Positions 1 to 54,500 of a stretch of 54,500 nucleotides of DNA are shown piece after piece. The stretch comes from Clostridia bacterium. Lineage in GTDB: Bacteria; Bacillota; Clostridia; Oscillospirales; Acutalibacteraceae. Location of the stretch: assembly GCA_017407645.1 (NCBI GenBank), contig JAFQWE010000015.1, positions 1 through 54,500 on the forward strand. The letters are read 5' to 3'. Each line of letters opens with the position of its first letter. Positions within the stretch are counted from its first letter, which is position 1. Below the pieces are notes generated by a model that had not been told where the DNA came from, did not search any database, and was given only the letters and a program-made list of their open reading frames with translations. Position numbers and translations under genes: made by a program.

Positions 1-448
1 CAACAATAATAGTGCCGTAGGGGCGCTTGAAATCAACACCCATACCAAGTGCCGCCGCAACGGGAGCCTCAATAGTGCAAACACTTCTTGCGCCCGATGC
101 CTGAACGGCATCGATAACCGAGCGCTGCTCAACATCGGTAATACCGCTTGGAATCGACACAACAACACGTGGCTTGGTTATAGTTTTGCCAAGCACGCGC
201 GCCATATAATTATTAAGCATATATTCGGTAGCATCGTAATCGACGATAACACCGCGCTCAAGAGGACAAACGGTGCTGTACCGCTCGGTTGAGCGGCCGA
301 TTGCACGCTGAGCGTAGTGACCGAAATTTGCAGGAACCTCGTCATAATTATCCATCAGTACGACTGACGGCTCTGACAAGACGATTTTTCTGTTTTTAAC
401 AATTACCGTTTTGGCGGTGCCCAAATCAATACCGATGTCGTTAAACAT
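1..448 (-). CDS. mreB: MreB/Mbl-family rod-shape actin homologue, N-terminal part
   Basis: The reverse strand from an ATG at 446-448 reads into the left edge of the window, giving about 149 residues; the C-terminal half is missing only because the window ends. The N-terminus carries the actin-family phosphate-1 loop (DIGIDLGTAKT), followed by the MreB-type stretches VVVSIPSGITDVEQR and EAPVAAALGMG. Family members polymerise under the membrane and guide lateral cell-wall synthesis. It is the last gene visible of a minus-strand run after comF, but it has its own consensus promoter. An AAGGATGGG ribosome binding site precedes the ATG. MreB, Mbl and MreBH cannot be told apart from this fragment. 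Confidence 0.9.
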   Translation of the reverse strand, partial: MFNDIGIDLGTAKTVIVKNRKIVLSEPSVVLMDNYDEVPANFGHYAQRAIGRSTERYSTVCPLERGVIVDYDATEYMLNNYMARVLGKTITKPRVVVSIPSGITDVEQRSVIDAVQASGARSVCTIEAPVAAALGMGVDFKRPYGTIIV

Positions 449-476
449 TATACCCATCCTTAATTTTAATGATTAA

Positions 477-505
477 ATTATATACAAAAATCAGCCGATT
501 GTCAA
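477..505 (-). promoter_or_regulatory. Consensus sigma-A promoter for the mreB-like gene
   Basis: On the minus strand TTGACA (500-505) and TATAAT (477-482) are separated by exactly 17 bases, a perfect match to the vegetative consensus. The -35 box overlaps the stop codon of comF (502-504), so the mreB-like gene can be transcribed independently of the upstream recD2-comF genes. Confidence 0.85.
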
Positions 506-1182
506 CGCTTGGGTTTAGTAAGCGAAAAGGCAACTGACGTTACACTTACCGCGCCGCCTTTATAAAGCTCGTTTGCGCATTCACTCAAGGTTGTGCCTGT
601 TGTGGTAACGTCATCAATAAGCAAAATCCTTTTGCCCGCCACGTTCTTTCTGCATCTGAAGGCATCTTTAAGATTGCGGCGGCGGTCAACACTGCTGAGC
701 TGATGCTGTTTTTTAGTAAATCGCACCTTTCTTAGACAGTTTTGCTCTTTAATTCCAAGTTGCTTTGAAACGCGAGAAGCAATATACTCACACTGATTGA
801 AGGTGCGGTCATACTCTGCAAAGGGTGACATTGGCACAAAGGTGACAATATCATATTCTTTTCGAAGAGAACGGGCTTTATCAGCAATAACCTTGCCGAT
901 ATAATTTGCACAGTTAAAGGAGTGGGCAAATTTTAATCTTTTTACAATGGTTGCAGCCTCGTTATCATCCTCATAAGAATAAACGCTGTGGATTATAAAA
1001 CGTCTGCCATAAAGGGTTCGCACCCGCGATTTTTTAATTCTGCCCTTTGACAGCGCCTCACTACACTTTTCGCAAACCAATTGATTATATGGCAAAGGTG
1101 TTTTGCAAGAGCAACAAAAGCTTGGAAACAGCAAATGCAGAAAAAGGAGTTTTGCTCTTTCCAAAAGAGAATTTACGGTCAT
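502..1182 (-). CDS. comF: ComF family protein (phosphoribosyltransferase-like)
   Basis: This 226-residue protein has the two parts of ComF: an N-terminal four-cysteine zinc finger (CCSC near residue 23 and CEKC near 38) and a C-terminal type I phosphoribosyltransferase fold with the PRPP-binding loop LLIDDVTTTGTT near residue 190. ComF proteins are needed for DNA uptake in naturally competent bacteria, where they are thought to act on incoming single-stranded DNA; in Clostridia the role is unproven. The start overlaps the end of recD2 by 4 bases, so the two are probably translationally coupled, which joins two DNA-processing proteins. No other competence gene lies in the window. Confidence 0.9.
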   Translation of the reverse strand: MTVNSLLERAKLLFLHLLFPSFCCSCKTPLPYNQLVCEKCSEALSKGRIKKSRVRTLYGRRFIIHSVYSYEDDNEAATIVKRLKFAHSFNCANYIGKVIADKARSLRKEYDIVTFVPMSPFAEYDRTFNQCEYIASRVSKQLGIKEQNCLRKVRFTKKQHQLSSVDRRRNLKDAFRCRKNVAGKRILLIDDVTTTGTTLSECANELYKGGAVSVTSVAFSLTKPKR

Positions 1183-3377
1183 TTGCTATCTCCTAAAAAA
1201 TGGCGCAATGCAGTATAACGCCTTGTTCTTTTAACGTTCTGAGTCATTTCTTCAACCACCTGCTGTTTGCCAACCAAAACAAGCATATTTTTTGCACGGG
1301 TAACGCCCGTATACAAAAGATTGCGGTATTTAAGTTGAGGCGGCATATCGGAAACAGGCATAACCACACACTCATACTCACTGCCCTGACTTTTGTGGAC
1401 TGTGACAGCATAGGCAAGTTCAAGCTGGTCAACAAACTCCATCATATAAAGGGCAACCTTATCGTCAAAGCGGATGTGAAGCAGACCAGACCCCATATCT
1501 ATGCTTTCAAGGAAGCCCACGTCACCGTTAAAGATGCCTGTGCCGTCGGTGCCGTCATCCTTATTCCAAGTGATGTCGTAATTATTTTTAATCTGCATTA
1601 CCTTGTCGCCCTCACGCAAGATAAACTTGCCCACGTGTATTTCTTTTTTATCCCTTGAAGGCGGATTTACAAGATTTTGCATTGCGGTGTTTATTGCAAG
1701 AGTGCCTGCATCCCATTTGCGCGAAGGACAGAGAATCTGTATATCCTCTAAAGCGTTATATTCATAGGCGTTAGGTAATCTTTCAGTGGCAAGGTTGCAC
1801 ACCAAATCGGCAACTGAATGGGCATTTTCGCATTTTAAGAAGAAAAAGTCAGAGTCACGAAGGGATAAATCAGGAGTTTCCCCTCTTAAGATTTTGTGAG
1901 CATTCGTAACAATGGCACTTTCCATTGCCTGACGAAAAACCTCGGTCAGTTCAACTGTGGGGATAATGCCTGAATCAATCAAATCCTGCAGTACGTTGCC
2001 TGCGCCAACCGATGGCAACTGGTCACTGTCACCCACAAGGACAAGTCGGCATCCAAAAGGCACTGCGCGAAGCAGACTTTCAAAAAGCACCGAATCAACC
2101 ATTGACATTTCGTCAACAATAAGCACGTGGCAATCCAAGGTGTTACGCTCATTTTTTGAGAAATAGGGTCGATGAGACTCGTCCCACTCAACCTCTAACA
2201 AACGGTGTATGGTTTTTGCCTCGTTGCCCGTAACCTCACTCATTCTTTTGGCGGCGCGGCCTGTGGGGGCGGCAAGAAGAATTTTAAGTCCAGATTGCTC
2301 TAAAATATGTATTATTGCATTAAGGGTGGTGGTTTTGCCTGTACCCGGGCCGCCTGTAAGAATAAGCATACCCTTATTGACAGCCAACTCAATTGCCCTT
2401 TTTTGCAATGCACCAAATTCTATATCAAGGTCATTTTGTACCTGTGCAATATGACGGTTAACGTCAATAACCGACGGTGGCGGACATCCTGCAATACTTT
2501 TAATGCGTGTGGCAATATAACTTTCTGCCTTGTACTGATAGGGTAAAAACAGATAAGGCACATCTTCTATATCTGCAAGGGTTATTCTGCCCTGCCCTAT
2601 CATTTTGTCGCAACAGTCGGATACTGTTTTTTCATCCACACCAAGCAAATCACTTGCTACAGGAAGTGCCTTGTGACGAGGTATACAAGTGTGGCCGTTT
2701 TGAATATTGTGACGAAGCACATACTCAATACCGCACATAATTCGGTATTCAAAATCGGCGCCGTAGCCCATTGCCTGCGCAATTTCATCTGCACGTTCAA
2801 AAGAAAAGCGCATATCGTCAGAGCAAAAATAGTAAGGATTGAGTTTGATTTTATCTATCGCTGCGGTGCCAAGCAGTTTAAAAAGGCGCAAGGCTTCATC
2901 GGGGGTTACTTTAAACTGCGCAAGATAAACCATAAGGTCGCGCACACCGAAATTCTTTATGTATTCTTCAGAAATTGCCATTGCTTTAGCGTGTGATATA
3001 CCCTTTATTTCTGCAAGGCGCTGAGGCTCCTTTTCAATAACGTTAAGGGTATTATCACCAAAGCGGTTAACAATTCTTAAGGCGGTCGCAGGCCCTATTC
3101 CTTTTATTCCGCCTGATGCAAGGTATTTATAAATTGATGCAGCGGTATCGGGCACACAACGCTCGCACTCGTCAACCTTGAACTGAGGTCCAAAAGTGTA
3201 GTGCTCGGTATGTTCACCCGTAAGCTTTACCGTCTCGCCAACTCCTGCGCCTGCAAGATTGCCCACAACGGTGATAAGACGCTTGCCGTCATTAAGTTGG
3301 GCAACCGTAAATCCGTTTGAGGGATTGGTAAAAGAGACCTTTTCAATTATACCGCTTAAGTTCTCTTTTTGAGACAT
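1179..3377 (-). CDS. recD2: RecD2-type ATP-dependent DNA helicase
   Basis: At 732 residues this has the usual RecD2 length. It has an N-terminal OB-like region, helix-hairpin-helix repeats (GIKGIGPATALRIV near residue 92 and EIKGISHAKAMAI near 124), a Walker A motif GGPGTGKTTT near residue 342, a Walker B motif VLIVDEMSMVD near 420, and the C-terminal superfamily 1 motif TVHKSQGSEY near 660. RecD2 is a 5'-3' helicase acting outside RecBCD, linked to repair and replication-fork maintenance in Firmicutes. The ATG follows AAGGAG at a good distance. It lies between the small membrane protein gene (16-base gap) and comF (4-base overlap). Confidence 0.95.
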   Translation of the reverse strand: MSQKENLSGIIEKVSFTNPSNGFTVAQLNDGKRLITVVGNLAGAGVGETVKLTGEHTEHYTFGPQFKVDECERCVPDTAASIYKYLASGGIKGIGPATALRIVNRFGDNTLNVIEKEPQRLAEIKGISHAKAMAISEEYIKNFGVRDLMVYLAQFKVTPDEALRLFKLLGTAAIDKIKLNPYYFCSDDMRFSFERADEIAQAMGYGADFEYRIMCGIEYVLRHNIQNGHTCIPRHKALPVASDLLGVDEKTVSDCCDKMIGQGRITLADIEDVPYLFLPYQYKAESYIATRIKSIAGCPPPSVIDVNRHIAQVQNDLDIEFGALQKRAIELAVNKGMLILTGGPGTGKTTTLNAIIHILEQSGLKILLAAPTGRAAKRMSEVTGNEAKTIHRLLEVEWDESHRPYFSKNERNTLDCHVLIVDEMSMVDSVLFESLLRAVPFGCRLVLVGDSDQLPSVGAGNVLQDLIDSGIIPTVELTEVFRQAMESAIVTNAHKILRGETPDLSLRDSDFFFLKCENAHSVADLVCNLATERLPNAYEYNALEDIQILCPSRKWDAGTLAINTAMQNLVNPPSRDKKEIHVGKFILREGDKVMQIKNNYDITWNKDDGTDGTGIFNGDVGFLESIDMGSGLLHIRFDDKVALYMMEFVDQLELAYAVTVHKSQGSEYECVVMPVSDMPPQLKYRNLLYTGVTRAKNMLVLVGKQQVVEEMTQNVKRTRRYTALRHFLGDSK

Positions 3378-3393
3378 GGCTTACTCCTTAAAT

Positions 3394-3666
3394 CTAAATA
3401 ACCTTAAAGCCTAACTGACCTGCTTTTTCATTTAACGCGCTGATTAAATCTTCATCTGTAAGATTGTTGATGCATACGATTTTTGATGCTCTTTCGGGAT
3501 GAGCTTCAATATAACTAACAAGCCGCTCGTAACTTGTGCCATTAGACACCGAATAATAAGTAGTATCTTTTTTGCAATGCTTATTACCGCACAAAGCACC
3601 GGCAACAAGACAGATAACTATATATAATGCTATTACGCTTATAAGAAAAATTATTGCAAAAGTCAC
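3394..3666 (-). CDS. Small membrane-anchored protein of unknown function
   Basis: This 90-residue protein starts at a GTG (3664-3666) behind an AGGTGA ribosome binding site. One strongly hydrophobic segment (about residues 3-27) is followed by a CGNKHCKKD stretch and a soluble tail of about 60 residues. I do not recognise the family. The tail (LVSYIEAHPERASKIVCINNLTDEDLI) looks like a small folded domain. It is the first gene of the recD2-comF run, 16 bases ahead of recD2, and is separated from cdaR by a hairpin. The coding call rests on the ribosome binding site, the spacing and the membrane segment. Confidence 0.75.
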   Translation of the reverse strand: MTFAIIFLISVIALYIVICLVAGALCGNKHCKKDTTYYSVSNGTSYERLVSYIEAHPERASKIVCINNLTDEDLISALNEKAGQLGFKVI

Positions 3667-3716
3667 AATATCACCTCACACCATTTTATGAGGGCAGATT
3701 TTATGTGACACTATCA

Positions 3717-3750
3717 ATATAACCTTTTGCAATTAAGCAAAAGGTTATAT
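3717..3750 (-). terminator. Hairpin after cdaA-cdaR
   Basis: A perfect 14-base stem (ATATAACCTTTTGC and its complement) with a 6-base loop lies just past the cdaR stop. On the minus strand the tail after the stem is only moderately T-rich; the better T-run is on the plus strand. It probably ends the cdaAR transcript but may be leaky into the small membrane protein and recD2. Confidence 0.55.
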
Positions 3751-3755
3751 TTTTC

Positions 3756-5039
3756 TTATTTCTGCTTTATTGTAATGTAGGCAGTATACTCTTTGTTAAA
3801 GGTGGACACCCACAAGGTATCATATGTGCCGTCAAGCTTAATAGTGGCAGGCACAGTATACTGACCGGGTTTGGTAAATTCACCAAGATTTACAAATACC
3901 GTAAGATTTGACGCGGTAACCTTTGAAACATCGGAGCGGTTGCCGTAAACATCCACCGTTAAGGCGTTGTTAAGTTCAATCTCACCAAGGGTTGAATTCA
4001 CATTTGTAACTTCAAGGTTGTTAACCTTAATGGTTTTATAACGCACGGTAGACGTGTCGACTGTTACCTTAACCTTTTGAGGTCCGTCATGGACACGCAC
4101 ACCTGCAGGCAGATTGAACTGACATTCAAAAACATTGTTATCGGTTGCAACCTGTGAATAATCAATAGGCATCAAATCAATCTTTTGCAGTGAGTCAAGG
4201 GTTTTGGGGTCACCAATCAAGGTTACCTTTGAAACGTCCATTGAATAGTCGCAGAAAAGCTTTACAGGTGCGTTATTAAAGACGGCGTTTACGTTAACCT
4301 CTTTTGTTTTAGAGATTGAAACTGTTATATTTGCTTTTTCAAAACTTAAATCAAGACCATCTGTCGAAATTTCCTTGCCCTTTTTATCAAGAAGCACTAC
4401 CTTTGCTTCAAACTGTGCAGTTGCAGAAATTTCTTTACTCTCGTCAGTTCTTAGCACAACCGTATGAATCTTATCCACCTTTGACTGAGCACCGCTTACT
4501 GTAAGAGTGCCGTTTGCCCCATCGGTAATATAGGGCATTTCTTTAATAAGTCCGCTTGATGCAGGTGCTGTGATTCCGTTTGCCTCTGCCACAAGCTTAT
4601 CAAAGGTGCGGGTTGCCACACTGTCTACAAGAATATCAACCGTTCTGGGATTGATAGAAACAACGTCAAAATCAGAGAAAATTGATGATTTTGTGTAGTT
4701 AAGGGCAACAGTATATTCACCCGGTTTAGTTATATCATTTAATGACGGGGTGATTGTAAGGTCAGCCGCCGACACCTTCATAATATTTGCGGTTTTGCCT
4801 GTTATAACAACCTCTACCGAATCGGAACTGTGGGTTATAATCTCAAGATCGTTGGTAGAAACTGCAGTGTTGCTTACATCGAATGAAATGGGAACATCCC
4901 TTAGAGTTCGGGTAGACGTGGGATTGTAATACTGCTTAAAGCCGTACCAAATAAGGAAAGAAAGCACAAGAGATGCTACAAGCCAAAACTTGCGACTGCG
5001 ACCGAGGCGGCTAAGAAAAGATGTGATTTTATTCATCAT
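3756..5039 (-). CDS. cdaR: CdaR (YbbR-domain) regulator of diadenylate cyclase
   Basis: This 427-residue protein has one N-terminal membrane segment (about residues 16-32, FWLVASLVLSFLIWYGF) and then several YbbR repeats of roughly 80 residues, recognisable by repeated beta-strand pairs and the recurring TKPGQYTV/TKPGEYTV motif. CdaR is the membrane-bound extracellular partner that modulates CdaA. Its start overlaps the end of cdaA by 11 bases. In many Firmicutes glmM follows as the third gene; here it does not, and a hairpin and an unrelated gene come next. Confidence 0.92.
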   Translation of the reverse strand: MMNKITSFLSRLGRSRKFWLVASLVLSFLIWYGFKQYYNPTSTRTLRDVPISFDVSNTAVSTNDLEIITHSSDSVEVVITGKTANIMKVSAADLTITPSLNDITKPGEYTVALNYTKSSIFSDFDVVSINPRTVDILVDSVATRTFDKLVAEANGITAPASSGLIKEMPYITDGANGTLTVSGAQSKVDKIHTVVLRTDESKEISATAQFEAKVVLLDKKGKEISTDGLDLSFEKANITVSISKTKEVNVNAVFNNAPVKLFCDYSMDVSKVTLIGDPKTLDSLQKIDLMPIDYSQVATDNNVFECQFNLPAGVRVHDGPQKVKVTVDTSTVRYKTIKVNNLEVTNVNSTLGEIELNNALTVDVYGNRSDVSKVTASNLTVFVNLGEFTKPGQYTVPATIKLDGTYDTLWVSTFNKEYTAYITIKQK

Positions 5040-5919
5040 TCTTCTTTACCCCCTTTTTGATTGCATTTTTAATTGCGGTAAAGGTGAACTTGCTTTCGGT
5101 ATTTTCTTCCTCTTTTATAAGGGCGTTTTTCAAGTATTCAAGTAATTCAGATGCGGTTAAGTTGCGTTTTAGGTTGCCGTCCTTTGCCACTGAAATAATG
5201 CCTGTTTCCTCTGAAACAACCACCACAATAGCATCGGAGTTTTCACTCATACCTAAAGAAGCGCGATGACGAGTGCCTAAATCCTTGCTTAAATTTGAGT
5301 TTTGTGAAAGGGGTAAAATACAACCTGCGGCATACACCCTTGCGCCGCGAATAATCATTGCGCCATCGTGAAGAGGTGCCTTGGGGTAAAAGACGTTGGT
5401 TATTACTTCCATACTTGACTGCGCGTCAATTACAGTACCTGTTTTGATAATATCGCCAAGCCTTGTTTCTTGCTCAAACACAATAAGGGCGCCTGTTTTG
5501 CTTTTTGACATTTCACCGCAAGCACGTGAAACATTATCGATACAAGTATCCAACTCGGCATATTCCGAATGGCCCTTGCGGTTGAATTTTGAGAAGTTGG
5601 TAAGACTTACTTGCTCAAGCACGTTGCGTATTTCGGGTTGAAAAATCACAACCAAGGCAATAAATCCTGAGCCGATAATTGCCCTTAACACCACCGATAA
5701 AGTGGTCATTTCAAATATTTCAGCAACAAACCACGCCATAACAAGCGCAACAATACCGCCCACTAACTGTTTAGCGCGGGTTTGACGGACAAGTTGGACA
5801 AGTTTGTAAATTAAAAAAGCAACTACCAAAATATCAATAAGGTCTGCCACACCAAATGAACGCATTACACCGATAAAACGATAATATTCGTTAACAATCC
5901 AGTCTAAAACAGCACTCAT
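5029..5919 (-). CDS. cdaA: Diadenylate cyclase CdaA (c-di-AMP synthase)
   Basis: This 296-residue protein has three N-terminal transmembrane segments (about residues 26-43, 50-70 and 74-93) and a cytoplasmic DAC domain. Both catalytic signatures are intact: D185-G186-A187 (LHDGAMIIRG) and R217-H218-R219 (GTRHRAS). CdaA joins two ATP molecules to make c-di-AMP, which controls potassium and osmolyte transport and cell-wall homeostasis in Firmicutes. The ATG follows a GGTTGGGGGTG ribosome binding site and a recognisable promoter. Confidence 0.95.
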   Translation of the reverse strand: MSAVLDWIVNEYYRFIGVMRSFGVADLIDILVVAFLIYKLVQLVRQTRAKQLVGGIVALVMAWFVAEIFEMTTLSVVLRAIIGSGFIALVVIFQPEIRNVLEQVSLTNFSKFNRKGHSEYAELDTCIDNVSRACGEMSKSKTGALIVFEQETRLGDIIKTGTVIDAQSSMEVITNVFYPKAPLHDGAMIIRGARVYAAGCILPLSQNSNLSKDLGTRHRASLGMSENSDAIVVVVSEETGIISVAKDGNLKRNLTASELLEYLKNALIKEEENTESKFTFTAIKNAIKKGVKKNDE

Positions 5920-5957
5920 TTTAACACCCCCAACCGCAAATATATCTATACACTTTT

Positions 5958-5985
5958 ATTTTAACATAAATAACTGCGAATTCAA
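5958..5985 (-). promoter_or_regulatory. Likely promoter of cdaA-cdaR
   Basis: Minus-strand TTGAAT (5980-5985) and TAAAAT (5958-5963) are 16 bases apart, about 40 bases before the cdaA start. The match to the vegetative consensus is good but not perfect. Confidence 0.55.
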
Positions 5986-6026
5986 TAGTAAATTGGGGTA
6001 TTTTTTAGTATTTTTTAAATTATTTA

Positions 6027-6055
6027 TTGATTAAACTCATGTTTTACTGTATAAT
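6027..6055 (+). promoter_or_regulatory. Likely promoter of ispD-ispF
   Basis: TTGATT (6027-6032), a 17-base spacer and TATAAT (6050-6055) predict transcription from about 6062. This places the in-frame upstream TTG (6027), ATG (6039) and GTG (6060) outside the transcript and favours the TTG at 6072 as the ispD start. Confidence 0.6.
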
Positions 6056-6071
6056 TTACGTGGTGATAAAT

Positions 6072-6791
6072 TTGATTACAGAAACTTTGCAATACGTTGA
6101 AATTGACCAGTCAAATTCTAATACCGCCGCAATTATTGTTGCAGGCGGCTCTTCTCAACGTATGAAGGGTATAAACAAACTGCTTTGCCCTATTCTTGAT
6201 ATACCTGTAATAGCACGCACCCTTATGGCTTATGAAAACTGCAACTCTATCGGCGGCATATATGTTGCCTGCCGTGAAAGTGACATTGCAGATATTCAAA
6301 ACATTTGCGACAAATACGGCATTATTAAGCTAAAGGCTATTGTTAAAGGCGGCAATACCAGGGCACAATCGGTAAAAAACGCCTTTGATGCAGTTGACCA
6401 GAGTTTTAGTTACATTGCAATTGCAGACGGGGCAAGACCACTCACAACCCCCGAAATTATTGACCGCGTGCTTGACGAGGCAATGCGGTGCGGCGCCGCT
6501 TTGTGCGCAGTGCCCGTTACCGACACTGTAAAGGTGGCAGACGGAAATCGGTTTATTGAAAGCACGCCTGACCGCAGTCGGCTTTGGGCGGCACAAACTC
6601 CTCAGATATTTAACCGCGAAATTTATGCCAACGCACTCAGTTTTGGCGGCGATTTTACCGATGACTGTGCCTTGGTTGAGGCGGCAGGCACAAGGGTGAA
6701 AATTGTGGAGGGCTCCCCTACTAACATAAAAATCACTGTACCCACCGATATTATTATTGCGGAAGCTCTTATTAAGGAGGCAGAAAAATGA
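6072..6791 (+). CDS. ispD: 2-C-methyl-D-erythritol 4-phosphate cytidylyltransferase
   Basis: IspD transfers CMP from CTP to methylerythritol phosphate, the third step of the non-mevalonate isoprenoid pathway. The nucleotide-binding signature [15 protein letters not shown], the core motif [15 protein letters not shown], the [14 protein letters not shown] segment and the C-terminal [15 protein letters not shown] stretch are all present. The frame is open back to 6027, but the promoter and a GGTGA ribosome-binding-like sequence at 6062-6066 point to TTG 6072 (239 residues). The stop overlaps the ispF start by 4 bases. The exact start remains uncertain because the predicted leader is very short. 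Confidence 0.93.
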
Positions 6792-7258
6792 GAATCGGCA
6801 ACGGATATGACGTTCACCGTTTAACCGCAGGCAGAAAGCTTATTTTAGGCGGTGTTGAGATTCCTTTTGAATTAGGTCTTGACGGTCACTCGGATGCAGA
6901 CGTGCTAACCCACGCTATATGCGATGCTTTGCTTGGTGCTGCCGCCCTTGGTGACATCGGCAAGCATTTCCCCGACAGTGACCCACAGTATAAGGGCGCA
7001 GACAGTTTGAAGCTTTTAGAATGTGTATGCAGCCTTTTGGTTGAAAAAGGTTACGCCATATCAAATATTGACAGTATTATTGTGGCGCAAAAGCCAAAAA
7101 TCGCACCTTATATTGACCAAATGAGGCAAAATATTGCCTCTGCCGCAAAAATAGATTTAGACCGTGTAAGCGTTAAAGCCACCACCGAAGAAAAGCTTGG
7201 CTTTACAGGTCGTTTGGAGGGTATATCCGCTCACAGCGTTTGCCTTATAGAAGGCTGA
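6788..7258 (+). CDS. ispF: 2-C-methyl-D-erythritol 2,4-cyclodiphosphate synthase
   Basis: This 156-residue protein begins [12 protein letters not shown], the IspF signature with metal-binding Asp and His (DVH), and contains [20 protein letters not shown] with the third metal ligand, and [13 protein letters not shown] near the end. IspF cyclises the product of IspE, releasing CMP. The ATGA overlap with ispD and an AAGGAGG ribosome binding site inside ispD show translational coupling. The partner kinase gene ispE is not in the window. Confidence 0.96.
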
Positions 7259-7275
7259 AATAAATAACAGTTATT

Positions 7276-7316
7276 AGCCCCGATGCATAGTATGTACTGT
7301 GTATCGGGGCTATTTT
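7276..7316 (+). terminator. Rho-independent terminator after ispDF
   Basis: AGCCCCGAT (7276-7284) pairs with ATCGGGGCT (7303-7311), the stem continues with mismatches inside, and a short T-rich tail (ATTTTA) follows. It lies 17 bases past the ispF stop. The tail is weak, so some read-through into the DUF3343 gene is possible. Confidence 0.7.
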
Positions 7317-7337
7317 ATACGAAACGGAGGAAGTTAT

Positions 7338-7559
7338 GTGGGACAGCATCTTATTATGGTAAGTTCAATAACACAAGCCATTAAAGGCCGCGACTTACTG
7401 AGAAGTAACGGCAAAAAAGCATATATTGAAAAGACACCCAGCCATCTTGATACCCACGGCTGTGGATACAGCATTATTGTTTATGAACAACCTGAAAATG
7501 TAATTTCGCTGCTTAAAAACAGCGGAATAAGAATAATCGGCACATCTGACAGAATTTAA
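7338..7559 (+). CDS. DUF3343-type small protein (putative sulfur/selenium carrier-like)
   Basis: From the GTG at 7338, behind a GGAGG ribosome binding site at 7326-7330, this encodes 73 residues. An ATG at 7336 lies in another frame and stops after eight codons. The pattern HLIMVSSITQAIKGRDLLRS, a short beta-alpha unit, then the HGCGYSIIV segment with one conserved-looking cysteine, matches the DUF3343 family as I know it. Such proteins often sit beside a cysteine-desulfurase-like gene, as here (11-base gap), and a role in receiving sulfur or selenium has been proposed but not proven. The function is inferred from family and neighbour. Confidence 0.75.
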   Translation: MGQHLIMVSSITQAIKGRDLLRSNGKKAYIEKTPSHLDTHGCGYSIIVYEQPENVISLLKNSGIRIIGTSDRI

Positions 7560-7570
7560 GGAGAGGCAGT

Positions 7571-8719
7571 ATGATTTATCTTGATAATGCCGCGACCACC
7601 TCACCAAAGCCTCAAAAGGTTATTCGTGCGGTAACCAATGCTCTTGTTTATTTGTCGGCAAATCCCGGCAGAAGCGGTCATTCCACGTCGGAAAACGCCG
7701 CCATCGTAATGTACGAGACAAGAAACAAGGTTGCAAAACTGTTTAACGCGCCAAATGCAGAAGGTGTAATATTTACTCCCAACTGCACCGCGTCAATAAA
7801 CTACGTCCTTAAAGGTCTGCTTAAACGGGGTGACAGAATCGTTACCTCCTCACTTGAGCATAACGCGGTTATAAGACCGCTTACTGCACTAAAAAAATAC
7901 GGAATTGGATTTGACGTTTTTGAGGTTGATATTGATAACAGTGAAACTACCTTTAAGAATTTTTTAAACACGGTCGGCAATGATACCCGTATGGTTATAT
8001 GCACCCACGCGTCTAACGTTACAGGCACGTTGCTTCCAATTAAAAAAATCGGCGCTTACTGTAAAGAAAAGGGTATACTTTTCGCAGTGGATGCCGCTCA
8101 GTCGGCAGGGGTAATTCCCATTGATATGAAAGAAATGGGGATAGATTATTTATGCGTAGCGGCTCATAAAGGTTTGTATGCACCTATGGGGACGGGGCTT
8201 CTTATTATGTCGGGTCCCACTCCTGCAACTATTATTGAGGGCGGTACGGGTACAGAGTCAGCAAATCTTAATCAGCCAATTGATTTGCCTGAAAAGTATG
8301 AAAGCGGAACGGTTAATCTGCCGGGCATTGCAGGCATCAGGGCAGGCATTGATTTTATAAACGAAAAAGGCATCGACAGAATAAGAAACCACGAAATCAA
8401 ACTGATAAAGCTTGCTTACAACCGACTTTCGAAAATATCGGGAATACGGCTATATTCAAGTCAGTATGACGACAAAGCTCCTCTTCTGTCATTTAATCTG
8501 AATGGAATGAACTCCATTCAGGTAGCAAACGAGCTAAACCGACACTCCGTAGCGGTCAGAGCCGGTCTTCACTGCGCGCCTTTTGCCCACAAAAGACTTG
8601 GCACTATCGACTGTGGAACGGTGAGAATTTCGCCTTCTGCCTTTACGAGCGAGGCAGATATTATAAAAACCACCGAATACGTGGCTAATATAGCGTCAAA
8701 AAGCAAGGCTATTTTTTAA
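7571..8719 (+). CDS. Aminotransferase class V / cysteine desulfurase-like protein
   Basis: This 382-residue PLP enzyme starts MIYLDNAATTSPKPQKV. It has the PLP-lysine motif VAAHKGLYAPMGTG (lysine near residue 202), the upstream Asp/His cofactor contacts (ICTHASNVTG, FAVDAAQSAG) and the persulfide cysteine motif RAGLHCAPFAHKRLGT near residue 335. It most resembles the group of cysteine desulfurases encoded next to DUF3343 proteins rather than IscS or SufS: no iscU, sufU or suf genes are adjacent. It would release sulfur (or selenium) from cysteine (selenocysteine) as a persulfide, perhaps onto the DUF3343 partner. Ribosome binding site: AAGGAGAGG. Confidence 0.9.
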   Translation: MIYLDNAATTSPKPQKVIRAVTNALVYLSANPGRSGHSTSENAAIVMYETRNKVAKLFNAPNAEGVIFTPNCTASINYVLKGLLKRGDRIVTSSLEHNAVIRPLTALKKYGIGFDVFEVDIDNSETTFKNFLNTVGNDTRMVICTHASNVTGTLLPIKKIGAYCKEKGILFAVDAAQSAGVIPIDMKEMGIDYLCVAAHKGLYAPMGTGLLIMSGPTPATIIEGGTGTESANLNQPIDLPEKYESGTVNLPGIAGIRAGIDFINEKGIDRIRNHEIKLIKLAYNRLSKISGIRLYSSQYDDKAPLLSFNLNGMNSIQVANELNRHSVAVRAGLHCAPFAHKRLGTIDCGTVRISPSAFTSEADIIKTTEYVANIASKSKAIF

Positions 8720-8738
8720 ATTAGCCTTGACTTTTTGC
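8697..8738 (+). terminator. Dyad ending the desulfurase gene, overlapping the next promoter
   Basis: CAAGGCTA (8704-8711) pairs with TAGCCTTG (8722-8729), extended by AAAAAG/CTTTTT on the outside. The desulfurase stop codon (8717-8719) lies in the loop, and the 3' arm runs into the -35 box (8727-8732) of the pheST promoter, so terminator and promoter share bases. Confidence 0.6.
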
Positions 8739-8754
8739 AGTTTTTTGTTATAAT
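8727..8754 (+). promoter_or_regulatory. Sigma-A promoter of the T-box-pheST unit
   Basis: TTGACT (8727-8732) and TATAAT (8749-8754) are separated by 16 bases. Transcription would start near 8761, just ahead of the T-box leader. Confidence 0.8.
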
Positions 8755-8761
8755 TAGTCCA

Positions 8762-9013
8762 AACGCAGTGATGAAGAAAAGTAGTTGTGCTTTTTCATTC
8801 CCAGAGAGGTGCCGTCATCGGCTGCAAGCGGCGCTGTTTTGATTACACGATGAAGTTCCCTTCGGAGCGGTGGGACTGAATTAACAGTAGGTCCTGACGG
8901 GTTGCAATTCCGTTACAGATTGCGGGAGTGTATGCTTCTTTTCAGCATAAATAAGGGTGGTACCGCGGAATTTGTTTTTTCGTCCCTTGCATTGTTAATG
9001 CAGGGGACTTTTT
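8762..9013 (+). promoter_or_regulatory. T-box leader (Phe) upstream of pheST
   Basis: The 322-base gap before pheS is filled by a T-box. Visible parts are the stem I start with AGTA (near 8780), the conserved AGAGAG of the stem I apical region (near 8802), a GAAGTTC segment with a TTC phenylalanine codon as likely specifier (8856-8858), the T-box consensus AGGGTGGTACCGCGG (8954-8968), and a terminator hairpin (8982-8993 with 8997-9008) followed by TTTTTATTTT. Uncharged tRNA-Phe would pair with the specifier and the GGTACC-side bulge, stabilise the antiterminator and turn pheST on. The specifier position is inferred from sequence layout, not from a computed fold. Confidence 0.92.
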
Positions 9014-9041
9014 ATTTTGTTAATTTTTTTGAGGTGATAAA

Positions 9042-10061
9042 ATGAAAGAACAGTTGAAAAATGTTGCCATATCGGCACAGCAAGCTCTTGAATCGGTTAA
9101 AGACCAACAAGAGCTGGAAGCACTGCGAGTTCGCTTTTTGGGTAAAAAAGGCGAGTTGACTGCAATTTTAAAGCAGATGGGTAGCCTTTCCCCTGAAGAG
9201 CGTCCTGTAATCGGTCAGTTGGCAAACGAAACCCGCGCTCAGATTGAGGCAGTTATTGCCGAAAAATCTGCTCAGTTTAAATCTGCAACAGCAAGTGAAA
9301 AGTTACGCAAGGAAACCATTGACGTTACTATGCCCGGTTCTAAAAAGGCTATGGGTAAAAAGCATCCCCTTAACCTTGTGCTTGACGAAATTAAAGAGAT
9401 TTTCTTGGGTATGGGATTTGACGTTGCTGAAGGTCCCGAAGTTGAGCTTGACTATTACAACTTTGAGGCACTTAATATTCCAAAAGACCATCCTGCCCGT
9501 GACACTCAGGATACCTTTTACATTACCGATAACATTTTGCTTCGCACTCAGACCTCTCCCGTTCAGGTGCGCACTATGGAAAAGCAAAAGCCACCTATCC
9601 GCGTAATTTCACCCGGTCGCGTTTTCCGCTCTGACGCAGTTGACGCCACCCACTCCCCCGTTTTCCATCAGATTGAGGGCCTTGTGGTTGACAAGGGTGT
9701 TACTATGGGTGACCTTAAGGGTACACTTGCAGACTTTGCAAAGCGCCTTTACGGTGAAGATGCAGTTGTTCGTTTCCGTCCTCACCATTTCCCCTTTACA
9801 GAGCCCTCTGCAGAAATGGACACTATGTGCTTCAACTGTGGCGGCAAGGGTTGCCGCTTGTGTAAAGGCGAGGGTTGGATTGAAATTCTCGGTTGCGGTA
9901 TGGTTCACCCCAAGGTACTTGCCAACTGCGGTATTGACCCCGAGGAATACAGCGGTTTTGCATTCGGTATGGGACTTGAGCGTTTGGTAATGCGCCGCTT
10001 TAACATTGACGATTTGCGCTTGTTCTATGAAAATGATCAGCGCTTCCTTGATCAGTTTTAA
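9042..10061 (+). CDS. pheS: Phenylalanyl-tRNA synthetase alpha subunit
   Basis: At 339 residues this is the usual bacterial length. The N-terminal coiled-coil that holds tRNA (about residues 1-85) is followed by the class II catalytic core with motif 1 ([19 protein letters not shown]), motif 2 ([15 protein letters not shown]), the substrate-pocket segment [14 protein letters not shown] and motif 3 ([15 protein letters not shown]). [18 protein letters not shown] segment holds four cysteines. It pairs with PheT as an alpha2-beta2 enzyme charging tRNA-Phe. It is controlled by the T-box leader and is followed by pheT after 12 bases. Confidence 0.97.
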
Positions 10062-10073
10062 GGAGGGATAAAG

Positions 10074-12446
10074 ATGGATCTTTCAATTAAATGGTTAAAA
10101 GAATTTGTTGATATTGATTATAAAGCCCGCGATTTTGCAGAGGCTCTTACCATGAGCGGCTCAAAGGTTGAAGGCTACACTACCGAGGGCGCTGAAATCA
10201 GCGGTGTTGTTATCGGTAAAATCAACTCTATTGATAAGCACCCTAATGCAGAAAAATTGGTTATCTGTCAGGTTGACATTGGTGACAAGGTGCTTCAGAT
10301 TGTTACAGGCGCCACCAATCTTAAGGTTGGAGACATTGTTCCCGTTGCTACCGACGGCTCAACTCTGCCGGGCGGTATCAAAATCAAAAAAGGTAAGCTT
10401 CGCGGTGAAGAAAGCTTTGGTATGCTTTGCTCACTTGGCGAGCTCGGTCTTACGCTCGGCGATTTCCCCTATGCCATTGAAGACGGCATTTTTGTTATTG
10501 AGGAAGAGTGCGAACTCGGTCAGGATGCTAAAGAGGTTCTTGGTATCAATGACGATATCGTTGAGTTTGAAATTACCTCTAACCGCCCCGACTGTCTTTC
10601 TGTAAGAGGTTTGGCAAGAGAGGTTGCAAGCACCTATAATCTGCCATTTAAAGACCACACACCCGTTGTAACCGAGTGTGGCGGTGACGTTAAGGATTAC
10701 CTTAAATCTGTTAAAGTTGATGCAACCGACCTTTGCTACAGATATATGGCAAGAGTTGTTAAAAACATTAAAATTGCCCCCTCTCCCCGTTGGCTTCGTG
10801 AAAGACTTCGCGCAAGCGGTGTAAGACCTATCAACAATATGGTTGATATTACCAACTACGTTATGCTTGAGTACGGTCAGCCTATGCACGCCTTTGACTA
10901 CAAGCACGTTGCAGGCGGTGAAATCTGCGTAAGACGGGCAAACGAAGGCGAAAGCATCACTACACTTGACGGCGGTGAAAGAGAGCTTACCACTAACAAC
11001 CTGTGCATTGCAGACCGCGACAAGCCTATTGCAGTTGCAGGTGTTATGGGTGGCGAATATTCAGGTATTTTTGACGATACCGACACTGTTGTTTTTGAGT
11101 CGGCTTGCTTTAACGGTGCTTCTGTCAGAACTACCGCTAAATATTTCGGTATGCGTACCGATTCATCTGCCCGTTTTGAAAAGGGTCTGCCCCCTCAGTT
11201 GTGCCAGGCTGCTCTTGACCGTGCTTGCGAGCTTGTTACCTTGCTTGGCGCAGGTGAGGTTGTTAGCGGTGTTATTGACATCAAGCATTTTGAAGACAAG
11301 CCCGTTACCATCACTCTTGACGCCGATTGGACCAACAAATTCCTCGGCACAGACATTCCTGAGGCAGAGATGAAAGAAATTCTTTGCCGTCTTGGTTTTG
11401 AGGTTAAGGGTAATGATATTGTTGCTCCATATTACAGAATTGATATTGAGCACAAGGCTGATATTGCAGAGGAAATTGCTCGTATCTGGGGTTACAACTC
11501 CATTCCCGAAACTGCAATTAAGGGTAAGGCAAACGGCAAGGTTACCGATGAGCAGAAATTTGTAAGAACTATTAACGACGTTATGCTTGCGGCAGGCTAT
11601 TCTCAAATCAATACCTATTCATTTATGAGTCCAAAAGAGTATGATTTGATTTGCGCACCCGAAAATTCAGAGCTTCGCAATTCTGTAACCATCACCAATC
11701 CTCTTGGTGAAGATACCTCGGTTATGCGCACCACCGCTCTGCCCTCTATGATGGAGACTTTGGCTCTTAACTTTAACCGCCGCAATCAGAGTGCTAAATT
11801 GTTTGAGATTGCTACCGAGTATATCAACCTTGGCATTGACAATTTGCCCGATGAACAAAAGGTACTTATTGCAGGTGCTTACGGTAATACCGATTTCTTT
11901 GAGGTTAAGGGCGCCCTTGAAATGCTCTTTAAAGTTCTGAATTTGCCTGAGGCAGATTTCGTTGCAACAAACGACGAGGCGTCTTATCACCCGGGTCGCA
12001 CCGCAAAAATATTTGCAGGCAAAACCGAAATCGGTATTTTGGGCGAAATTCATCCCACCGTTGCCGAAAATTACAACATTGATGAAAAGGTATACGTTGC
12101 CAAGCTTAACGTTGCAGCAATGTATAAGGCAGTGGGTGAAGAAAAGATGTATCATCAGTTGCCCAAATTCCCTGCCGTTACCCGTGACCTTTCTATGCTT
12201 TGTGATGAGGCACTTCCCGTTGCCGATATTAAAAAGGCTATTGCAACAGGTGTGGGTGACATTCTTGAAAGCATTGAACTGTTTGACGTTTACAGAGGCA
12301 GTCAAATCCCCGAGGGTAAAAAGAGCGTTGCTTATTCCTTCACCCTTCGTTCAGAAAGTGGCACTTTAAGTGAAAAGCAATGCACCAAGGCAGTTAACAA
12401 AGCTATTGCAGAGCTTGAAAAATTAGGTGCAGAAATCCGTTCATAA
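10074..12446 (+). CDS. pheT: Phenylalanyl-tRNA synthetase beta subunit
   Basis: This 790-residue protein shows the full domain order: an N-terminal tRNA-binding OB domain (about 40-150, IDKHPNAEKLVICQVD), the B3/B4 editing module (RPINNMVDITNYVMLEYGQPMHAFD near 240-270), the B5 domain (about 400-470), the catalytically inactive synthetase-like core (about 490-680) and the C-terminal ferredoxin-like anticodon-binding domain (FPAVTRDLSMLCDEALPV near 700). It forms the alpha2-beta2 enzyme with PheS and hydrolyses mischarged Tyr-tRNA-Phe. The AAGGAGGG ribosome binding site lies in the 12-base gap after pheS. Confidence 0.97.
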   Translation: MDLSIKWLKEFVDIDYKARDFAEALTMSGSKVEGYTTEGAEISGVVIGKINSIDKHPNAEKLVICQVDIGDKVLQIVTGATNLKVGDIVPVATDGSTLPGGIKIKKGKLRGEESFGMLCSLGELGLTLGDFPYAIEDGIFVIEEECELGQDAKEVLGINDDIVEFEITSNRPDCLSVRGLAREVASTYNLPFKDHTPVVTECGGDVKDYLKSVKVDATDLCYRYMARVVKNIKIAPSPRWLRERLRASGVRPINNMVDITNYVMLEYGQPMHAFDYKHVAGGEICVRRANEGESITTLDGGERELTTNNLCIADRDKPIAVAGVMGGEYSGIFDDTDTVVFESACFNGASVRTTAKYFGMRTDSSARFEKGLPPQLCQAALDRACELVTLLGAGEVVSGVIDIKHFEDKPVTITLDADWTNKFLGTDIPEAEMKEILCRLGFEVKGNDIVAPYYRIDIEHKADIAEEIARIWGYNSIPETAIKGKANGKVTDEQKFVRTINDVMLAAGYSQINTYSFMSPKEYDLICAPENSELRNSVTITNPLGEDTSVMRTTALPSMMETLALNFNRRNQSAKLFEIATEYINLGIDNLPDEQKVLIAGAYGNTDFFEVKGALEMLFKVLNLPEADFVATNDEASYHPGRTAKIFAGKTEIGILGEIHPTVAENYNIDEKVYVAKLNVAAMYKAVGEEKMYHQLPKFPAVTRDLSMLCDEALPVADIKKAIATGVGDILESIELFDVYRGSQIPEGKKSVAYSFTLRSESGTLSEKQCTKAVNKAIAELEKLGAEIRS

Positions 12447-12453
12447 TTTAAAA

Positions 12454-12477
12454 AGAGCCCTCGTTTGCGAGGGCTCT
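12454..12477 (+). terminator. Hairpin after pheT
   Basis: A perfect 10-base stem, AGAGCCCTCG (12454-12463) with CGAGGGCTCT (12468-12477) and loop TTTG, follows the pheT stop. The T-run after it is almost absent (ATTAAAAGG), so it may terminate poorly and let some transcription reach the lipoprotein gene 17 bases on. Confidence 0.65.
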
Positions 12478-12494
12478 ATTAAAAGGAGCTTATT

Positions 12495-13967
12495 ATGAAA
12501 AAAATCATTGCTTTAATTTTGGTTCTTACTCTTTGTTTCGCTGTTTCTTGCTCTGCCAACAATGATAACGACGGTTGGGAGCCTGTTGATGGCGCTGACG
12601 AAATCAAAATTTCTTCCAACGCTAAAGTTGATGTTACCGACCAAGACGGAAAATACATATACACTCTTACTTCAGTGGCAGATATGTACACTCCTCTTAA
12701 AAATCCCGACAAGGGTTGGTATATTCATTACTACGATAACAACATAACCAAATATGGCGTAGGTCTTAAAGCCAAGGACGCCGTTAAAATGATACCCTGT
12801 CTTGACCATATTTATTTGCGACTGGCTTGGAGCTATCTTGAGCCTAAAGAGGGTGAGTTCAACTGGCAGATCATTGACAAAGTAATTGATGAATATACTG
12901 CCGAAGGAATAAAAATTTCTTTCAGAATCACCTGCAAAGAGACCGACGCAAACAACAAATATGCTACACCAAAATGGGTAAAAGACTTGGGTGCAAAGGG
13001 CACCATGATGGACAACGCTTGGGAGCCTGATTACGGTGACCCTATCTTTTTGGAAAAGTTGGACAATTTCCACAAAGCATTTGCAGAAAGATATGATTCT
13101 CGCGATGACGTTATTTACGTTGATGTTGGAAGCTACGGTGATTGGGGTGAAGGCCACACTGCATCCAGTTCTAAAAAAGACTGGAGTTGGGAAACTATAA
13201 AGACTCATTTCGATATTTACAATAAATATTACAAAAACACTCAGATTGTAATTAGCGATGACTTTGTCGGCAGTCGTGGAACTTCTGAAGGCAAAAGTGA
13301 AATCAAGCAATATGTTTTAGACAACGGTTGGACTTACCGCGATGACTCTGTAGGTGTGCAATGGTTTGTTGATACATATGGTGAAAAGCTTCGCTCTCCC
13401 GACCTGTTTGAATCGGTCATGGATACCTATCCCACCGTTTTGGAGTTGGAGCATTATCATTGGAACGTTGAAACAGGAAATTGGAAAAACGGCAAGTACT
13501 TCCTTTCTGCTATGGAGCAAGCCAATTCTACATACGGCGGATTCCATGGCTATCCTGCCGATTTTATCAAAGACAATCCAAAAATTGCCAAAGAGATTGG
13601 CAACAGGCTGGGCTATTGGTATTTTATTGATAATATCACTCTTAACAGTGACGAAAACAACATTAACCTTGAAATAAAATGGCAAAACAAGGGCGTTTCC
13701 AAAGCCTATAACAAATATGATTTTAACATTATTCTTGTTGACAGTGAGAATAAGGAGCATATATTTGCACAAAATGACTTTGACAACACAAAAATCTTGC
13801 CCAACGAGGAGTATTTGTCTAATCACGTAATATCAAAAGAAGGTTTAAAAAGTGGCAAATACACCTTAAAAATTGAAATGAAAAAAGGCGATGAAAGGGT
13901 TTATCTTGCCCTTGCCAACATTATGAAGCAAGATGGCGTGTATACTATCGGCGATTTTGAAATTTGA
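12495..13967 (+). CDS. Secreted lipoprotein with glycoside-hydrolase-like (DUF4832-type) fold
   Basis: This 490-residue protein has a lipoprotein signal peptide (MKKIIALILVLTLCFAVSC, lipidation cysteine near residue 19). The segment LKNPDKGWYIHYYD followed by HIYLRLAWSYLEPKEGEFNWQIIDKVIDEY is typical of TIM-barrel glycosidases of the GH42/DUF4832 group, and VDVGSYGDWGEGH (near 210) and VLELEHYHWN (near 320) hold candidate acidic residues. The last 110 residues look like a beta-sandwich domain (INLEIKWQNKGVSKAY). The substrate is not predictable from sequence. Its own promoter was not seen; it may depend on read-through from pheT. Confidence 0.8.
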   Translation: MKKIIALILVLTLCFAVSCSANNDNDGWEPVDGADEIKISSNAKVDVTDQDGKYIYTLTSVADMYTPLKNPDKGWYIHYYDNNITKYGVGLKAKDAVKMIPCLDHIYLRLAWSYLEPKEGEFNWQIIDKVIDEYTAEGIKISFRITCKETDANNKYATPKWVKDLGAKGTMMDNAWEPDYGDPIFLEKLDNFHKAFAERYDSRDDVIYVDVGSYGDWGEGHTASSSKKDWSWETIKTHFDIYNKYYKNTQIVISDDFVGSRGTSEGKSEIKQYVLDNGWTYRDDSVGVQWFVDTYGEKLRSPDLFESVMDTYPTVLELEHYHWNVETGNWKNGKYFLSAMEQANSTYGGFHGYPADFIKDNPKIAKEIGNRLGYWYFIDNITLNSDENNINLEIKWQNKGVSKAYNKYDFNIILVDSENKEHIFAQNDFDNTKILPNEEYLSNHVISKEGLKSGKYTLKIEMKKGDERVYLALANIMKQDGVYTIGDFEI

Positions 13968-13975
13968 GGTAATTT

Positions 13976-14920
13976 ATGAGAGACGATAAAAGAAAGGTTG
14001 CACTAATCGGCACAGGAATGGTTGGTATGAGTTATGCTTTTGCCATGCTCAACCGAAATATTTGCGACGAAATTGTGCTGGTTGACCTTAATGAAGAGCG
14101 TGCAGAAGGCGAGGCAATGGATTTAAGCCACGGAATCCCCTTTGCGCAAACAAGAATGAGAATTTGGTCGGGCAACTATTCTGACTGTTATGATGCCGAC
14201 TTAGCGGTTATTACTGCAGGTGCACCGCAGTCACCGGGAGAAACCAGAATGGATTTGCTCCACAAAAATGCAAAAATTATCACCGCCATTGTAAACAATT
14301 TGGTGGGGGCAGGCTTTAACGGTCTTATACTTGTTGCATCTAACCCTGTTGACATTATGACCATGGTTGCCGCAAAGGTGGCAGGTTTTGCCCGTGGCAG
14401 AGTTTTTGGCAGTGGCACAACACTTGACACCGCACGACTGCGTTACAGCCTTGGGGAGCATTTTGACGTTGACCCCAAAAACGTACACGCCTACGTTATT
14501 GGTGAGCATGGTGACAGCGAGTTTGTTCCCTGGTCCCAGGCTATGATTTCTACCCTACCTGTTACCGAGTTATGCCGACGCTCTTGCGATTGCTGTAACG
14601 GCGACTTAAAGGATATTGCAGAATCGGTAAAGGAAGCGGCATACACAATCATAAATGCAAAAAACGCCACCTACTACGGAATTGCAATGGCACTTGCAAG
14701 AATCACTGCCGCCATATTTTCTGATGAGCGCAGTATTTTAACACTGTCTGCTCCCCTTATGGGTGAATACGGAGAAAGCGGTGTCTGCGCAGGTGTGCCC
14801 TGTGTAGTTGGAAGAGAGGGTGTAAAAAGCGTTGTTGAGCTTTTGCTTACCGACGACGAGCTTAGCAAGCTACACTCATCCTGCGAATTGTTGAGAGAAA
14901 ACTTTAAAAAGCTTAATTAA
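13976..14920 (+). CDS. ldh: L-lactate dehydrogenase
   Basis: This 314-residue NAD-dependent enzyme has the Rossmann loop ALIGTGMVGMSYA, the substrate-specificity segment GAPQSPGETRMDL in which the glutamine favours pyruvate over oxaloacetate (malate dehydrogenases have arginine there), and the catalytic histidine motif IGEHGDSEFVPWS. It reduces pyruvate to L-lactate to regenerate NAD+ in fermentation. The gap after the lipoprotein gene is only 8 bases, so the two are likely co-transcribed; the functional link is not obvious. Ribosome binding site TGAGGTAA. Confidence 0.94.
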   Translation: MRDDKRKVALIGTGMVGMSYAFAMLNRNICDEIVLVDLNEERAEGEAMDLSHGIPFAQTRMRIWSGNYSDCYDADLAVITAGAPQSPGETRMDLLHKNAKIITAIVNNLVGAGFNGLILVASNPVDIMTMVAAKVAGFARGRVFGSGTTLDTARLRYSLGEHFDVDPKNVHAYVIGEHGDSEFVPWSQAMISTLPVTELCRRSCDCCNGDLKDIAESVKEAAYTIINAKNATYYGIAMALARITAAIFSDERSILTLSAPLMGEYGESGVCAGVPCVVGREGVKSVVELLLTDDELSKLHSSCELLRENFKKLN

Positions 14921-14927
14921 ATGCCAA

Positions 14928-14970
14928 CAAAAATGGAGTTGTATCCACAAGGACACAACCCCATTTTTTG
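14928..14970. terminator. Bidirectional terminator between ldh and radC
   Basis: CAAAAATGG-A-GTTGT pairs with ACAAC-C-CCATTTTTG, one mismatch, with T-runs on both strands. It lies between convergent ldh (plus) and radC (minus) and can serve both. Confidence 0.85.
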
Positions 14971-14973
14971 TTT

Positions 14974-15678
14974 TTATTTACCAAACAACGACCCATACTG
15001 CCTGGTGTTAATCAAAGACAAATAACTCTTTTTGGTTACAATCATATGATCCATCACACGTATGCTTACGGCTTTAAACGCGTCAAGCAAGCGCCTTGTA
15101 GTTATTATATCCTCTGACGAGGGTTCAAGCGTGCCGCCGGGATGATTGTGGCAGATAACCACGCAAGCGGCATTGTTTCGCACAGCAATCTCAATTGCTT
15201 TAATTATGCTGACCTCTGTCATATTAGCAGTACCGGTTTGCATCTTTTCGAAGCCCAAAAATCCGCCTGAATTATCTAAGCACAATATTGAAAAGCACTC
15301 TCTGTTGTCAAATAAATATTGCTCTTGTAAAAACGCGGCAATATCTTCCGTTGTACGAAATGACGCAGGCTCTTGCTTTTTAAGATTTAAATAGAACTTT
15401 GATATTTCAGGCACAAGTTTGATAAGTGTTGCTATGTTTTCGCCAACACCCTCCACCTCACAAAGTTTTTCAAAATCTGCATCAAAAGCCTTTTCTATTG
15501 AGCCGAAACGGTCTATTATTCTGTGAGCTAACTCATTGGTGTCTTTATACGGCACCGCATAGAATAGCAAAAGTTCCATTATATTATGGTCTTCAAAATC
15601 CTTTAACCCTGAATTTAAAAATCGGGATTTTAACCTTTTTCTGTGACCTTGATGGGTTCCTGTAATTTTTACAGACAT
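14974..15678 (-). CDS. radC: RadC family JAB/MPN-domain protein
   Basis: This 234-residue protein has the RadC layout: helix-hairpin-helix N-terminus (about residues 15-90, EVEGVGENIATLIKLV) and a C-terminal MPN+ domain with the metal motif CHNHPGGTLEPSSED (HxH, then S and D) near 185. RadC-type proteins were once tied to recombination repair, but that link is doubtful; the metal-dependent hydrolase substrate is unknown. The ATG follows AAGGAGTATATA. It is divergent from the pseudouridine synthase gene. Confidence 0.93.
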   Translation of the reverse strand: MSVKITGTHQGHRKRLKSRFLNSGLKDFEDHNIMELLLFYAVPYKDTNELAHRIIDRFGSIEKAFDADFEKLCEVEGVGENIATLIKLVPEISKFYLNLKKQEPASFRTTEDIAAFLQEQYLFDNRECFSILCLDNSGGFLGFEKMQTGTANMTEVSIIKAIEIAVRNNAACVVICHNHPGGTLEPSSEDIITTRRLLDAFKAVSIRVMDHMIVTKKSYLSLINTRQYGSLFGK

Positions 15679-15710
15679 TATATACTCCTTGAAATCAATC
15701 TGCAGTTATG

Positions 15711-15739
15711 TTACAATTATATATCATAATGTTTATAAT
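15711..15739 (+). promoter_or_regulatory. Promoter of the RluA-type gene
   Basis: TTACAA (15711-15716), a 17-base spacer and TATAAT (15734-15739) place the transcription start near 15746. The in-frame upstream TTG at 15689 would not be transcribed, which supports the TTG start at 15770. Confidence 0.7.
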
Positions 15740-15769
15740 TTAAAGTCTTTTTTAAGGAGTTTTTGTATT

Positions 15770-16732
15770 TTGAGGCAAATTATTGTCAAAAACAACGATG
15801 CAGGCCAGCGTCTTGACAAGTTTTTAACCAAAGCTTTTGGAAATATGCCAAAATCGTTGATGTATAAAGCCATAAGAACTAAAAAAATTAAAATAAACAG
15901 AGGCCGCGCTGACATTGCCTACAAGCTGTGCGAAGGCGACGTGATTGACATTTATCTTAACGACGACTTGCTTACCCCTGCTAAAAGCAGATATGAATTT
16001 TCATCTGCACCTGATAAGGTTGATATTGTTTATGAAGATGACAACATCATGCTTTTAAACAAGCCTGAGGGGTTGGCAGTGCATCCTGACAACAACGAGT
16101 ACAGAGATACTCTGATTTGGCGTGTGCAGCATTATCTTTTCAACAAGGGTGAATATATACCCGACAACGAAAATTCCTTTAAGCCCGCTTTGGCAAACAG
16201 AATTGACCGAAACACCTGTGGTATCGTAATTGCCGCAAAAAATGCAGAGGCGTTACGTATACTTAATGATAAAATTAAGTCCCGTGAGCTTGATAAGTTT
16301 TATCTTTGCGTTGTTCACGGCAAAATGAAAAGGAAGTCGGAGCTTTTAGAGGGTTATCTTGAAAAGAATGAAGACAAAAATCAGGTTTATATTTCGGGCA
16401 AAAAGACCGATGCAAACAGGCTCATAAGAACAAAATACACTGTGCTTGATTATAAAAACGATTTGTCACTGCTTGAAATTGAACTGCTTACAGGCAGAAC
16501 TCATCAAATCAGGGCGCATCTTGCTTCTATCGGTCACTCGTTGCTTGGTGACGGCAAATACGGCGTTAACAAAGAGGACCGCAAAAAAGGTTTTGTTCAT
16601 CAGGCATTGTGCTCATACCGACTGCGCTTTTCTTTTAAAAGTGACGCCGGACTGCTTAATTACCTTAACGGAAAAGAGTTTAGCATAAAATCCGTTTGGT
16701 TTGCAAAAGAATTATTTGATTATTATATTTAA
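15770..16732 (+). CDS. RluA-family 23S rRNA/tRNA pseudouridine synthase
   Basis: This is a 320-residue protein when started at TTG 15770, ten bases after AAGGAG (15754-15759); the frame is open further upstream but the promoter excludes it. An N-terminal S4 RNA-binding domain (about residues 10-70) is followed by the RluA catalytic domain with NRIDRNTCGIVIAAKN, whose Asp is the nucleophile, and the LLTGRTHQIRAHLASIGHSLLGDGKYG motif. The family converts specific uridines to pseudouridine; the target site (RluC/RluD-like or other) cannot be assigned. Usual HRLDR is NRIDR here. Confidence 0.92.
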   Translation: MRQIIVKNNDAGQRLDKFLTKAFGNMPKSLMYKAIRTKKIKINRGRADIAYKLCEGDVIDIYLNDDLLTPAKSRYEFSSAPDKVDIVYEDDNIMLLNKPEGLAVHPDNNEYRDTLIWRVQHYLFNKGEYIPDNENSFKPALANRIDRNTCGIVIAAKNAEALRILNDKIKSRELDKFYLCVVHGKMKRKSELLEGYLEKNEDKNQVYISGKKTDANRLIRTKYTVLDYKNDLSLLEIELLTGRTHQIRAHLASIGHSLLGDGKYGVNKEDRKKGFVHQALCSYRLRFSFKSDAGLLNYLNGKEFSIKSVWFAKELFDYYI

Positions 16733-16765
16733 AAAAAACTGCAGTGCACAGCACTGCAGTTTTTT
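16733..16765. terminator. Bidirectional terminator between the RluA-type gene and gpsA
   Basis: A perfect 15-base stem, AAAAAACTGCAGTGC with GCACTGCAGTTTTTT, loop ACA, lies between the two convergent genes and has T-runs in both directions. It touches the gpsA stop codon (16764-16766). Confidence 0.92.
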
Positions 16766-17771
16766 AATCAATCCATGCCGACTCATTTTCGTGTTTTTTT
16801 GGTCTGCCCATAAGATTTTTGATTGCATCCTTTGGCGGAGTACCGCCGTAAAGAATACTATAACACTGATTTGAAATAGGCATTTCAACATCGTACTTTT
16901 CACAAAGTCGGGCAATAACGGCGGTGGCGTGATAACCTTCAACAGTCATTCCGATTTGCTTTAGTGCCTCGTCAGCAGGCATACCTTGACCGATTAAAAT
17001 GCCAAAACGACGGTTGCGGCTATGCATAGACATACAGGTTACAATCAAGTCACCCATTCCCGTAAGGCCTGCAAAGGTATCTGCCTTTGCGCCTATTTTA
17101 ACTCCAAGTCGGGCAATTTCAGTAAGTCCGCGAGTCATAAGCGCCGCTTTGGTATTGTCACCTAAAGCAAGTCCGTCACAAATTCCACAGCAAAGTGCGA
17201 TAACGTTTTTAAGGGCACCGCCAATTTCAACGCCAACAACGTCGTCGTGAATATAAACACGCAAAACCGGGCTGCTAAGCTCATCCTGCACGTATTGTGC
17301 AATCACCTTGTCACTGCAAGCGGCAACAAGAGAGGTTGGCACACCCAAAGCAACCTCTTCTGCGTGAGAAGGACCCGACAAAATCACCACGGGATTTTTT
17401 GGCAGTTCATCGGCAATAACGTCTGAAAGAAGTGTAAGAGTTTCGGTTTCGAAGCCTTTTGCTACGTTAACAACAACGGTTTTTTCAGTTATAACCGACT
17501 TTAGACTTTCTGCAACGCTTCGCACTGCAAAGGATGGCACCGCTATAACAACAATATCACTTGTAGCGGCAGAGTTTATATCACCGTCAATAATAATGCT
17601 GTCGTGAAGTTTTATGCCTTTTAAAAGCTTTTCGTTGCCTCTGTTAGTTTTTAAATGCTCCACCTCTGATTCAAAGGCAGACCACAGTGTTACGTTATGG
17701 TCGTTAAATGCAAACGAGTTGGCAAGTGCCATACCCCATCCGCCTGCACCTAATACTGTTATTTTTGCCAT
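16764..17771 (-). CDS. gpsA: NAD(P)-dependent glycerol-3-phosphate dehydrogenase
   Basis: This 335-residue protein begins MAKITVLGAGGWGMALANSF (dinucleotide loop) and contains VVNVAKGFETETL, ILSGPSHAEEVALGVPTSLVA, the catalytic lysine region VEIGGALKNVIALCCGICDGL and the C-terminal LTGMGDLIVTC motif. It reduces dihydroxyacetone phosphate to sn-glycerol-3-phosphate, the backbone for phospholipids. plsY, which uses its product, lies directly upstream (10-base gap) in the same operon. It is the last gene of the DUF177-rpmF-DUF512-der-plsY-gpsA unit. Confidence 0.96.
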   Translation of the reverse strand: MAKITVLGAGGWGMALANSFAFNDHNVTLWSAFESEVEHLKTNRGNEKLLKGIKLHDSIIIDGDINSAATSDIVVIAVPSFAVRSVAESLKSVITEKTVVVNVAKGFETETLTLLSDVIADELPKNPVVILSGPSHAEEVALGVPTSLVAACSDKVIAQYVQDELSSPVLRVYIHDDVVGVEIGGALKNVIALCCGICDGLALGDNTKAALMTRGLTEIARLGVKIGAKADTFAGLTGMGDLIVTCMSMHSRNRRFGILIGQGMPADEALKQIGMTVEGYHATAVIARLCEKYDVEMPISNQCYSILYGGTPPKDAIKNLMGRPKKHENESAWID

Positions 17772-17781
17772 AATTTCTTCC

Positions 17782-18453
17782 TTATTTCTTACTATTAAAG
17801 CTGATAGATTTTTCCTCGCCCTTTAAAAGACGGGCAATATTCTCTTTATGACGGATAATTACAAGTCCGCCAATTATAAGTCCCCACAGGTTAATGTAAA
17901 GACGGGGTAAAAGGGTTAATCCGTCTGATACAAAGAAGGTTGCTAAAATAAACTGAATTGCGCCCAAAATTGAGCCGAGAGAGACCGTTTTTGTAAGCAC
18001 AACAACTACTACAAACACAAGCAACACTGACAGTGCTACCTGCCAATCAAGACAAAGCAAAACGCCCAAGGAGCCTGCAACCGCTTTGCCCCCCTTAAAT
18101 TTGAAAAGCACCGGAAATGAATGGCCGATAAGCGCCGCAAATCCGCAATAATAAAGCACAGTCTGAGGTTCCAAAACAAAGCTAAGTTCAAGACCTTGGG
18201 ATGCGGGAATTATAATCAGATACTTGCAAAGAATCAGCGCCAAAAAGCACTTAACTGCATCGCAAACAAAGGTTATAAGACCTGCCTTAAGACCCAATAC
18301 ACGAAGCATATTGGTAGCACCTGCGTTACCGCTTCCGTGATTGCGAATATCATCGTGTGCGGTAAGCTTAGATATAATTACACCAAACATTATTCCGCCT
18401 GCAAAGTAGCAAATTACCACTGATAAGAGACATAACAAAACATAATTAAGCAT
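17782..18453 (-). CDS. plsY: Glycerol-3-phosphate acyltransferase PlsY
   Basis: This 223-residue membrane protein has five or more hydrophobic segments and the PlsY motifs: SGNAGATNMLRVLG (motif 1), the GHSFPVLFKFKGGKAVAGSLGVLL segment (motif 2) and a C-terminal motif RHKENIARLLKGEE. It moves the acyl group from acyl phosphate to glycerol-3-phosphate, making lysophosphatidic acid. Its start codon shares bases with the der stop (18453), and gpsA follows after 10 bases, putting substrate production and use in one transcript. Confidence 0.95.
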   Translation of the reverse strand: MLNYVLLCLLSVVICYFAGGIMFGVIISKLTAHDDIRNHGSGNAGATNMLRVLGLKAGLITFVCDAVKCFLALILCKYLIIIPASQGLELSFVLEPQTVLYYCGFAALIGHSFPVLFKFKGGKAVAGSLGVLLCLDWQVALSVLLVFVVVVVLTKTVSLGSILGAIQFILATFFVSDGLTLLPRLYINLWGLIIGGLVIIRHKENIARLLKGEEKSISFNSKK

Positions 18454-19775
18454 TATTTGCCCTCCCCGCGCTCACGGATTATAAATCGCACCGGTGTGCC
18501 CTCCAATCCGAACGTTGACCTGATTTGATTTTCAATGTAGCGCTGATAAGAATAATGAAACAAGTCCGCCCTGTTGCAAAAACAAACAAACGTTGGCGGC
18601 TTAGTAGAGGGTTGAGTAATATAATAAATTCTTAGTCTGCGGCCTTTGTCTGTTGGGGGTTGAACCCGTGCAGTTGCATCGGCAAGCAGGTCGTTAAGCA
18701 TACCCGTTGTGATGCGCATTGTATTTTGGGCGTGAACATATTTAATAAGTTCAAACAATCGGTCAAGACGCTGACCTGTTTTTGCTGAAATAAAGATAAT
18801 GGGTGCATAACTCATAAATGCAAAGTCATTCATCAACTTTTTACGGTATGAATCCATTGTGTGACCGTCTTTTTCAACGGCATCCCATTTATTAACGGCA
18901 ATTATACATCCGCAGCCTGCTTCAAGAGCAAGACCTGCAACCTTTGAATCCTGCTCGGTAAAGCCCTCCACTGCATCAATCATAATTACACACACGTCGG
19001 CGCGCTCTACCGCCATTTTAGCTCGCAGATTTGAAAAATGCTCAATAGCATCGGTAACACGGCTTTTTCTGCGCAAGCCTGCAGTATCAATAAAATTAAA
19101 TTTACCGAATTCGTTATCAACAATAGTATCAATGGCATCACGGGTGGTGCCTGCAATGTCGCTGACAATTACTCGGGTTTCACCTGAAATAGCGTTAATA
19201 AGTGATGATTTGCCCACGTTAGGCTTGCCAATAACGGCAACGGCAATGCGGTCATCCTCTTCTTCACTGTCAAACTGAGAAATATTATCAAAAACTGCAT
19301 CAAGCAAGTCGCCTGTGCCACTGCCGTGAACAGATGACACGGCAATGGGGTCACCCAATCCTAAATTATAAAACTCGTAAAATTCAGGGGGAACTTCACC
19401 GATTTTATCGCACTTATTTACGCAAAGAACGATGGGTTTGCCGCTTTTTTGAAGCATAGCGGCAACCTCTTGGTCGGTGGCAACAACACCGCTTTTTAAA
19501 TCGGTAACAAGAATTATTACCGAAGCAGTTTCAATAGCCATTTCTGCCTGACGGCGCATCTGACTGAGTATAATATCGTCACTTTCGGGCTCGATACCGC
19601 CTGTATCAACAAGCATAACAGTCTTGTCACGCCACTCGCAATCACCGTAAATTCGGTCACGGGTTACGCCCGGTGTATCATCAACAATAGACAAACGACG
19701 GCCAATAAGCTTATTAAAAAGGGTGGATTTACCCACGTTTGGTCTGCCGACTATTGCAACAATAGGTTTAGACAT
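18453..19775 (-). CDS. der: Ribosome-associated GTPase Der (EngA)
   Basis: This 440-residue protein has two tandem GTPase domains, with P-loops GRPNVGKS (near residue 10) and GKPNVGKS (near 183), switch motifs DTGG and DTAG, and base-recognition motifs NKCD and NKWD, followed by the KH-like C-terminal domain (LRIYYITQPSTKPPTFVCFCN). Der is an essential factor for 50S subunit maturation. It shares an operon with the L32 gene rpmF, fitting a ribosome role, and overlaps plsY by one base. Ribosome binding site GAAAGGAAAAAG. Confidence 0.97.
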   Translation of the reverse strand: MSKPIVAIVGRPNVGKSTLFNKLIGRRLSIVDDTPGVTRDRIYGDCEWRDKTVMLVDTGGIEPESDDIILSQMRRQAEMAIETASVIILVTDLKSGVVATDQEVAAMLQKSGKPIVLCVNKCDKIGEVPPEFYEFYNLGLGDPIAVSSVHGSGTGDLLDAVFDNISQFDSEEEDDRIAVAVIGKPNVGKSSLINAISGETRVIVSDIAGTTRDAIDTIVDNEFGKFNFIDTAGLRRKSRVTDAIEHFSNLRAKMAVERADVCVIMIDAVEGFTEQDSKVAGLALEAGCGCIIAVNKWDAVEKDGHTMDSYRKKLMNDFAFMSYAPIIFISAKTGQRLDRLFELIKYVHAQNTMRITTGMLNDLLADATARVQPPTDKGRRLRIYYITQPSTKPPTFVCFCNRADLFHYSYQRYIENQIRSTFGLEGTPVRFIIRERGEGK

Positions 19776-19825
19776 AAGCTTTTTCCTTTCACAAATTTTA
19801 AATCAGTATATCCTGCCATTGTTAA

Positions 19826-21127
19826 CTATACGTCAAGAATAGCATTGAGCAGTTCAAATCCGTCGTTTGAGACCTGCACAACCTTTACGCCAAGTGCATT
19901 TTCTATATCTTCCCACGAGTAGTCGTCAAGGGTAACGTCCCCTTCACTTCTGAACATTGCAGAGGGAAGCAAAAGTCGGTCACCAAGCTTTTTGCCCTTT
20001 AACTGATTTATAAGGTCGGTTGCGGTCAAAAGACCTGCAACTGTTATTTCGTGCCCAAAGTAATCATTGACAATAGGCACCACATTACATTCAATATTAT
20101 GCCATTTTTCTTGCACCTTGTCAACAAGTTGAGTCAAAAGCGGTGCCGCCGCCACACCTGTTGCGATGGTACAGTTAGATTTATAATCTGCGCCCTCTGT
20201 CATTTCAAGTGCAGCGTTAAATTCATCTTCAAGCAAGGCGCACAAGCCGACTCCGTTGTCAAGTTGGTCATAGTCGCCGTAATACTCACTTTTTGGCAAA
20301 GATTTACCCGACTTGATATAAAACTCATCAGAGGCAAAAACTATTCTTTCGCCATATTTTGCGATACACTCGTCACCCATTTTTTCAATAATTTCAAGTG
20401 TGTTTGTTGCGGTGTCTTTGTTATAACCCACAAGATTTGCCAAGCCATCACGAAATTTTGTAAGCCCGACGGGTACACAAGCGACGCTTGTAACTGCAGG
20501 GTAAAGGGCAGTTAAATCGGCAATGCTGCGTTTAAGTTCGTCACCGTCATTTATGCCGGGGCAAAGAACAAGCTGACAATTGATTTTTACCCCTGCATCT
20601 GCCAATCGATACAAAATTTTGAGGCTATCCCCTGCCCATTTATTCTTCATCATTTGAACGCGCAGTTCAGGATTGGTGGTGTGTACCGAAATGTTAATGG
20701 GACTGATGTGCATTTTGATAATGCGGTCAACCTCGTGCTCGGTTATGTTGGTAAGGGTAATATAATTGCCAAACAAAAAGGACATTCGGGAGTCGTCATC
20801 CTTAAAATAAAGGGTTTCACGCATACCCTTGGGCATTTGGTCAATAAAACAAAAGATGCACTTGTTTTTGCAGCTGCGCTGTTTATCCATAAGGTAGGTG
20901 TTGAATTCAAGACCGATTTCGTCCTCTTCCTTTTTTCGAATAACACGCTTTTTCATCTTGCCGTCACGCTCAAAAGTTAGCACAAGAAGCTTATCCCTTA
21001 TAAAAAAGCGGTAGTCAAGCACGTCCTCAATGGAGTTGCCGTTGATTGAATATAAAATATCCCCTGATTTTATGCGTTTTTTGTCGGCATAAGAACCTTT
21101 TACAACATTGGAAATAATAACTGACAT
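19826..21127 (-). CDS. DUF512 protein with PDZ and radical-SAM-like domains
   Basis: Started at the ATG behind an AGGAGGTT ribosome binding site (21125-21127), it has 433 residues; the frame is open 21 codons further upstream but without a ribosome binding site. Residues about 1-60 resemble a PDZ domain (IKSGDILYSINGNSIEDV). Next comes a CX3CX2C iron-sulfur motif (CKNKCIFC, near residue 88) with HTTNPELRVQMM, as in radical-SAM barrels, then the DUF512 region. The family commonly sits beside der in Clostridia, as here. The reaction is unknown. Confidence 0.9.
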   Translation of the reverse strand: MSVIISNVVKGSYADKKRIKSGDILYSINGNSIEDVLDYRFFIRDKLLVLTFERDGKMKKRVIRKKEEDEIGLEFNTYLMDKQRSCKNKCIFCFIDQMPKGMRETLYFKDDDSRMSFLFGNYITLTNITEHEVDRIIKMHISPINISVHTTNPELRVQMMKNKWAGDSLKILYRLADAGVKINCQLVLCPGINDGDELKRSIADLTALYPAVTSVACVPVGLTKFRDGLANLVGYNKDTATNTLEIIEKMGDECIAKYGERIVFASDEFYIKSGKSLPKSEYYGDYDQLDNGVGLCALLEDEFNAALEMTEGADYKSNCTIATGVAAAPLLTQLVDKVQEKWHNIECNVVPIVNDYFGHEITVAGLLTATDLINQLKGKKLGDRLLLPSAMFRSEGDVTLDDYSWEDIENALGVKVVQVSNDGFELLNAILDV

Positions 21128-21160
21128 TCGGCAACCTCCTTTAGCCTTTAAATAAACAAA

Positions 21161-21183
21161 TATCCCCACTAATAGTGGGGATA
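21161..21183 (-). terminator. Hairpin between rpmF and the DUF512 gene
   Basis: TATCCCCACT pairs with AGTGGGGATA across a 3-base loop in the gap after rpmF. On the minus strand the tail is ATTTGTTTATTT. It probably attenuates rather than fully stops transcription, giving more L32 than DUF512/Der. Confidence 0.65.
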
Positions 21184-21199
21184 CGTACATCTAAAACAA

Positions 21200-21382
21200 T
21201 TAAGCCTTATCTGCAACTACCTGTCTGCCATTGTAGTAACCGCAGTTGGTGCAGAGTCTGTGCGGACGCTTGTATTCGCCGCACTGTGGGCATCTTACGA
21301 GCTCGGGAGCTTCCATCTTCCATACATTAGAGCGTCTGGTGTTCTTTCTGGCTTTAGATGTTTTCCTCTTTGGTACTGCCAT
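21200..21382 (-). CDS. rpmF: 50S ribosomal protein L32
   Basis: This 60-residue basic protein begins [19 protein letters not shown] and has a four-cysteine zinc ribbon, [17 protein letters not shown], so it is the zinc-binding (C+) form of L32. It follows the DUF177 gene by 36 bases, the pairing seen in most bacteria. Ribosome binding site AAAGGAGGCGC. Confidence 0.97.
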
Positions 21383-21418
21383 CTTAAGCGCCTCCTTTAT
21401 AAAATGGTAATTTTTTAA

Positions 21419-21910
21419 TTAAAGAAATTTTGACAACGCAGCTGCAAACGGATTATCATCGCCGCCCGAACAGTTGCACTGTGCTTTGTTCAAATTTGCA
21501 CCGCAGTTGCTGCACAAGCCTTTGCAATCGGGTTTGCACAAGTGCTTGGTTGGTAGCGAAAGCAACACGTCGGTACGTACAAGCGACTCAACATCTAACA
21601 CAAAGTTGTCGACTACAATATAATCGTCACGCTCTTCATTACTCATAGAGGTGACCAACGTGTAGCACATTTCAACCTTGTTTTGCTTAATGCAATCGGT
21701 ACCGCATCTGTCACAAGGGGCGTCGTAATCGTAGCTTGCGGTGCCTTCAAAGGAGACTGCACCTGCGCGATTATAAACACCGCCGACAAACTTGACCGAA
21801 GATGACAAAGGATAGTATCCGCTAACCTCTGTGTCGCTGAAATCAAATGAAAGGTCAATATTCTGGCTAGCGCCGTCAGTTATAAAAATTGAACGTAGCT
21901 CTAAAACCAC
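21419..21910 (-). CDS. DUF177 (YceD-type) protein, rRNA accumulation family
   Basis: The frame opens at GTG 21919, but the GGAATGGGG ribosome binding site overlaps that codon and fits the next in-frame GTG (21908-21910), giving 163 residues. The C-terminal half has three cysteine pairs: CDRCGTDC near 80, LCKPDCKGLCSNCG near 130, and a last CNC. This pattern and the position just before rpmF define DUF177/YceD. In plants and E. coli the family affects 23S rRNA accumulation. It opens the rpmF-der-plsY-gpsA operon behind a perfect promoter. Confidence 0.9.
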   Translation of the reverse strand: MVLELRSIFITDGASQNIDLSFDFSDTEVSGYYPLSSSVKFVGGVYNRAGAVSFEGTASYDYDAPCDRCGTDCIKQNKVEMCYTLVTSMSNEERDDYIVVDNFVLDVESLVRTDVLLSLPTKHLCKPDCKGLCSNCGANLNKAQCNCSGGDDNPFAAALSKFL

Positions 21911-21938
21911 AGAATACACCCCATTCCGAACAAAGTTA

Positions 21939-21967
21939 ATTATATAATTTCAGTTATATTTTGTCAA
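21939..21967 (-). promoter_or_regulatory. Consensus promoter of the DUF177-rpmF operon
   Basis: TTGACA (21962-21967) and TATAAT (21939-21944) on the minus strand are exactly 17 bases apart, a perfect vegetative consensus suited to a ribosomal protein operon. Confidence 0.88.
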
Positions 21968-22000
21968 GTAGTTTTTGCAAAATATAACTTTTAAACAGAA

Positions 22001-22035
22001 AAAAATGCCCGACTGAAGTAAAAGTCGGGCATTTT
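22001..22035 (-). terminator. Terminator of the small P-loop gene
   Basis: AAAATGCCCGACT pairs with AGTCGGGCATTTT across a short loop; on the minus strand a run of seven T follows. It ends the 22047-22463 gene. Confidence 0.9.
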
Positions 22036-22046
22036 GTATGCATTAC

Positions 22047-22463
22047 TTAGATTTTCTTAGCAAATTCAAATGCCTTTGCAGGAATATCACCCTCGTCACA
22101 AGAAACTGTGAAGGTGATGTTTGCTGCAGAATGACCGCACATACCTGCCAACTTTTCAATGAAATCTGCAAACTCGTTATAATCACGACCGCCGATGCGA
22201 AGAGTTGCATCAACAAAAATGTCTGTTAAATCGTAGTTGCCTGCACACATACCGGCAATGAAGCCATAAAGAGCTTCGTAACCGACTATACCGTACTCCT
22301 CTGAATTAACAAGTCTTGCACGGTGAGTAAGGTCATAAGTAAGCTTCAAACCCTTTTCGATGCAAACAACGTTACCCTTTGATGCATCTACAGCGGCGTT
22401 GACTAACTCAACAAGCCTCTTTGTTTTGCCTGAACCTTTGTTGCCAATAATTAAAGAAATCAT
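22047..22463 (-). CDS. Small P-loop (Walker A) protein of unknown function
   Basis: This 138-residue protein starts MISLIIGNKGSGKTKRLVEL, with a Walker A motif GNKGSGKT at residues 7-14. A later segment YDLTDIFVDATLRIGGRD (near 80) could supply a Walker B-like aspartate, and the end TFTVSCDEGDIPAKA resembles the last strand of a RecA-like fold. At this size it is a minimal NTPase without accessory domains. I do not recognise a named family. It has its own ribosome binding site (AAAGGAGTTTGG) and terminator; it follows pgi by 53 bases. Confidence 0.85.
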   Translation of the reverse strand: MISLIIGNKGSGKTKRLVELVNAAVDASKGNVVCIEKGLKLTYDLTHRARLVNSEEYGIVGYEALYGFIAGMCAGNYDLTDIFVDATLRIGGRDYNEFADFIEKLAGMCGHSAANITFTVSCDEGDIPAKAFEFAKKI

Positions 22464-22516
22464 AAAACCAAACTCCTTTTGTATATTTTCACATACTTAA
22501 AAGTATGCAGTTGCCA

Positions 22517-23857
22517 TTATTTACCCAGTCTTGCCTCAAGCTCTGCCTTTTGTGCTTCGTAGCCTTTCTTGCCGAGCAGTGCAAACATATTCTTCTTATA
22601 GCTTTCAACACCGGGCTGATTGAAGGGATTTACACCAAGAACGTAGCCCGAAATTGCACAAGCCTTTTCGAAGAAGTAGATAAGCTCGCCCAAGTTATAG
22701 GCGTCAGGCTTTTCTACGTTGATTACGAAATTAGGCACGCCGCCATCGGTATGAGCAAGCACAGTACCCTCGAAAGCACGCTGATTAACAAACGACATAT
22801 CCTTGCCTGCAAGGAAGTTAAGACCGTCGCCGTCATCCTCTGCCATAGGAATAGTTACGTCCTTATCGGTCTGGTTGAAGGTTACAACCGTTTCAAACAT
22901 TGTACGGGCGCCCTCTTGAATAAACTGACCGAGAGAGTGCAGGTCGGTGGAAAAGATAACAGAGCTTGGATAAATACCCTTGTTATCTTTGCCCTCGCTT
23001 TCGCCAAAGAGCTGCTTAAACCACTCGTTCATCATAGTGAAGCGTGGCTCGTAGCTTACCAGCATTTCCATAGATTTGCCCTTGCGGTAAAGAATGTTGC
23101 GAAGCGCAGCATACTTGTAGCAATCGTTTGCCTCAATATCGCAAACGCTGTATTTTTCTCTGGCTGCGGCGGCACCTGCCATAAGTGCATCAATATCGGC
23201 ACCTGAAACGGCAATGGGAAGCAAGCCAACTGCAGTAAGCACAGAGAAACGGCCACCAACGTCATCAGGCACAACGAAGGATTCGTAACCCTCTGCATCG
23301 GCAAGCTCTTTAAGAGTGCCGCGTGCCTTGTCGGTTGTGCAGTAGATTCTGCCCTTTGCGCCCTCTTTGCCATACTGCTTTTCAAGCATATCGCGGAAAA
23401 TACGGAATGCAATTGCAGGCTCGGTAGTGGTGCCTGACTTTGAAATTACGTTAACCGATACACGCTTGCCCTCGCAAAGAGAGATAACGTCTTTAAGAGC
23501 AGCACCGCTGATAGAGTTGCCGATAAAGTAGATATCAGGTGTATCTTTCTTAAGATTGTTGTAGTAAGGTGAGGTTAAAAACTCGATTGCGGCACGAGCG
23601 CCAAGATATGAGCCGCCGATACCGATAACGATAAGCACGTCGGTATCAGAAATAATCTTTTGAGCAGCCGCCTTGATACGAGCAAATTCCTCTTTATCAT
23701 AATTAACAGGCAAATCAACCCAACCGATAAAATCATTTCCCAAGCCTGTGCCACTGTGAAGTTGGTCGTGAGCAAGCTTAACCTGGCCAGAAATACCTGT
23801 TAACTCGTCAGCGCCGATAAAATCGGCAGCGTATTTGTCAATAAATTTGATTGCCAT
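22517..23857 (-). CDS. pgi: Glucose-6-phosphate isomerase
   Basis: This 446-residue protein is the bacterial Firmicutes-length Pgi. Motifs include [20 protein letters not shown], the phosphate-binding [17 protein letters not shown], the PGI signature [16 protein letters not shown] and the catalytic histidine/lysine region [17 protein letters not shown] at the C-terminus. It interconverts glucose-6-phosphate and fructose-6-phosphate. Ribosome binding site CGGAGGTAATATCC. Confidence 0.97.
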
Positions 23858-23896
23858 TTGGATATTACCTCCGAGAAAGTTATCTTTTTCATATAT

Positions 23897-23925
23897 ATTG
23901 TACTATAAACTATACGTTTTTGCAA
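23897..23925 (-). promoter_or_regulatory. Promoter of pgi
   Basis: TTGCAA (23920-23925) and TACAAT (23897-23902) on the minus strand are 17 bases apart, about 40 bases before the pgi start. Confidence 0.6.
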
Positions 23926-23968
23926 TACAAATTTGTATATTTATAGTAAAAAACAACTAATTTTCTTA

Positions 23969-25294
23969 TTATAGGCGCTTTTTAAGTCTTAGTTTTTTCT
24001 TTCGTTCCTTTTTTGCCTTAACGTTTGCCATAACAGTCATAACTATAAACGCAACTACCAGAGCAACAAAAAGAACAATAACAAAGGGGTTGCCGATAAA
24101 TCCGCTAATCCACCGCCACAAAAGAAGCGCGGCGCTTCCCTCTACCTCCTGTCCTGCAAGAAGGGTGATTTTACCAAGAGGCTCACTATCCTCGTCTGTG
24201 GGATTGGTGAAATAAATCTCAGCTGTTCCAAGCTTTTCGTTTTTCTTTATTGGGGCATCAAAAACCTTTTCGTCAAGCTTAACTACATATTCAATAGTAG
24301 ACAAATCAGCATCCTTTGGCAACAAGGCAACTACCGACTCCCCTGCTACAAGGGTTATATTATCAACTTCCCAAGACAAATCCACCTTTGCGGAAACAGA
24401 GACCTGCTCACCTTTTGAAACAACTGTTTTGTATTCAAAATTGCCGAATGCCCATTTGTAAAGGCTTATTGAGTCACTAAAATCAATTCTCTTTTCTGCG
24501 TTGGGGTCGCATCCTGCAAGAATACAAACATAGCGCTTGCCGTCCCTTTCGGCAGTAGATGCGATGCAAAGTCCCGATTTTTCAGAATTACCTGTTTTAC
24601 CTGCAATAGCATATTTGTAATAATAATTGGTAGTACGGTCAATCAGACGGGTGGTTGTGCTGAGCAGACGGGTGCCGCTTTTATTGGTTTGGGGCACGGT
24701 ATATCGGGTTTGAGACAAAATTTCTGCCACAGAATCAATATTCATTGCCGCAGAATAAAGCTTGAACAAATCCCTTGCGGTAGTGTACTGTTTTTCGTCA
24801 AAAAGTCCAATTGGGGTATTGAAACTGCTGTCTTTCATACCCAATTTTTTTGCCTTTTCGTTCATAAGCTTAACGAAGCCCTTTGTACTGCCGCCAACAT
24901 GCTCTGCCAATACAAGCGCCGCATCATTTTGGGATGCAATAAGCATACATCTCATAAGGTCGCCAACAGTAATTTGCTCGCCGTCTTTAAGATTGGCAAC
25001 TATTGCGCCTGTGCCAAGCAGACGGTTAACCACTTCGCCTTTAACGGTAACCACATCGTCAAGCTTTGCCTTGTCGCACACAATAATTGCATTCATAAGA
25101 TAGTTGAGTGAGGCAGTATAAATGCGGTCGTTTGAGTTTTTGCTGTAAATGATTTCGTCAGTATCAATATTAACAAGCAAGGCGTTTTTTGCGCTTACTT
25201 CAAAGGTTGGTGTATATGCAGATGCAAAGAGGGTTGATGCCAATAAAACTAACGTTATTATAGAAACGCAGAGCGAAAGTGCGAACTTTTTCAT
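23969..25294 (-). CDS. D-alanyl-D-alanine carboxypeptidase homologue with altered active site
   Basis: This 441-residue serine-type S11 (PBP5-like) protein has a signal peptide (residues 1-26), the catalytic domain, a C-terminal beta domain (about 285-375) and a C-terminal membrane segment with a very basic tail (KAKKERKKKLRLKKRL). The family motifs are SxxK, SxN and KTG. SxN (S121-Q-N123) and KTG (K233-T-G235) are present, but SxxK reads S62-L-N-Y65: the general-base lysine is tyrosine (codon TAT, 25100-25102). Active members trim the terminal D-Ala of muropeptides; this one may have lost or changed activity. Confidence 0.88.
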   Translation of the reverse strand: MKKFALSLCVSIITLVLLASTLFASAYTPTFEVSAKNALLVNIDTDEIIYSKNSNDRIYTASLNYLMNAIIVCDKAKLDDVVTVKGEVVNRLLGTGAIVANLKDGEQITVGDLMRCMLIASQNDAALVLAEHVGGSTKGFVKLMNEKAKKLGMKDSSFNTPIGLFDEKQYTTARDLFKLYSAAMNIDSVAEILSQTRYTVPQTNKSGTRLLSTTTRLIDRTTNYYYKYAIAGKTGNSEKSGLCIASTAERDGKRYVCILAGCDPNAEKRIDFSDSISLYKWAFGNFEYKTVVSKGEQVSVSAKVDLSWEVDNITLVAGESVVALLPKDADLSTIEYVVKLDEKVFDAPIKKNEKLGTAEIYFTNPTDEDSEPLGKITLLAGQEVEGSAALLLWRWISGFIGNPFVIVLFVALVVAFIVMTVMANVKAKKERKKKLRLKKRL

Positions 25295-25408
25295 TAAAAT
25301 CTCTCCAATTTATATTGTAAAAATTCCTTTATAATGTTATTATAACAGATAAGAAGAAATATTGAAAGAGATATTTCCTTAATTTTTTAAATTTTCAGAG
25401 GTATTTTT

Positions 25409-26095
25409 ATGGTATACATTACGGGCGATATGCACGGCGATGAAGACAGACTGTATGACCGAGCACTGCGCAAACTTAAATCAGGTGATACTCTTATAAT
25501 CTGCGGTGATTTCGGCTTTTTATGGGACGGTTCATCTAAAGAAATCAAAATTCTTGAAGAGCTTGGAAGCAGAAAGTACAATGTCTGTTTTCTTGACGGC
25601 ACCCACGAAAATTTTGACAAGCTTTACAGTTGCCGCGAAACCGTTTGGAAAGGCGGCAGAGTGCACCGTATAACAGGCAATCTGTTCCATATGTGCCGCG
25701 GTCAGATATTTAATATTGAAGGTGTAAAATACTTTACCTTTGGCGGTGGCGAAAGCTACGACAAAGAAATGCGCACCGAGCGCCGAACTTGGTGGAGAGA
25801 AGAGTTGCCCTCCCCCGCTGAGATGGAAGAGGGGGTTGAAAACCTTGAAGAAAACAACGGCGAGGTTGATATTATTCTCACCCACGAGCCACCCTCACTG
25901 ATTAAAAGCTCTATGCTTATGCGAATGGGACTTGGCGACCGAATTAACAAGCTTAACGGCTATCTTGAAGAAATTAACCGTACCTTTAATTTTAAGCGTT
26001 GGTACTTCGGCTATATGCACGAGGACAAGGTTATCACTCCCGGACACATTGCCGTGTTTAAAGAACTGTGGCCCGTCATTCCCGAAGAATTATAA
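25409..26095 (+). CDS. Calcineurin-like metallophosphoesterase
   Basis: This 228-residue protein shows the ordered metal motifs of the superfamily: GDMHGDEDR (DxH), ICGDFGFLW (GDxx), DGTHENF in the place of GNHE, ILTHEPPS, and a C-terminal FGYMHEDKV in the place of GHxH. The replacement of Asn by Thr in the third motif and of the first His by Tyr in the last are unusual and could lower or alter activity. The substrate is unknown. It stands alone between divergent dacA-like and convergent serA genes; ribosome binding site CAGAGGT. Confidence 0.88.
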   Translation: MVYITGDMHGDEDRLYDRALRKLKSGDTLIICGDFGFLWDGSSKEIKILEELGSRKYNVCFLDGTHENFDKLYSCRETVWKGGRVHRITGNLFHMCRGQIFNIEGVKYFTFGGGESYDKEMRTERRTWWREELPSPAEMEEGVENLEENNGEVDIILTHEPPSLIKSSMLMRMGLGDRINKLNGYLEEINRTFNFKRWYFGYMHEDKVITPGHIAVFKELWPVIPEEL

Positions 26096-26102
26096 AAAGG
26101 AA

Positions 26103-26138
26103 AAAGCCTATGCAAACAACAAGGTTTGCATAGGCTTT
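26103..26138. terminator. Bidirectional terminator between the phosphoesterase and serA
   Basis: A perfect 15-base stem (AAAGCCTATGCAAAC with its complement) and a 6-base loop, with A/T tracts on both sides, separates the two convergent genes. Confidence 0.88.
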
Positions 26139-26146
26139 AATTTTAA

Positions 26147-27313
26147 TTAAACAATAACTCTTACCTTGATTACGCCGTCGATAGCAAGAATTGATGCGGC
26201 GGCATCCTTACCAACAAGCTCATCAACGTCAAGAATGGTATAAGCATACTCTTTCTTGGAGTCGTTTGCCATCTTTTCAATGTTAAGACCGAGAGCAGAA
26301 ACGGCACCTGAAATCTGAGTAAGCATATTGGGAATATTCTTGTGGATTACACAGATACGGCAAGCGGTTGTGCGAGGTGCAACAACGCTGGGCAAATTAA
26401 CAGAGTTTTTGATATTACCGTTTTCAAGGTAATCAACAATCTGATTTGCAGCCATAACTGCACAGTTATCCTCTGATTCCTGAGTAGATGCGCCAAGGTG
26501 AGGAATTGCAACAACACCCTCTACACCGATAACCTCGTCACTGGGGAAGTCGGTAACATAGGATGCTACAGTACCCTTGCCGAGTGCTTCAACGATGTCT
26601 GCACTGTTAACCAGGTCACCGCGAGAGAAGTTAAGGATTCTAACGCCATTCTTCATCTTTGCGATAGACTGTTCGTTAATCATATTCTTTGTATCGGGAG
26701 TAAGAGGCACGTGAACAGTGATGTAGTCGCAATCGGTATAAATCTCGTTAACATCTGAAATGTGCTTTACAGAGTTGTCAAGCTTAAGAGCGGCATCAAC
26801 TGACAAATAGGGGTCGTAGCCGTATACTTCCATACCTAAAGCGCAAGCGGCGTTGGCTACCAAAATACCGATAGCACCAAGACCGATAACGCCCAACTTT
26901 TTGCCCATAATTTCGGGGCCTGCAAATGCGCCCTTGCCCTTTTCAACCATTTTGCCAACCTCGGCACCGTTGCCCTTAAGGGTTTTTGCCCAATCAATAG
27001 CGGGCACTACCTTACGGGATGAAAGGAAAAGACCTGCAATAACAAGCTCTTTAACTGCATTGGCGTTGGCACCTGGGGTATTGAAAACAACGATACCTGC
27101 CTCGGCACACTTATCAACGGGGATGTTGTTTACGCCTGCGCCTGCACGTGCAATGGCAAGCAATGATTCGGGAAGTTCCATCTCGTGCATAGAAGCAGAG
27201 CGAACAAGTATAGCCTCGGGAGCCTCAATCTCGTCACCGCAGGTGTATTTGTCACCCTTAAAGCGAGTAAGACCGCAGGGTGAAATTTTGTTAAGAGTTT
27301 TAATATTATACAT
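26147..27313 (-). CDS. serA: D-3-phosphoglycerate dehydrogenase
   Basis: This 388-residue D-2-hydroxyacid dehydrogenase has the substrate-binding RAGAGVNNIP segment, the Rossmann motif LGVIGLGAIGILVANAA, the catalytic region NFSRGDLVN and the histidine motif IPHLGASTQESEDNCA typical of SerA, and a C-terminal ACT domain (about residues 315-388). It oxidises 3-phosphoglycerate in the first step of serine synthesis, and the ACT domain may bind serine. It lies downstream of serC, so two of the three serine enzymes are co-transcribed; serB is not in the window. Confidence 0.95.
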   Translation of the reverse strand: MYNIKTLNKISPCGLTRFKGDKYTCGDEIEAPEAILVRSASMHEMELPESLLAIARAGAGVNNIPVDKCAEAGIVVFNTPGANANAVKELVIAGLFLSSRKVVPAIDWAKTLKGNGAEVGKMVEKGKGAFAGPEIMGKKLGVIGLGAIGILVANAACALGMEVYGYDPYLSVDAALKLDNSVKHISDVNEIYTDCDYITVHVPLTPDTKNMINEQSIAKMKNGVRILNFSRGDLVNSADIVEALGKGTVASYVTDFPSDEVIGVEGVVAIPHLGASTQESEDNCAVMAANQIVDYLENGNIKNSVNLPSVVAPRTTACRICVIHKNIPNMLTQISGAVSALGLNIEKMANDSKKEYAYTILDVDELVGKDAAASILAIDGVIKVRVIV

Positions 27314-27328
27314 TATGTATTACCTCAA

Positions 27329-28411
27329 TCAATTTTCTTTTTCGAATTTAGCCATAAATTCAACAAGCTTCTGAACGCCCTCAGTAGGCATAGCGTTGTA
27401 GATAGATGCACGCATACCGCCAACTGAACGGTGGCCCTTAAGGTTAACAAAGCCTGCCTCGGTTGCTGCCTTAACAAACTTAGCGTCAAGCTCTTCGTCG
27501 CCTGTTACGAAAGGAACGTTCATAAGTGAGCGGTCCTCGGGAACAACGGTACCCTTGAACATTTTGCTGTTGTCAAGGAAGTCATAAAGAAGCTTTGCCT
27601 TGGCTTCGTTAATCTTCTTCATTTCTTCAAGGCCGCCAACCTCGTTCTTAATCCACTCAAGAACAAGCTTTGCAACGTAAATGCACCAGCAAGGAGGAGT
27701 GTTGAACATTGAGCCGTTTTCAACGTGGGTCTGATAGTTTAGCATGGTGGGGCAAATGTCACTTGCATTGCCAACCAAATCTTCACGAATGATAACGATG
27801 GTAAGACCTGCAGGTGCCATATTCTTCTGTGCGCCTGCATAAAGCATACCAAACTTTGAAACGTCGATAGGCTCTGACAAAATGCAGCTTGAAATATCAC
27901 CGATAAGCGGCACGTCACCGGTTTCGGGAAGGGTGTTCCACTTGGTGCCGTAGATGGTGTTATTTACGCAGATATGGAAATAGTCTGCATCGGGAGTAAA
28001 GGTAGCCTTATCAAGCTTGGGTATGTAGCTGAAGGTCTTATCCTTTGAAGAAGCAACAACGTTTGCTTCACCGTAACGGGCAGCCTCTTTTTGAGCCTTG
28101 GTTGCCCACTGACCTGTAACAACAAAGTCAGCCTTGCCGTTTTTGGTCATAAGGTTAAGGGGCATCATTGCAAACTGAGTTGATGCGCCACCCTGCAAGA
28201 AAAGAACCTTGTAGTTATCGGGAATGTTCATAACCTCGCGGAGCAATGCCTCGCACTCGTCAATAATTGCCTGATAGGTCTTTGAACGGTGTGACATTTC
28301 CATAACGGACTGGCCGCTTCCTTTATAATCAAGCATTTCTGCTGCTGCAGTTTTAAGGACTGCCTCGGGCAACATAGAGGGGCCCGCACTAAAATTGTAA
28401 ACTCTGGACAT
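27329..28411 (-). CDS. serC: Phosphoserine aminotransferase
   Basis: The frame opens at 28441 but the AGGAGGTAATATT ribosome binding site fixes the start at ATG 28409-28411, giving 360 residues beginning MSRVYNFSAGPSMLPEAVL, the SerC signature. The PLP lysine is in MLYAGAQKNMAPAGLTIVII (near residue 196), and the C-terminus has LKGHRSVGGMRASIYNAMP. SerC makes phosphoserine from 3-phosphohydroxypyruvate and glutamate. serA follows after 15 bases. Confidence 0.97.
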   Translation of the reverse strand: MSRVYNFSAGPSMLPEAVLKTAAAEMLDYKGSGQSVMEMSHRSKTYQAIIDECEALLREVMNIPDNYKVLFLQGGASTQFAMMPLNLMTKNGKADFVVTGQWATKAQKEAARYGEANVVASSKDKTFSYIPKLDKATFTPDADYFHICVNNTIYGTKWNTLPETGDVPLIGDISSCILSEPIDVSKFGMLYAGAQKNMAPAGLTIVIIREDLVGNASDICPTMLNYQTHVENGSMFNTPPCWCIYVAKLVLEWIKNEVGGLEEMKKINEAKAKLLYDFLDNSKMFKGTVVPEDRSLMNVPFVTGDEELDAKFVKAATEAGFVNLKGHRSVGGMRASIYNAMPTEGVQKLVEFMAKFEKEN

Positions 28412-28439
28412 AATATTACCTCCTAAAAATAATAAAGCC

Positions 28440-28469
28440 ATTATAAAACAACTGCAAAGGCTTTGTCAA
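28440..28469 (-). promoter_or_regulatory. Promoter of serC-serA
   Basis: TTGACA (28464-28469) and TATAAT (28440-28445) on the minus strand are 18 bases apart; both hexamers are perfect. Two further TTGACA hexamers lie upstream inside a direct repeat. Confidence 0.8.
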
Positions 28470-28472
28470 GGG

Positions 28473-28547
28473 GTTTGTTAATTTTTTGTCAATGTTTTTT
28501 CGTTTTTATGCGGTTTTTTACAAAAAGTTTGTTAATTTTTTGTCAAT
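28473..28547 (-). repeat. Two 21-base direct repeats upstream of the serC promoter
   Basis: The same 21 bases, beginning GTTTGTTAATTTTTT and ending GTCAAT, occur at 28473-28493 and 28527-28547 (54 bases apart). On the serC strand each copy starts ATTGACA. They fill most of the 199-base gap between the germination operon and serC and may be duplicated promoter or operator sequence. Confidence 0.75.
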
Positions 28548-28610
28548 ATAATCATTTAAGCCTATCCATCTTGAATTTTATGCCTGAAAACAGAGGATTT
28601 ATTACTGTAA

Positions 28611-30137
28611 TTAGCCTGAACTTATTACTGCGCTGCCTATATATCCTTTTTCGCTTATTATCCCCACCTCTGCCCTGCCTGATTTTGCAAAATCGGTGTT
28701 TATTCTGCTTACCGTTGTGCAAACCGTTATTCTTTCTTTATGCCCGAGCTTTAGAGAAGATACGAAATCAAAAGCCGATCCATAGGTAGAAATTAAATTC
28801 TTATACAATTTATTTATATTTCCATCCTGCAAATAGACAACTGCCGAATTAGGCATATTTGAATTTATTATTTCAGCTATTATATCTTTTGTTTTACCGT
28901 GGTTTTTATCTATGATTACTCCGCTCATCTGACTGTAGGACAGTTCTGCGCCATACTGAGTTTCTACTGTGTTTTTTGCCTCGGCAAAATTGCTTGCAGT
29001 GGCAGTATAAATTTCACCACCCTTTCCGCTTTCGGTTATAAGGCTTATCGTACCGTCACTGTTGCAGGCGCCAATCACCACGTACACGCTGTTTTCTATC
29101 TCTCTTGTGCCATTGCAAGAGCATAAATTCATTATAAGGCAAAGCGACATTGCGACAGGAATAATTTTTTTAATTTTAAGCATATCGGGGATTAACAGAA
29201 GCACCAAAAAGCCAAAGATGACCGACACCGTTTGCACCGCCGCGTAAAAGATTTCAAAATTGATTGATAAAAATGCAACGGCTAACAACACAGTCATTAC
29301 TGCACCAAATATAATCATTGATGGCTTTTGCTTAACCTTTTGCTTCTCGGTACTACCCACCATAGCAGATACAAGCACTATTGCTGCAGTTGCAGTTAGG
29401 ATATATACGGCGTCGGCAAGTCCTTCAAGGCGCTGAAAAAATTTGCCGAATGACACGTTTTTTGAGATTTCTGCTATTACCGATTGATAGTGAGAGGCTG
29501 TTACTCCAAAAGCAAGGCTTCCCAAAAAAGCGGAGGCAATTATTCCAAGCGTACAGGCAGAAAGAGTGATTATGCTTGTCTTTTTTTGCTTTTCGTCCAC
29601 GAACAGTAAGGGTAAAGCAAGAGCAAACAATATAGAAAAAGCATTGATGCTTCCAAGAACTACACCCTTTATTCCGTTATTAAATACAGGTGCTATATTT
29701 GAAATTCTATACTCCCCTATCCCAAGCAGACAACAAAGGATAAACACTACGCTAACCGCAACAAAAGAAAAAGCGGTAAATATGGTTGCACCCCGAAGCT
29801 TGACTCCAAAAGCCAAAAGGCTTAATGCAAAAAGCAAAACAAGAAGGGCAATTATTATTCCTTTGGTTTGAAAAAGTGCCATACTCGTCGCAAGCCGCGA
29901 TACCACAATAAGCAAATATACCGAGCATATAGCCATTGTTACAAAGCCTGTTTTGACTCGTAACAGCAGAGGTGTCAACAATACCACTGCCACGCCTGCG
30001 ATTAGAAAACAAATAAAAGCACTGTTGCCTGCAAGGTTATACACACTTTTCATTGCGCCTGAAAAAACTATTTCACCGAAAATGCACACATACATCGACA
30101 GGATGGCACCAAAATCAGTTATTCTTTTATTCATCAA
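28611..30137 (-). CDS. GerAB-type spore germination permease fused to a GerAC-like domain
   Basis: This 508-residue protein has a GerAB-like amino acid/polyamine-permease region (about residues 1-320, ten hydrophobic segments, the last VIFGFLVLLLIPDML). A basic-hydrophobic stretch KIKKIIPVAMSLCLIMN then ends in LCSC (C341), which looks like an intact lipoprotein signal peptide. After it comes NGTREIENSVYVVIGACNSDG, ASNFAEAKNTVETQYGAELSYSQMSGVIID, matching the first domain of GerAC lipoproteins. Normal GerAC is about 370 residues; only about 170 follow here. The start overlaps the end of gerAA by 11 bases, and no separate gerAC gene exists nearby. No ribosome binding site precedes the internal Met319. 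Confidence 0.85.
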   Translation of the reverse strand: MMNKRITDFGAILSMYVCIFGEIVFSGAMKSVYNLAGNSAFICFLIAGVAVVLLTPLLLRVKTGFVTMAICSVYLLIVVSRLATSMALFQTKGIIIALLVLLFALSLLAFGVKLRGATIFTAFSFVAVSVVFILCCLLGIGEYRISNIAPVFNNGIKGVVLGSINAFSILFALALPLLFVDEKQKKTSIITLSACTLGIIASAFLGSLAFGVTASHYQSVIAEISKNVSFGKFFQRLEGLADAVYILTATAAIVLVSAMVGSTEKQKVKQKPSMIIFGAVMTVLLAVAFLSINFEIFYAAVQTVSVIFGFLVLLLIPDMLKIKKIIPVAMSLCLIMNLCSCNGTREIENSVYVVIGACNSDGTISLITESGKGGEIYTATASNFAEAKNTVETQYGAELSYSQMSGVIIDKNHGKTKDIIAEIINSNMPNSAVVYLQDGNINKLYKNLISTYGSAFDFVSSLKLGHKERITVCTTVSRINTDFAKSGRAEVGIISEKGYIGSAVISSG

Positions 30138-31608
30138 ACTCCCACTTTCTTGATATTTTGGGTTGTTGACGCGGTCTTATTTTGCCGATCACGTTGGCCC
30201 TTTTTTGTTGCTTCCACAAAGGCATTTGCACAAAGGCGTTACTGTTAACCGTTTTAAATGAAAAAGGCGCCTCTATAAAAGGCAGTCCCAAAGAGCGCTG
30301 CAAGGATAGTAGCAATACTATTGCAGCGCATCCAAAAAAGACTCCGTAAAGGCCAAGAGTGCCGCCAAGGATAATTAACGCCACCTTGCAAACGGTTACG
30401 GCAAAGTTTATGTCGTAATCGGGCAGCACTGAATTTGCAAGACCCGATACCGCAACGATAATCAGGGTTACAGGGCTGACTATATTGGCATCTATTGCGG
30501 CAGAGCCCAGTATCAGTCCGCCCACAACCCCTATAGCGCCCCCCACTGCAGAGGGAGTGCGCACCCCTGCCTCCCGCACCAATTCAAAAAAGAGTTCCAT
30601 TACAAGCAGTTCCATAAGGGACGAAAAAGGTATTGATGCGCGAGACTGCGCTATCAAAAGTAATAGATGCGGCGGCAACATTTCGTGGTGAAAGTTAATA
30701 ACCGCAATATAAACTGCCGACAGAAGCAGTGCCAACACAAAAGCAAAACTGCGAATAAGTCGGGAAAAGGTGCCGCTTTGCCACCGTTGTTGGTTGCCCT
30801 CGGGGGAATCTAAAAATTCCGACAGAGTAACAGGCATAACAAGAACAAAGGGTGAATTGTCACATATAACAACTACCCTACCCGCATTAAGATACTGCGC
30901 CGCCCTTTCAGGTCTTTCGGTTGACAGAACGGATGGAAAAACCGACCAACGCGAATCCCCTATCATTTGTTCAAGCATTCCGCTTCCCGATACGTAATCC
31001 GCCTTGATGGATTTTAAGCGTTTTTTTACCCTTTCAACAAGCTTCATATCGGTAAGCCCTGCAATATACATTACACCGCAAATATCGTTGCTGATTTCAC
31101 CCACGGTTATCATTTCGGTTATCAGGTCGGGAGTCCGTACTCCTCGTCGCACAAGAGATATGTTGCTTCGTATACTTTCACTGAAAGCTTCTTGGGAGCC
31201 TTTTATGGAATTTTCGGTTAAAGGAGTAGATATTGACCGTCGCGGAAATCCTTTTGTTTCACACACTCCGCTAAACTCCGAACCGTCAACAAAGATGGCA
31301 GTGTCACCAAGCAAAATTCTTGACACCACCGTCTGCATATCAGTAACCTTTGTGCAATCGTTAAATTCCACAGTGTTAAACAAATCGATGGGACTTTGGT
31401 TGCAAGACATTAGCGGTCGCACTATAAAATCATTAACCGCGACAGTGTTAGTCATTCCGTCAATATACACCACCACGCAATTTTCACCGCTATCTGATTT
31501 AAAAGAACGGATCACAATATCCTTGTTGGTTGGAAAATGAAAAATTTCTTTGATATTTTTCATATTATCAAGGGCTTTTATCGATATATATTTTGCGGTT
31601 TTTGACAT
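30127..31608 (-). CDS. gerAA: GerA family spore germination protein (GerAA subunit)
   Basis: This 493-residue protein has a large soluble N-terminal region (about 1-270; CGVMYIAGLTDMKLVERVKKRL, VVICDNSPFVLVMPVT) and a membrane region of about five segments including the family motif REAGVRTPSAVGGAIGVVGGLILG near 365. GerAA proteins sit in the spore inner membrane as part of the nutrient germinant receptor; recent family work treats them as oligomeric ion channels. It is first in a two-gene operon with the GerAB-GerAC fusion. Ribosome binding site GCAGGGAG. Confidence 0.93.
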   Translation of the reverse strand: MSKTAKYISIKALDNMKNIKEIFHFPTNKDIVIRSFKSDSGENCVVVYIDGMTNTVAVNDFIVRPLMSCNQSPIDLFNTVEFNDCTKVTDMQTVVSRILLGDTAIFVDGSEFSGVCETKGFPRRSISTPLTENSIKGSQEAFSESIRSNISLVRRGVRTPDLITEMITVGEISNDICGVMYIAGLTDMKLVERVKKRLKSIKADYVSGSGMLEQMIGDSRWSVFPSVLSTERPERAAQYLNAGRVVVICDNSPFVLVMPVTLSEFLDSPEGNQQRWQSGTFSRLIRSFAFVLALLLSAVYIAVINFHHEMLPPHLLLLIAQSRASIPFSSLMELLVMELFFELVREAGVRTPSAVGGAIGVVGGLILGSAAIDANIVSPVTLIIVAVSGLANSVLPDYDINFAVTVCKVALIILGGTLGLYGVFFGCAAIVLLLSLQRSLGLPFIEAPFSFKTVNSNAFVQMPLWKQQKRANVIGKIRPRQQPKISRKWEFDE

Positions 31609-31644
31609 ATATTTAACTCCCTGCTTAAAATTTTAAAAAAAGAC

Positions 31645-31673
31645 TTGATTTTTTCTTTTGCGTCTGTTATGAT
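31645..31673 (+). promoter_or_regulatory. Likely promoter of rpmB
   Basis: TTGATT (31645-31650), 17 bases and TATGAT (31668-31673; an overlapping GATAAT ends at 31676) lie 40 bases before the rpmB start. Confidence 0.55.
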
Positions 31674-31712
31674 AATACGGTACTTTTGACTACTATTAAG
31701 GAGGTGCAGATA

Positions 31713-31901
31713 ATGGCTAAATGTGAAATCTGCAATAAAGAGGTTACATTCGGTATTAAGGTGTCTCACTCACACAGACGTTCAAACAGAACCTGGAAGC
31801 CCAATGTAAAGCGTGTTAAGGCTATTGTTGACGGTACTCCGTGCAGAGTTTATGCCTGCACCCGTTGCCTTCGTTCAGGCAAGGTTACCCGCGCTATCTA
31901 A
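31713..31901 (+). CDS. rpmB: 50S ribosomal protein L28
   Basis: The AAGGAGGTG ribosome binding site fixes the start at ATG 31713 (62 residues, MAKCEICNKEVTFGIKVSHSH). Four cysteines in two pairs (CEIC and CTRC) form a zinc ribbon, so this is the zinc-binding form of L28. The KPNVKRVKAIVDG segment is typical. Monocistronic, with its own promoter and a following hairpin. Confidence 0.97.
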   Translation: MAKCEICNKEVTFGIKVSHSHRRSNRTWKPNVKRVKAIVDGTPCRVYACTRCLRSGKVTRAI

Positions 31902-31920
31902 TCTTTATTGAAAAGCATTC

Positions 31921-31945
31921 AATTCCCCGATTCGTTCGGGGAATT
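31921..31945 (+). terminator. Hairpin after rpmB
   Basis: AATTCCCCGA (31921-31930) pairs with TCGGGGAATT (31936-31945), loop of five, with a short weak T tail. The HAD gene begins 24 bases on, so partial read-through is likely. Confidence 0.75.
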
Positions 31946-31968
31946 TTGCTATATGTGAGGTGTTTTTT

Positions 31969-32718
31969 ATGCGGTATGACGGAATTTTGCTTTGTTCCGA
32001 TTTTGACGGCACTCTTTCATCCGGCGGTAAAATCTCAAAAGAAAACCTTGATGCAATCAGAATGTTTCAGGAAAAAGGTGGTCTGTTCACCCTTGCAACC
32101 GGAAGGGCTCCCGATTATATTGCTGAGACCGCTTCTGAACTTACCGTTAACGCGCCCATGATAAGTGTTAACGGCGCTTGTCTTTTTGACTGCGCCAAAA
32201 ATAAGGAGCTGTACAAGATACCACTTAACGATACGTCGGACTTTTCAAAAAACATTCTTTGTCACAAAAACTGCCTACGTGTAAGAATAGTTCGTCAGGA
32301 TTACAGTATTGTTTCCGTTGAAAACGGAGACGTTGCTAATCTTGAAAAATATCTTAATGAGCCTTTATTCAAATTAGTATACGTTTTTGACCAAACAGAT
32401 GCACCTGTTGAAAATCTTAACCGATATAAAGAAAAATTCGGGGACAGGTTTTACTTTTCGCGCAGTTGGGAATATTCCCTTGAGGTGTTGAGTATAAACG
32501 CAACCAAGGGCGAGATGCTGAAAAGGCTTAAAAGGACTCTTCCTAACGTTAATCTCACCGTTGGTGTAGGAGATTTTGATAACGACGTACCTTTGGTGAA
32601 AGAAGCAGATATAGGCTATGCGGTTGCCAATGGAGTGCAATCGGTTAAAGACGCGGCAGACAGAATAACCGTTTCTTGTAAGGACCACGCTATTGCAAAA
32701 ATTATTTATGAACTGTGA
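31969..32718 (+). CDS. HAD-superfamily (Cof-type) phosphatase
   Basis: Started at ATG 31969 behind GTGAGG, this 249-residue protein has motif I SDFDGTLSSGG, motif II TLATGRAP, a Cof-type cap domain (about residues 80-180) and motifs III-IV NATKGEMLKRLK and VGVGDFDNDVPLVKEADIGYAVANG. Such enzymes dephosphorylate sugar phosphates, nucleotides or flavin/PLP precursors; the substrate cannot be told. A GTG three codons upstream overlaps the ribosome binding site and is less likely. Confidence 0.92.
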   Translation: MRYDGILLCSDFDGTLSSGGKISKENLDAIRMFQEKGGLFTLATGRAPDYIAETASELTVNAPMISVNGACLFDCAKNKELYKIPLNDTSDFSKNILCHKNCLRVRIVRQDYSIVSVENGDVANLEKYLNEPLFKLVYVFDQTDAPVENLNRYKEKFGDRFYFSRSWEYSLEVLSINATKGEMLKRLKRTLPNVNLTVGVGDFDNDVPLVKEADIGYAVANGVQSVKDAADRITVSCKDHAIAKIIYEL

Positions 32719-32747
32719 CAGGATGCCGAGGCACCCTGTCACTTTTT
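32715..32747. terminator. Terminator between the HAD gene and mazF
   Basis: GTGACAGG-A-TGCC pairs with GGCA-C-CCTGTCAC, then TTTTT. It starts within the HAD stop codon and ends at the mazF stop, so it lies exactly between the convergent genes. The T-run favours the plus strand. Confidence 0.82.
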
Positions 32748-33087
32748 ATAGCCCAAAGGATACCGACAGCGCTTGATTTATCATACTCATTGAGTAGTCG
32801 TCAAGACTGCCCATTTTTTCTTTTAAGCGTTGCTTATCGATTGTTCTGATTTGTTCAAGAAGCACTATTGAATCCTTGGCAAGTCCGCTGTTGTCGGCGT
32901 TTACCTGAATATGCGTGGGCAATTTGGTTTTGTCTCTTTGGCTTGTTATTGCTGCGGCAATTACTGTGGGGCTGTATTTGTTGCCCACATCGTTTTGAAC
33001 AATAAGCACAGGTCTTATTCCGCCTTGCTCTGAGCCCACAACAGGGCTCAAGTCGGCGTAATAAATATCGCCTCGTTTTATTGTCAT
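32746..33087 (-). CDS. mazF: MazF/EndoA-type mRNA interferase toxin
   Basis: This 113-residue protein starts [33 protein letters not shown], the MazF/NdoA signature with the catalytic arginine, and has VIAAAITSQ (catalytic threonine/serine) and the C-terminal [16 protein letters not shown]. MazF cleaves single-stranded RNA at short sites. In Bacillus the gene follows alr and the antitoxin gene ndoAI; here neither is present. In the 143 bases upstream I found no open frame longer than a few codons. The nnr-lipoprotein-mazF order still resembles the Bacillus locus with two genes missing. Confidence 0.94.
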
Positions 33088-33230
33088 TAAAATTCACTCT
33101 CCGATAAATTATCAATGATGTACACAAGTATTTTTGCCTGAATTTGATGGATTTAAACACCTGTATTCATCATTACATAATATTTAAAAGTGAAGTCTGA
33201 TGCTATTTTACCAAAACCCTCTATACAGAA

Positions 33231-33264
33231 AAAACGGCAAGGTTTAGTTAAACCTTGCCGTTTT
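33231..33264 (-). terminator. Terminator overlapping the end of the lipoprotein gene
   Basis: A 16-base stem (AAAACGGCAAGGTTTA with its complement) followed on the minus strand by a T-run. Its first arm encodes the last residues (KTARFN) and stop of the lipoprotein, so coding and termination share sequence. Confidence 0.92.
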
Positions 33265-33729
33265 GTAATCAAAATCGCATATATAATCGTATTTTAAGAA
33301 AATAATTTTGCTTATTACTCCATCCTCGCCAAGATATACCTCGAATTCTCCACACCTGTCAGTGCATCGGTATGCCCCATCACTGTACACATCATCAATA
33401 AAGTTGTGATTAAGAGCGACGTATAAAAGAGCAGGCAGACTGTGAGACACATACTCTATATCTATTTGCTTTTTAACCTTATACACATCTAAAAAGCATC
33501 CGCTTGGCGAAACGGTCAAACCCAAACCCTTACTGCCGTCGCTATGCAAAAAGACGCTGTCGAAGGTTTCACCGCTTCGGGAAAGCTGCAAGGTTTGAGT
33601 GGAGCCATTCATTTGTGCCGTTACAACGCAACTTATTCCGTCGGTTATTGGATCGGGATTTTGGGAAGTCTTATTGCATCCTATCAGCATTACCAACGCT
33701 AATAAAGCTGTTGCAAATTTTAGCCGCAA
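33244..33729 (-). CDS. Small lipoprotein of unknown function
   Basis: This 161-residue protein has a lipoprotein signal peptide, MRLKFATALLALVMLIGC, with lipobox LIGC (cysteine 18). The mature part resembles a LolA-like or YdcC-like beta fold (CVVTAQMNGSTQTLQLSRSGETF), but it is short. In Bacillus a lipoprotein gene (ydcC) lies at the corresponding position near alr-ndoA, which supports a relationship by context only. It begins one base after the nnr stop (33730), and ends in a terminator. Confidence 0.82.
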   Translation of the reverse strand: MRLKFATALLALVMLIGCNKTSQNPDPITDGISCVVTAQMNGSTQTLQLSRSGETFDSVFLHSDGSKGLGLTVSPSGCFLDVYKVKKQIDIEYVSHSLPALLYVALNHNFIDDVYSDGAYRCTDRCGEFEVYLGEDGVISKIIFLKYDYICDFDYKTARFN

Positions 33730-35268
33730 TCAATCATCCCCGACTGTCAGTTTCGCGAATGCCAAATGCAGATTTTCAAGCATATCGGTAACAGTCATTG
33801 AATAGGACGTCATATGCTTTGCAGTTATATCACCGCTAAGGGCATGAATATATACACCTGCTACCGCTCCGTCAAAGGCAAGAGCTCCTTGACAAACAAG
33901 ACCTGCAATAATGCCTGCAAGCATATCTCCACTGCCTGCAGTTGCCATTCCGTTGTTGCCGTTTTGGTTTACATAAACCCTGCCATCAGGTGAAAACACA
34001 AGGGTGTTGGCACCCTTAAGCACCAAGACGACACCGTAATCCGAAGCAAGCTTTTTGCCCAGCCCGATGCGGTCTGACATAAGTTGCTCAACCGTAATTC
34101 CGCAAAGACGAGCCATTTCGCCGTAATGAGGTGTAAGCACAATCTCACAATTTGCATTTCGCAATATATCTATATTCTGTGAAAGTGCATTTATTCCATC
34201 AGCATCTATAATAACAGGAGTTCGGGCTGATTCAATTATGTTTTCAAGCAAGGCATAGGTTGTGCTTGTGTTGCCTGAGCCGCAACCAACAAGCACACAA
34301 TCCGCCTTTTTTATATCCTTAAGCACCTGACGGACCGACTGAAGATTAAGATTATCCTCTCCCCTTTGGGTACAGATACTATACACCGGCTCTGCCATTC
34401 GAGTTGAGAGTATTTTATAAACCGAGTCAGACACCGACATCCGCACAAGACCTGCGCCGCTTTTCATTGCAGCCTTTGCTGAAAACTCGGCGGCACCGCA
34501 CATTCCGTAAGAGCCGCAAACAGATTGCAAAGTGCCAAAGGTTCCTTTATGTCCGTCAGCCTCACGGATTGGAATTAAATCTTTAACAAAATCTTCTGTT
34601 ACGGCGTGAATTGTTGGCTCAATATAAGCATCTTTAGGAATGCCAATATCCACCACTTTAATCTGTCCGCAGTTTTTTATTGCAGGATAAAGGGTATGGC
34701 ATGGCTTCATTGAAATAAACGTAACAGTCAAATCTGCCTTGATTGTGTTTTCTGTGCATATTGCACCGTCACAATCGGTGCCGCTTGGCAAATCAACACT
34801 GACAGTAAAAGCCTTGCTTATATTGGCAAGCTTGGTTAAACGGGCAACGTGAGTGGGTAATGCGCCATGAAAACCGAACCCGTAAATTGCATCAACAATT
34901 ACATCGCTATTAAGCAACAAATTACTGCAAAGGTCAAAATTATCCACTCCGTCATAAACAGGTATTTCAAGCCCATTTACAAACTGAAAATTCTCTTTAG
35001 CGGCATCGCTTTTTGGTATGCCGTCAGTAAGGATGACCGATACCTCTGCCCCATCCTGATACAGACGGCGCGCCGCAACAAATCCGTCACCGCCGTTATT
35101 ACCGTTGCCGCAAAGGATTATTACCTTTAAACCGTTGCAGTCGAAGCGGTCACGAATTTCTTTTGCAACAGAACTGCCTGCATTTTCCATAAGGCGTTGT
35201 TGAGATATGCCAAGTTCCATTGCCTTTTGTTCAACCAAAACAGTTTCGTTTTTGGTGTAAATCAACAT
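33730..35268 (-). CDS. nnr: Bifunctional NAD(P)H-hydrate epimerase / ADP-dependent dehydratase
   Basis: This 512-residue fusion repairs hydrated NAD(P)H. The N-terminal YjeF epimerase domain (about 1-210) has VIILCGNGNNGGDGFVAARRL, and the C-terminal ribokinase-like dehydratase domain (about 225-510) has VLVGCGSGNTSTTYALL and NGNNGMATAGSGDMLAGIIAGL with the catalytic aspartate. The two-domain arrangement is usual in bacteria. It lies 16 bases after the small membrane protein gene and directly before the lipoprotein gene. An acpS gene, a common neighbour, is absent. Confidence 0.95.
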   Translation of the reverse strand: MLIYTKNETVLVEQKAMELGISQQRLMENAGSSVAKEIRDRFDCNGLKVIILCGNGNNGGDGFVAARRLYQDGAEVSVILTDGIPKSDAAKENFQFVNGLEIPVYDGVDNFDLCSNLLLNSDVIVDAIYGFGFHGALPTHVARLTKLANISKAFTVSVDLPSGTDCDGAICTENTIKADLTVTFISMKPCHTLYPAIKNCGQIKVVDIGIPKDAYIEPTIHAVTEDFVKDLIPIREADGHKGTFGTLQSVCGSYGMCGAAEFSAKAAMKSGAGLVRMSVSDSVYKILSTRMAEPVYSICTQRGEDNLNLQSVRQVLKDIKKADCVLVGCGSGNTSTTYALLENIIESARTPVIIDADGINALSQNIDILRNANCEIVLTPHYGEMARLCGITVEQLMSDRIGLGKKLASDYGVVLVLKGANTLVFSPDGRVYVNQNGNNGMATAGSGDMLAGIIAGLVCQGALAFDGAVAGVYIHALSGDITAKHMTSYSMTVTDMLENLHLAFAKLTVGDD

Positions 35269-35284
35269 TCAAATCACCACCGAT

Positions 35285-35806
35285 TTAAAGAACGTTTATA
35301 GTAAGCTGACGAGGAAGACAACGCTTAAGTCCGTTAAGCATTTTTTCGTTAGGCTCAATCACAAGCAAAATCTTGCCGTCCTCTTTTGAGTTGTAAATGA
35401 AATAATAAAGATTTTCAGCTTCGCTGTTGGCTGCAAAAATAGTTTTAGCACAGTTGTAATTGCGGTCAGCGTCAAACTTGCCGAATTCCTCAACCTGCTT
35501 GCACTCAAAATCTGCAATGCGCTTGCGGTTTTTCATATTTACAATTGTATCAACGTCAAAAAGTCCGTTGGTCAGGCAATATTCAAACTCAACGTTAAAC
35601 TTACCGCCAACATAATAAGCAAGATAAATTACACCTGCTATTACAAGAACAAAGGGTGCCATCAGTGGCGGATTAAAAAGTCCCACAAGCAAAACTACGC
35701 CTGCAAAAAGTCCACAAACGGCAAAAAGCACCATTTTAAGCATAAATTCCGATTTTTTCATATTTCGGGTTACAAGCTGTTCAACAAATACGTCAAAAGT
35801 TTCCAT
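35285..35806 (-). CDS. Membrane protein of unknown function (possibly DUF6106-like)
   Basis: Chosen from ATG 35804-35806 (173 residues, METFDVFVEQLVTRNMKKSEF) because the upstream frame lies ahead of a promoter; the ribosome binding site AAGGTTGGTG is weak. Two adjacent hydrophobic segments (about 27-43 and 47-67) are followed by a soluble domain of about 100 residues (VEFEYCLTNGLFDVDTIVNMKNRKRI) resembling a PH-like/bPH fold pattern. It may belong to the DUF6106 group found in Clostridia, but I cannot confirm that. It leads the operon with nnr and the lipoprotein. Confidence 0.82.
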   Translation of the reverse strand: METFDVFVEQLVTRNMKKSEFMLKMVLFAVCGLFAGVVLLVGLFNPPLMAPFVLVIAGVIYLAYYVGGKFNVEFEYCLTNGLFDVDTIVNMKNRKRIADFECKQVEEFGKFDADRNYNCAKTIFAANSEAENLYYFIYNSKEDGKILLVIEPNEKMLNGLKRCLPRQLTINVL

Positions 35807-35835
35807 ATTGCACCAACCTTGATTGTTTTTTATTA

Positions 35836-35864
35836 AGTATATCACATAATTGTGAATAAAACAA
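35836..35864 (-). promoter_or_regulatory. Promoter of the small membrane protein-nnr operon
   Basis: TTGTTT (35859-35864) and TATACT (35836-35841) on the minus strand, 17 bases apart. The -35 box abuts the upstream terminator hairpin. Confidence 0.6.
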
Positions 35865-35896
35865 TAACGGAGCAAGATTTTATCTTGGCTCCGTTA
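35865..35896 (-). terminator. Terminator of the M23 peptidase gene
   Basis: TAACGGAGCAAGAT pairs with ATCTTGGCTCCGTTA (one bulged G), followed on the minus strand by TTGTTTTATT. It lies 4 bases after the peptidase stop. Confidence 0.82.
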
Positions 35897-35899
35897 AGT

Positions 35900-37180
35900 T
35901 TATCTTTTTCCTATATAATTCATCGGATTAACAGAAACGCCGTTTCTGAAAACCTCAAAGTGAAGATGTGTGCCTGTTGATCTGCCTGTTGAACCGACAA
36001 GCCCTACTACCTCGCCCCGCTCAACTCGGTCACCAACACTGACGTACAGTTGAGAACAGTGGGCATACAGAGTTCTTATACCATTTCCGTGGTCAATTAC
36101 AAAATGCAAGCCGTAAGCGTTTCCTGATGCATTGACCGATTCAACCTTTCCATCGTATACGCTTAATATAGGCGTGCCCTTTGACGCCGCAATGTCATAT
36201 CCCTTATGACCTCTGCCGTCACCCCAGAAAGAACTTACATACTGTCTGTAGCCTGTATCAACCGGCCAACAGAAACCCTTTTTACCCGCGTTAACAACAG
36301 CAGTTGCAACCGGCTTATCGGGATATTTTTCTGCAAGCTGTGTATCTGCAACCTCTGTGCGAAGTTTAATGTTGTTAACGTATATCTCTTTATAAGTGGT
36401 TATCTGCCAACTTGATTTTGCTACAGTTTCTGAAGCAGGGATACTTTTTTTATCCTGAGTAGTAATTTCGTTAATAAATGCCAATGCAGGTAAAGATGCT
36501 TTGATTGAAACAACGTCATTTACATTAAAATCTGGAAGGCTCTCTTCAGAAATACCAAACTTTTGTGCAACAGACTGCTTTGTGTCGCCCTTTACCGCCT
36601 GATATTCAACCTTGGTAACGATATAGTCATCAATACGCTCGTCAAGTGGTTTTAGACGGCCCTTCGCGTCAGTAGACAGCACGCATTCACGAATTTCCAC
36701 CGAATTGTAAAATCGGTTGTTTCCCGCAATTCCGCTAAGAGTGGCAATACCCTCTTCGATTGAAGTAACTTCAGCAAAGGCAATTCCGTTAATTACTACG
36801 CAATATGCCTTGTTAACGTCGTTATGGTTTGACACGATGTTATCGGCAAGCTGTGAATCCGAAATAAGCTGTGTGGACGGCACAAAGGTATATACACAGT
36901 CAACGTCAGGATTTGAGTATGCACTGTCGTTTTTTACCGAACTTGCATGCAAAAGGTCTACGGCACGCTCAACTGTTTTGCGGTCGGTTACGTATCCGCA
37001 GCTTTCACCCTCTACGCTCACTTCAACGGCGTAGGTTAAATCAGTAACAGAAAGCACAGATACAAACACAGAAAGCACAGTTGCAAAAGAAAGGGCAGTG
37101 TAAACCCCTCGGCGCAAGTTTATATTGTTTTTAAACAGCAAGACAAAAGCCTTAAAAACTCTTTTAAGGACTAAAATCAT
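35900..37180 (-). CDS. Membrane-anchored M23 peptidoglycan endopeptidase with LysM-like region
   Basis: Started at ATG 37178-37180 behind GGAGGTGAAC, this has 426 residues. A membrane segment at about 25-52 is followed by two repeats around YAVEVSVEGESCGYVTDR and YCVVINGIAFAEVTSIEEG, a LysM-like stretch (YQAVKGDTKQSVAQKFGISEESL, near 200), and a C-terminal M23 domain with the zinc ligands of GRGHKGYDIAAS (H, D) and STGTHLHFEVF (HxH). It should cut peptide cross-links outside the membrane during wall growth. A WalR-like box and promoter precede it. Confidence 0.93.
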   Translation of the reverse strand: MILVLKRVFKAFVLLFKNNINLRRGVYTALSFATVLSVFVSVLSVTDLTYAVEVSVEGESCGYVTDRKTVERAVDLLHASSVKNDSAYSNPDVDCVYTFVPSTQLISDSQLADNIVSNHNDVNKAYCVVINGIAFAEVTSIEEGIATLSGIAGNNRFYNSVEIRECVLSTDAKGRLKPLDERIDDYIVTKVEYQAVKGDTKQSVAQKFGISEESLPDFNVNDVVSIKASLPALAFINEITTQDKKSIPASETVAKSSWQITTYKEIYVNNIKLRTEVADTQLAEKYPDKPVATAVVNAGKKGFCWPVDTGYRQYVSSFWGDGRGHKGYDIAASKGTPILSVYDGKVESVNASGNAYGLHFVIDHGNGIRTLYAHCSQLYVSVGDRVERGEVVGLVGSTGRSTGTHLHFEVFRNGVSVNPMNYIGKR

Positions 37181-37200
37181 ACTGTTCACCTCCAAAAATA

Positions 37201-37256
37201 ATTACAAAGTTGTAACAATTACGATGATTATACCGTAAAAGTTACAACTTTGCAAC
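37201..37256 (-). promoter_or_regulatory. Promoter with WalR-like inverted repeat before the M23 peptidase
   Basis: On the minus strand TTGCAA (37250-37255) and TATAAT (37227-37232) are 17 bases apart. Just downstream of the predicted start of transcription, TGTTAC-AACTT-TGTAAT (37201-37217) fits the published WalR/YycF direct-repeat box TGTWAH-N5-TGTWAH exactly. A degenerate copy in the opposite orientation (AGTTAC-AACTT-TGCAAC, 37240-37256) covers the -35 box, so GTTACAACTTTG forms an inverted repeat flanking the -10 box. Confidence 0.65.
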
Positions 37257-37327
37257 CTTTTTGAGATATTTTGTAACATTTGCCAACTATCAGGTAGTTA
37301 CCCATTATAGTCTTGTAATAAATGCCC

Positions 37328-37786
37328 TTATTTCTTATATTCCATATCTGCCACAGTCCATTTTTCTATTTCGGCACAATAACGGGCGGCATCCTTTTTT
37401 GCAAATTCAAGGCTATGCTCCCTGTAATTTCCACATTCAACAGCAGTTGTGCCGGGAATTTCGCCCTGATAGTCGCGGACAAAAGCCATACCGTCTTTTA
37501 TAATCTGAAGGACGGTTTGGTCACTAAGGTCGGTAGTGAGGAAATAAAATCCCGTGCGGCAACCCATGGGACCAAAGTAAATTATATGGTCTGAATATTG
37601 ACTGTTACGCACATAGGTGGCAAAAAGATGCTCGATGGTATGGATTGAATCGTTGCGAAGCACCTCTTCCCTATTAGGATGACGAAAACGCAAATCGTAG
37701 GTAACAACATCTCTGTCAATTCGGGACACATAGATACCGGGAGTCAAAATATCGTGATTTACAAGAAAGCTTTTGATGGTTTTCAT
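37328..37786 (-). CDS. luxS: S-ribosylhomocysteine lyase LuxS
   Basis: This 152-residue protein has the metal site H49-T-I-E-H53 (DSIHTIEHLFATYVRN), the catalytic cysteine C76 (GPMGCRTGFY) and the third metal-side ligand in AVECGNY (C118), all intact. LuxS splits S-ribosylhomocysteine into homocysteine and DPD, recycling methyl-group waste and producing the precursor of autoinducer-2. The start overlaps the stop of the ABC ATPase gene by 4 bases (ATGA), so it is translated as the last gene of the regulator-transporter operon. The usual partner mtnN (pfs) is not adjacent. No clear terminator follows. Confidence 0.97.
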   Translation of the reverse strand: MKTIKSFLVNHDILTPGIYVSRIDRDVVTYDLRFRHPNREEVLRNDSIHTIEHLFATYVRNSQYSDHIIYFGPMGCRTGFYFLTTDLSDQTVLQIIKDGMAFVRDYQGEIPGTTAVECGNYREHSLEFAKKDAARYCAEIEKWTVADMEYKK

Positions 37787-38355
37787 TTGATTTTCTCCAT
37801 TACAATAGTTTTGTCTGCATCAAGCACTTGAACGTTTTCGTGGGTTATAACCACAATGAGCGCATCCTTTGCTTTTTCTTTCAACAGGTCTGCCACAATT
37901 TTTACGTTATCGGCATCAAGACCTGCAAAAAGCTCATCAAACAGATAGATATCTGCATTATAATACAAAGCTCTTGCAATAGCAACCCTTTGCCTCATTC
38001 CGCCTGACAGTTTGTCGGGTGTTTTTTTTGCATCATCGGGTGTAATACCCATTCTGCCAAGAAGATTCAGTGCTGCTTGCTCGTCCTTTTTGTCAGAAAC
38101 GCTCATTACATTTTGAAGAGCATTAAGCCAAGGAAGCAGTCGATGCTCCTGAAAAGAATAGGATATTTTATCAGGGATATCGGTTATTGTGCCATTATCC
38201 ACCGATTGCAGTCCTGCAATCACTCTGAACAAGGTGGTTTTTCCACTGCCCGACTCACCAACCACGGCAATTATTCCCTTGCCGGAAAAATCAAAATTAA
38301 AATCCTTAAGTATAGGTTTGCCGTCAAAAGCAACCGAAATATTATTCAGTTTCAT
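37783..38355 (-). CDS. ABC transporter ATP-binding protein (nitrate/sulfonate/taurine type)
   Basis: The GGAGGTGGGCC ribosome binding site fixes ATG 38353-38355, giving 190 residues. Walker A GESGSGKT (33-40), Q-loop SFQEHRLLPWLNALQN, signature LSGGMRQR and Walker B IYLFDELFAGLD are present. SFQEHRLLPW is typical of the SsuB/TauB/ThiZ class. It is shorter than usual (about 240). It overlaps the permease gene by 14 bases and luxS by 4. Confidence 0.93.
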   Translation of the reverse strand: MKLNNISVAFDGKPILKDFNFDFSGKGIIAVVGESGSGKTTLFRVIAGLQSVDNGTITDIPDKISYSFQEHRLLPWLNALQNVMSVSDKKDEQAALNLLGRMGITPDDAKKTPDKLSGGMRQRVAIARALYYNADIYLFDELFAGLDADNVKIVADLLKEKAKDALIVVITHENVQVLDADKTIVMEKIK

Positions 38356-39130
38356 TTTGGCCCACCTCCATTGCGAAACGCTTATACGCCAACTTGGACA
38401 GCTTCCTGATAATCGCGTCAAAAATCACGCTCATTATAACAACAACGGCAGTCCAGGCAAACATTTCGTTGGTTTGGATGTAATACTTAGTTTCCCAAAT
38501 CTGATTGCCGATTGAGTGCATTGAGCGGCATATTACCTCGGCGGCAATGCCCGCTTTCCAGCAAAGACCCAATCCTGAGCCGGATGCCGACAGCATATAA
38601 GGGAAAATTGAGGGAAAGTAAATCAATCTTATCCTTTTGAACGTAGGCATTTTAAATACCTTTGCCATTTCAAGCAGTCCGCCGTCTATATTTTCAAGGC
38701 CTGCAAGAGTGTTGCTCCACACAATAGGAATTACCATAAGCATACTTATAAAAACGGGGACTACGCTATTGCCAATCCACATAAGCGCAAGAATAATAAA
38801 AGATGCTACGGGAGTGGCTTTGACAATACTGATTATAGGGGAAATCAAATCTTTAAAAAAAGCAAAACGGTGAGCAACAGCGGCAAGCAAGAAACTTATA
38901 ACATATCCCAAAGCAAAGCCGCCAAAAACTCTGCCGACCGATGCAAAAAGCGAAAGCCAAAACTCCCCCTCTTGCACTAATTGAGACAAAGTTAATACAA
39001 CACTTAAAGGAGATACAAAAAGTATCTCCTCGTTTATGAGCATACTAACCCCTTGCCATACAAGAAGCCATATTGCCGTTATTAAAGTGTAGCGTACAGG
39101 TTTTTTAGCCAATATAGTAGAAATTGTCAT
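38342..39130 (-). CDS. ABC transporter permease (SsuC/TauC-like)
   Basis: This 262-residue protein has about six transmembrane segments and the cytoplasmic coupling motif (ENIDGGLLEMAKVFKMPTFKRIRLIYFPSIFPYMLSA, the EAA-type loop near 160). It pairs with the adjacent binding protein and ATPase. Its start lies 26 bases inside the binding protein gene, with GGAGGAAAGCTGCC as ribosome binding site. The imported substrate is not evident; relatives carry sulfonates, nitrate, or thiamine precursors. Confidence 0.93.
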   Translation of the reverse strand: MTISTILAKKPVRYTLITAIWLLVWQGVSMLINEEILFVSPLSVVLTLSQLVQEGEFWLSLFASVGRVFGGFALGYVISFLLAAVAHRFAFFKDLISPIISIVKATPVASFIILALMWIGNSVVPVFISMLMVIPIVWSNTLAGLENIDGGLLEMAKVFKMPTFKRIRLIYFPSIFPYMLSASGSGLGLCWKAGIAAEVICRSMHSIGNQIWETKYYIQTNEMFAWTAVVVIMSVIFDAIIRKLSKLAYKRFAMEVGQNETE

Positions 39131-40142
39131 CGGGCAGCTTTCCTCCTACTGATGCGGGATTAGCTGTGTATAACACATTGTAAAAAGCGTTGATTTTATC
39201 TTTCATTTCGTTGTCGGTAATGCATACGATATTGCAACGGGGCAATGCCTTAAGTGCAACGGGTGCAGCAGGTACGATGCCAACCTCTGCAATTACCTGA
39301 GATGCGGCGGTGTGGTCATCGTTAACCTTTTTAACCGATGCCTCATACTCTTCAAGGAATTTTGCAACGGCTTGAGGCTTTGATTCTGCAAATGCGGTGT
39401 TTACAGCGATGCATCCCATAGCAATAATGCTGTCTTTATTTTCGGTATCCTTTACTGCATCTGTCCACAAATCGTTAAGGTCAAAAGCAACCTTAAGCTC
39501 TGCATTTTTGGTAAGCAGTGCGGTTACCTTAGGCTCGGGCAAAAGAACTACGTCTGCCTTACCTGATGCGGCAAAGGCAACCAAATCGTCGTGATTTGCA
39601 TAGGTAAAGTCAAGTTTTACGTCGGTGCCAACCTTAAGTCCGTTTTCGTTAAGAACATAGGTAAGAGCATATTCGGGAGTTGCGCCCTGACCGCTTACGT
39701 AAATGGTCTTACCCTTAAGGTCAGAAACGTCTTTGATACTGTCGCCTTTGGTTACAAGATAAAGCACGCCCAAGGTGTTAAGAGCAATAATCTTAACCTT
39801 GCCGTTTGACTTGTTGTAAAGGGTTGCGGCAGCATTGGTAGGCAGTGCTGCAATATCTATTTGACCAGAAACAAGCTTTGCAGTAACCTCTTCGGGTCCT
39901 GAATACACTGTAAAATCATAATTGTTTTGTGCCTCGCCCTTTTTAGCGGCATCAAGCAAATATGCCATACCCATACCGGTGGGTCCCATAAGAGTGGCAA
40001 GCTTTACATCCTCTTTTTTGTCAGGTTCTTTTGACTGAATTGACTGCACAGAAGACGTATCAGTATTAGTATTGGCGCCGCAAGCGGTAAACAAGCCAAG
40101 CACCATAACAATAGCAAGAAGCATTGAGATAAGTTTTTTCAT
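39105..40142 (-). CDS. ABC transporter substrate-binding lipoprotein (NrtA/SsuA/ThiY-like)
   Basis: The GGAGGAAAC ribosome binding site selects ATG 40140-40142 (345 residues). A lipoprotein signal peptide MKKLISMLLAIVMVLGLFTAC (cysteine 21) leads into a type II periplasmic-binding fold (LMGPTGMGMAYLLDAAKKG, SGQIDIAALPTNAAATLYNK, SDLKGKTIYVSGQGATPEYAL). The MGPTGMG start of the mature domain is typical of clostridial members of this group. Substrate unknown; next to luxS a sulfur-containing or methionine-related substrate is possible but unproven. Confidence 0.92.
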   Translation of the reverse strand: MKKLISMLLAIVMVLGLFTACGANTNTDTSSVQSIQSKEPDKKEDVKLATLMGPTGMGMAYLLDAAKKGEAQNNYDFTVYSGPEEVTAKLVSGQIDIAALPTNAAATLYNKSNGKVKIIALNTLGVLYLVTKGDSIKDVSDLKGKTIYVSGQGATPEYALTYVLNENGLKVGTDVKLDFTYANHDDLVAFAASGKADVVLLPEPKVTALLTKNAELKVAFDLNDLWTDAVKDTENKDSIIAMGCIAVNTAFAESKPQAVAKFLEEYEASVKKVNDDHTAASQVIAEVGIVPAAPVALKALPRCNIVCITDNEMKDKINAFYNVLYTANPASVGGKLPDDNFYYIG

Positions 40143-40156
40143 TTTAGTTTCCTCCA

Positions 40157-40795
40157 TTAATATTCTTTGATTTTTTTGATGTCAGTAATTATAATACGCT
40201 TTGAATTACGCTTAATAACACCGTTTGCCTCCAAACTGTCAAGGGCGCGGTAGAGAGAGGCTCTGCCTATCCCCAAGGATTTTGAAAGACTGGTCATATT
40301 AAGGTCAAAGGGTACGTCCTCACCATCAACGTAAGCGGCAATGAAGCGCGCCAGCTTTGTTTCAACGTTAGGTGAAGAATAAGCACTGACAAGTCGGTTT
40401 AGATACTGAATTCTGCCCGTCAGAAAACCGATATAATTAACCGCAAAGGGTTTATACTGATTTATGGCGCGAGTTATAACAGATTCAGGCATAAACAAAA
40501 CAGTGCAATCGGTTTTTGAAGTAATAACCGAAACATAAGGCTTGTCGTTATGGGCAAACACCGCCGCAACTCCAAAGCAGTCACCTTTTGATAAGCATCG
40601 CACAATTACGCCGTTATCGTCGCCGTTTTTTGCAACTGCTTTGCCCGAAAGGATTATTCCGACTGCCTGACGGACTTTATCGGCAGAGTAAATTACCTCG
40701 CCCGATTTAAACTGTGCCTGTTCGCATTCGCTATCTGAAAGTATAGCCTGCACTTCAGCATCAGTTAATCCGTTAAATAGGGGGAATTTGCTCAT
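40157..40795 (-). CDS. Crp/Fnr family transcriptional regulator
   Basis: This 212-residue protein has an N-terminal cyclic-nucleotide-binding-type beta barrel (about 1-115, FKSGEVIYSADKVRQAVGIILSGKAVA) and a C-terminal winged helix (MTSLSKSLGIGRASLYRALDSLEANGVIKRNSKRIIITD). There are no clustered cysteines as in FNR, so an iron-sulfur sensor is unlikely. It opens the operon with the ABC transporter and luxS, the binding-protein gene starting 14 bases after its stop, so it probably controls these genes and itself. Confidence 0.92.
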   Translation of the reverse strand: MSKFPLFNGLTDAEVQAILSDSECEQAQFKSGEVIYSADKVRQAVGIILSGKAVAKNGDDNGVIVRCLSKGDCFGVAAVFAHNDKPYVSVITSKTDCTVLFMPESVITRAINQYKPFAVNYIGFLTGRIQYLNRLVSAYSSPNVETKLARFIAAYVDGEDVPFDLNMTSLSKSLGIGRASLYRALDSLEANGVIKRNSKRIIITDIKKIKEY

Positions 40796-40825
40796 AAAGC
40801 ACCTCCAACTGTCTCATTTGATACA

Positions 40826-40854
40826 ATTATAGCCTATATTTTACAATTTGTCAA
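40826..40854 (-). promoter_or_regulatory. Consensus promoter of the regulator-ABC-luxS operon
   Basis: TTGACA (40849-40854) and TATAAT (40826-40831) on the minus strand are exactly 17 bases apart. The spacer and flanks form a loose dyad (TTGACAAATT on one side, AATTGTATCAA on the other, with TATAGGCTATA in the middle), a possible autoregulatory site. Confidence 0.85.
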
Positions 40855-40858
40855 TAGA

Positions 40859-40891
40859 AAAACGCCTGCGTTTTTTAATCGCAGGCGTTTT
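40859..40891 (-). terminator. Terminator of the MoxR-transglutaminase operon
   Basis: A 12-base stem AAAACGCCTGCG with CGCAGGCGTTTT, followed on the minus strand by TTTTTC. It lies between the 79-residue membrane protein gene and the crp-like promoter. Confidence 0.9.
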
Positions 40892-40903
40892 GAAAGATTT
40901 AAA

Positions 40904-41143
40904 TTATTTGAGCACTTTCATATAATCAAGAATTGCAAGGATGATGGTTACAAAGATGTAAAGCTCAACCAAAGAACCAACCAGACCGGTAATAATTCCT
41001 ACAAGTGGAATTTTGCCGATAATACCAAGTACAAATCCGATTACGATACCGATTACCAAGTAAATTACAATGTTAATTACAAGGTCTTTTACACTTTCTT
41101 TTTTAGTAAATGCAAAGGGGAAAATTTTCTTTAGAGCATCCAT
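40904..41143 (-). CDS. Small two-helix membrane protein
   Basis: This 79-residue protein has two long hydrophobic segments (about 20-42, glycine-rich VIGIVIGFVLGIIG, and 46-73) and a charged N-terminus (MDALKKIFPFAFTKKESVK). Relatives with this glycine-zipper-like pattern are common in Clostridia but have no assigned function. It follows the transglutaminase gene by 25 bases with a GGAGG ribosome binding site, so it is the last gene of that operon. Confidence 0.82.
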   Translation of the reverse strand: MDALKKIFPFAFTKKESVKDLVINIVIYLVIGIVIGFVLGIIGKIPLVGIITGLVGSLVELYIFVTIILAILDYMKVLK

Positions 41144-41168
41144 ATTTGTTCCTCCGTTTTTTTAATAT

Positions 41169-43598
41169 TTAAATTCTGTGCAACAAATAGCGATTTAAGT
41201 TGAACCAGAATTTTTTACTGTTTCTGATAGCATATGCATCGCAAAGCTGATATGCTTTAGCAATATACGCCCTGTCATTGTCGGATAGTTGCTCCTTACT
41301 GTAAAGAACTTTATCAAAGCCGATATAAGCATCATATACTGCCTTGTTTCCAATTTTATCAGATATGCGCTTCAAATAATCGTGAACGGTTTCGTCCTTC
41401 TCACGACCTACATCCACAAACTTCATAACACGGCTGAGTTCACGCCATATAACAAGTGCAAAGGCACGGTTTTCAAGGGTATACATTCGGGCAATCTGCC
41501 GTTTGCGATGATTGATAATTGCCATAGGAATCATAATAAGAGCAGCAATTATTGCCAAACCGCACAGTACAAAGAGAACGTCCTTAAGTGTGATTTTAAA
41601 TCCGCTTTCGGTTTCAAGCAAGGTACTGTCACCAATAGACGTGCCGTCGTTTATAATGTTGCCGTCGGGAACTGTGGGAGTCGCATTTTCATCCTGTTCA
41701 GGTTGGTCCTCGGAGGGCTCATCTTCGGCAGGCTCGTCAGGTTCTTCCTCCTCAGGTGGTTCCTCTTCCTCAGTCTTAATCTTATAATCTGCGGTGTTGA
41801 TGCCATAAAGAGTGTCAGCATCGTGGGTGGTTGGCTCAAACATAACCCAACCTACACCGTCAAAATAAACCTCAACCCAAGCGTGAGAATAGGAGTTGTC
41901 AACCATCAAGCCTTCCCCTGCTTCTGCTAAGGGAGAATATCCCTCAACGTAGCGGGCAGGGATTCCTGCGGCGCGGCACATAACGGCAAGAGATGAAGCA
42001 AAGCCTGTGCAGTAGCCGCCGTAATATTCTTCACTTGGCTCATCCGTCATGCTGTCGCCAAAGAGGAATTTATCAACATAATCGGTGCCTGACTCGGTTT
42101 CTGTAACACCGGTGCGATAACCGTAGCGCCACAGATACTCCATAAGAGCCCAAACCTTGTCAATTCTTGAGTTAGACTCGCTGTCCTCAACAATTCGGGT
42201 AGCAAGATTTTTAACCCTTTCAGGCAGTTTTTCAGGCAAAGCAAGACAATCCTTATATACCCTGTCGGTATACGTTTTTGCACTGTGCTTACTAATCTTT
42301 GAAGATAAAGCCTGACCATCCTTATAATTTTCACTTCTTAAATAATCGTAAAGGGCATTTATATCATAATTAAGAGTAGTGAAGGAGTAGGACAGGTTTT
42401 TCTTCATATAAAGGTTGGTGTAAAGGTTGTAGTTAATATCTGTCCACAATACACGCTTTGAAGGCTTAGTCATATTGACAAGGTCACTTGTACGGAAAAC
42501 CGACCTGAAATAATTCTTACTGTCAGCTATTTTAAGGGTAACCTCGTCAACAGTATACTCAATGCCTGCAGCTTTGAAAAACTCAATCTTAGATAAAGAA
42601 TCAAGTTCTACAACCTTGTTATCTTTATATACATCTGATATTTTTTCTGCATTATTTATAAATATCTTTGATGCTTCGTCATCCTCGTATTTGGTAATTT
42701 GAGAATCAGACACCTTCCAGCCTGTGCCTGTATAAGTGTCGTTATAAGTGGCGGCAATATAGATTGGCTTTTTAGACGTAATCTCGAAGATATTGTCAAA
42801 ATTGAGTCTTAGATTGTCGCCAAGATAGGCATCGGTTGTGCCCACGCCTGTTGATGCAAGTTGGAAATAGCCCTGACCTCTGTTAGAAAAGGCGTTAGGA
42901 CTTAAATCCTCAACAGAAAAGGTTTGAGAATACTCGTTAGCAAAGGGAAATGCCACAGTAAGAACTATAACCCCCACCGTACATACAAGGCAAGTAGCTA
43001 AAACTCCTAAACGCTTAAGACCGAAATCCTGACCGCCCGACGCCGCTTCAAAGCGGTTAAACACACCGTAAATACCCATTATTATAACGGTGTAGGTAAG
43101 GACGGCATAGGCACCGAAGGCAAAAATATTGCCGTATAAAAGCTGCAACATAAAGGTTACAAGCGCAACTGCAAGAGAAGGTAAAAAGAGTACCTTTCGG
43201 CTAAGTAAAAACGCCGAAAGCAAGCTTAAACCAACTGTAAGGGTGATGGTTATAATACGGGCAATTTGCTCGTTAATTCGTTTATAACCACCCATAAGCT
43301 CAAATATGTAGCCCGTTATTGCCGAGAAATTAAACACACCTGCAATACAAAGAATTGCAAAGGTGATTATTCCCATTACAATCAGTGCAAGCGCGCCAAG
43401 CAACACATACTTCGACACCTTTTTGAAGCCAAACATCAAATAAAAGCATATTGTTGCAAAGCTGCACATCAAAATTACGGTAAAGGGCTGAATTGAAATA
43501 GAAAGGCCGCCGGACACCGCCAAAGCCAAAGAATTTGAATACATCAGACAAAGAATAAGTCTGATTATCCAGTCAACAGTGAAACTGTTGCGTTTCAT
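41169..43598 (-). CDS. Transglutaminase-like (TgpA-type) membrane protein
   Basis: This 809-residue protein has about six N-terminal membrane segments (1-220), an extracellular region, a transglutaminase-like core with the triad in [27 protein letters not shown] (Cys), [13 protein letters not shown] (His) and FEPT (Asp/Glu region), an acidic proline-rich linker ([22 protein letters not shown]), one more membrane segment (near 690) and a cytoplasmic DUF4129-like tail. With MoxR and DUF58 upstream it forms a widespread envelope module of unclear reaction. Confidence 0.93.
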
Positions 43599-43616
43599 AT
43601 CCGGTCACCGCCTTTC

Positions 43617-44810
43617 TTAAAAAATAATGGGTCCTCTGTGAGATGAGGGTACTGCAACGGTTTTGAAGCCGTCTGCCATAAACTTTTTAACCTCACCTTG
43701 CCAAGAGTCTTCCTTTTCGTTTTCACCAATAACACGCATAAGCGTCATTTTATTGCCTGCGTTTACTCCCTCGCGGAAGGTTGTGCGAAGCTTATCGTCT
43801 GCACGGTCAGTAACAACCACTATGTTAGAGCCGCAGGTTGTTTCGTCCATAAAGGCACGAAGGGCTTCAGCTATGCCTGTCTCACCGTCAACCTCTACAC
43901 AAGCAAGCAAATTGTAGAGCGTGGGATAATTCTGCATATCGTCAACGTTGTGCTTTTCAAGAATTTTTGAGGCAGGCATATACACAACTCTGGCAGTTAG
44001 CATATCGGCAATGCAGTTGGCAACAACCGACAAACCGCACTCAATAATCTTGTCTTCATTATTTATGCGCACGCTTTGTTTAAGATTGGTTTTGCTTTGA
44101 AAATCAAGCAAAACAACAACGCCAACCTCTTTTAACGGCTCGTAGGTTTTTACCATATACTGATTAAGCTTTGAGCTTAATTTCCAATGGATTGTTTTGA
44201 GTCGGTCAGTAGGAGTGTAAGGACGAACGTGAGAAATAAGAATATCGTCCTTTTTAAGCGCATTTTTGGTAACAGATTCCTGACCGACAAGACGGTGGTC
44301 AATTTCTAATCCTACCAAGGCACTTACACGAGGATAAACAGTGACGCGGCACAAATCCATCTTTTTGTGAAGCGCAAAAAGTCCAAGCATATCAACAACT
44401 CGCACCTTTTTTGCACCAACATGATAAATTCCGCGATATGGACAGTCAACGTCAAACTTAACGTTTACAGGTTGTCCAAAGCATGAGCAAAGGATTGAGT
44501 CTGCCCGTCTGATGCGGAATTTTGACTTGTACGCACGGTTGATGCGCAAATCGAGATATGCAAATGATATAGCAAAGCGACAGCGCGCACTGAAACTAAT
44601 ACGCACTGTGTCACCTTTGTATAAAGTTTGTCGGTTTGAACTTTGCTTGGCGTCAAGGCTGAGGTAGGCAAAAAGCATAAGCAAAAAGGATATTACAGGA
44701 AGAAGCAGAACGGCATAAACCATTATACTTGTAACAAGATTTTGCTGGAAGCTTGCCAACACCCAAACCGCAAACAAAGTGATTAAATAAAATATGCGGT
44801 TAGAAATCAT
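43617..44810 (-). CDS. DUF58 domain protein
   Basis: This 397-residue protein has two N-terminal hydrophobic segments (about 5-22 and 25-48) and the DUF58 core DILISHVRPYTPTDRLKTIHWKLSSKLNQYMVKTYEPLKE near 200, followed by a von Willebrand A-like fold (VGVVVLLDFQSKT). DUF58 proteins work with MoxR ATPases, perhaps as metal-ion-dependent scaffold clients. It is 19 bases after moxR and 18 bases before the transglutaminase gene. Confidence 0.93.
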   Translation of the reverse strand: MISNRIFYLITLFAVWVLASFQQNLVTSIMVYAVLLLPVISFLLMLFAYLSLDAKQSSNRQTLYKGDTVRISFSARCRFAISFAYLDLRINRAYKSKFRIRRADSILCSCFGQPVNVKFDVDCPYRGIYHVGAKKVRVVDMLGLFALHKKMDLCRVTVYPRVSALVGLEIDHRLVGQESVTKNALKKDDILISHVRPYTPTDRLKTIHWKLSSKLNQYMVKTYEPLKEVGVVVLLDFQSKTNLKQSVRINNEDKIIECGLSVVANCIADMLTARVVYMPASKILEKHNVDDMQNYPTLYNLLACVEVDGETGIAEALRAFMDETTCGSNIVVVTDRADDKLRTTFREGVNAGNKMTLMRVIGENEKEDSWQGEVKKFMADGFKTVAVPSSHRGPIIF

Positions 44811-44829
44811 TTAAGCACTCTTTTCTAAC

Positions 44830-45753
44830 TTATTTACCTGTAGGAACGGGAACGGACTTGAGTATTTCTGCAACCAAGTCTTCGGCTGTGGTGTTGTTAA
44901 AGCGCATCTCTTGACCGAGAACGATACGGTGAGCAACAACGGGACCAACCATCTTTTGAATATCGTCAGGCACAACGTAGTCGCGACCTGCAAGATATGC
45001 AGTTGCCTGTGCGGCACGGTAAAGGCTGATTGATGCACGGGGGCTTGCGCCAAGCATTATGCTTGGATGATTACGGGTTGCAGACACGATAGAAACGATG
45101 TAGTCGTTAAGAGTGTCGTGAACAAACACCTTTTTAACCTCTTGCTGAATTTTAATAATATCTTCAGCGGTTGCAACTGCCTCAAGATCAAGGAATGGGT
45201 CGCGAAGCTGATGCATATTAAGCACTGCTGACTCATCCTCTTTGCCGGGGTAGCCGATAGATATTTTCATAAAGAAACGGTCAAGCTGTGCTTCAGGCAA
45301 CTGGAAGGTGCCCAAAAACTCGATGGGGTTTTGGGTTGCAAGCACCATAAAGGGCTTTTCCATTTCGTATGTAACGCCGTCAACGGTAACGTGTGCTTCT
45401 TCCATTGCTTCAAGCAACGCTGCCTGAGTTTTGGGAGAGGTACGGTTAATTTCGTCTGCAAGCACAAGCTGGCTCATAATAGCGCCTGGCTTGAATTCAA
45501 AATCGCCTGTCTTTTGATTGTAGACTGAGAAACCTGTTACGTCAGAGGGCAAAACGTCAGCGGTGAACTGAATTCGTCTGAATGAGCAATCAACAGATTT
45601 TGCAATTGCTGCAATAAGACGGGTTTTACCAACACCGGGTACGTCTTCAATCAAAACGTGACCGTTTGAGATAAGTGCAGTAAGCACCATTGTTATTGCG
45701 TCGCGCTTGCCCACAATAACCTTTTCAACGTTATCAATAATTCTGTTTAACAA
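44830..45753 (-). CDS. MoxR family AAA+ ATPase
   Basis: Motifs include VLIEDVPGVGKTRLIAAIAKSV (Walker A), GAIMSQLVLADEINRTSPKTQAALLEAMEE (Walker B and MoxR signature) and VLATQNPIEFLGTFQLPEAQLDRF (sensor 1). The frame opens with ATG 45771, but that codon lies within about 10 bases of the predicted transcription start and has no ribosome binding site. TTG 45753, six bases after GCAGGG, gives 307 residues starting LNRIIDNVEKVIVGK, the normal N-terminus. MoxR ATPases act as chaperones that insert cofactors or remodel client proteins; here it heads the DUF58-transglutaminase operon. Confidence 0.94.
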   Translation of the reverse strand: MLNRIIDNVEKVIVGKRDAITMVLTALISNGHVLIEDVPGVGKTRLIAAIAKSVDCSFRRIQFTADVLPSDVTGFSVYNQKTGDFEFKPGAIMSQLVLADEINRTSPKTQAALLEAMEEAHVTVDGVTYEMEKPFMVLATQNPIEFLGTFQLPEAQLDRFFMKISIGYPGKEDESAVLNMHQLRDPFLDLEAVATAEDIIKIQQEVKKVFVHDTLNDYIVSIVSATRNHPSIMLGASPRASISLYRAAQATAYLAGRDYVVPDDIQKMVGPVVAHRIVLGQEMRFNNTTAEDLVAEILKSVPVPTGK

Positions 45754-45785
45754 AATAATCCCTGCTTCCATATATAGTTAGGATT

Positions 45786-45814
45786 ATTATACAATACAAA
45801 AATACAATTTGCAA
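45786..45814 (-). promoter_or_regulatory. Promoter of the MoxR operon
   Basis: TTGCAA (45809-45814) and TATAAT (45786-45791) on the minus strand, 17 bases apart. The predicted start near 45779 decides against the ATG at 45771. Confidence 0.7.
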
Positions 45815-45872
45815 CATTTTTACTGCCAATTTTAGAGGCATTTATTTGTATAAAATAGACTAAAATCAGCCA

Positions 45873-46436
45873 TCACAAACCCGAAATCAACATAATCAGC
45901 ATATATATTGATGCAACAATCAAGGTTGGGTTGTAACTTTTAAAGAACAACGACACACCAACCCAGGTGGTAACCGCTATAAAAACGATGTTTATTACAA
46001 CTTTAAAGGCACTTTTTAGCCATTCTGTTTTAACCCTTTGCAAAAGGCAATCGACTATATCTCCTCCATCGGTGCAAGAGGTAGGCAGCAAATTAAAAAT
46101 CCCGTTAACAAGCATTGCCGTTTTAAAGGTACTGCTCTTTAAAAACAAAGCGGGCAGCAAATTAAAAAGCGGCCCACCTAATGCAATTATTATTGTTTTT
46201 GCGGCAGTTTGTGCCAAAGCATTACTATCTATAACAACTCCGCACGGGCAAAGATATATCTGCTTTGGTTTTTCTTTTAACATAAGCATTGCTGAAAGAT
46301 GCCCTGCTTCGTGTATTGCCACCGACAAAAGTGAATATGGTACAACTGAATATCGGTCAACTGCCAAAAGCAAGGATACCACCGCCGTAAAAAGAAAGTG
46401 GATTTTTACGGTTACACCAAATATTTTAAAGCTCAT
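45873..46436 (-). CDS. spoIVFB: Site-2 (M50) intramembrane protease, SpoIVFB-like
   Basis: This 187-residue membrane protein has the zinc motif HEAGH (VAIHEAGHLSAMLM, near residue 43) and the third ligand motif NLLPTSCTDGGDIVD near 117. SpoIVFB in Bacillus cuts pro-sigma-K in the mother cell late in sporulation. The M23 gene overlapping its start by 4 bases matches spoIVFA, the partner that holds and inhibits SpoIVFB. It is shorter than Bacillus SpoIVFB (about 288), lacking the C-terminal CBS domain. Confidence 0.87.
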   Translation of the reverse strand: MSFKIFGVTVKIHFLFTAVVSLLLAVDRYSVVPYSLLSVAIHEAGHLSAMLMLKEKPKQIYLCPCGVVIDSNALAQTAAKTIIIALGGPLFNLLPALFLKSSTFKTAMLVNGIFNLLPTSCTDGGDIVDCLLQRVKTEWLKSAFKVVINIVFIAVTTWVGVSLFFKSYNPTLIVASIYMLIMLISGL

Positions 46437-47206
46437 ACCGTTTTAAGCTCGCTTAAAAAATAGTCGGGATTTATTCGCACGTCGTTAATTCTTACCTCAA
46501 GATGCAAATGGGGTCCCGTTGACCTGCCTGTGCTTCCCACAAGAGCAATGGTGTCGCCCTGCTTGACGGTATCCCCTGCTTTGACAAGAAGCTTTGAGCA
46601 ATGGGCATACAGAGTGACAAGTCCGTCTCCGTGGTCAATGGTTACAAAGTTGCCGTAGTCTGAGCTATATTTTGATTTAAGCACCTTGCCAGACAGCACC
46701 GCTTTTATTGAAGTACCTGAATTAGCGCTTAAATCAATGCCGCCGTGTATTCCGTAATTACCTGTTACGGGATTTACCCTATAACCAAAGGGTGAACTGA
46801 CACGGATGGGGTCAAGAGGCATTATCATTTTAAACGCGTTGGTTTTGCTTGTGGACATTTGCCGCACAAGGCCTAAATCAAATATGTATTGCGCGGTATC
46901 CGAATCTTCCCGACCAACCTCGTAATCATAAACAAATTCGTCGGTTGTAACCGTTGTTGAGTTGGGAGTGGATTTCTCCTCATCCTTTGGCTTCGGCGTC
47001 TCTTTTTCAGGTTTAACGAGAGTTGATGAGGTTTTTTCGTTGAACATTTGAAAAACAGGCACCCTTAATTCTTGATAATACTGCGGAAAAATCATCTTTA
47101 CAGAAAGCATAACTATGCCAATCACTAAAAAAACCACCGTCTGAAAATATAAAAAAGAAAAAAGGCTTTTTGGAGACTTTGCTTCCCTCTCGGTTGAATT
47201 TTGCAA
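46433..47206 (-). CDS. spoIVFA: M23 domain membrane protein, SpoIVFA-like
   Basis: Starting at TTG 47204-47206 behind GGAGGTG, this 257-residue protein has one membrane segment (about 18-42), a charged linker (KPEKETPKPKDEEKS) and a C-terminal M23 domain with HGGIDLSANSG (H, D), LYAHCSKLL and GPHLHLEVRI (HxH), so the zinc site looks complete. The 4-base overlap with spoIVFB supports a SpoIVFA role, anchoring the protease complex in the outer forespore membrane. SpoIIQ, also an M23 protein, is the main alternative, but its gene is not paired with spoIVFB. Confidence 0.82.
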   Translation of the reverse strand: MQNSTEREAKSPKSLFSFLYFQTVVFLVIGIVMLSVKMIFPQYYQELRVPVFQMFNEKTSSTLVKPEKETPKPKDEEKSTPNSTTVTTDEFVYDYEVGREDSDTAQYIFDLGLVRQMSTSKTNAFKMIMPLDPIRVSSPFGYRVNPVTGNYGIHGGIDLSANSGTSIKAVLSGKVLKSKYSSDYGNFVTIDHGDGLVTLYAHCSKLLVKAGDTVKQGDTIALVGSTGRSTGPHLHLEVRINDVRINPDYFLSELKTV

Positions 47207-47210
47207 AAAA

Positions 47211-47248
47211 CAACACCTCCCACACTATCTATATGTGAAGAGGTGTTG
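47211..47248 (-). terminator. Terminator-like hairpin sharing the spoIVFA ribosome binding site
   Basis: On the minus strand CAACACCTCTTCACA pairs with TGTGGGAGGTGTTG (two mismatches inside) and is followed by TTTTTTG. The 3' arm contains the GGAGGTG ribosome binding site of spoIVFA, and the T-run leads directly into its TTG start codon. Confidence 0.6.
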
Positions 47249-47263
47249 TATTCATTCTTAAAA

Positions 47264-49456
47264 TCAGTATTTTAATCTGACGGTTGATGAAACGCCTGTA
47301 TCAATTCGTGATACAGTGTTGAAGTTTTTGCAAATATAGAAATCGCCGCCACCCGCAACACTGTCAAAATCCTTTATAAAGGACAAGGTTGTGTTGTCGT
47401 TAAAGCAAACCATTTTTACACTTTCGGCTATTGCTTTTTTAGTGCGATCTTTAAAAACCACCAATCGACTGCCCGTATCAATGGTTTCGGCCAAGATTGC
47501 AACTACGTCTGCCTTTCGGTTAACGGAATATCCGCTTATACGGTGAGCAAGCGCTTCACTGCCTGCATAGATTGTTTTGTCACTATCGACGTATATCACC
47601 GTGCCGTCTGCAAGGTTATAAAACTCGGTAACTGAGTTGGCAACCGCCTCAGGCTCTTTAAAGCCTTTATCGGTGATTTTGACCTGCATCAAATCACCCT
47701 CTTCATCATCCTCAGTGTAATCGATATAATAAACTGCATCAAACTTTTTAGAGAAGGAAATATTATCGTCATTTAAAGCAGTGTAGTTTAATTTTGCAGC
47801 ATTGCCTTTGACCGCAGCAAAATAGTGAGTATTATTAATAGCCGCAGTAATTGCTTCACTCAAATACATAGTAAAGGTGCGGTTGTTAAGCATATCGTCA
47901 GTAAGCTCGCTGAAGGTCAATATTTTTTGACCGGGCTGATACTCTTTATAGACGATGGCTGCGCCTTGAACTACATCGGCAACGTCTTTGTTAACCAATT
48001 CCTTTCGCTCACCCGTAAAGACAACCTCGGTACAGTATTCACTGATAACCTTGGCTTTGCCTTTGCTGTAATAAGAAAGTTGTTTTGCATCTGTATCAAT
48101 CTCAATCGGGAATACGCGACTGCGCAAGGTGTTACGTTTAAGCATCATTGCCATATCAGCAGACATATCGTTGCCCCATGCAACACCCTCGGTGGATTCG
48201 CGGTCTTCCTTTTCACAGTCATCGTTAATAAAATCGCCGATTGTAATTTTGTTTAAAACGTCACCTGTGCAATATGCCCAGTTTTCTGCACAATTGTAGG
48301 CAACCAAATCCTTAACGTTTTGGGCAACCTTTTCGGTTTTAGTGCCGTCATAACGGTACAGTTCACTGATATCTTTGCCTGTTTCGGTGTTTTTGAGGGT
48401 TTTTATATAGAAGAAAGAACTGGTGGGCTCTGCATCAAAATAAGCTTTATCAACATCTTCAACCACCGGAGTTATTGCTTCCTTGCCCGATTTTAAAAGA
48501 TCAACAATCTGTATATCGTTTGAACGGGTTTTCATAGCAACCTTAGTATCGTTAATCATACCAAAGCTTTCAACGCCGTAGGTTACACGGGTTGACTCGC
48601 CCTTATCAATATTGTAAAGGTACAAGTCATAGGTTGAGGAGCCTTTTAAATAAAGTATTGCGTTGCCTCGTTGCACATACTTAAACTCACCGTGCATATT
48701 ACTGTCCACCAGACTGCCTTGACTTGACACCTCGCCGTCACGGCGTATGTAAAGGTCGTAATTTTTAGTTTTCGTATTGTAATTTTTCATTACGAAAACT
48801 TCGTCGTTATAAGGTGAAAAATGCACGCGTTGTGTATTGTTTGACACCTGAAAAGCGTTGCCCTCGTAAGCAAAGTGCTGAGGACGTTTGCCGCTTGTGC
48901 CCGTCATATACAGATTGCTTGATTTTACGTATAACACAGGCGTATCAACCACACGGGGCAAAATTCCAAAAGCACTGTCAAGCAGAATGAAGCCAGCCAC
49001 AAGCAATGCAACCGCAGACACAATAAGACTGCTGAACAAAATCTTGCGACGCGTCTTTTTGGATACTACCATCTTCATTTTTGGAATGGTGTAGCCTAAA
49101 TTGTATTCGGTATCCCTAAAGGGTACCTCAAGTAAATTATTAGGCGGATAAAAATCATCAACATCCACCGTTTCCTCTTCACTTACGTTAGCAACGGCAT
49201 TAAAAAACTCCGTCTGCTTAAGGCGCATATCCAATTCGTTGCTTTGAGCGGAAACGGGTGCGGGTTCATTAGGTGTTTCGTCAACTGTTGCAGTAGTTTT
49301 AACAGTCTCGACAGGTTTAACGTAGCTGTTTCCTGAGTTGGCTACCGAACCGGGTCGCGCCCACATATCAACCGAACTTACCGAGTCATTTTTACAATTC
49401 TCGCACAAAGTCAATCCCTCTGCAATCTCGGCAGAACATTTTTCGCACTTAGCCAC
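47264..49456 (-). CDS. Zinc-ribbon membrane protein with large extracellular region
   Basis: This 730-residue protein begins with a zinc ribbon, C4-X2-C7-X10-C18-X2-C21, then a low-complexity cytoplasmic stretch (to about 135), one membrane segment (ILFSSLIVSAVALLVAGFILL, near 140-160) and about 560 extracellular residues. The outer part has recurrent beta-rich units (YVKSSNLYMTGTSGKR, NIDKGESTRVTYGVESF) suggesting a beta-propeller such as the DUF5050 type. I cannot name a function. A zinc ribbon inside and a propeller outside is a sensor- or scaffold-like layout. It lies 31 bases after the 246-residue gene. Confidence 0.85.
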   Translation of the reverse strand: MAKCEKCSAEIAEGLTLCENCKNDSVSSVDMWARPGSVANSGNSYVKPVETVKTTATVDETPNEPAPVSAQSNELDMRLKQTEFFNAVANVSEEETVDVDDFYPPNNLLEVPFRDTEYNLGYTIPKMKMVVSKKTRRKILFSSLIVSAVALLVAGFILLDSAFGILPRVVDTPVLYVKSSNLYMTGTSGKRPQHFAYEGNAFQVSNNTQRVHFSPYNDEVFVMKNYNTKTKNYDLYIRRDGEVSSQGSLVDSNMHGEFKYVQRGNAILYLKGSSTYDLYLYNIDKGESTRVTYGVESFGMINDTKVAMKTRSNDIQIVDLLKSGKEAITPVVEDVDKAYFDAEPTSSFFYIKTLKNTETGKDISELYRYDGTKTEKVAQNVKDLVAYNCAENWAYCTGDVLNKITIGDFINDDCEKEDRESTEGVAWGNDMSADMAMMLKRNTLRSRVFPIEIDTDAKQLSYYSKGKAKVISEYCTEVVFTGERKELVNKDVADVVQGAAIVYKEYQPGQKILTFSELTDDMLNNRTFTMYLSEAITAAINNTHYFAAVKGNAAKLNYTALNDDNISFSKKFDAVYYIDYTEDDEEGDLMQVKITDKGFKEPEAVANSVTEFYNLADGTVIYVDSDKTIYAGSEALAHRISGYSVNRKADVVAILAETIDTGSRLVVFKDRTKKAIAESVKMVCFNDNTTLSFIKDFDSVAGGGDFYICKNFNTVSRIDTGVSSTVRLKY

Positions 49457-49487
49457 ACCTTCACCTCCAATATAATCGTTAAGGTTA

Positions 49488-50228
49488 TTACTTATTCTTT
49501 TTGATTACGTATTTATACATACACTCGGCAGGAGTAATAAGGTGACTGCCTACCTGGTTTGCTTTGCAAAGGTCAACAAAGCTGTTAACAGTGGTTGCAT
49601 CGGCGCGGAACATCTCGCCCAAAATAGAATAGGTAATGGTGCTTTGTACCTCGTTATCACCGTCAACATAAAAGTCATCAAGCATATTAACCATCTTTAT
49701 AAACTGCTTGGTTTCGCCGTTTTTAATGAGATTTGCAAGATGAGGAGCCGCATAGGTAGAAAAGAAGTACTCGGGCAAAAATCCGCTGTACTGTGCTACA
49801 CAGTCTTTATATGCATCCTTATATGCAGGGAAAAGAGTTAAAAAGCGGTTGGCAAAAGCCTCTGAACCGGGGGTTGTATCTGCCGCTGCCTTTGAGGGCA
49901 AAGCAACGTCCTTACGGCGAAGAGCAACTGAACGCTGAATACCAAGCTCGTTATTAAGGCTGTCAAGGAAGTCGCCGCCGACAGAACGGGCGTCACGCTC
50001 GTCAGATGCATCATCAAACAAATAGTTTGAAACGTTTACAAACTCTGCCTCGCCACCCTCCAGATTGGCAACGTCAAGTTCAAAAATATGCTTTTCGGCG
50101 TTGTGGTTAATTCTGAACGCCTTTTTATCGTTTGAAAAAACGTATTCATCGCCTTGACGGGTGAATTTTTGAGAATCAATAACAGGCTTTAAAGTTTCAA
50201 TTATAATTTCGTATGCGTTGTTAATCAT
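49488..50228 (-). CDS. Protein of unknown function (246 residues)
   Basis: No signal peptide or membrane segment is visible. The N-terminal half (MINNAYEIIIETLKPVIDSQKFTRQGDEYVFSNDKKAFRINHNAEKHIF) looks like a small alpha/beta domain that binds or mimics a folded partner; the C-terminal half (about 120-246) is predicted helical (DAYKDCVAQYSGFLPEYFFSTYAAPHLANLIKNGE, MVNMLDDFYVDGDNEVQSTITYSILGEMF). I do not recognise the family. It is first in a two-gene run with the zinc-ribbon protein, behind a good promoter and GGAGGACAAC ribosome binding site. Confidence 0.82.
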   Translation of the reverse strand: MINNAYEIIIETLKPVIDSQKFTRQGDEYVFSNDKKAFRINHNAEKHIFELDVANLEGGEAEFVNVSNYLFDDASDERDARSVGGDFLDSLNNELGIQRSVALRRKDVALPSKAAADTTPGSEAFANRFLTLFPAYKDAYKDCVAQYSGFLPEYFFSTYAAPHLANLIKNGETKQFIKMVNMLDDFYVDGDNEVQSTITYSILGEMFRADATTVNSFVDLCKANQVGSHLITPAECMYKYVIKKNK

Positions 50229-50291
50229 AGTTGTCCTCCAAAAAATATAACGGCAGTGCTGATTTTAGCCGTAAATATATAATTTCAAGAT

Positions 50292-50320
50292 ATTATATCA
50301 CAAACTTTTTTATTTGTCAT
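50292..50320 (-). promoter_or_regulatory. Promoter of the 246-residue gene
   Basis: ATGACA (50315-50320) and TATAAT (50292-50297) on the minus strand, 17 bases apart. Confidence 0.65.
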
Positions 50321-50328
50321 CAAAAATA

Positions 50329-50357
50329 TTGTTTTTATTGATTTCTTTTGTTATAAT
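50329..50357 (+). promoter_or_regulatory. Promoter of rsmA
   Basis: TTGTTT (50329-50334), 17 bases and TATAAT (50352-50357), 33 bases before the rsmA start; back to back with the promoter on the other strand. Confidence 0.65.
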
Positions 50358-50390
50358 ACGATTAAACCGAATTTTTTAGGAGAATCTTGA

Positions 50391-51242
50391 ATGTACGACC
50401 TGACTAATATTAACACCTTACACCGTATTTTTGAAAAAAACGGGTTTAATCTAAAAAAGGGGCTTGGGCAAAATTTTATTGTTGACCCCGAAGTTTGTCC
50501 TCAAATTGCTCTGCACGCCGACATTGACGGTGAAGGAGTCATTGAAATCGGTCCCGGTGCAGGCGTGCTTACCTGTGAGTTGGCAAAAAGGGCTAAAAAG
50601 GTTGTGTGCATAGAGCTTGACACAAAATTAAAGCCCATCCTTGCCGACACCCTTTCCGATTTTGATAACGTTGAGGTTATTTTTGCCGACGTTATGAAGT
50701 GTGACCTTAAGGCAATCATAAATCAGCATTTTAAGGGCATGAACGTATCAGTTTGCGCCAATCTGCCCTATTACATCACCTCACCCATTATTATGATGCT
50801 GCTTGAAACCTTGCCTGAACTTAAAAGCATCACCGTTATGGTACAAAAAGAGGCGGCAATTCGTCTTTGCGCCGAAATGGGCACAAGAGAATGCGGTGCA
50901 GTCACTGCAGCGGTAAGATATTACTCATCACCACAGCAGGTGCTTGACGTGCCGAGAGACTCCTTTTTGCCACCCCCAAAGGTTGACAGCGCGGTTATCA
51001 AGTTGACGGTAAACAGTGATAATCAGGGTGTTAACCGCTCACATTTCTTTAAGGTTATCAAGGCCGCCTTTTCAATGCGCCGCAAAACCTTGCTCAACTG
51101 CCTGTCGGCTCATTTGGATGGGTGCGACAAAGCAAAGGTGTTAAACGCTCTTGAGCAGTGTGGCATATCCCCTACTGCAAGAGCGGAAGAACTGACTATG
51201 GACCAATACATTGCCTTGTGCAAGACTATTTTAGGAGAATAA
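50391..51242 (+). CDS. rsmA: 16S rRNA (A1518/A1519) dimethyltransferase
   Basis: This 283-residue protein has the KsgA/RsmA motifs: LKKGLGQNFIVDPEV, the SAM-binding VIEIGPGAGVLTCELAKRA, motif IV CANLPYYITSPIIMMLLE and MVQKEAAIRL. It dimethylates two adenines at the 3' end of 16S rRNA late in 30S assembly. The ribosome binding site is TTTAGGAGAATCTT. The next gene begins one base after the stop, so they are co-transcribed. Confidence 0.97.
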   Translation: MYDLTNINTLHRIFEKNGFNLKKGLGQNFIVDPEVCPQIALHADIDGEGVIEIGPGAGVLTCELAKRAKKVVCIELDTKLKPILADTLSDFDNVEVIFADVMKCDLKAIINQHFKGMNVSVCANLPYYITSPIIMMLLETLPELKSITVMVQKEAAIRLCAEMGTRECGAVTAAVRYYSSPQQVLDVPRDSFLPPPKVDSAVIKLTVNSDNQGVNRSHFFKVIKAAFSMRRKTLLNCLSAHLDGCDKAKVLNALEQCGISPTARAEELTMDQYIALCKTILGE

Positions 51243-51243
51243 A

Positions 51244-52149
51244 ATGTATTACAACCCTTATGAAACAAAAGAGGCCAAAAAGCGTCGCATAACGTCCAAT
51301 ATTGCGCTTGTTTTGCTTGGAGTGATGTTGGTTGCAGGTATACTTGCCCTTATTTTCAGGGATAAGAGCAACCCAAAATACGATTTCGAGCATTTTAAGG
51401 CAGAGACTATATCTCTTGCCCAAATCAGTGATGGTGAAAATGAGTTTAAGGCTCTTATGGATTACGGCGCAGGCAGTAACAAGCCTGTTTTTAACGACAG
51501 TTTTAAAGAGCGATTTCCCATATCCGCCGCCCTGCTTAATATGGATAGCGCGGTTTATACCAGTAACAAGCCTTACGTGAGCATTAAAGGTGGATATTTG
51601 GCTTTGGCTCAAAGTGTTGTAAGCAATGCCGTTGACTGCCGTGATTTGACAGTTACTCTTATTAAGCTTGAAAAGTCACAGTCCGACAGCACCCTTACCC
51701 TCAGTATGTCTGATATTACCGAGTTTTCGGTCAGATATAATACAAGAGACAATTCATTGCCCTTAATGTATTTGCCAAATGACCAAGGCACCCACATAAA
51801 TCTTTACAAATTCTCTATGAAGCTTTGTGAGCCTACCTTAACCGAAAGCAGTTACAGACTGACTCTTAACCACGAATTTGAGCCTGAGCGTGCAAAGGCA
51901 AGGCTTTATCATCAGATTATTATTGACCCCATCAACAACTCTTATCATCACCCCGAAATAAAGCAACAAGAGGGCTCTACCTTGATTTATATTGAGCCTA
52001 CCAAATCTGCCACCGATAAAAACGGGGTTAACTGTGCCGAGTATCAGGTTAATATGACCGACAAGACCTTTTATATGCTTGACGGCGTGAATTTTAAATT
52101 TGCACTTACCGACACTCAAAACACCACACTTTCATTTGAGTTTAACTAA
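51244..52149 (+). CDS. Membrane-anchored protein of unknown function
   Basis: This 301-residue protein has a charged N-terminus (MYYNPYETKEAKKRRIT), one membrane segment (about 19-40, NIALVLLGVMLVAGILALIF) and an extracellular region rich in predicted beta strands (VSIKGGYLALAQSVVSN, STLTLSMSDITEFSVRY, YRLTLNHEFEPERAKARLYHQIIIDP). I do not recognise the family. It starts within the rsmA ribosome-binding context (AGGAGAATAAAATG) one base after rsmA, and azlC follows after 17 bases, so it may be in one operon with both. Confidence 0.82.
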   Translation: MYYNPYETKEAKKRRITSNIALVLLGVMLVAGILALIFRDKSNPKYDFEHFKAETISLAQISDGENEFKALMDYGAGSNKPVFNDSFKERFPISAALLNMDSAVYTSNKPYVSIKGGYLALAQSVVSNAVDCRDLTVTLIKLEKSQSDSTLTLSMSDITEFSVRYNTRDNSLPLMYLPNDQGTHINLYKFSMKLCEPTLTESSYRLTLNHEFEPERAKARLYHQIIIDPINNSYHHPEIKQQEGSTLIYIEPTKSATDKNGVNCAEYQVNMTDKTFYMLDGVNFKFALTDTQNTTLSFEFN

Positions 52150-52166
52150 AACAAAAGAGGTTAAAA

Positions 52167-52859
52167 ATGCGTTCTGACTATTTAAAAGGAATGTATCACG
52201 GCTTGCCTATCGGTCTGGGGTACCTTTCGGTATCCTTTGGGTTTGGCATAACCGCCGTTAACGCAGGACTTTCTGTGCTTGAAGCAGTGGGAATATCACT
52301 GACCAACCTTACCTCTGCAGGTCAGGTTGCAGGCGTTGCAATTATTGCCGCCGCAGGCACGCTGATTGAAATGATAATCACCCAGCTTGTTATAAATATT
52401 CGCTATTCGTTAATGGCTATTTCCCTTTCACAAAAGGTTGACGGCTCGTTTAACACTTTGCAACGATTACTTGTTTCCTTTGGCATAACCGACGAAATCT
52501 ATGCCGTTGCCATTGCTCAGCCTAACAAAATAAGTGCCACCTATATGAAAGGACTTATTCTTACCCCAATGATTGGTTGGGTGTGCGGCACTTTGCTGGG
52601 TGCAGTTGCAGGCAACCTTTTGCCCCAAATGCTGACGGCAACAATGGGTATTATGCTTTACGGTATGTTTATTGCAATTATCCTGCCCCCCGCTAAAAAG
52701 CAGCATTCAATTATTCTTGCTATCGGCCTTGCAGTTGCTATAAACACCCTGCTGTATTACTGTCTGCCTATGATTAACAGTGGCTTTGCGGTGGTTATAA
52801 GCGCCCTGCTTTCATCAGTGGTTACTGCCCTCTTCTTTCCTGTAAAGGAGGGTGAATGA
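52167..52859 (+). CDS. azlC: AzlC family branched-chain amino acid exporter, large subunit
   Basis: This 230-residue membrane protein has about seven hydrophobic segments and the AzlC features GLPIGLGYLSVSFGFGITAVNAGLS and IIAAAGTLIEMIITQLVINIRYSLMAISLSQKV near 65-100. AzlC with AzlD forms a two-subunit exporter of branched-chain amino acids. The stop overlaps the azlD start by 4 bases, as expected for subunits made together. Ribosome binding site AAGAGGTT. Confidence 0.95.
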   Translation: MRSDYLKGMYHGLPIGLGYLSVSFGFGITAVNAGLSVLEAVGISLTNLTSAGQVAGVAIIAAAGTLIEMIITQLVINIRYSLMAISLSQKVDGSFNTLQRLLVSFGITDEIYAVAIAQPNKISATYMKGLILTPMIGWVCGTLLGAVAGNLLPQMLTATMGIMLYGMFIAIILPPAKKQHSIILAIGLAVAINTLLYYCLPMINSGFAVVISALLSSVVTALFFPVKEGE

Positions 52860-53158
52860 TGAGCGTTATTATCTATATAGCCGTTATGGCAGGTGTTACA
52901 TATCTTGTAAGAATGTTGCCCTTCACCCTGTTCAGAAAACAAATAAAATCGCAGTTTATCCGCAGTGTGCTTTATTATCTTCCCTACGCGGTGCTTGCGG
53001 CAATGACCTTTCCCGGTATTTTTTACTCAACAGGAAACACTGTAACCGCTGCAGTCGGCACTTTGGTAGCCCTTGTGCTTGCATACTTTGATTTGCCGCT
53101 TATCGTTGTTGCCATTGCGGCGGCATTATCTGCTTTTGGAGTAGGATTTTTAGTTTAA
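52856..53158 (+). CDS. azlD: AzlD family branched-chain amino acid exporter, small subunit
   Basis: This 100-residue protein has about four hydrophobic segments and the family motifs GVTYLVRMLPFTLF and LYYLPYAVLAAMTFPGIF near 40-58. It starts with the ATGA overlap from azlC behind GGAGGGTGA. It completes the AzlCD exporter and ends in a strong terminator. Confidence 0.95.
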   Translation: MMSVIIYIAVMAGVTYLVRMLPFTLFRKQIKSQFIRSVLYYLPYAVLAAMTFPGIFYSTGNTVTAAVGTLVALVLAYFDLPLIVVAIAAALSAFGVGFLV

Positions 53159-53160
53159 GA

Positions 53161-53196
53161 AAAACGCCTGACCGCGATAAACGGTTAGGCGTTTTT
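53161..53196. terminator. Bidirectional terminator after azlD
   Basis: AAAACGCCTGACCG (53161-53174) pairs with CGGTTAGGCGTTTT (53182-53195; one G-T pair), with T-runs on both strands, between azlD and the convergent 80-residue gene. Confidence 0.9.
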
Positions 53197-53212
53197 GATT
53201 AGATTATTAGTA

Positions 53213-53455
53213 TTATTTCTTTTTTGTTAATAAGAGAATTAAGGCTGCTATAACTCCGGAGGGAATAAGAGAAAGAAAAGCCGGTTGATAAAAAACGGTT
53301 GTCATAAGTACGCCGAATCCTATACAGAAACACAAGCCAAGAATACCTATCCACAGTTTTTTGCGAACAATACCGGCTGCTAATGACAGGCTTCCGCAAA
53401 AGCCACCAATTACAAATCCCCCAATAGCAGCAGTTATCAATTGAAACGAATTCAT
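53213..53455 (-). CDS. Small membrane protein (80 residues)
   Basis: Started at ATG 53453-53455 behind GGCGGTGAT, this encodes MNSFQLITAAIGGFVIGGF and three hydrophobic segments (about 5-27, 31-51 and 54-75) ending in LLTKKK. I do not recognise a family. The upstream frame back to 53503 lies in the promoter and is excluded. It is transcribed from a TTGATT-17-TATACT promoter whose -35 box touches the first palindrome of the neighbouring array. Confidence 0.75.
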   Translation of the reverse strand: MNSFQLITAAIGGFVIGGFCGSLSLAAGIVRKKLWIGILGLCFCIGFGVLMTTVFYQPAFLSLIPSGVIAALILLLTKKK

Positions 53456-53474
53456 ATCATCACCGCCTATGTGT

Positions 53475-53503
53475 AGTATAGCATAAAAGCGGAAATAAAT
53501 CAA
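53475..53503 (-). promoter_or_regulatory. Promoter of the 80-residue gene at the array boundary
   Basis: TTGATT (53498-53503) and TATACT (53475-53480) on the minus strand, 17 bases apart. The TTG of the -35 box is the end of the first palindrome of array A. The lipoprotein gene at 53812-54372 has the same hexamers and spacing. Confidence 0.7.
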
Positions 53504-53712
53504 TGCGAAGCATTGTATCTCATCAATTCCGCAAGGAATTGCATATCATCAAAACTTTAGTTTTGTATATCATCAACGGTGTAACCGTTGCATATCATCA
53601 TTGCGAAAGTTTTTTGATACACGCTAAAGCGTGATGATATACAGTCCTAACGGACTGATGAGATACAACACGGCAACGCCGTGTTGATGATATACCATTG
53701 CTTTCGCAATGG
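53501..53712. repeat. Array A: different palindromes joined by a constant linker
   Basis: Palindromes, each a perfect hairpin with a 2-4 base loop: 53501-53515, 53525-53540, 53550-53565, 53574-53590, a degenerate one near 53600-53610, 53620-53633, 53642-53657, 53666-53686 and 53695-53712. Their sequences differ. Between them is a near-constant linker of about ten bases: GTATCTCATC, GCATATCATC, GTATATCATC, GCATATCATC in the left half, and its reverse complement GATGATATAC, GATGAGATAC, GATGATATAC in the right half. The period is about 22-29 bases. This occupies the 356-base gene-free stretch 53456-53811 together with a promoter and terminator; no gene is seen there. Confidence 0.88.
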
Positions 53713-53715
53713 ATA

Positions 53716-53749
53716 AAAAAATTCCAAGTCCGAAGACTTGGAATTTTTT
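53716..53749 (-). terminator. Terminator of the lipoprotein gene, beside array A
   Basis: A perfect 15-base stem (AAAAAATTCCAAGTC with its complement) with loop CGAA, T-runs on both strands. It lies 63 bases past the lipoprotein stop and immediately to the right of array A. Bases 53750-53811 show nothing recognisable. Confidence 0.85.
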
Positions 53750-53811
53750 GGATAGTTTGAACTTAATGACACGAATGAAAGAACTCTGAAAACCGAGAAT
53801 TTTCTTTAGTT

Positions 53812-54372
53812 TTAATCTATATACAGTTGTTGATAGATGCCCACAAGTTGCAAAGCCCATTCTTTTTGCATTTCATACTCATAGTCAGCCACAATGGGAC
53901 CTACTACCGTGCCAGCGCCATAAATTGTTTGCAAGGTTTTAAGATAATTTTCGCACTGCACTTGATTATATTTTTCCCAGTTTGTCTTCATATTTGAAAC
54001 AAAAGTATGCAAATCTTCTGATGAATAATAATTTTCATTGGGTGTAATAATGCCGTCGTATTCCAATATTTTAATATAATACTCATCAGCAACTTGTTGC
54101 CACTTCTGTGTATATTTATCAGCAAGCTCAACCATTCCGACGGTAGTGCTTGATTCAGGCAATTTGGATTCTTCGGCATAAGCACCGTCAATCTCACGAA
54201 TAAGTTTTTCTGTCAACGACTCCTCAATAGTATTACTCTCTACAACTTGATCAGAAGAAGATGTACTCGTACTTGTATTCGTGTCCTCATTATCAATATT
54301 CGCTTTTTGACATCCGGATAATAAAGATACAAACATCAATACCACACAAAAGAAAACGATTATTCTTTTCAT
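53812..54372 (-). CDS. Lipoprotein, possibly LprI/DUF1311-like
   Basis: This 186-residue protein has a signal peptide MKRIIVFFCVVLMFVSLLSGC with lipobox LSGC (cysteine 21), a Ser/Thr/Asp-rich linker (to about 50) and a helical domain. The last 60 residues (MKTNWEKYNQVQCENYLKTLQTIYGAGTVVGPIVADYEYEMQKEWALQL) follow the pattern of lysozyme-inhibitor LprI-type (DUF1311) domains, though only one cysteine is present, so no disulfide as in the classical family. The ATG follows GAGGTGAGC. Palindrome arrays lie on both sides. Confidence 0.8.
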   Translation of the reverse strand: MKRIIVFFCVVLMFVSLLSGCQKANIDNEDTNTSTSTSSSDQVVESNTIEESLTEKLIREIDGAYAEESKLPESSTTVGMVELADKYTQKWQQVADEYYIKILEYDGIITPNENYYSSEDLHTFVSNMKTNWEKYNQVQCENYLKTLQTIYGAGTVVGPIVADYEYEMQKEWALQLVGIYQQLYID

Positions 54373-54389
54373 ATGCTCACCTCGTATAT

Positions 54390-54418
54390 AGTATAGCAGA
54401 AAACTAATGTTAAATCAA
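54390..54418 (-). promoter_or_regulatory. Promoter of the lipoprotein gene at the boundary of array B
   Basis: TTGATT (54413-54418) and TATACT (54390-54395) on the minus strand, 17 bases apart, identical in hexamers and spacing to the promoter at 53475-53503. The TTG comes from the first palindrome of array B. Confidence 0.7.
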
Positions 54419-54500
54419 GGCGTAGCCTTGTATGTTATCCGCAACTTGTTGCGGTATATAATCAATCCGAAAGGAAATACACCTAAGCGTGATGACATAC
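54416..54500. repeat. Array B: second palindrome-linker array, cut by the window end
   Basis: Palindromes CAAGGC-GTA-GCCTTG (54416-54430), CGCAAC-TT-GTTGCG (54440-54453) and a short TCC-GAAA-GGA (54466-54475) are joined by linkers TATGTTATC and GTATATAATC. Near the right edge a degenerate unit (TAAGCGTG) is followed by GATGACATAC, the linker in reverse orientation. The array continues past the window. Confidence 0.75.

Follow-up and report, generated by a model that had tools for sequence, protein, structure and literature searches.

A Hairpin Array with a Mid-Array Linker Flip in a Clostridia Contig, Candidate Structured End of an S23-Linked Cassette Element Behind tRNA Genes

Described systems closest to the array

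Integron cassettes are small genes arranged in tandem, each of which has its own structured site (attC), with the newest cassette placed beside a fixed anchor (attI). The array family described here was recognized in the window, i.e., the whole stretch of DNA analysed (54,500 nt, the entire contig C40 of genome G000), and shares with the integrons the tandem small genes, each with a structured site, as well as the position of a new cassette next to the anchor (locus L150), but it differs in that its site is a hairpin array of approximately 200 nt, its anchor is a tRNA 3' end, many of its cassettes have a promoter-like site, and no PF00589 gene lies within 60 kb of the arrays of the window's own type (family A) in 14 genomes. 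REP/BIME elements are short intergenic hairpins found in many copies, with a conserved palindrome and a RAYT transposase. The array family is also composed of short intergenic hairpins in many copies, although its constant part is the linker and not the palindrome, and Y1_Tnp is missing from 10 of 22 genomes. Unlike those of CRISPR, the "spacers" of these arrays are palindromes of a limited repertoire which recur across genomes, and no cas match (Pfam) was obtained for either window gene that neighbours the array.

A closer likeness is offered by Gut-1, a non-coding RNA which, in the part of its description consulted here, was found solely in human gut sequence (PMC2864571). The type B and C arrays fit the 77-nt Gut-1 model over their left half, with three hairpins and UGAAAU-type linkers, and matches to it (RF01706) that reach the gathering score were obtained at 4 of 24 array or S23 loci, in arrays of types B/C, i.e., L058 (twice), L150, L030, and L249, the last of which has the match between a tRNA-Tyr and the S23 gene. 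Family A, however, has another linker, and the flip, the terminator, the tRNA site, and the S23 gene are absent from that same part of the Gut-1 description. The first-pass annotation of the window had stated that no such element was described, which is nearly right, since the sister arrays match Gut-1 whereas the window array has no match either at the gathering score (50 bits) or at an E-value of 1; no published description of such arrays was found in the open-licence literature, bioRxiv preprints excluded.

The other close system is the 23S rRNA IVS of Coxiella, an RNase III-excised sequence with complementary ends and S23 in its loop (PMC4990558), and in the portion of that source consulted, the origin of IVS-type elements is called unclear, while a role of the ORF in mobility is mentioned as having once been proposed. 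The relatives of the window array share with it the protein family PF05635, as well as the inverted complementary arms that surround S23 at 11 of 30 S23 loci. They differ in that they sit behind tRNA genes, not within 23S rRNA, and have hairpin arrays with repeated linkers, while the S23 gene of family A, where present, lies outside the array, and other copies have unrelated cargo.

Anatomy of the array and layout of its relatives

The array, at 53501-53712, consists of eight perfect hairpins (stems of 5-9 bp, loops of 3-4 nt) separated by linkers of 9-10 nt, of which the four on the left are TATATCATC-like and the three on the right are their GATGATATAC-like reverse complements (Table 1). Nine palindromic units had originally been counted, and eight of these are real, whereas the ninth is a half-hairpin, ATTGCGAAAG, complementary to the outer hairpin. 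When one mismatch is allowed, the window contains 16 linker matches, against a mean of 3.09 and a maximum of 8 in 100 shuffles, and the RNA fold of the array reaches -84.3 kcal/mol, against -49.4 +/- 4.6 in shuffled sequences (z -7.5), with none of 200 shuffles equally low. The recurrence of the linker and the stability of the fold are not due to chance.

Read on the - strand, the order is a terminator-like stem of an A-tract and a T-tract, p1, three linkers with p2-p4, and the p1-complementary centre, past which come p5-p7 (with one extra unit in the window), the linker now reversed, the TTGATT box, a spacing of 17 nt, the TATACT box, and a gene of ~80 aa. The element is larger than was first stated, being bounded by a terminator on one side and by a -35/-10 promoter on the other, and it is accompanied by a second array, which precedes a 186-aa lipoprotein-like gene in the same arrangement as the first. 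No S23-family protein is encoded in the two copies of the window (ORFs, Pfam), neither copy was seen beside a tRNA on this contig, which stops within the second array, and no match to rRNA was found in the window.

Table 1. Positions of the array, its flanking signals, and the neighbouring cassette in the window.
Feature	Position	Strand	Basis or remark
Cargo gene, ~80-aa membrane-like protein	53213-53455	-	no Pfam match
Promoter-like site at array edge: TTGATT 53498-53503, 17 nt, TATACT 53475-53480	53475-53503	-	sequence
Hairpin p7, inner end of array, overlaps -35 box	53501-53515	-	
Hairpin p6' (extra unit)	53524-53541	-	sequence parse
Hairpin p6	53550-53565	-	sequence parse
Hairpin p5	53574-53590	-	sequence parse
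Centre / flip point, half-hairpin CTTTCGCAAT complementary to p1 5' arm and loop	53600-53609	-	
Hairpin p4	53620-53633	-	sequence parse
Hairpin p3	53642-53657	-	sequence parse
Hairpin p2, 9-bp stem	53666-53686	-	sequence parse
Outer hairpin p1 (- strand: CCATTGCGAAAGCAATGG), leftmost unit when the array is read on -	53695-53712	-	conserved first hairpin, 53 parsed elements
Left-hand linkers TATATCATC	53566-53574, 53516-53524, 53542-53550, 53591-53599		linker matching
Right-hand linkers GATGATATAC	53686-53695, 53657-53666, 53633-53642		linker matching
Terminator-like A-tract/T-tract hairpin, outer end of element (CC, then AAAAAATTCCAAGTC...)	53716-53749	-	
Upstream cassette 3' end (..CTCGGTTTTCAG..ATTCGTGTCATTAAGTTCAAACTATCC)	53750-53797	-	sequence; near-identical in L124 by eye
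Upstream-cassette cargo gene, 186-aa lipoprotein-like	53812-54372	-	no Pfam match above curated cut-off
Upstream-cassette promoter-like site: TTGATT 54413-54418, 17 nt, TATACT 54390-54395	54390-54418	-	sequence
Second array, same family, degenerate, cut by contig end	54413-54500	-	sequence

Elsewhere in the window, a T-box leader was matched at 8759-8990 (RF00230, 126 bits), and two ORFs at 52167-53158, adjoining the cassette, resemble a branched-chain amino acid exporter of the AzlC/AzlD type. Contigs also end at or in arrays, as occurs in the window (54500), L016, L012, and L169, and short-read assemblies probably undercount such arrays for this reason.

A search for linker arrays in related genomes had been proposed, and arrays with the same flip proved to be common in uncultured Clostridia. 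The left-end pattern was found in at least 124 elements at at least 119 loci, in Clostridia or groups within them, mostly in MAGs from the gut of ruminants and other animals; within the order, the pattern is present in 32 of 394 genomes and 20 of 169 genera, with up to nine copies per genome, while a reversed control pattern had none across the order, among the matches listed. The flip of linker orientation in the middle of the array, which the first-pass annotation had reported for the window, is conserved, with the order +++--- in 68 of 125 arrays and most of the remaining arrays one or two linkers off, among the matches listed.

The 53 distinct elements that fit a whole-element pattern (those not fitting it being left out) were parsed unit by unit. 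In these, p1 and the centre are complementary at 478 of 504 positions, against a mean of 0.59 when they are swapped between p1 types, and the two exceptions, L044 (853-1030) and the second array of L118 (6357-6560), look chimeric, as if two arrays had recombined between p1 and the centre. The palindromes, once described as freely variable, instead have a limited repertoire at each position, such as the CAATTCC stem at p6 (23 of 53) and CACGC at p2 (24 of 53). The pairing of the variant linkers GTATCTCATC and GATGAGATAC, which had been read as a matched pair, does not hold in the relatives, in which 31 of 53 elements have the left variant, 3 have the right one, and none has both; the window's own variant match falls outside the 53, its parse having ended before the fourth right-hand linker.

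A promoter of the same kind is present at the array edge in 31 of the 89 elements examined, compared with 20 of 2000 windows taken at random, and at the outer end a terminator-like stem is present in 108 of 117 relatives, with 53 different stem beginnings. The commonest of these beginnings is shared by 13 elements that follow tRNAs of five isotypes, as if it were carried along with the element. A search of the same loci for arrays formed by flipped repeats of any 7-mer recovered AATGATG, ATGAAAT, AATGAAG, ATGAAGC, AGTGATA, and other linkers, and no such array was found in 60 shuffled loci. Arrays may also stand in a row with genes between them, as in L164, which has two D-type arrays and a degenerate A-type array, and one of the genes between these resembles, by eye, the gene behind the A-array of L058.

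Ten cargo genes of other copies were tested, of which three had matches above the Pfam cut-off (a polysaccharide deacetylase, a HAD hydrolase, and a DUF386 protein), two had weak matches, and five had none. Carriage on phages or plasmids was rejected, since neither the phage nor the plasmid collection had a match to the element at an E-value of 0.001; one IMG/VR contig has the left-end pattern. Separately, the stretch 7804-8461 of L184 has dozens of partial copies across its genome (G096), and is apparently another high-copy repeat family.

Placement behind tRNA genes and evidence for movement

Among the matches listed, 117 elements have at least 150 nt of upstream sequence, and an intact tRNA gene on the same strand lies directly 5' of 62 of these, representing 15 isotypes, whereas none of the 117 has a tRNA on the opposite strand in this position. 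In these 62 elements, the distance from the tRNA end to the array is 27-43 nt; the density of tRNAs in the element loci is 118 per 851,653 bp. The terminator stem begins on the A of the CCA in 57 of the 62, against 17 of 53 element-free tRNAs of the same loci. By itself, this exact start proves little, because native terminators often begin at the CCA too, as they do in G277 and G424, and the terminator may be partly host-derived.

The other 55 elements have no intact tRNA, and the stem is present in 47 of them, of which 18 have GTTC within the 42 nt before the stem (547 of 5000 random windows), a possible remnant of the T-arm. Downstream of the array, the tRNA 3' end, from the T-arm onward, is repeated over 21-27 nt in 3 of 51 elements tested (L035, L082, and L108), which fits a crossover in the T-loop better than a bare junction at the CCA. 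A 12-nt match to tRNA-Cys in L058 was rejected as a tRNA copy, given that a similar cassette end occurs in L164.

The clearest trace of movement comes from 53 candidate gap pairs, of which L149/L150, L068/L116, and the L136 group were inspected at the nucleotide level. In the first of these, a tRNA-Val pair from two species of one genus, the CCA of L149 runs straight into the A-array, while in L150 a stretch of 1,003 bp, containing a terminator, a B-type array, an S23 gene, and a small ORF, lies between the CCA and the same A-array, with no duplication of the T-loop. This is the one fully clean empty site, and it is that of a sister (B) array. A 276-bp indel that distinguishes L068 from L116 lies upstream of the tRNA, and was judged to be unrelated.

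Less clean differences were found in other genera. At a tRNA-Trp of another genus, an E-type array with S23 is present in G039 and G083 and a different sequence in G064 and G101, and the alignment of the filled and empty loci stops at the CCA or 7 nt beyond it. At a tRNA-Cys of a third genus, G096 has an A-array, and G277 and G424 have none. In the genus around G412, no empty site was found, owing to differences between the downstream flanks. Insertion at a tRNA gene that is left intact is seen in the relatives (62 of 117, and L150), and the early suggestion of a structured element or hairpin-accreting mobile sequence is borne out by the cassettes with arrays behind tRNA genes and by the empty site.

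Some further arrangements were observed at tRNA-like sites. In L240, an S23 gene and, by eye, an GTGATATT-like array lie directly behind a tmRNA (2046-2404, - strand), the 3' end of which is tRNA-like. The S23 genes of L223, L228, and L236 lie between inverted simple-repeat arms just 5' of a tRNA-Leu, perhaps within the tRNA transcription unit. A second tRNA-linked insert, of ~150-200 bp, occurs in L136 (1200-1560, reverse complement), L072 (2700-3030), L099 (6457-6820, reverse complement), and L254 (2560-2900), with the order tRNA, terminator, inverted copy of the tRNA 3' end, and direct copy, followed by an array in three of the four loci, and in L254 it occupies the place of the E-array of the congeners.

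The S23 protein and the competing explanations

The gene that recurs behind the A-arrays encodes an S23 protein (PF05635, 2.5e-19; PDB 2rld, 1.3e-17), which is the first ORF in 13 of 89 family-A arrays under a strict regex, and contig C39 of the window's own genome carries an A-array followed by S23. This protein, of ~115 aa, has to our knowledge no catalytic role, and its family is found in 58 of 117 genomes of the order and in none of 14 control genomes.

The link was also approached from the protein, using 30 loci, each being the best-scoring PF05635 match of one of 30 genomes. A flip array lies directly upstream of S23 at 10 of these, with six different linkers, and eight of the 10 are within ~70 nt of a tRNA on the same strand, while L231 is at ~190 nt and L238 is near a contig end. 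The inverted repeats on both sides of S23 at 11 of the 30 loci were recognized by at least 12 shared 8-mers, against a shuffled mean of at most 2.4. Two loci with the flip array 3' of S23 (L226 and L232) were excluded from the upstream count, and L246 is truncated by the contig end; at five others (L234, L235, L237, L245, and L247), S23 is preceded by four or five linkers of the GTGATATT type.

A tree of 54 S23 proteins, built by a quick method, accounts for the array labels with 16 changes, fewer than in any of 200 shuffles (mean 29.3). The family-A proteins form one clade (node value 99), as do those of the GTGATATT type (98), while the ATGATG, GTGATG, ATGAAG, and GTGAAG types are mixed, and the D, E, F, and G linkers are not separated. 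Three changes are needed for label group A, on account of two rows within its clade to which the motif count gave a wrong label, L009 (B) and L034 (type 1); both belong to family A by eye, and the computed labels were used for the tree. The clustering by array type may reflect co-transmission rather than binding.

The family has a conserved layout, a position directly behind tRNA genes (in one case, by eye, a tmRNA gene), a clean insertion after the CCA at one locus, and cassettes in tandem, and it is linked to S23 across several linkers, with the S23 proteins of family A in a single clade. With modest confidence, we favour the reading in which the array is the structured end of an S23-linked mobile cassette element directed to tRNA 3' ends, and the window array is best read as a cargo-carrying copy of this element, without S23.

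The layout proposed for such an element, on the - strand, would be CC followed by an AAAAAA-terminator, p1-p4 joined by TATATCATC, the p1-complementary centre, and p5-p7 with the reversed linker, with the -35 box at the array edge and then S23 or another gene. The S23 protein may bind its own array of linkers and hairpins, folded as single-stranded DNA or as RNA, and may carry it to a tRNA gene, at the CCA end of which an enzyme of the host, or one acting in trans, would join it. The terminator would allow the tRNA to tolerate the insertion, the promoter would express either S23 or the captured cargo, and the two cargo copies of the window could have been moved in trans, for example, by the S23 protein encoded behind the C39 array of the same genome.

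It is unlikely, although it deserves more weight than the other alternatives, that the array is the attachment site of a tyrosine recombinase acting at the tRNA T-loop, with the linkers as arm-type sites and the cassettes gathered, as in integrons, by an unlinked integrase. The copies from the T-arm to the CCA downstream of 3 of 51 arrays are as expected from such an enzyme, as are the tandem cassettes, with a new one beside the tRNA as at attI, and PF00589 genes are present in 13 of 14 array-bearing genomes. They are nevertheless unlinked to the A-type arrays of these genomes, near which none was found, being on other contigs or more than 60 kb away (G197 and G219; also G059), so that a linked integrase was rejected, and the window's genome, which is 71% complete, has none. 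With a crossover in the T-loop, each of the 15 isotypes would require its own matching acceptor half, and such a crossover was set aside as the main model, given that it fits 3 of 51 elements and not the clean insertion after the CCA in L150, which lacks a T-loop duplication; arm-type sites would also leave the hairpins, the complementarity of p1 and the centre, and S23 unexplained.

A role as RNA, with the array as a non-coding or cis-regulatory RNA like Gut-1, spread by ordinary recombination and transcribed by read-through from the tRNA, is rather improbable, even with the Gut-1 matches in sister arrays (4 of 24 loci) and the very stable fold of the window array. With a terminator-like stem on one side of the array and the promoter-like site of the next gene on the other, neither transcription unit need include it, and for this reason a role as DNA seems likelier than one as RNA; the insertion after the CCA in L150 also speaks against this alternative.

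Still less credence is given to an IVS-like retro-element, in which RNase III would cut out a folded transcript, a reverse transcriptase would copy it back, and S23 would act in the manner of Avd. In the part of the source consulted, PF05635 is said to resemble the Avd protein of diversity-generating retroelements and to be structurally homologous to it (PMC10053308), and the Coxiella IVS, with S23 in its loop and its excision by RNase III as far as its source was consulted (PMC4990558), offers a precedent, as do the S23 genes between inverted arms 5' of the tRNA-Leu in L223, L228, and L236. On the other hand, among 22 genomes (18 with family-A arrays, two with other arrays beside S23, and two with S23 between inverted repeats), RVT_1 was found in five, including 3 of the 18, and its absence from 17 of the 22 led to the rejection of a reverse transcriptase acting in trans.

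Finally, the mobilization of a REP/BIME-like family by a RAYT or an IS200/IS605-type Y1 transposase is very improbable and was rejected, for while hairpins and a single-strand logic would suit it, and Y1_Tnp (PF01797) occurs in 12 of these 22 genomes (9 of the 18 with family-A arrays), including that of the window, it is absent from the other 10, and from 9 of the 19 that are at least 90% complete, and differing palindromes with constant linkers are the reverse of REP, while the placement behind tRNAs also speaks against it.

For the S23-linked element that is favoured here, a broader claim can be put forward tentatively, i.e., that it represents a new class of mobile elements, in which folded arrays with a group-specific linker, and S23 as the sole factor encoded by the element, home to the CCA of tRNA or tmRNA genes, where they form cassette rows like those of integrons, with the 23S IVS as relatives stranded in rRNA and Gut-1 as a fragment of an array. 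The element may be a new form within the S23/IVS kind, or it may be a class of its own.

Such an element would provide a natural context for two orphans, the S23 proteins, which have been described as without known function, and the Gut-1 RNA. The old idea that the S23 ORF has a role in mobility is now directly testable, because a likely site (the array), a target (the tRNA 3' end), and a pair of filled and empty loci can be named. For the uncultured gut Clostridia, it would represent a widespread and apparently unnamed route by which small genes are gathered behind tRNAs.
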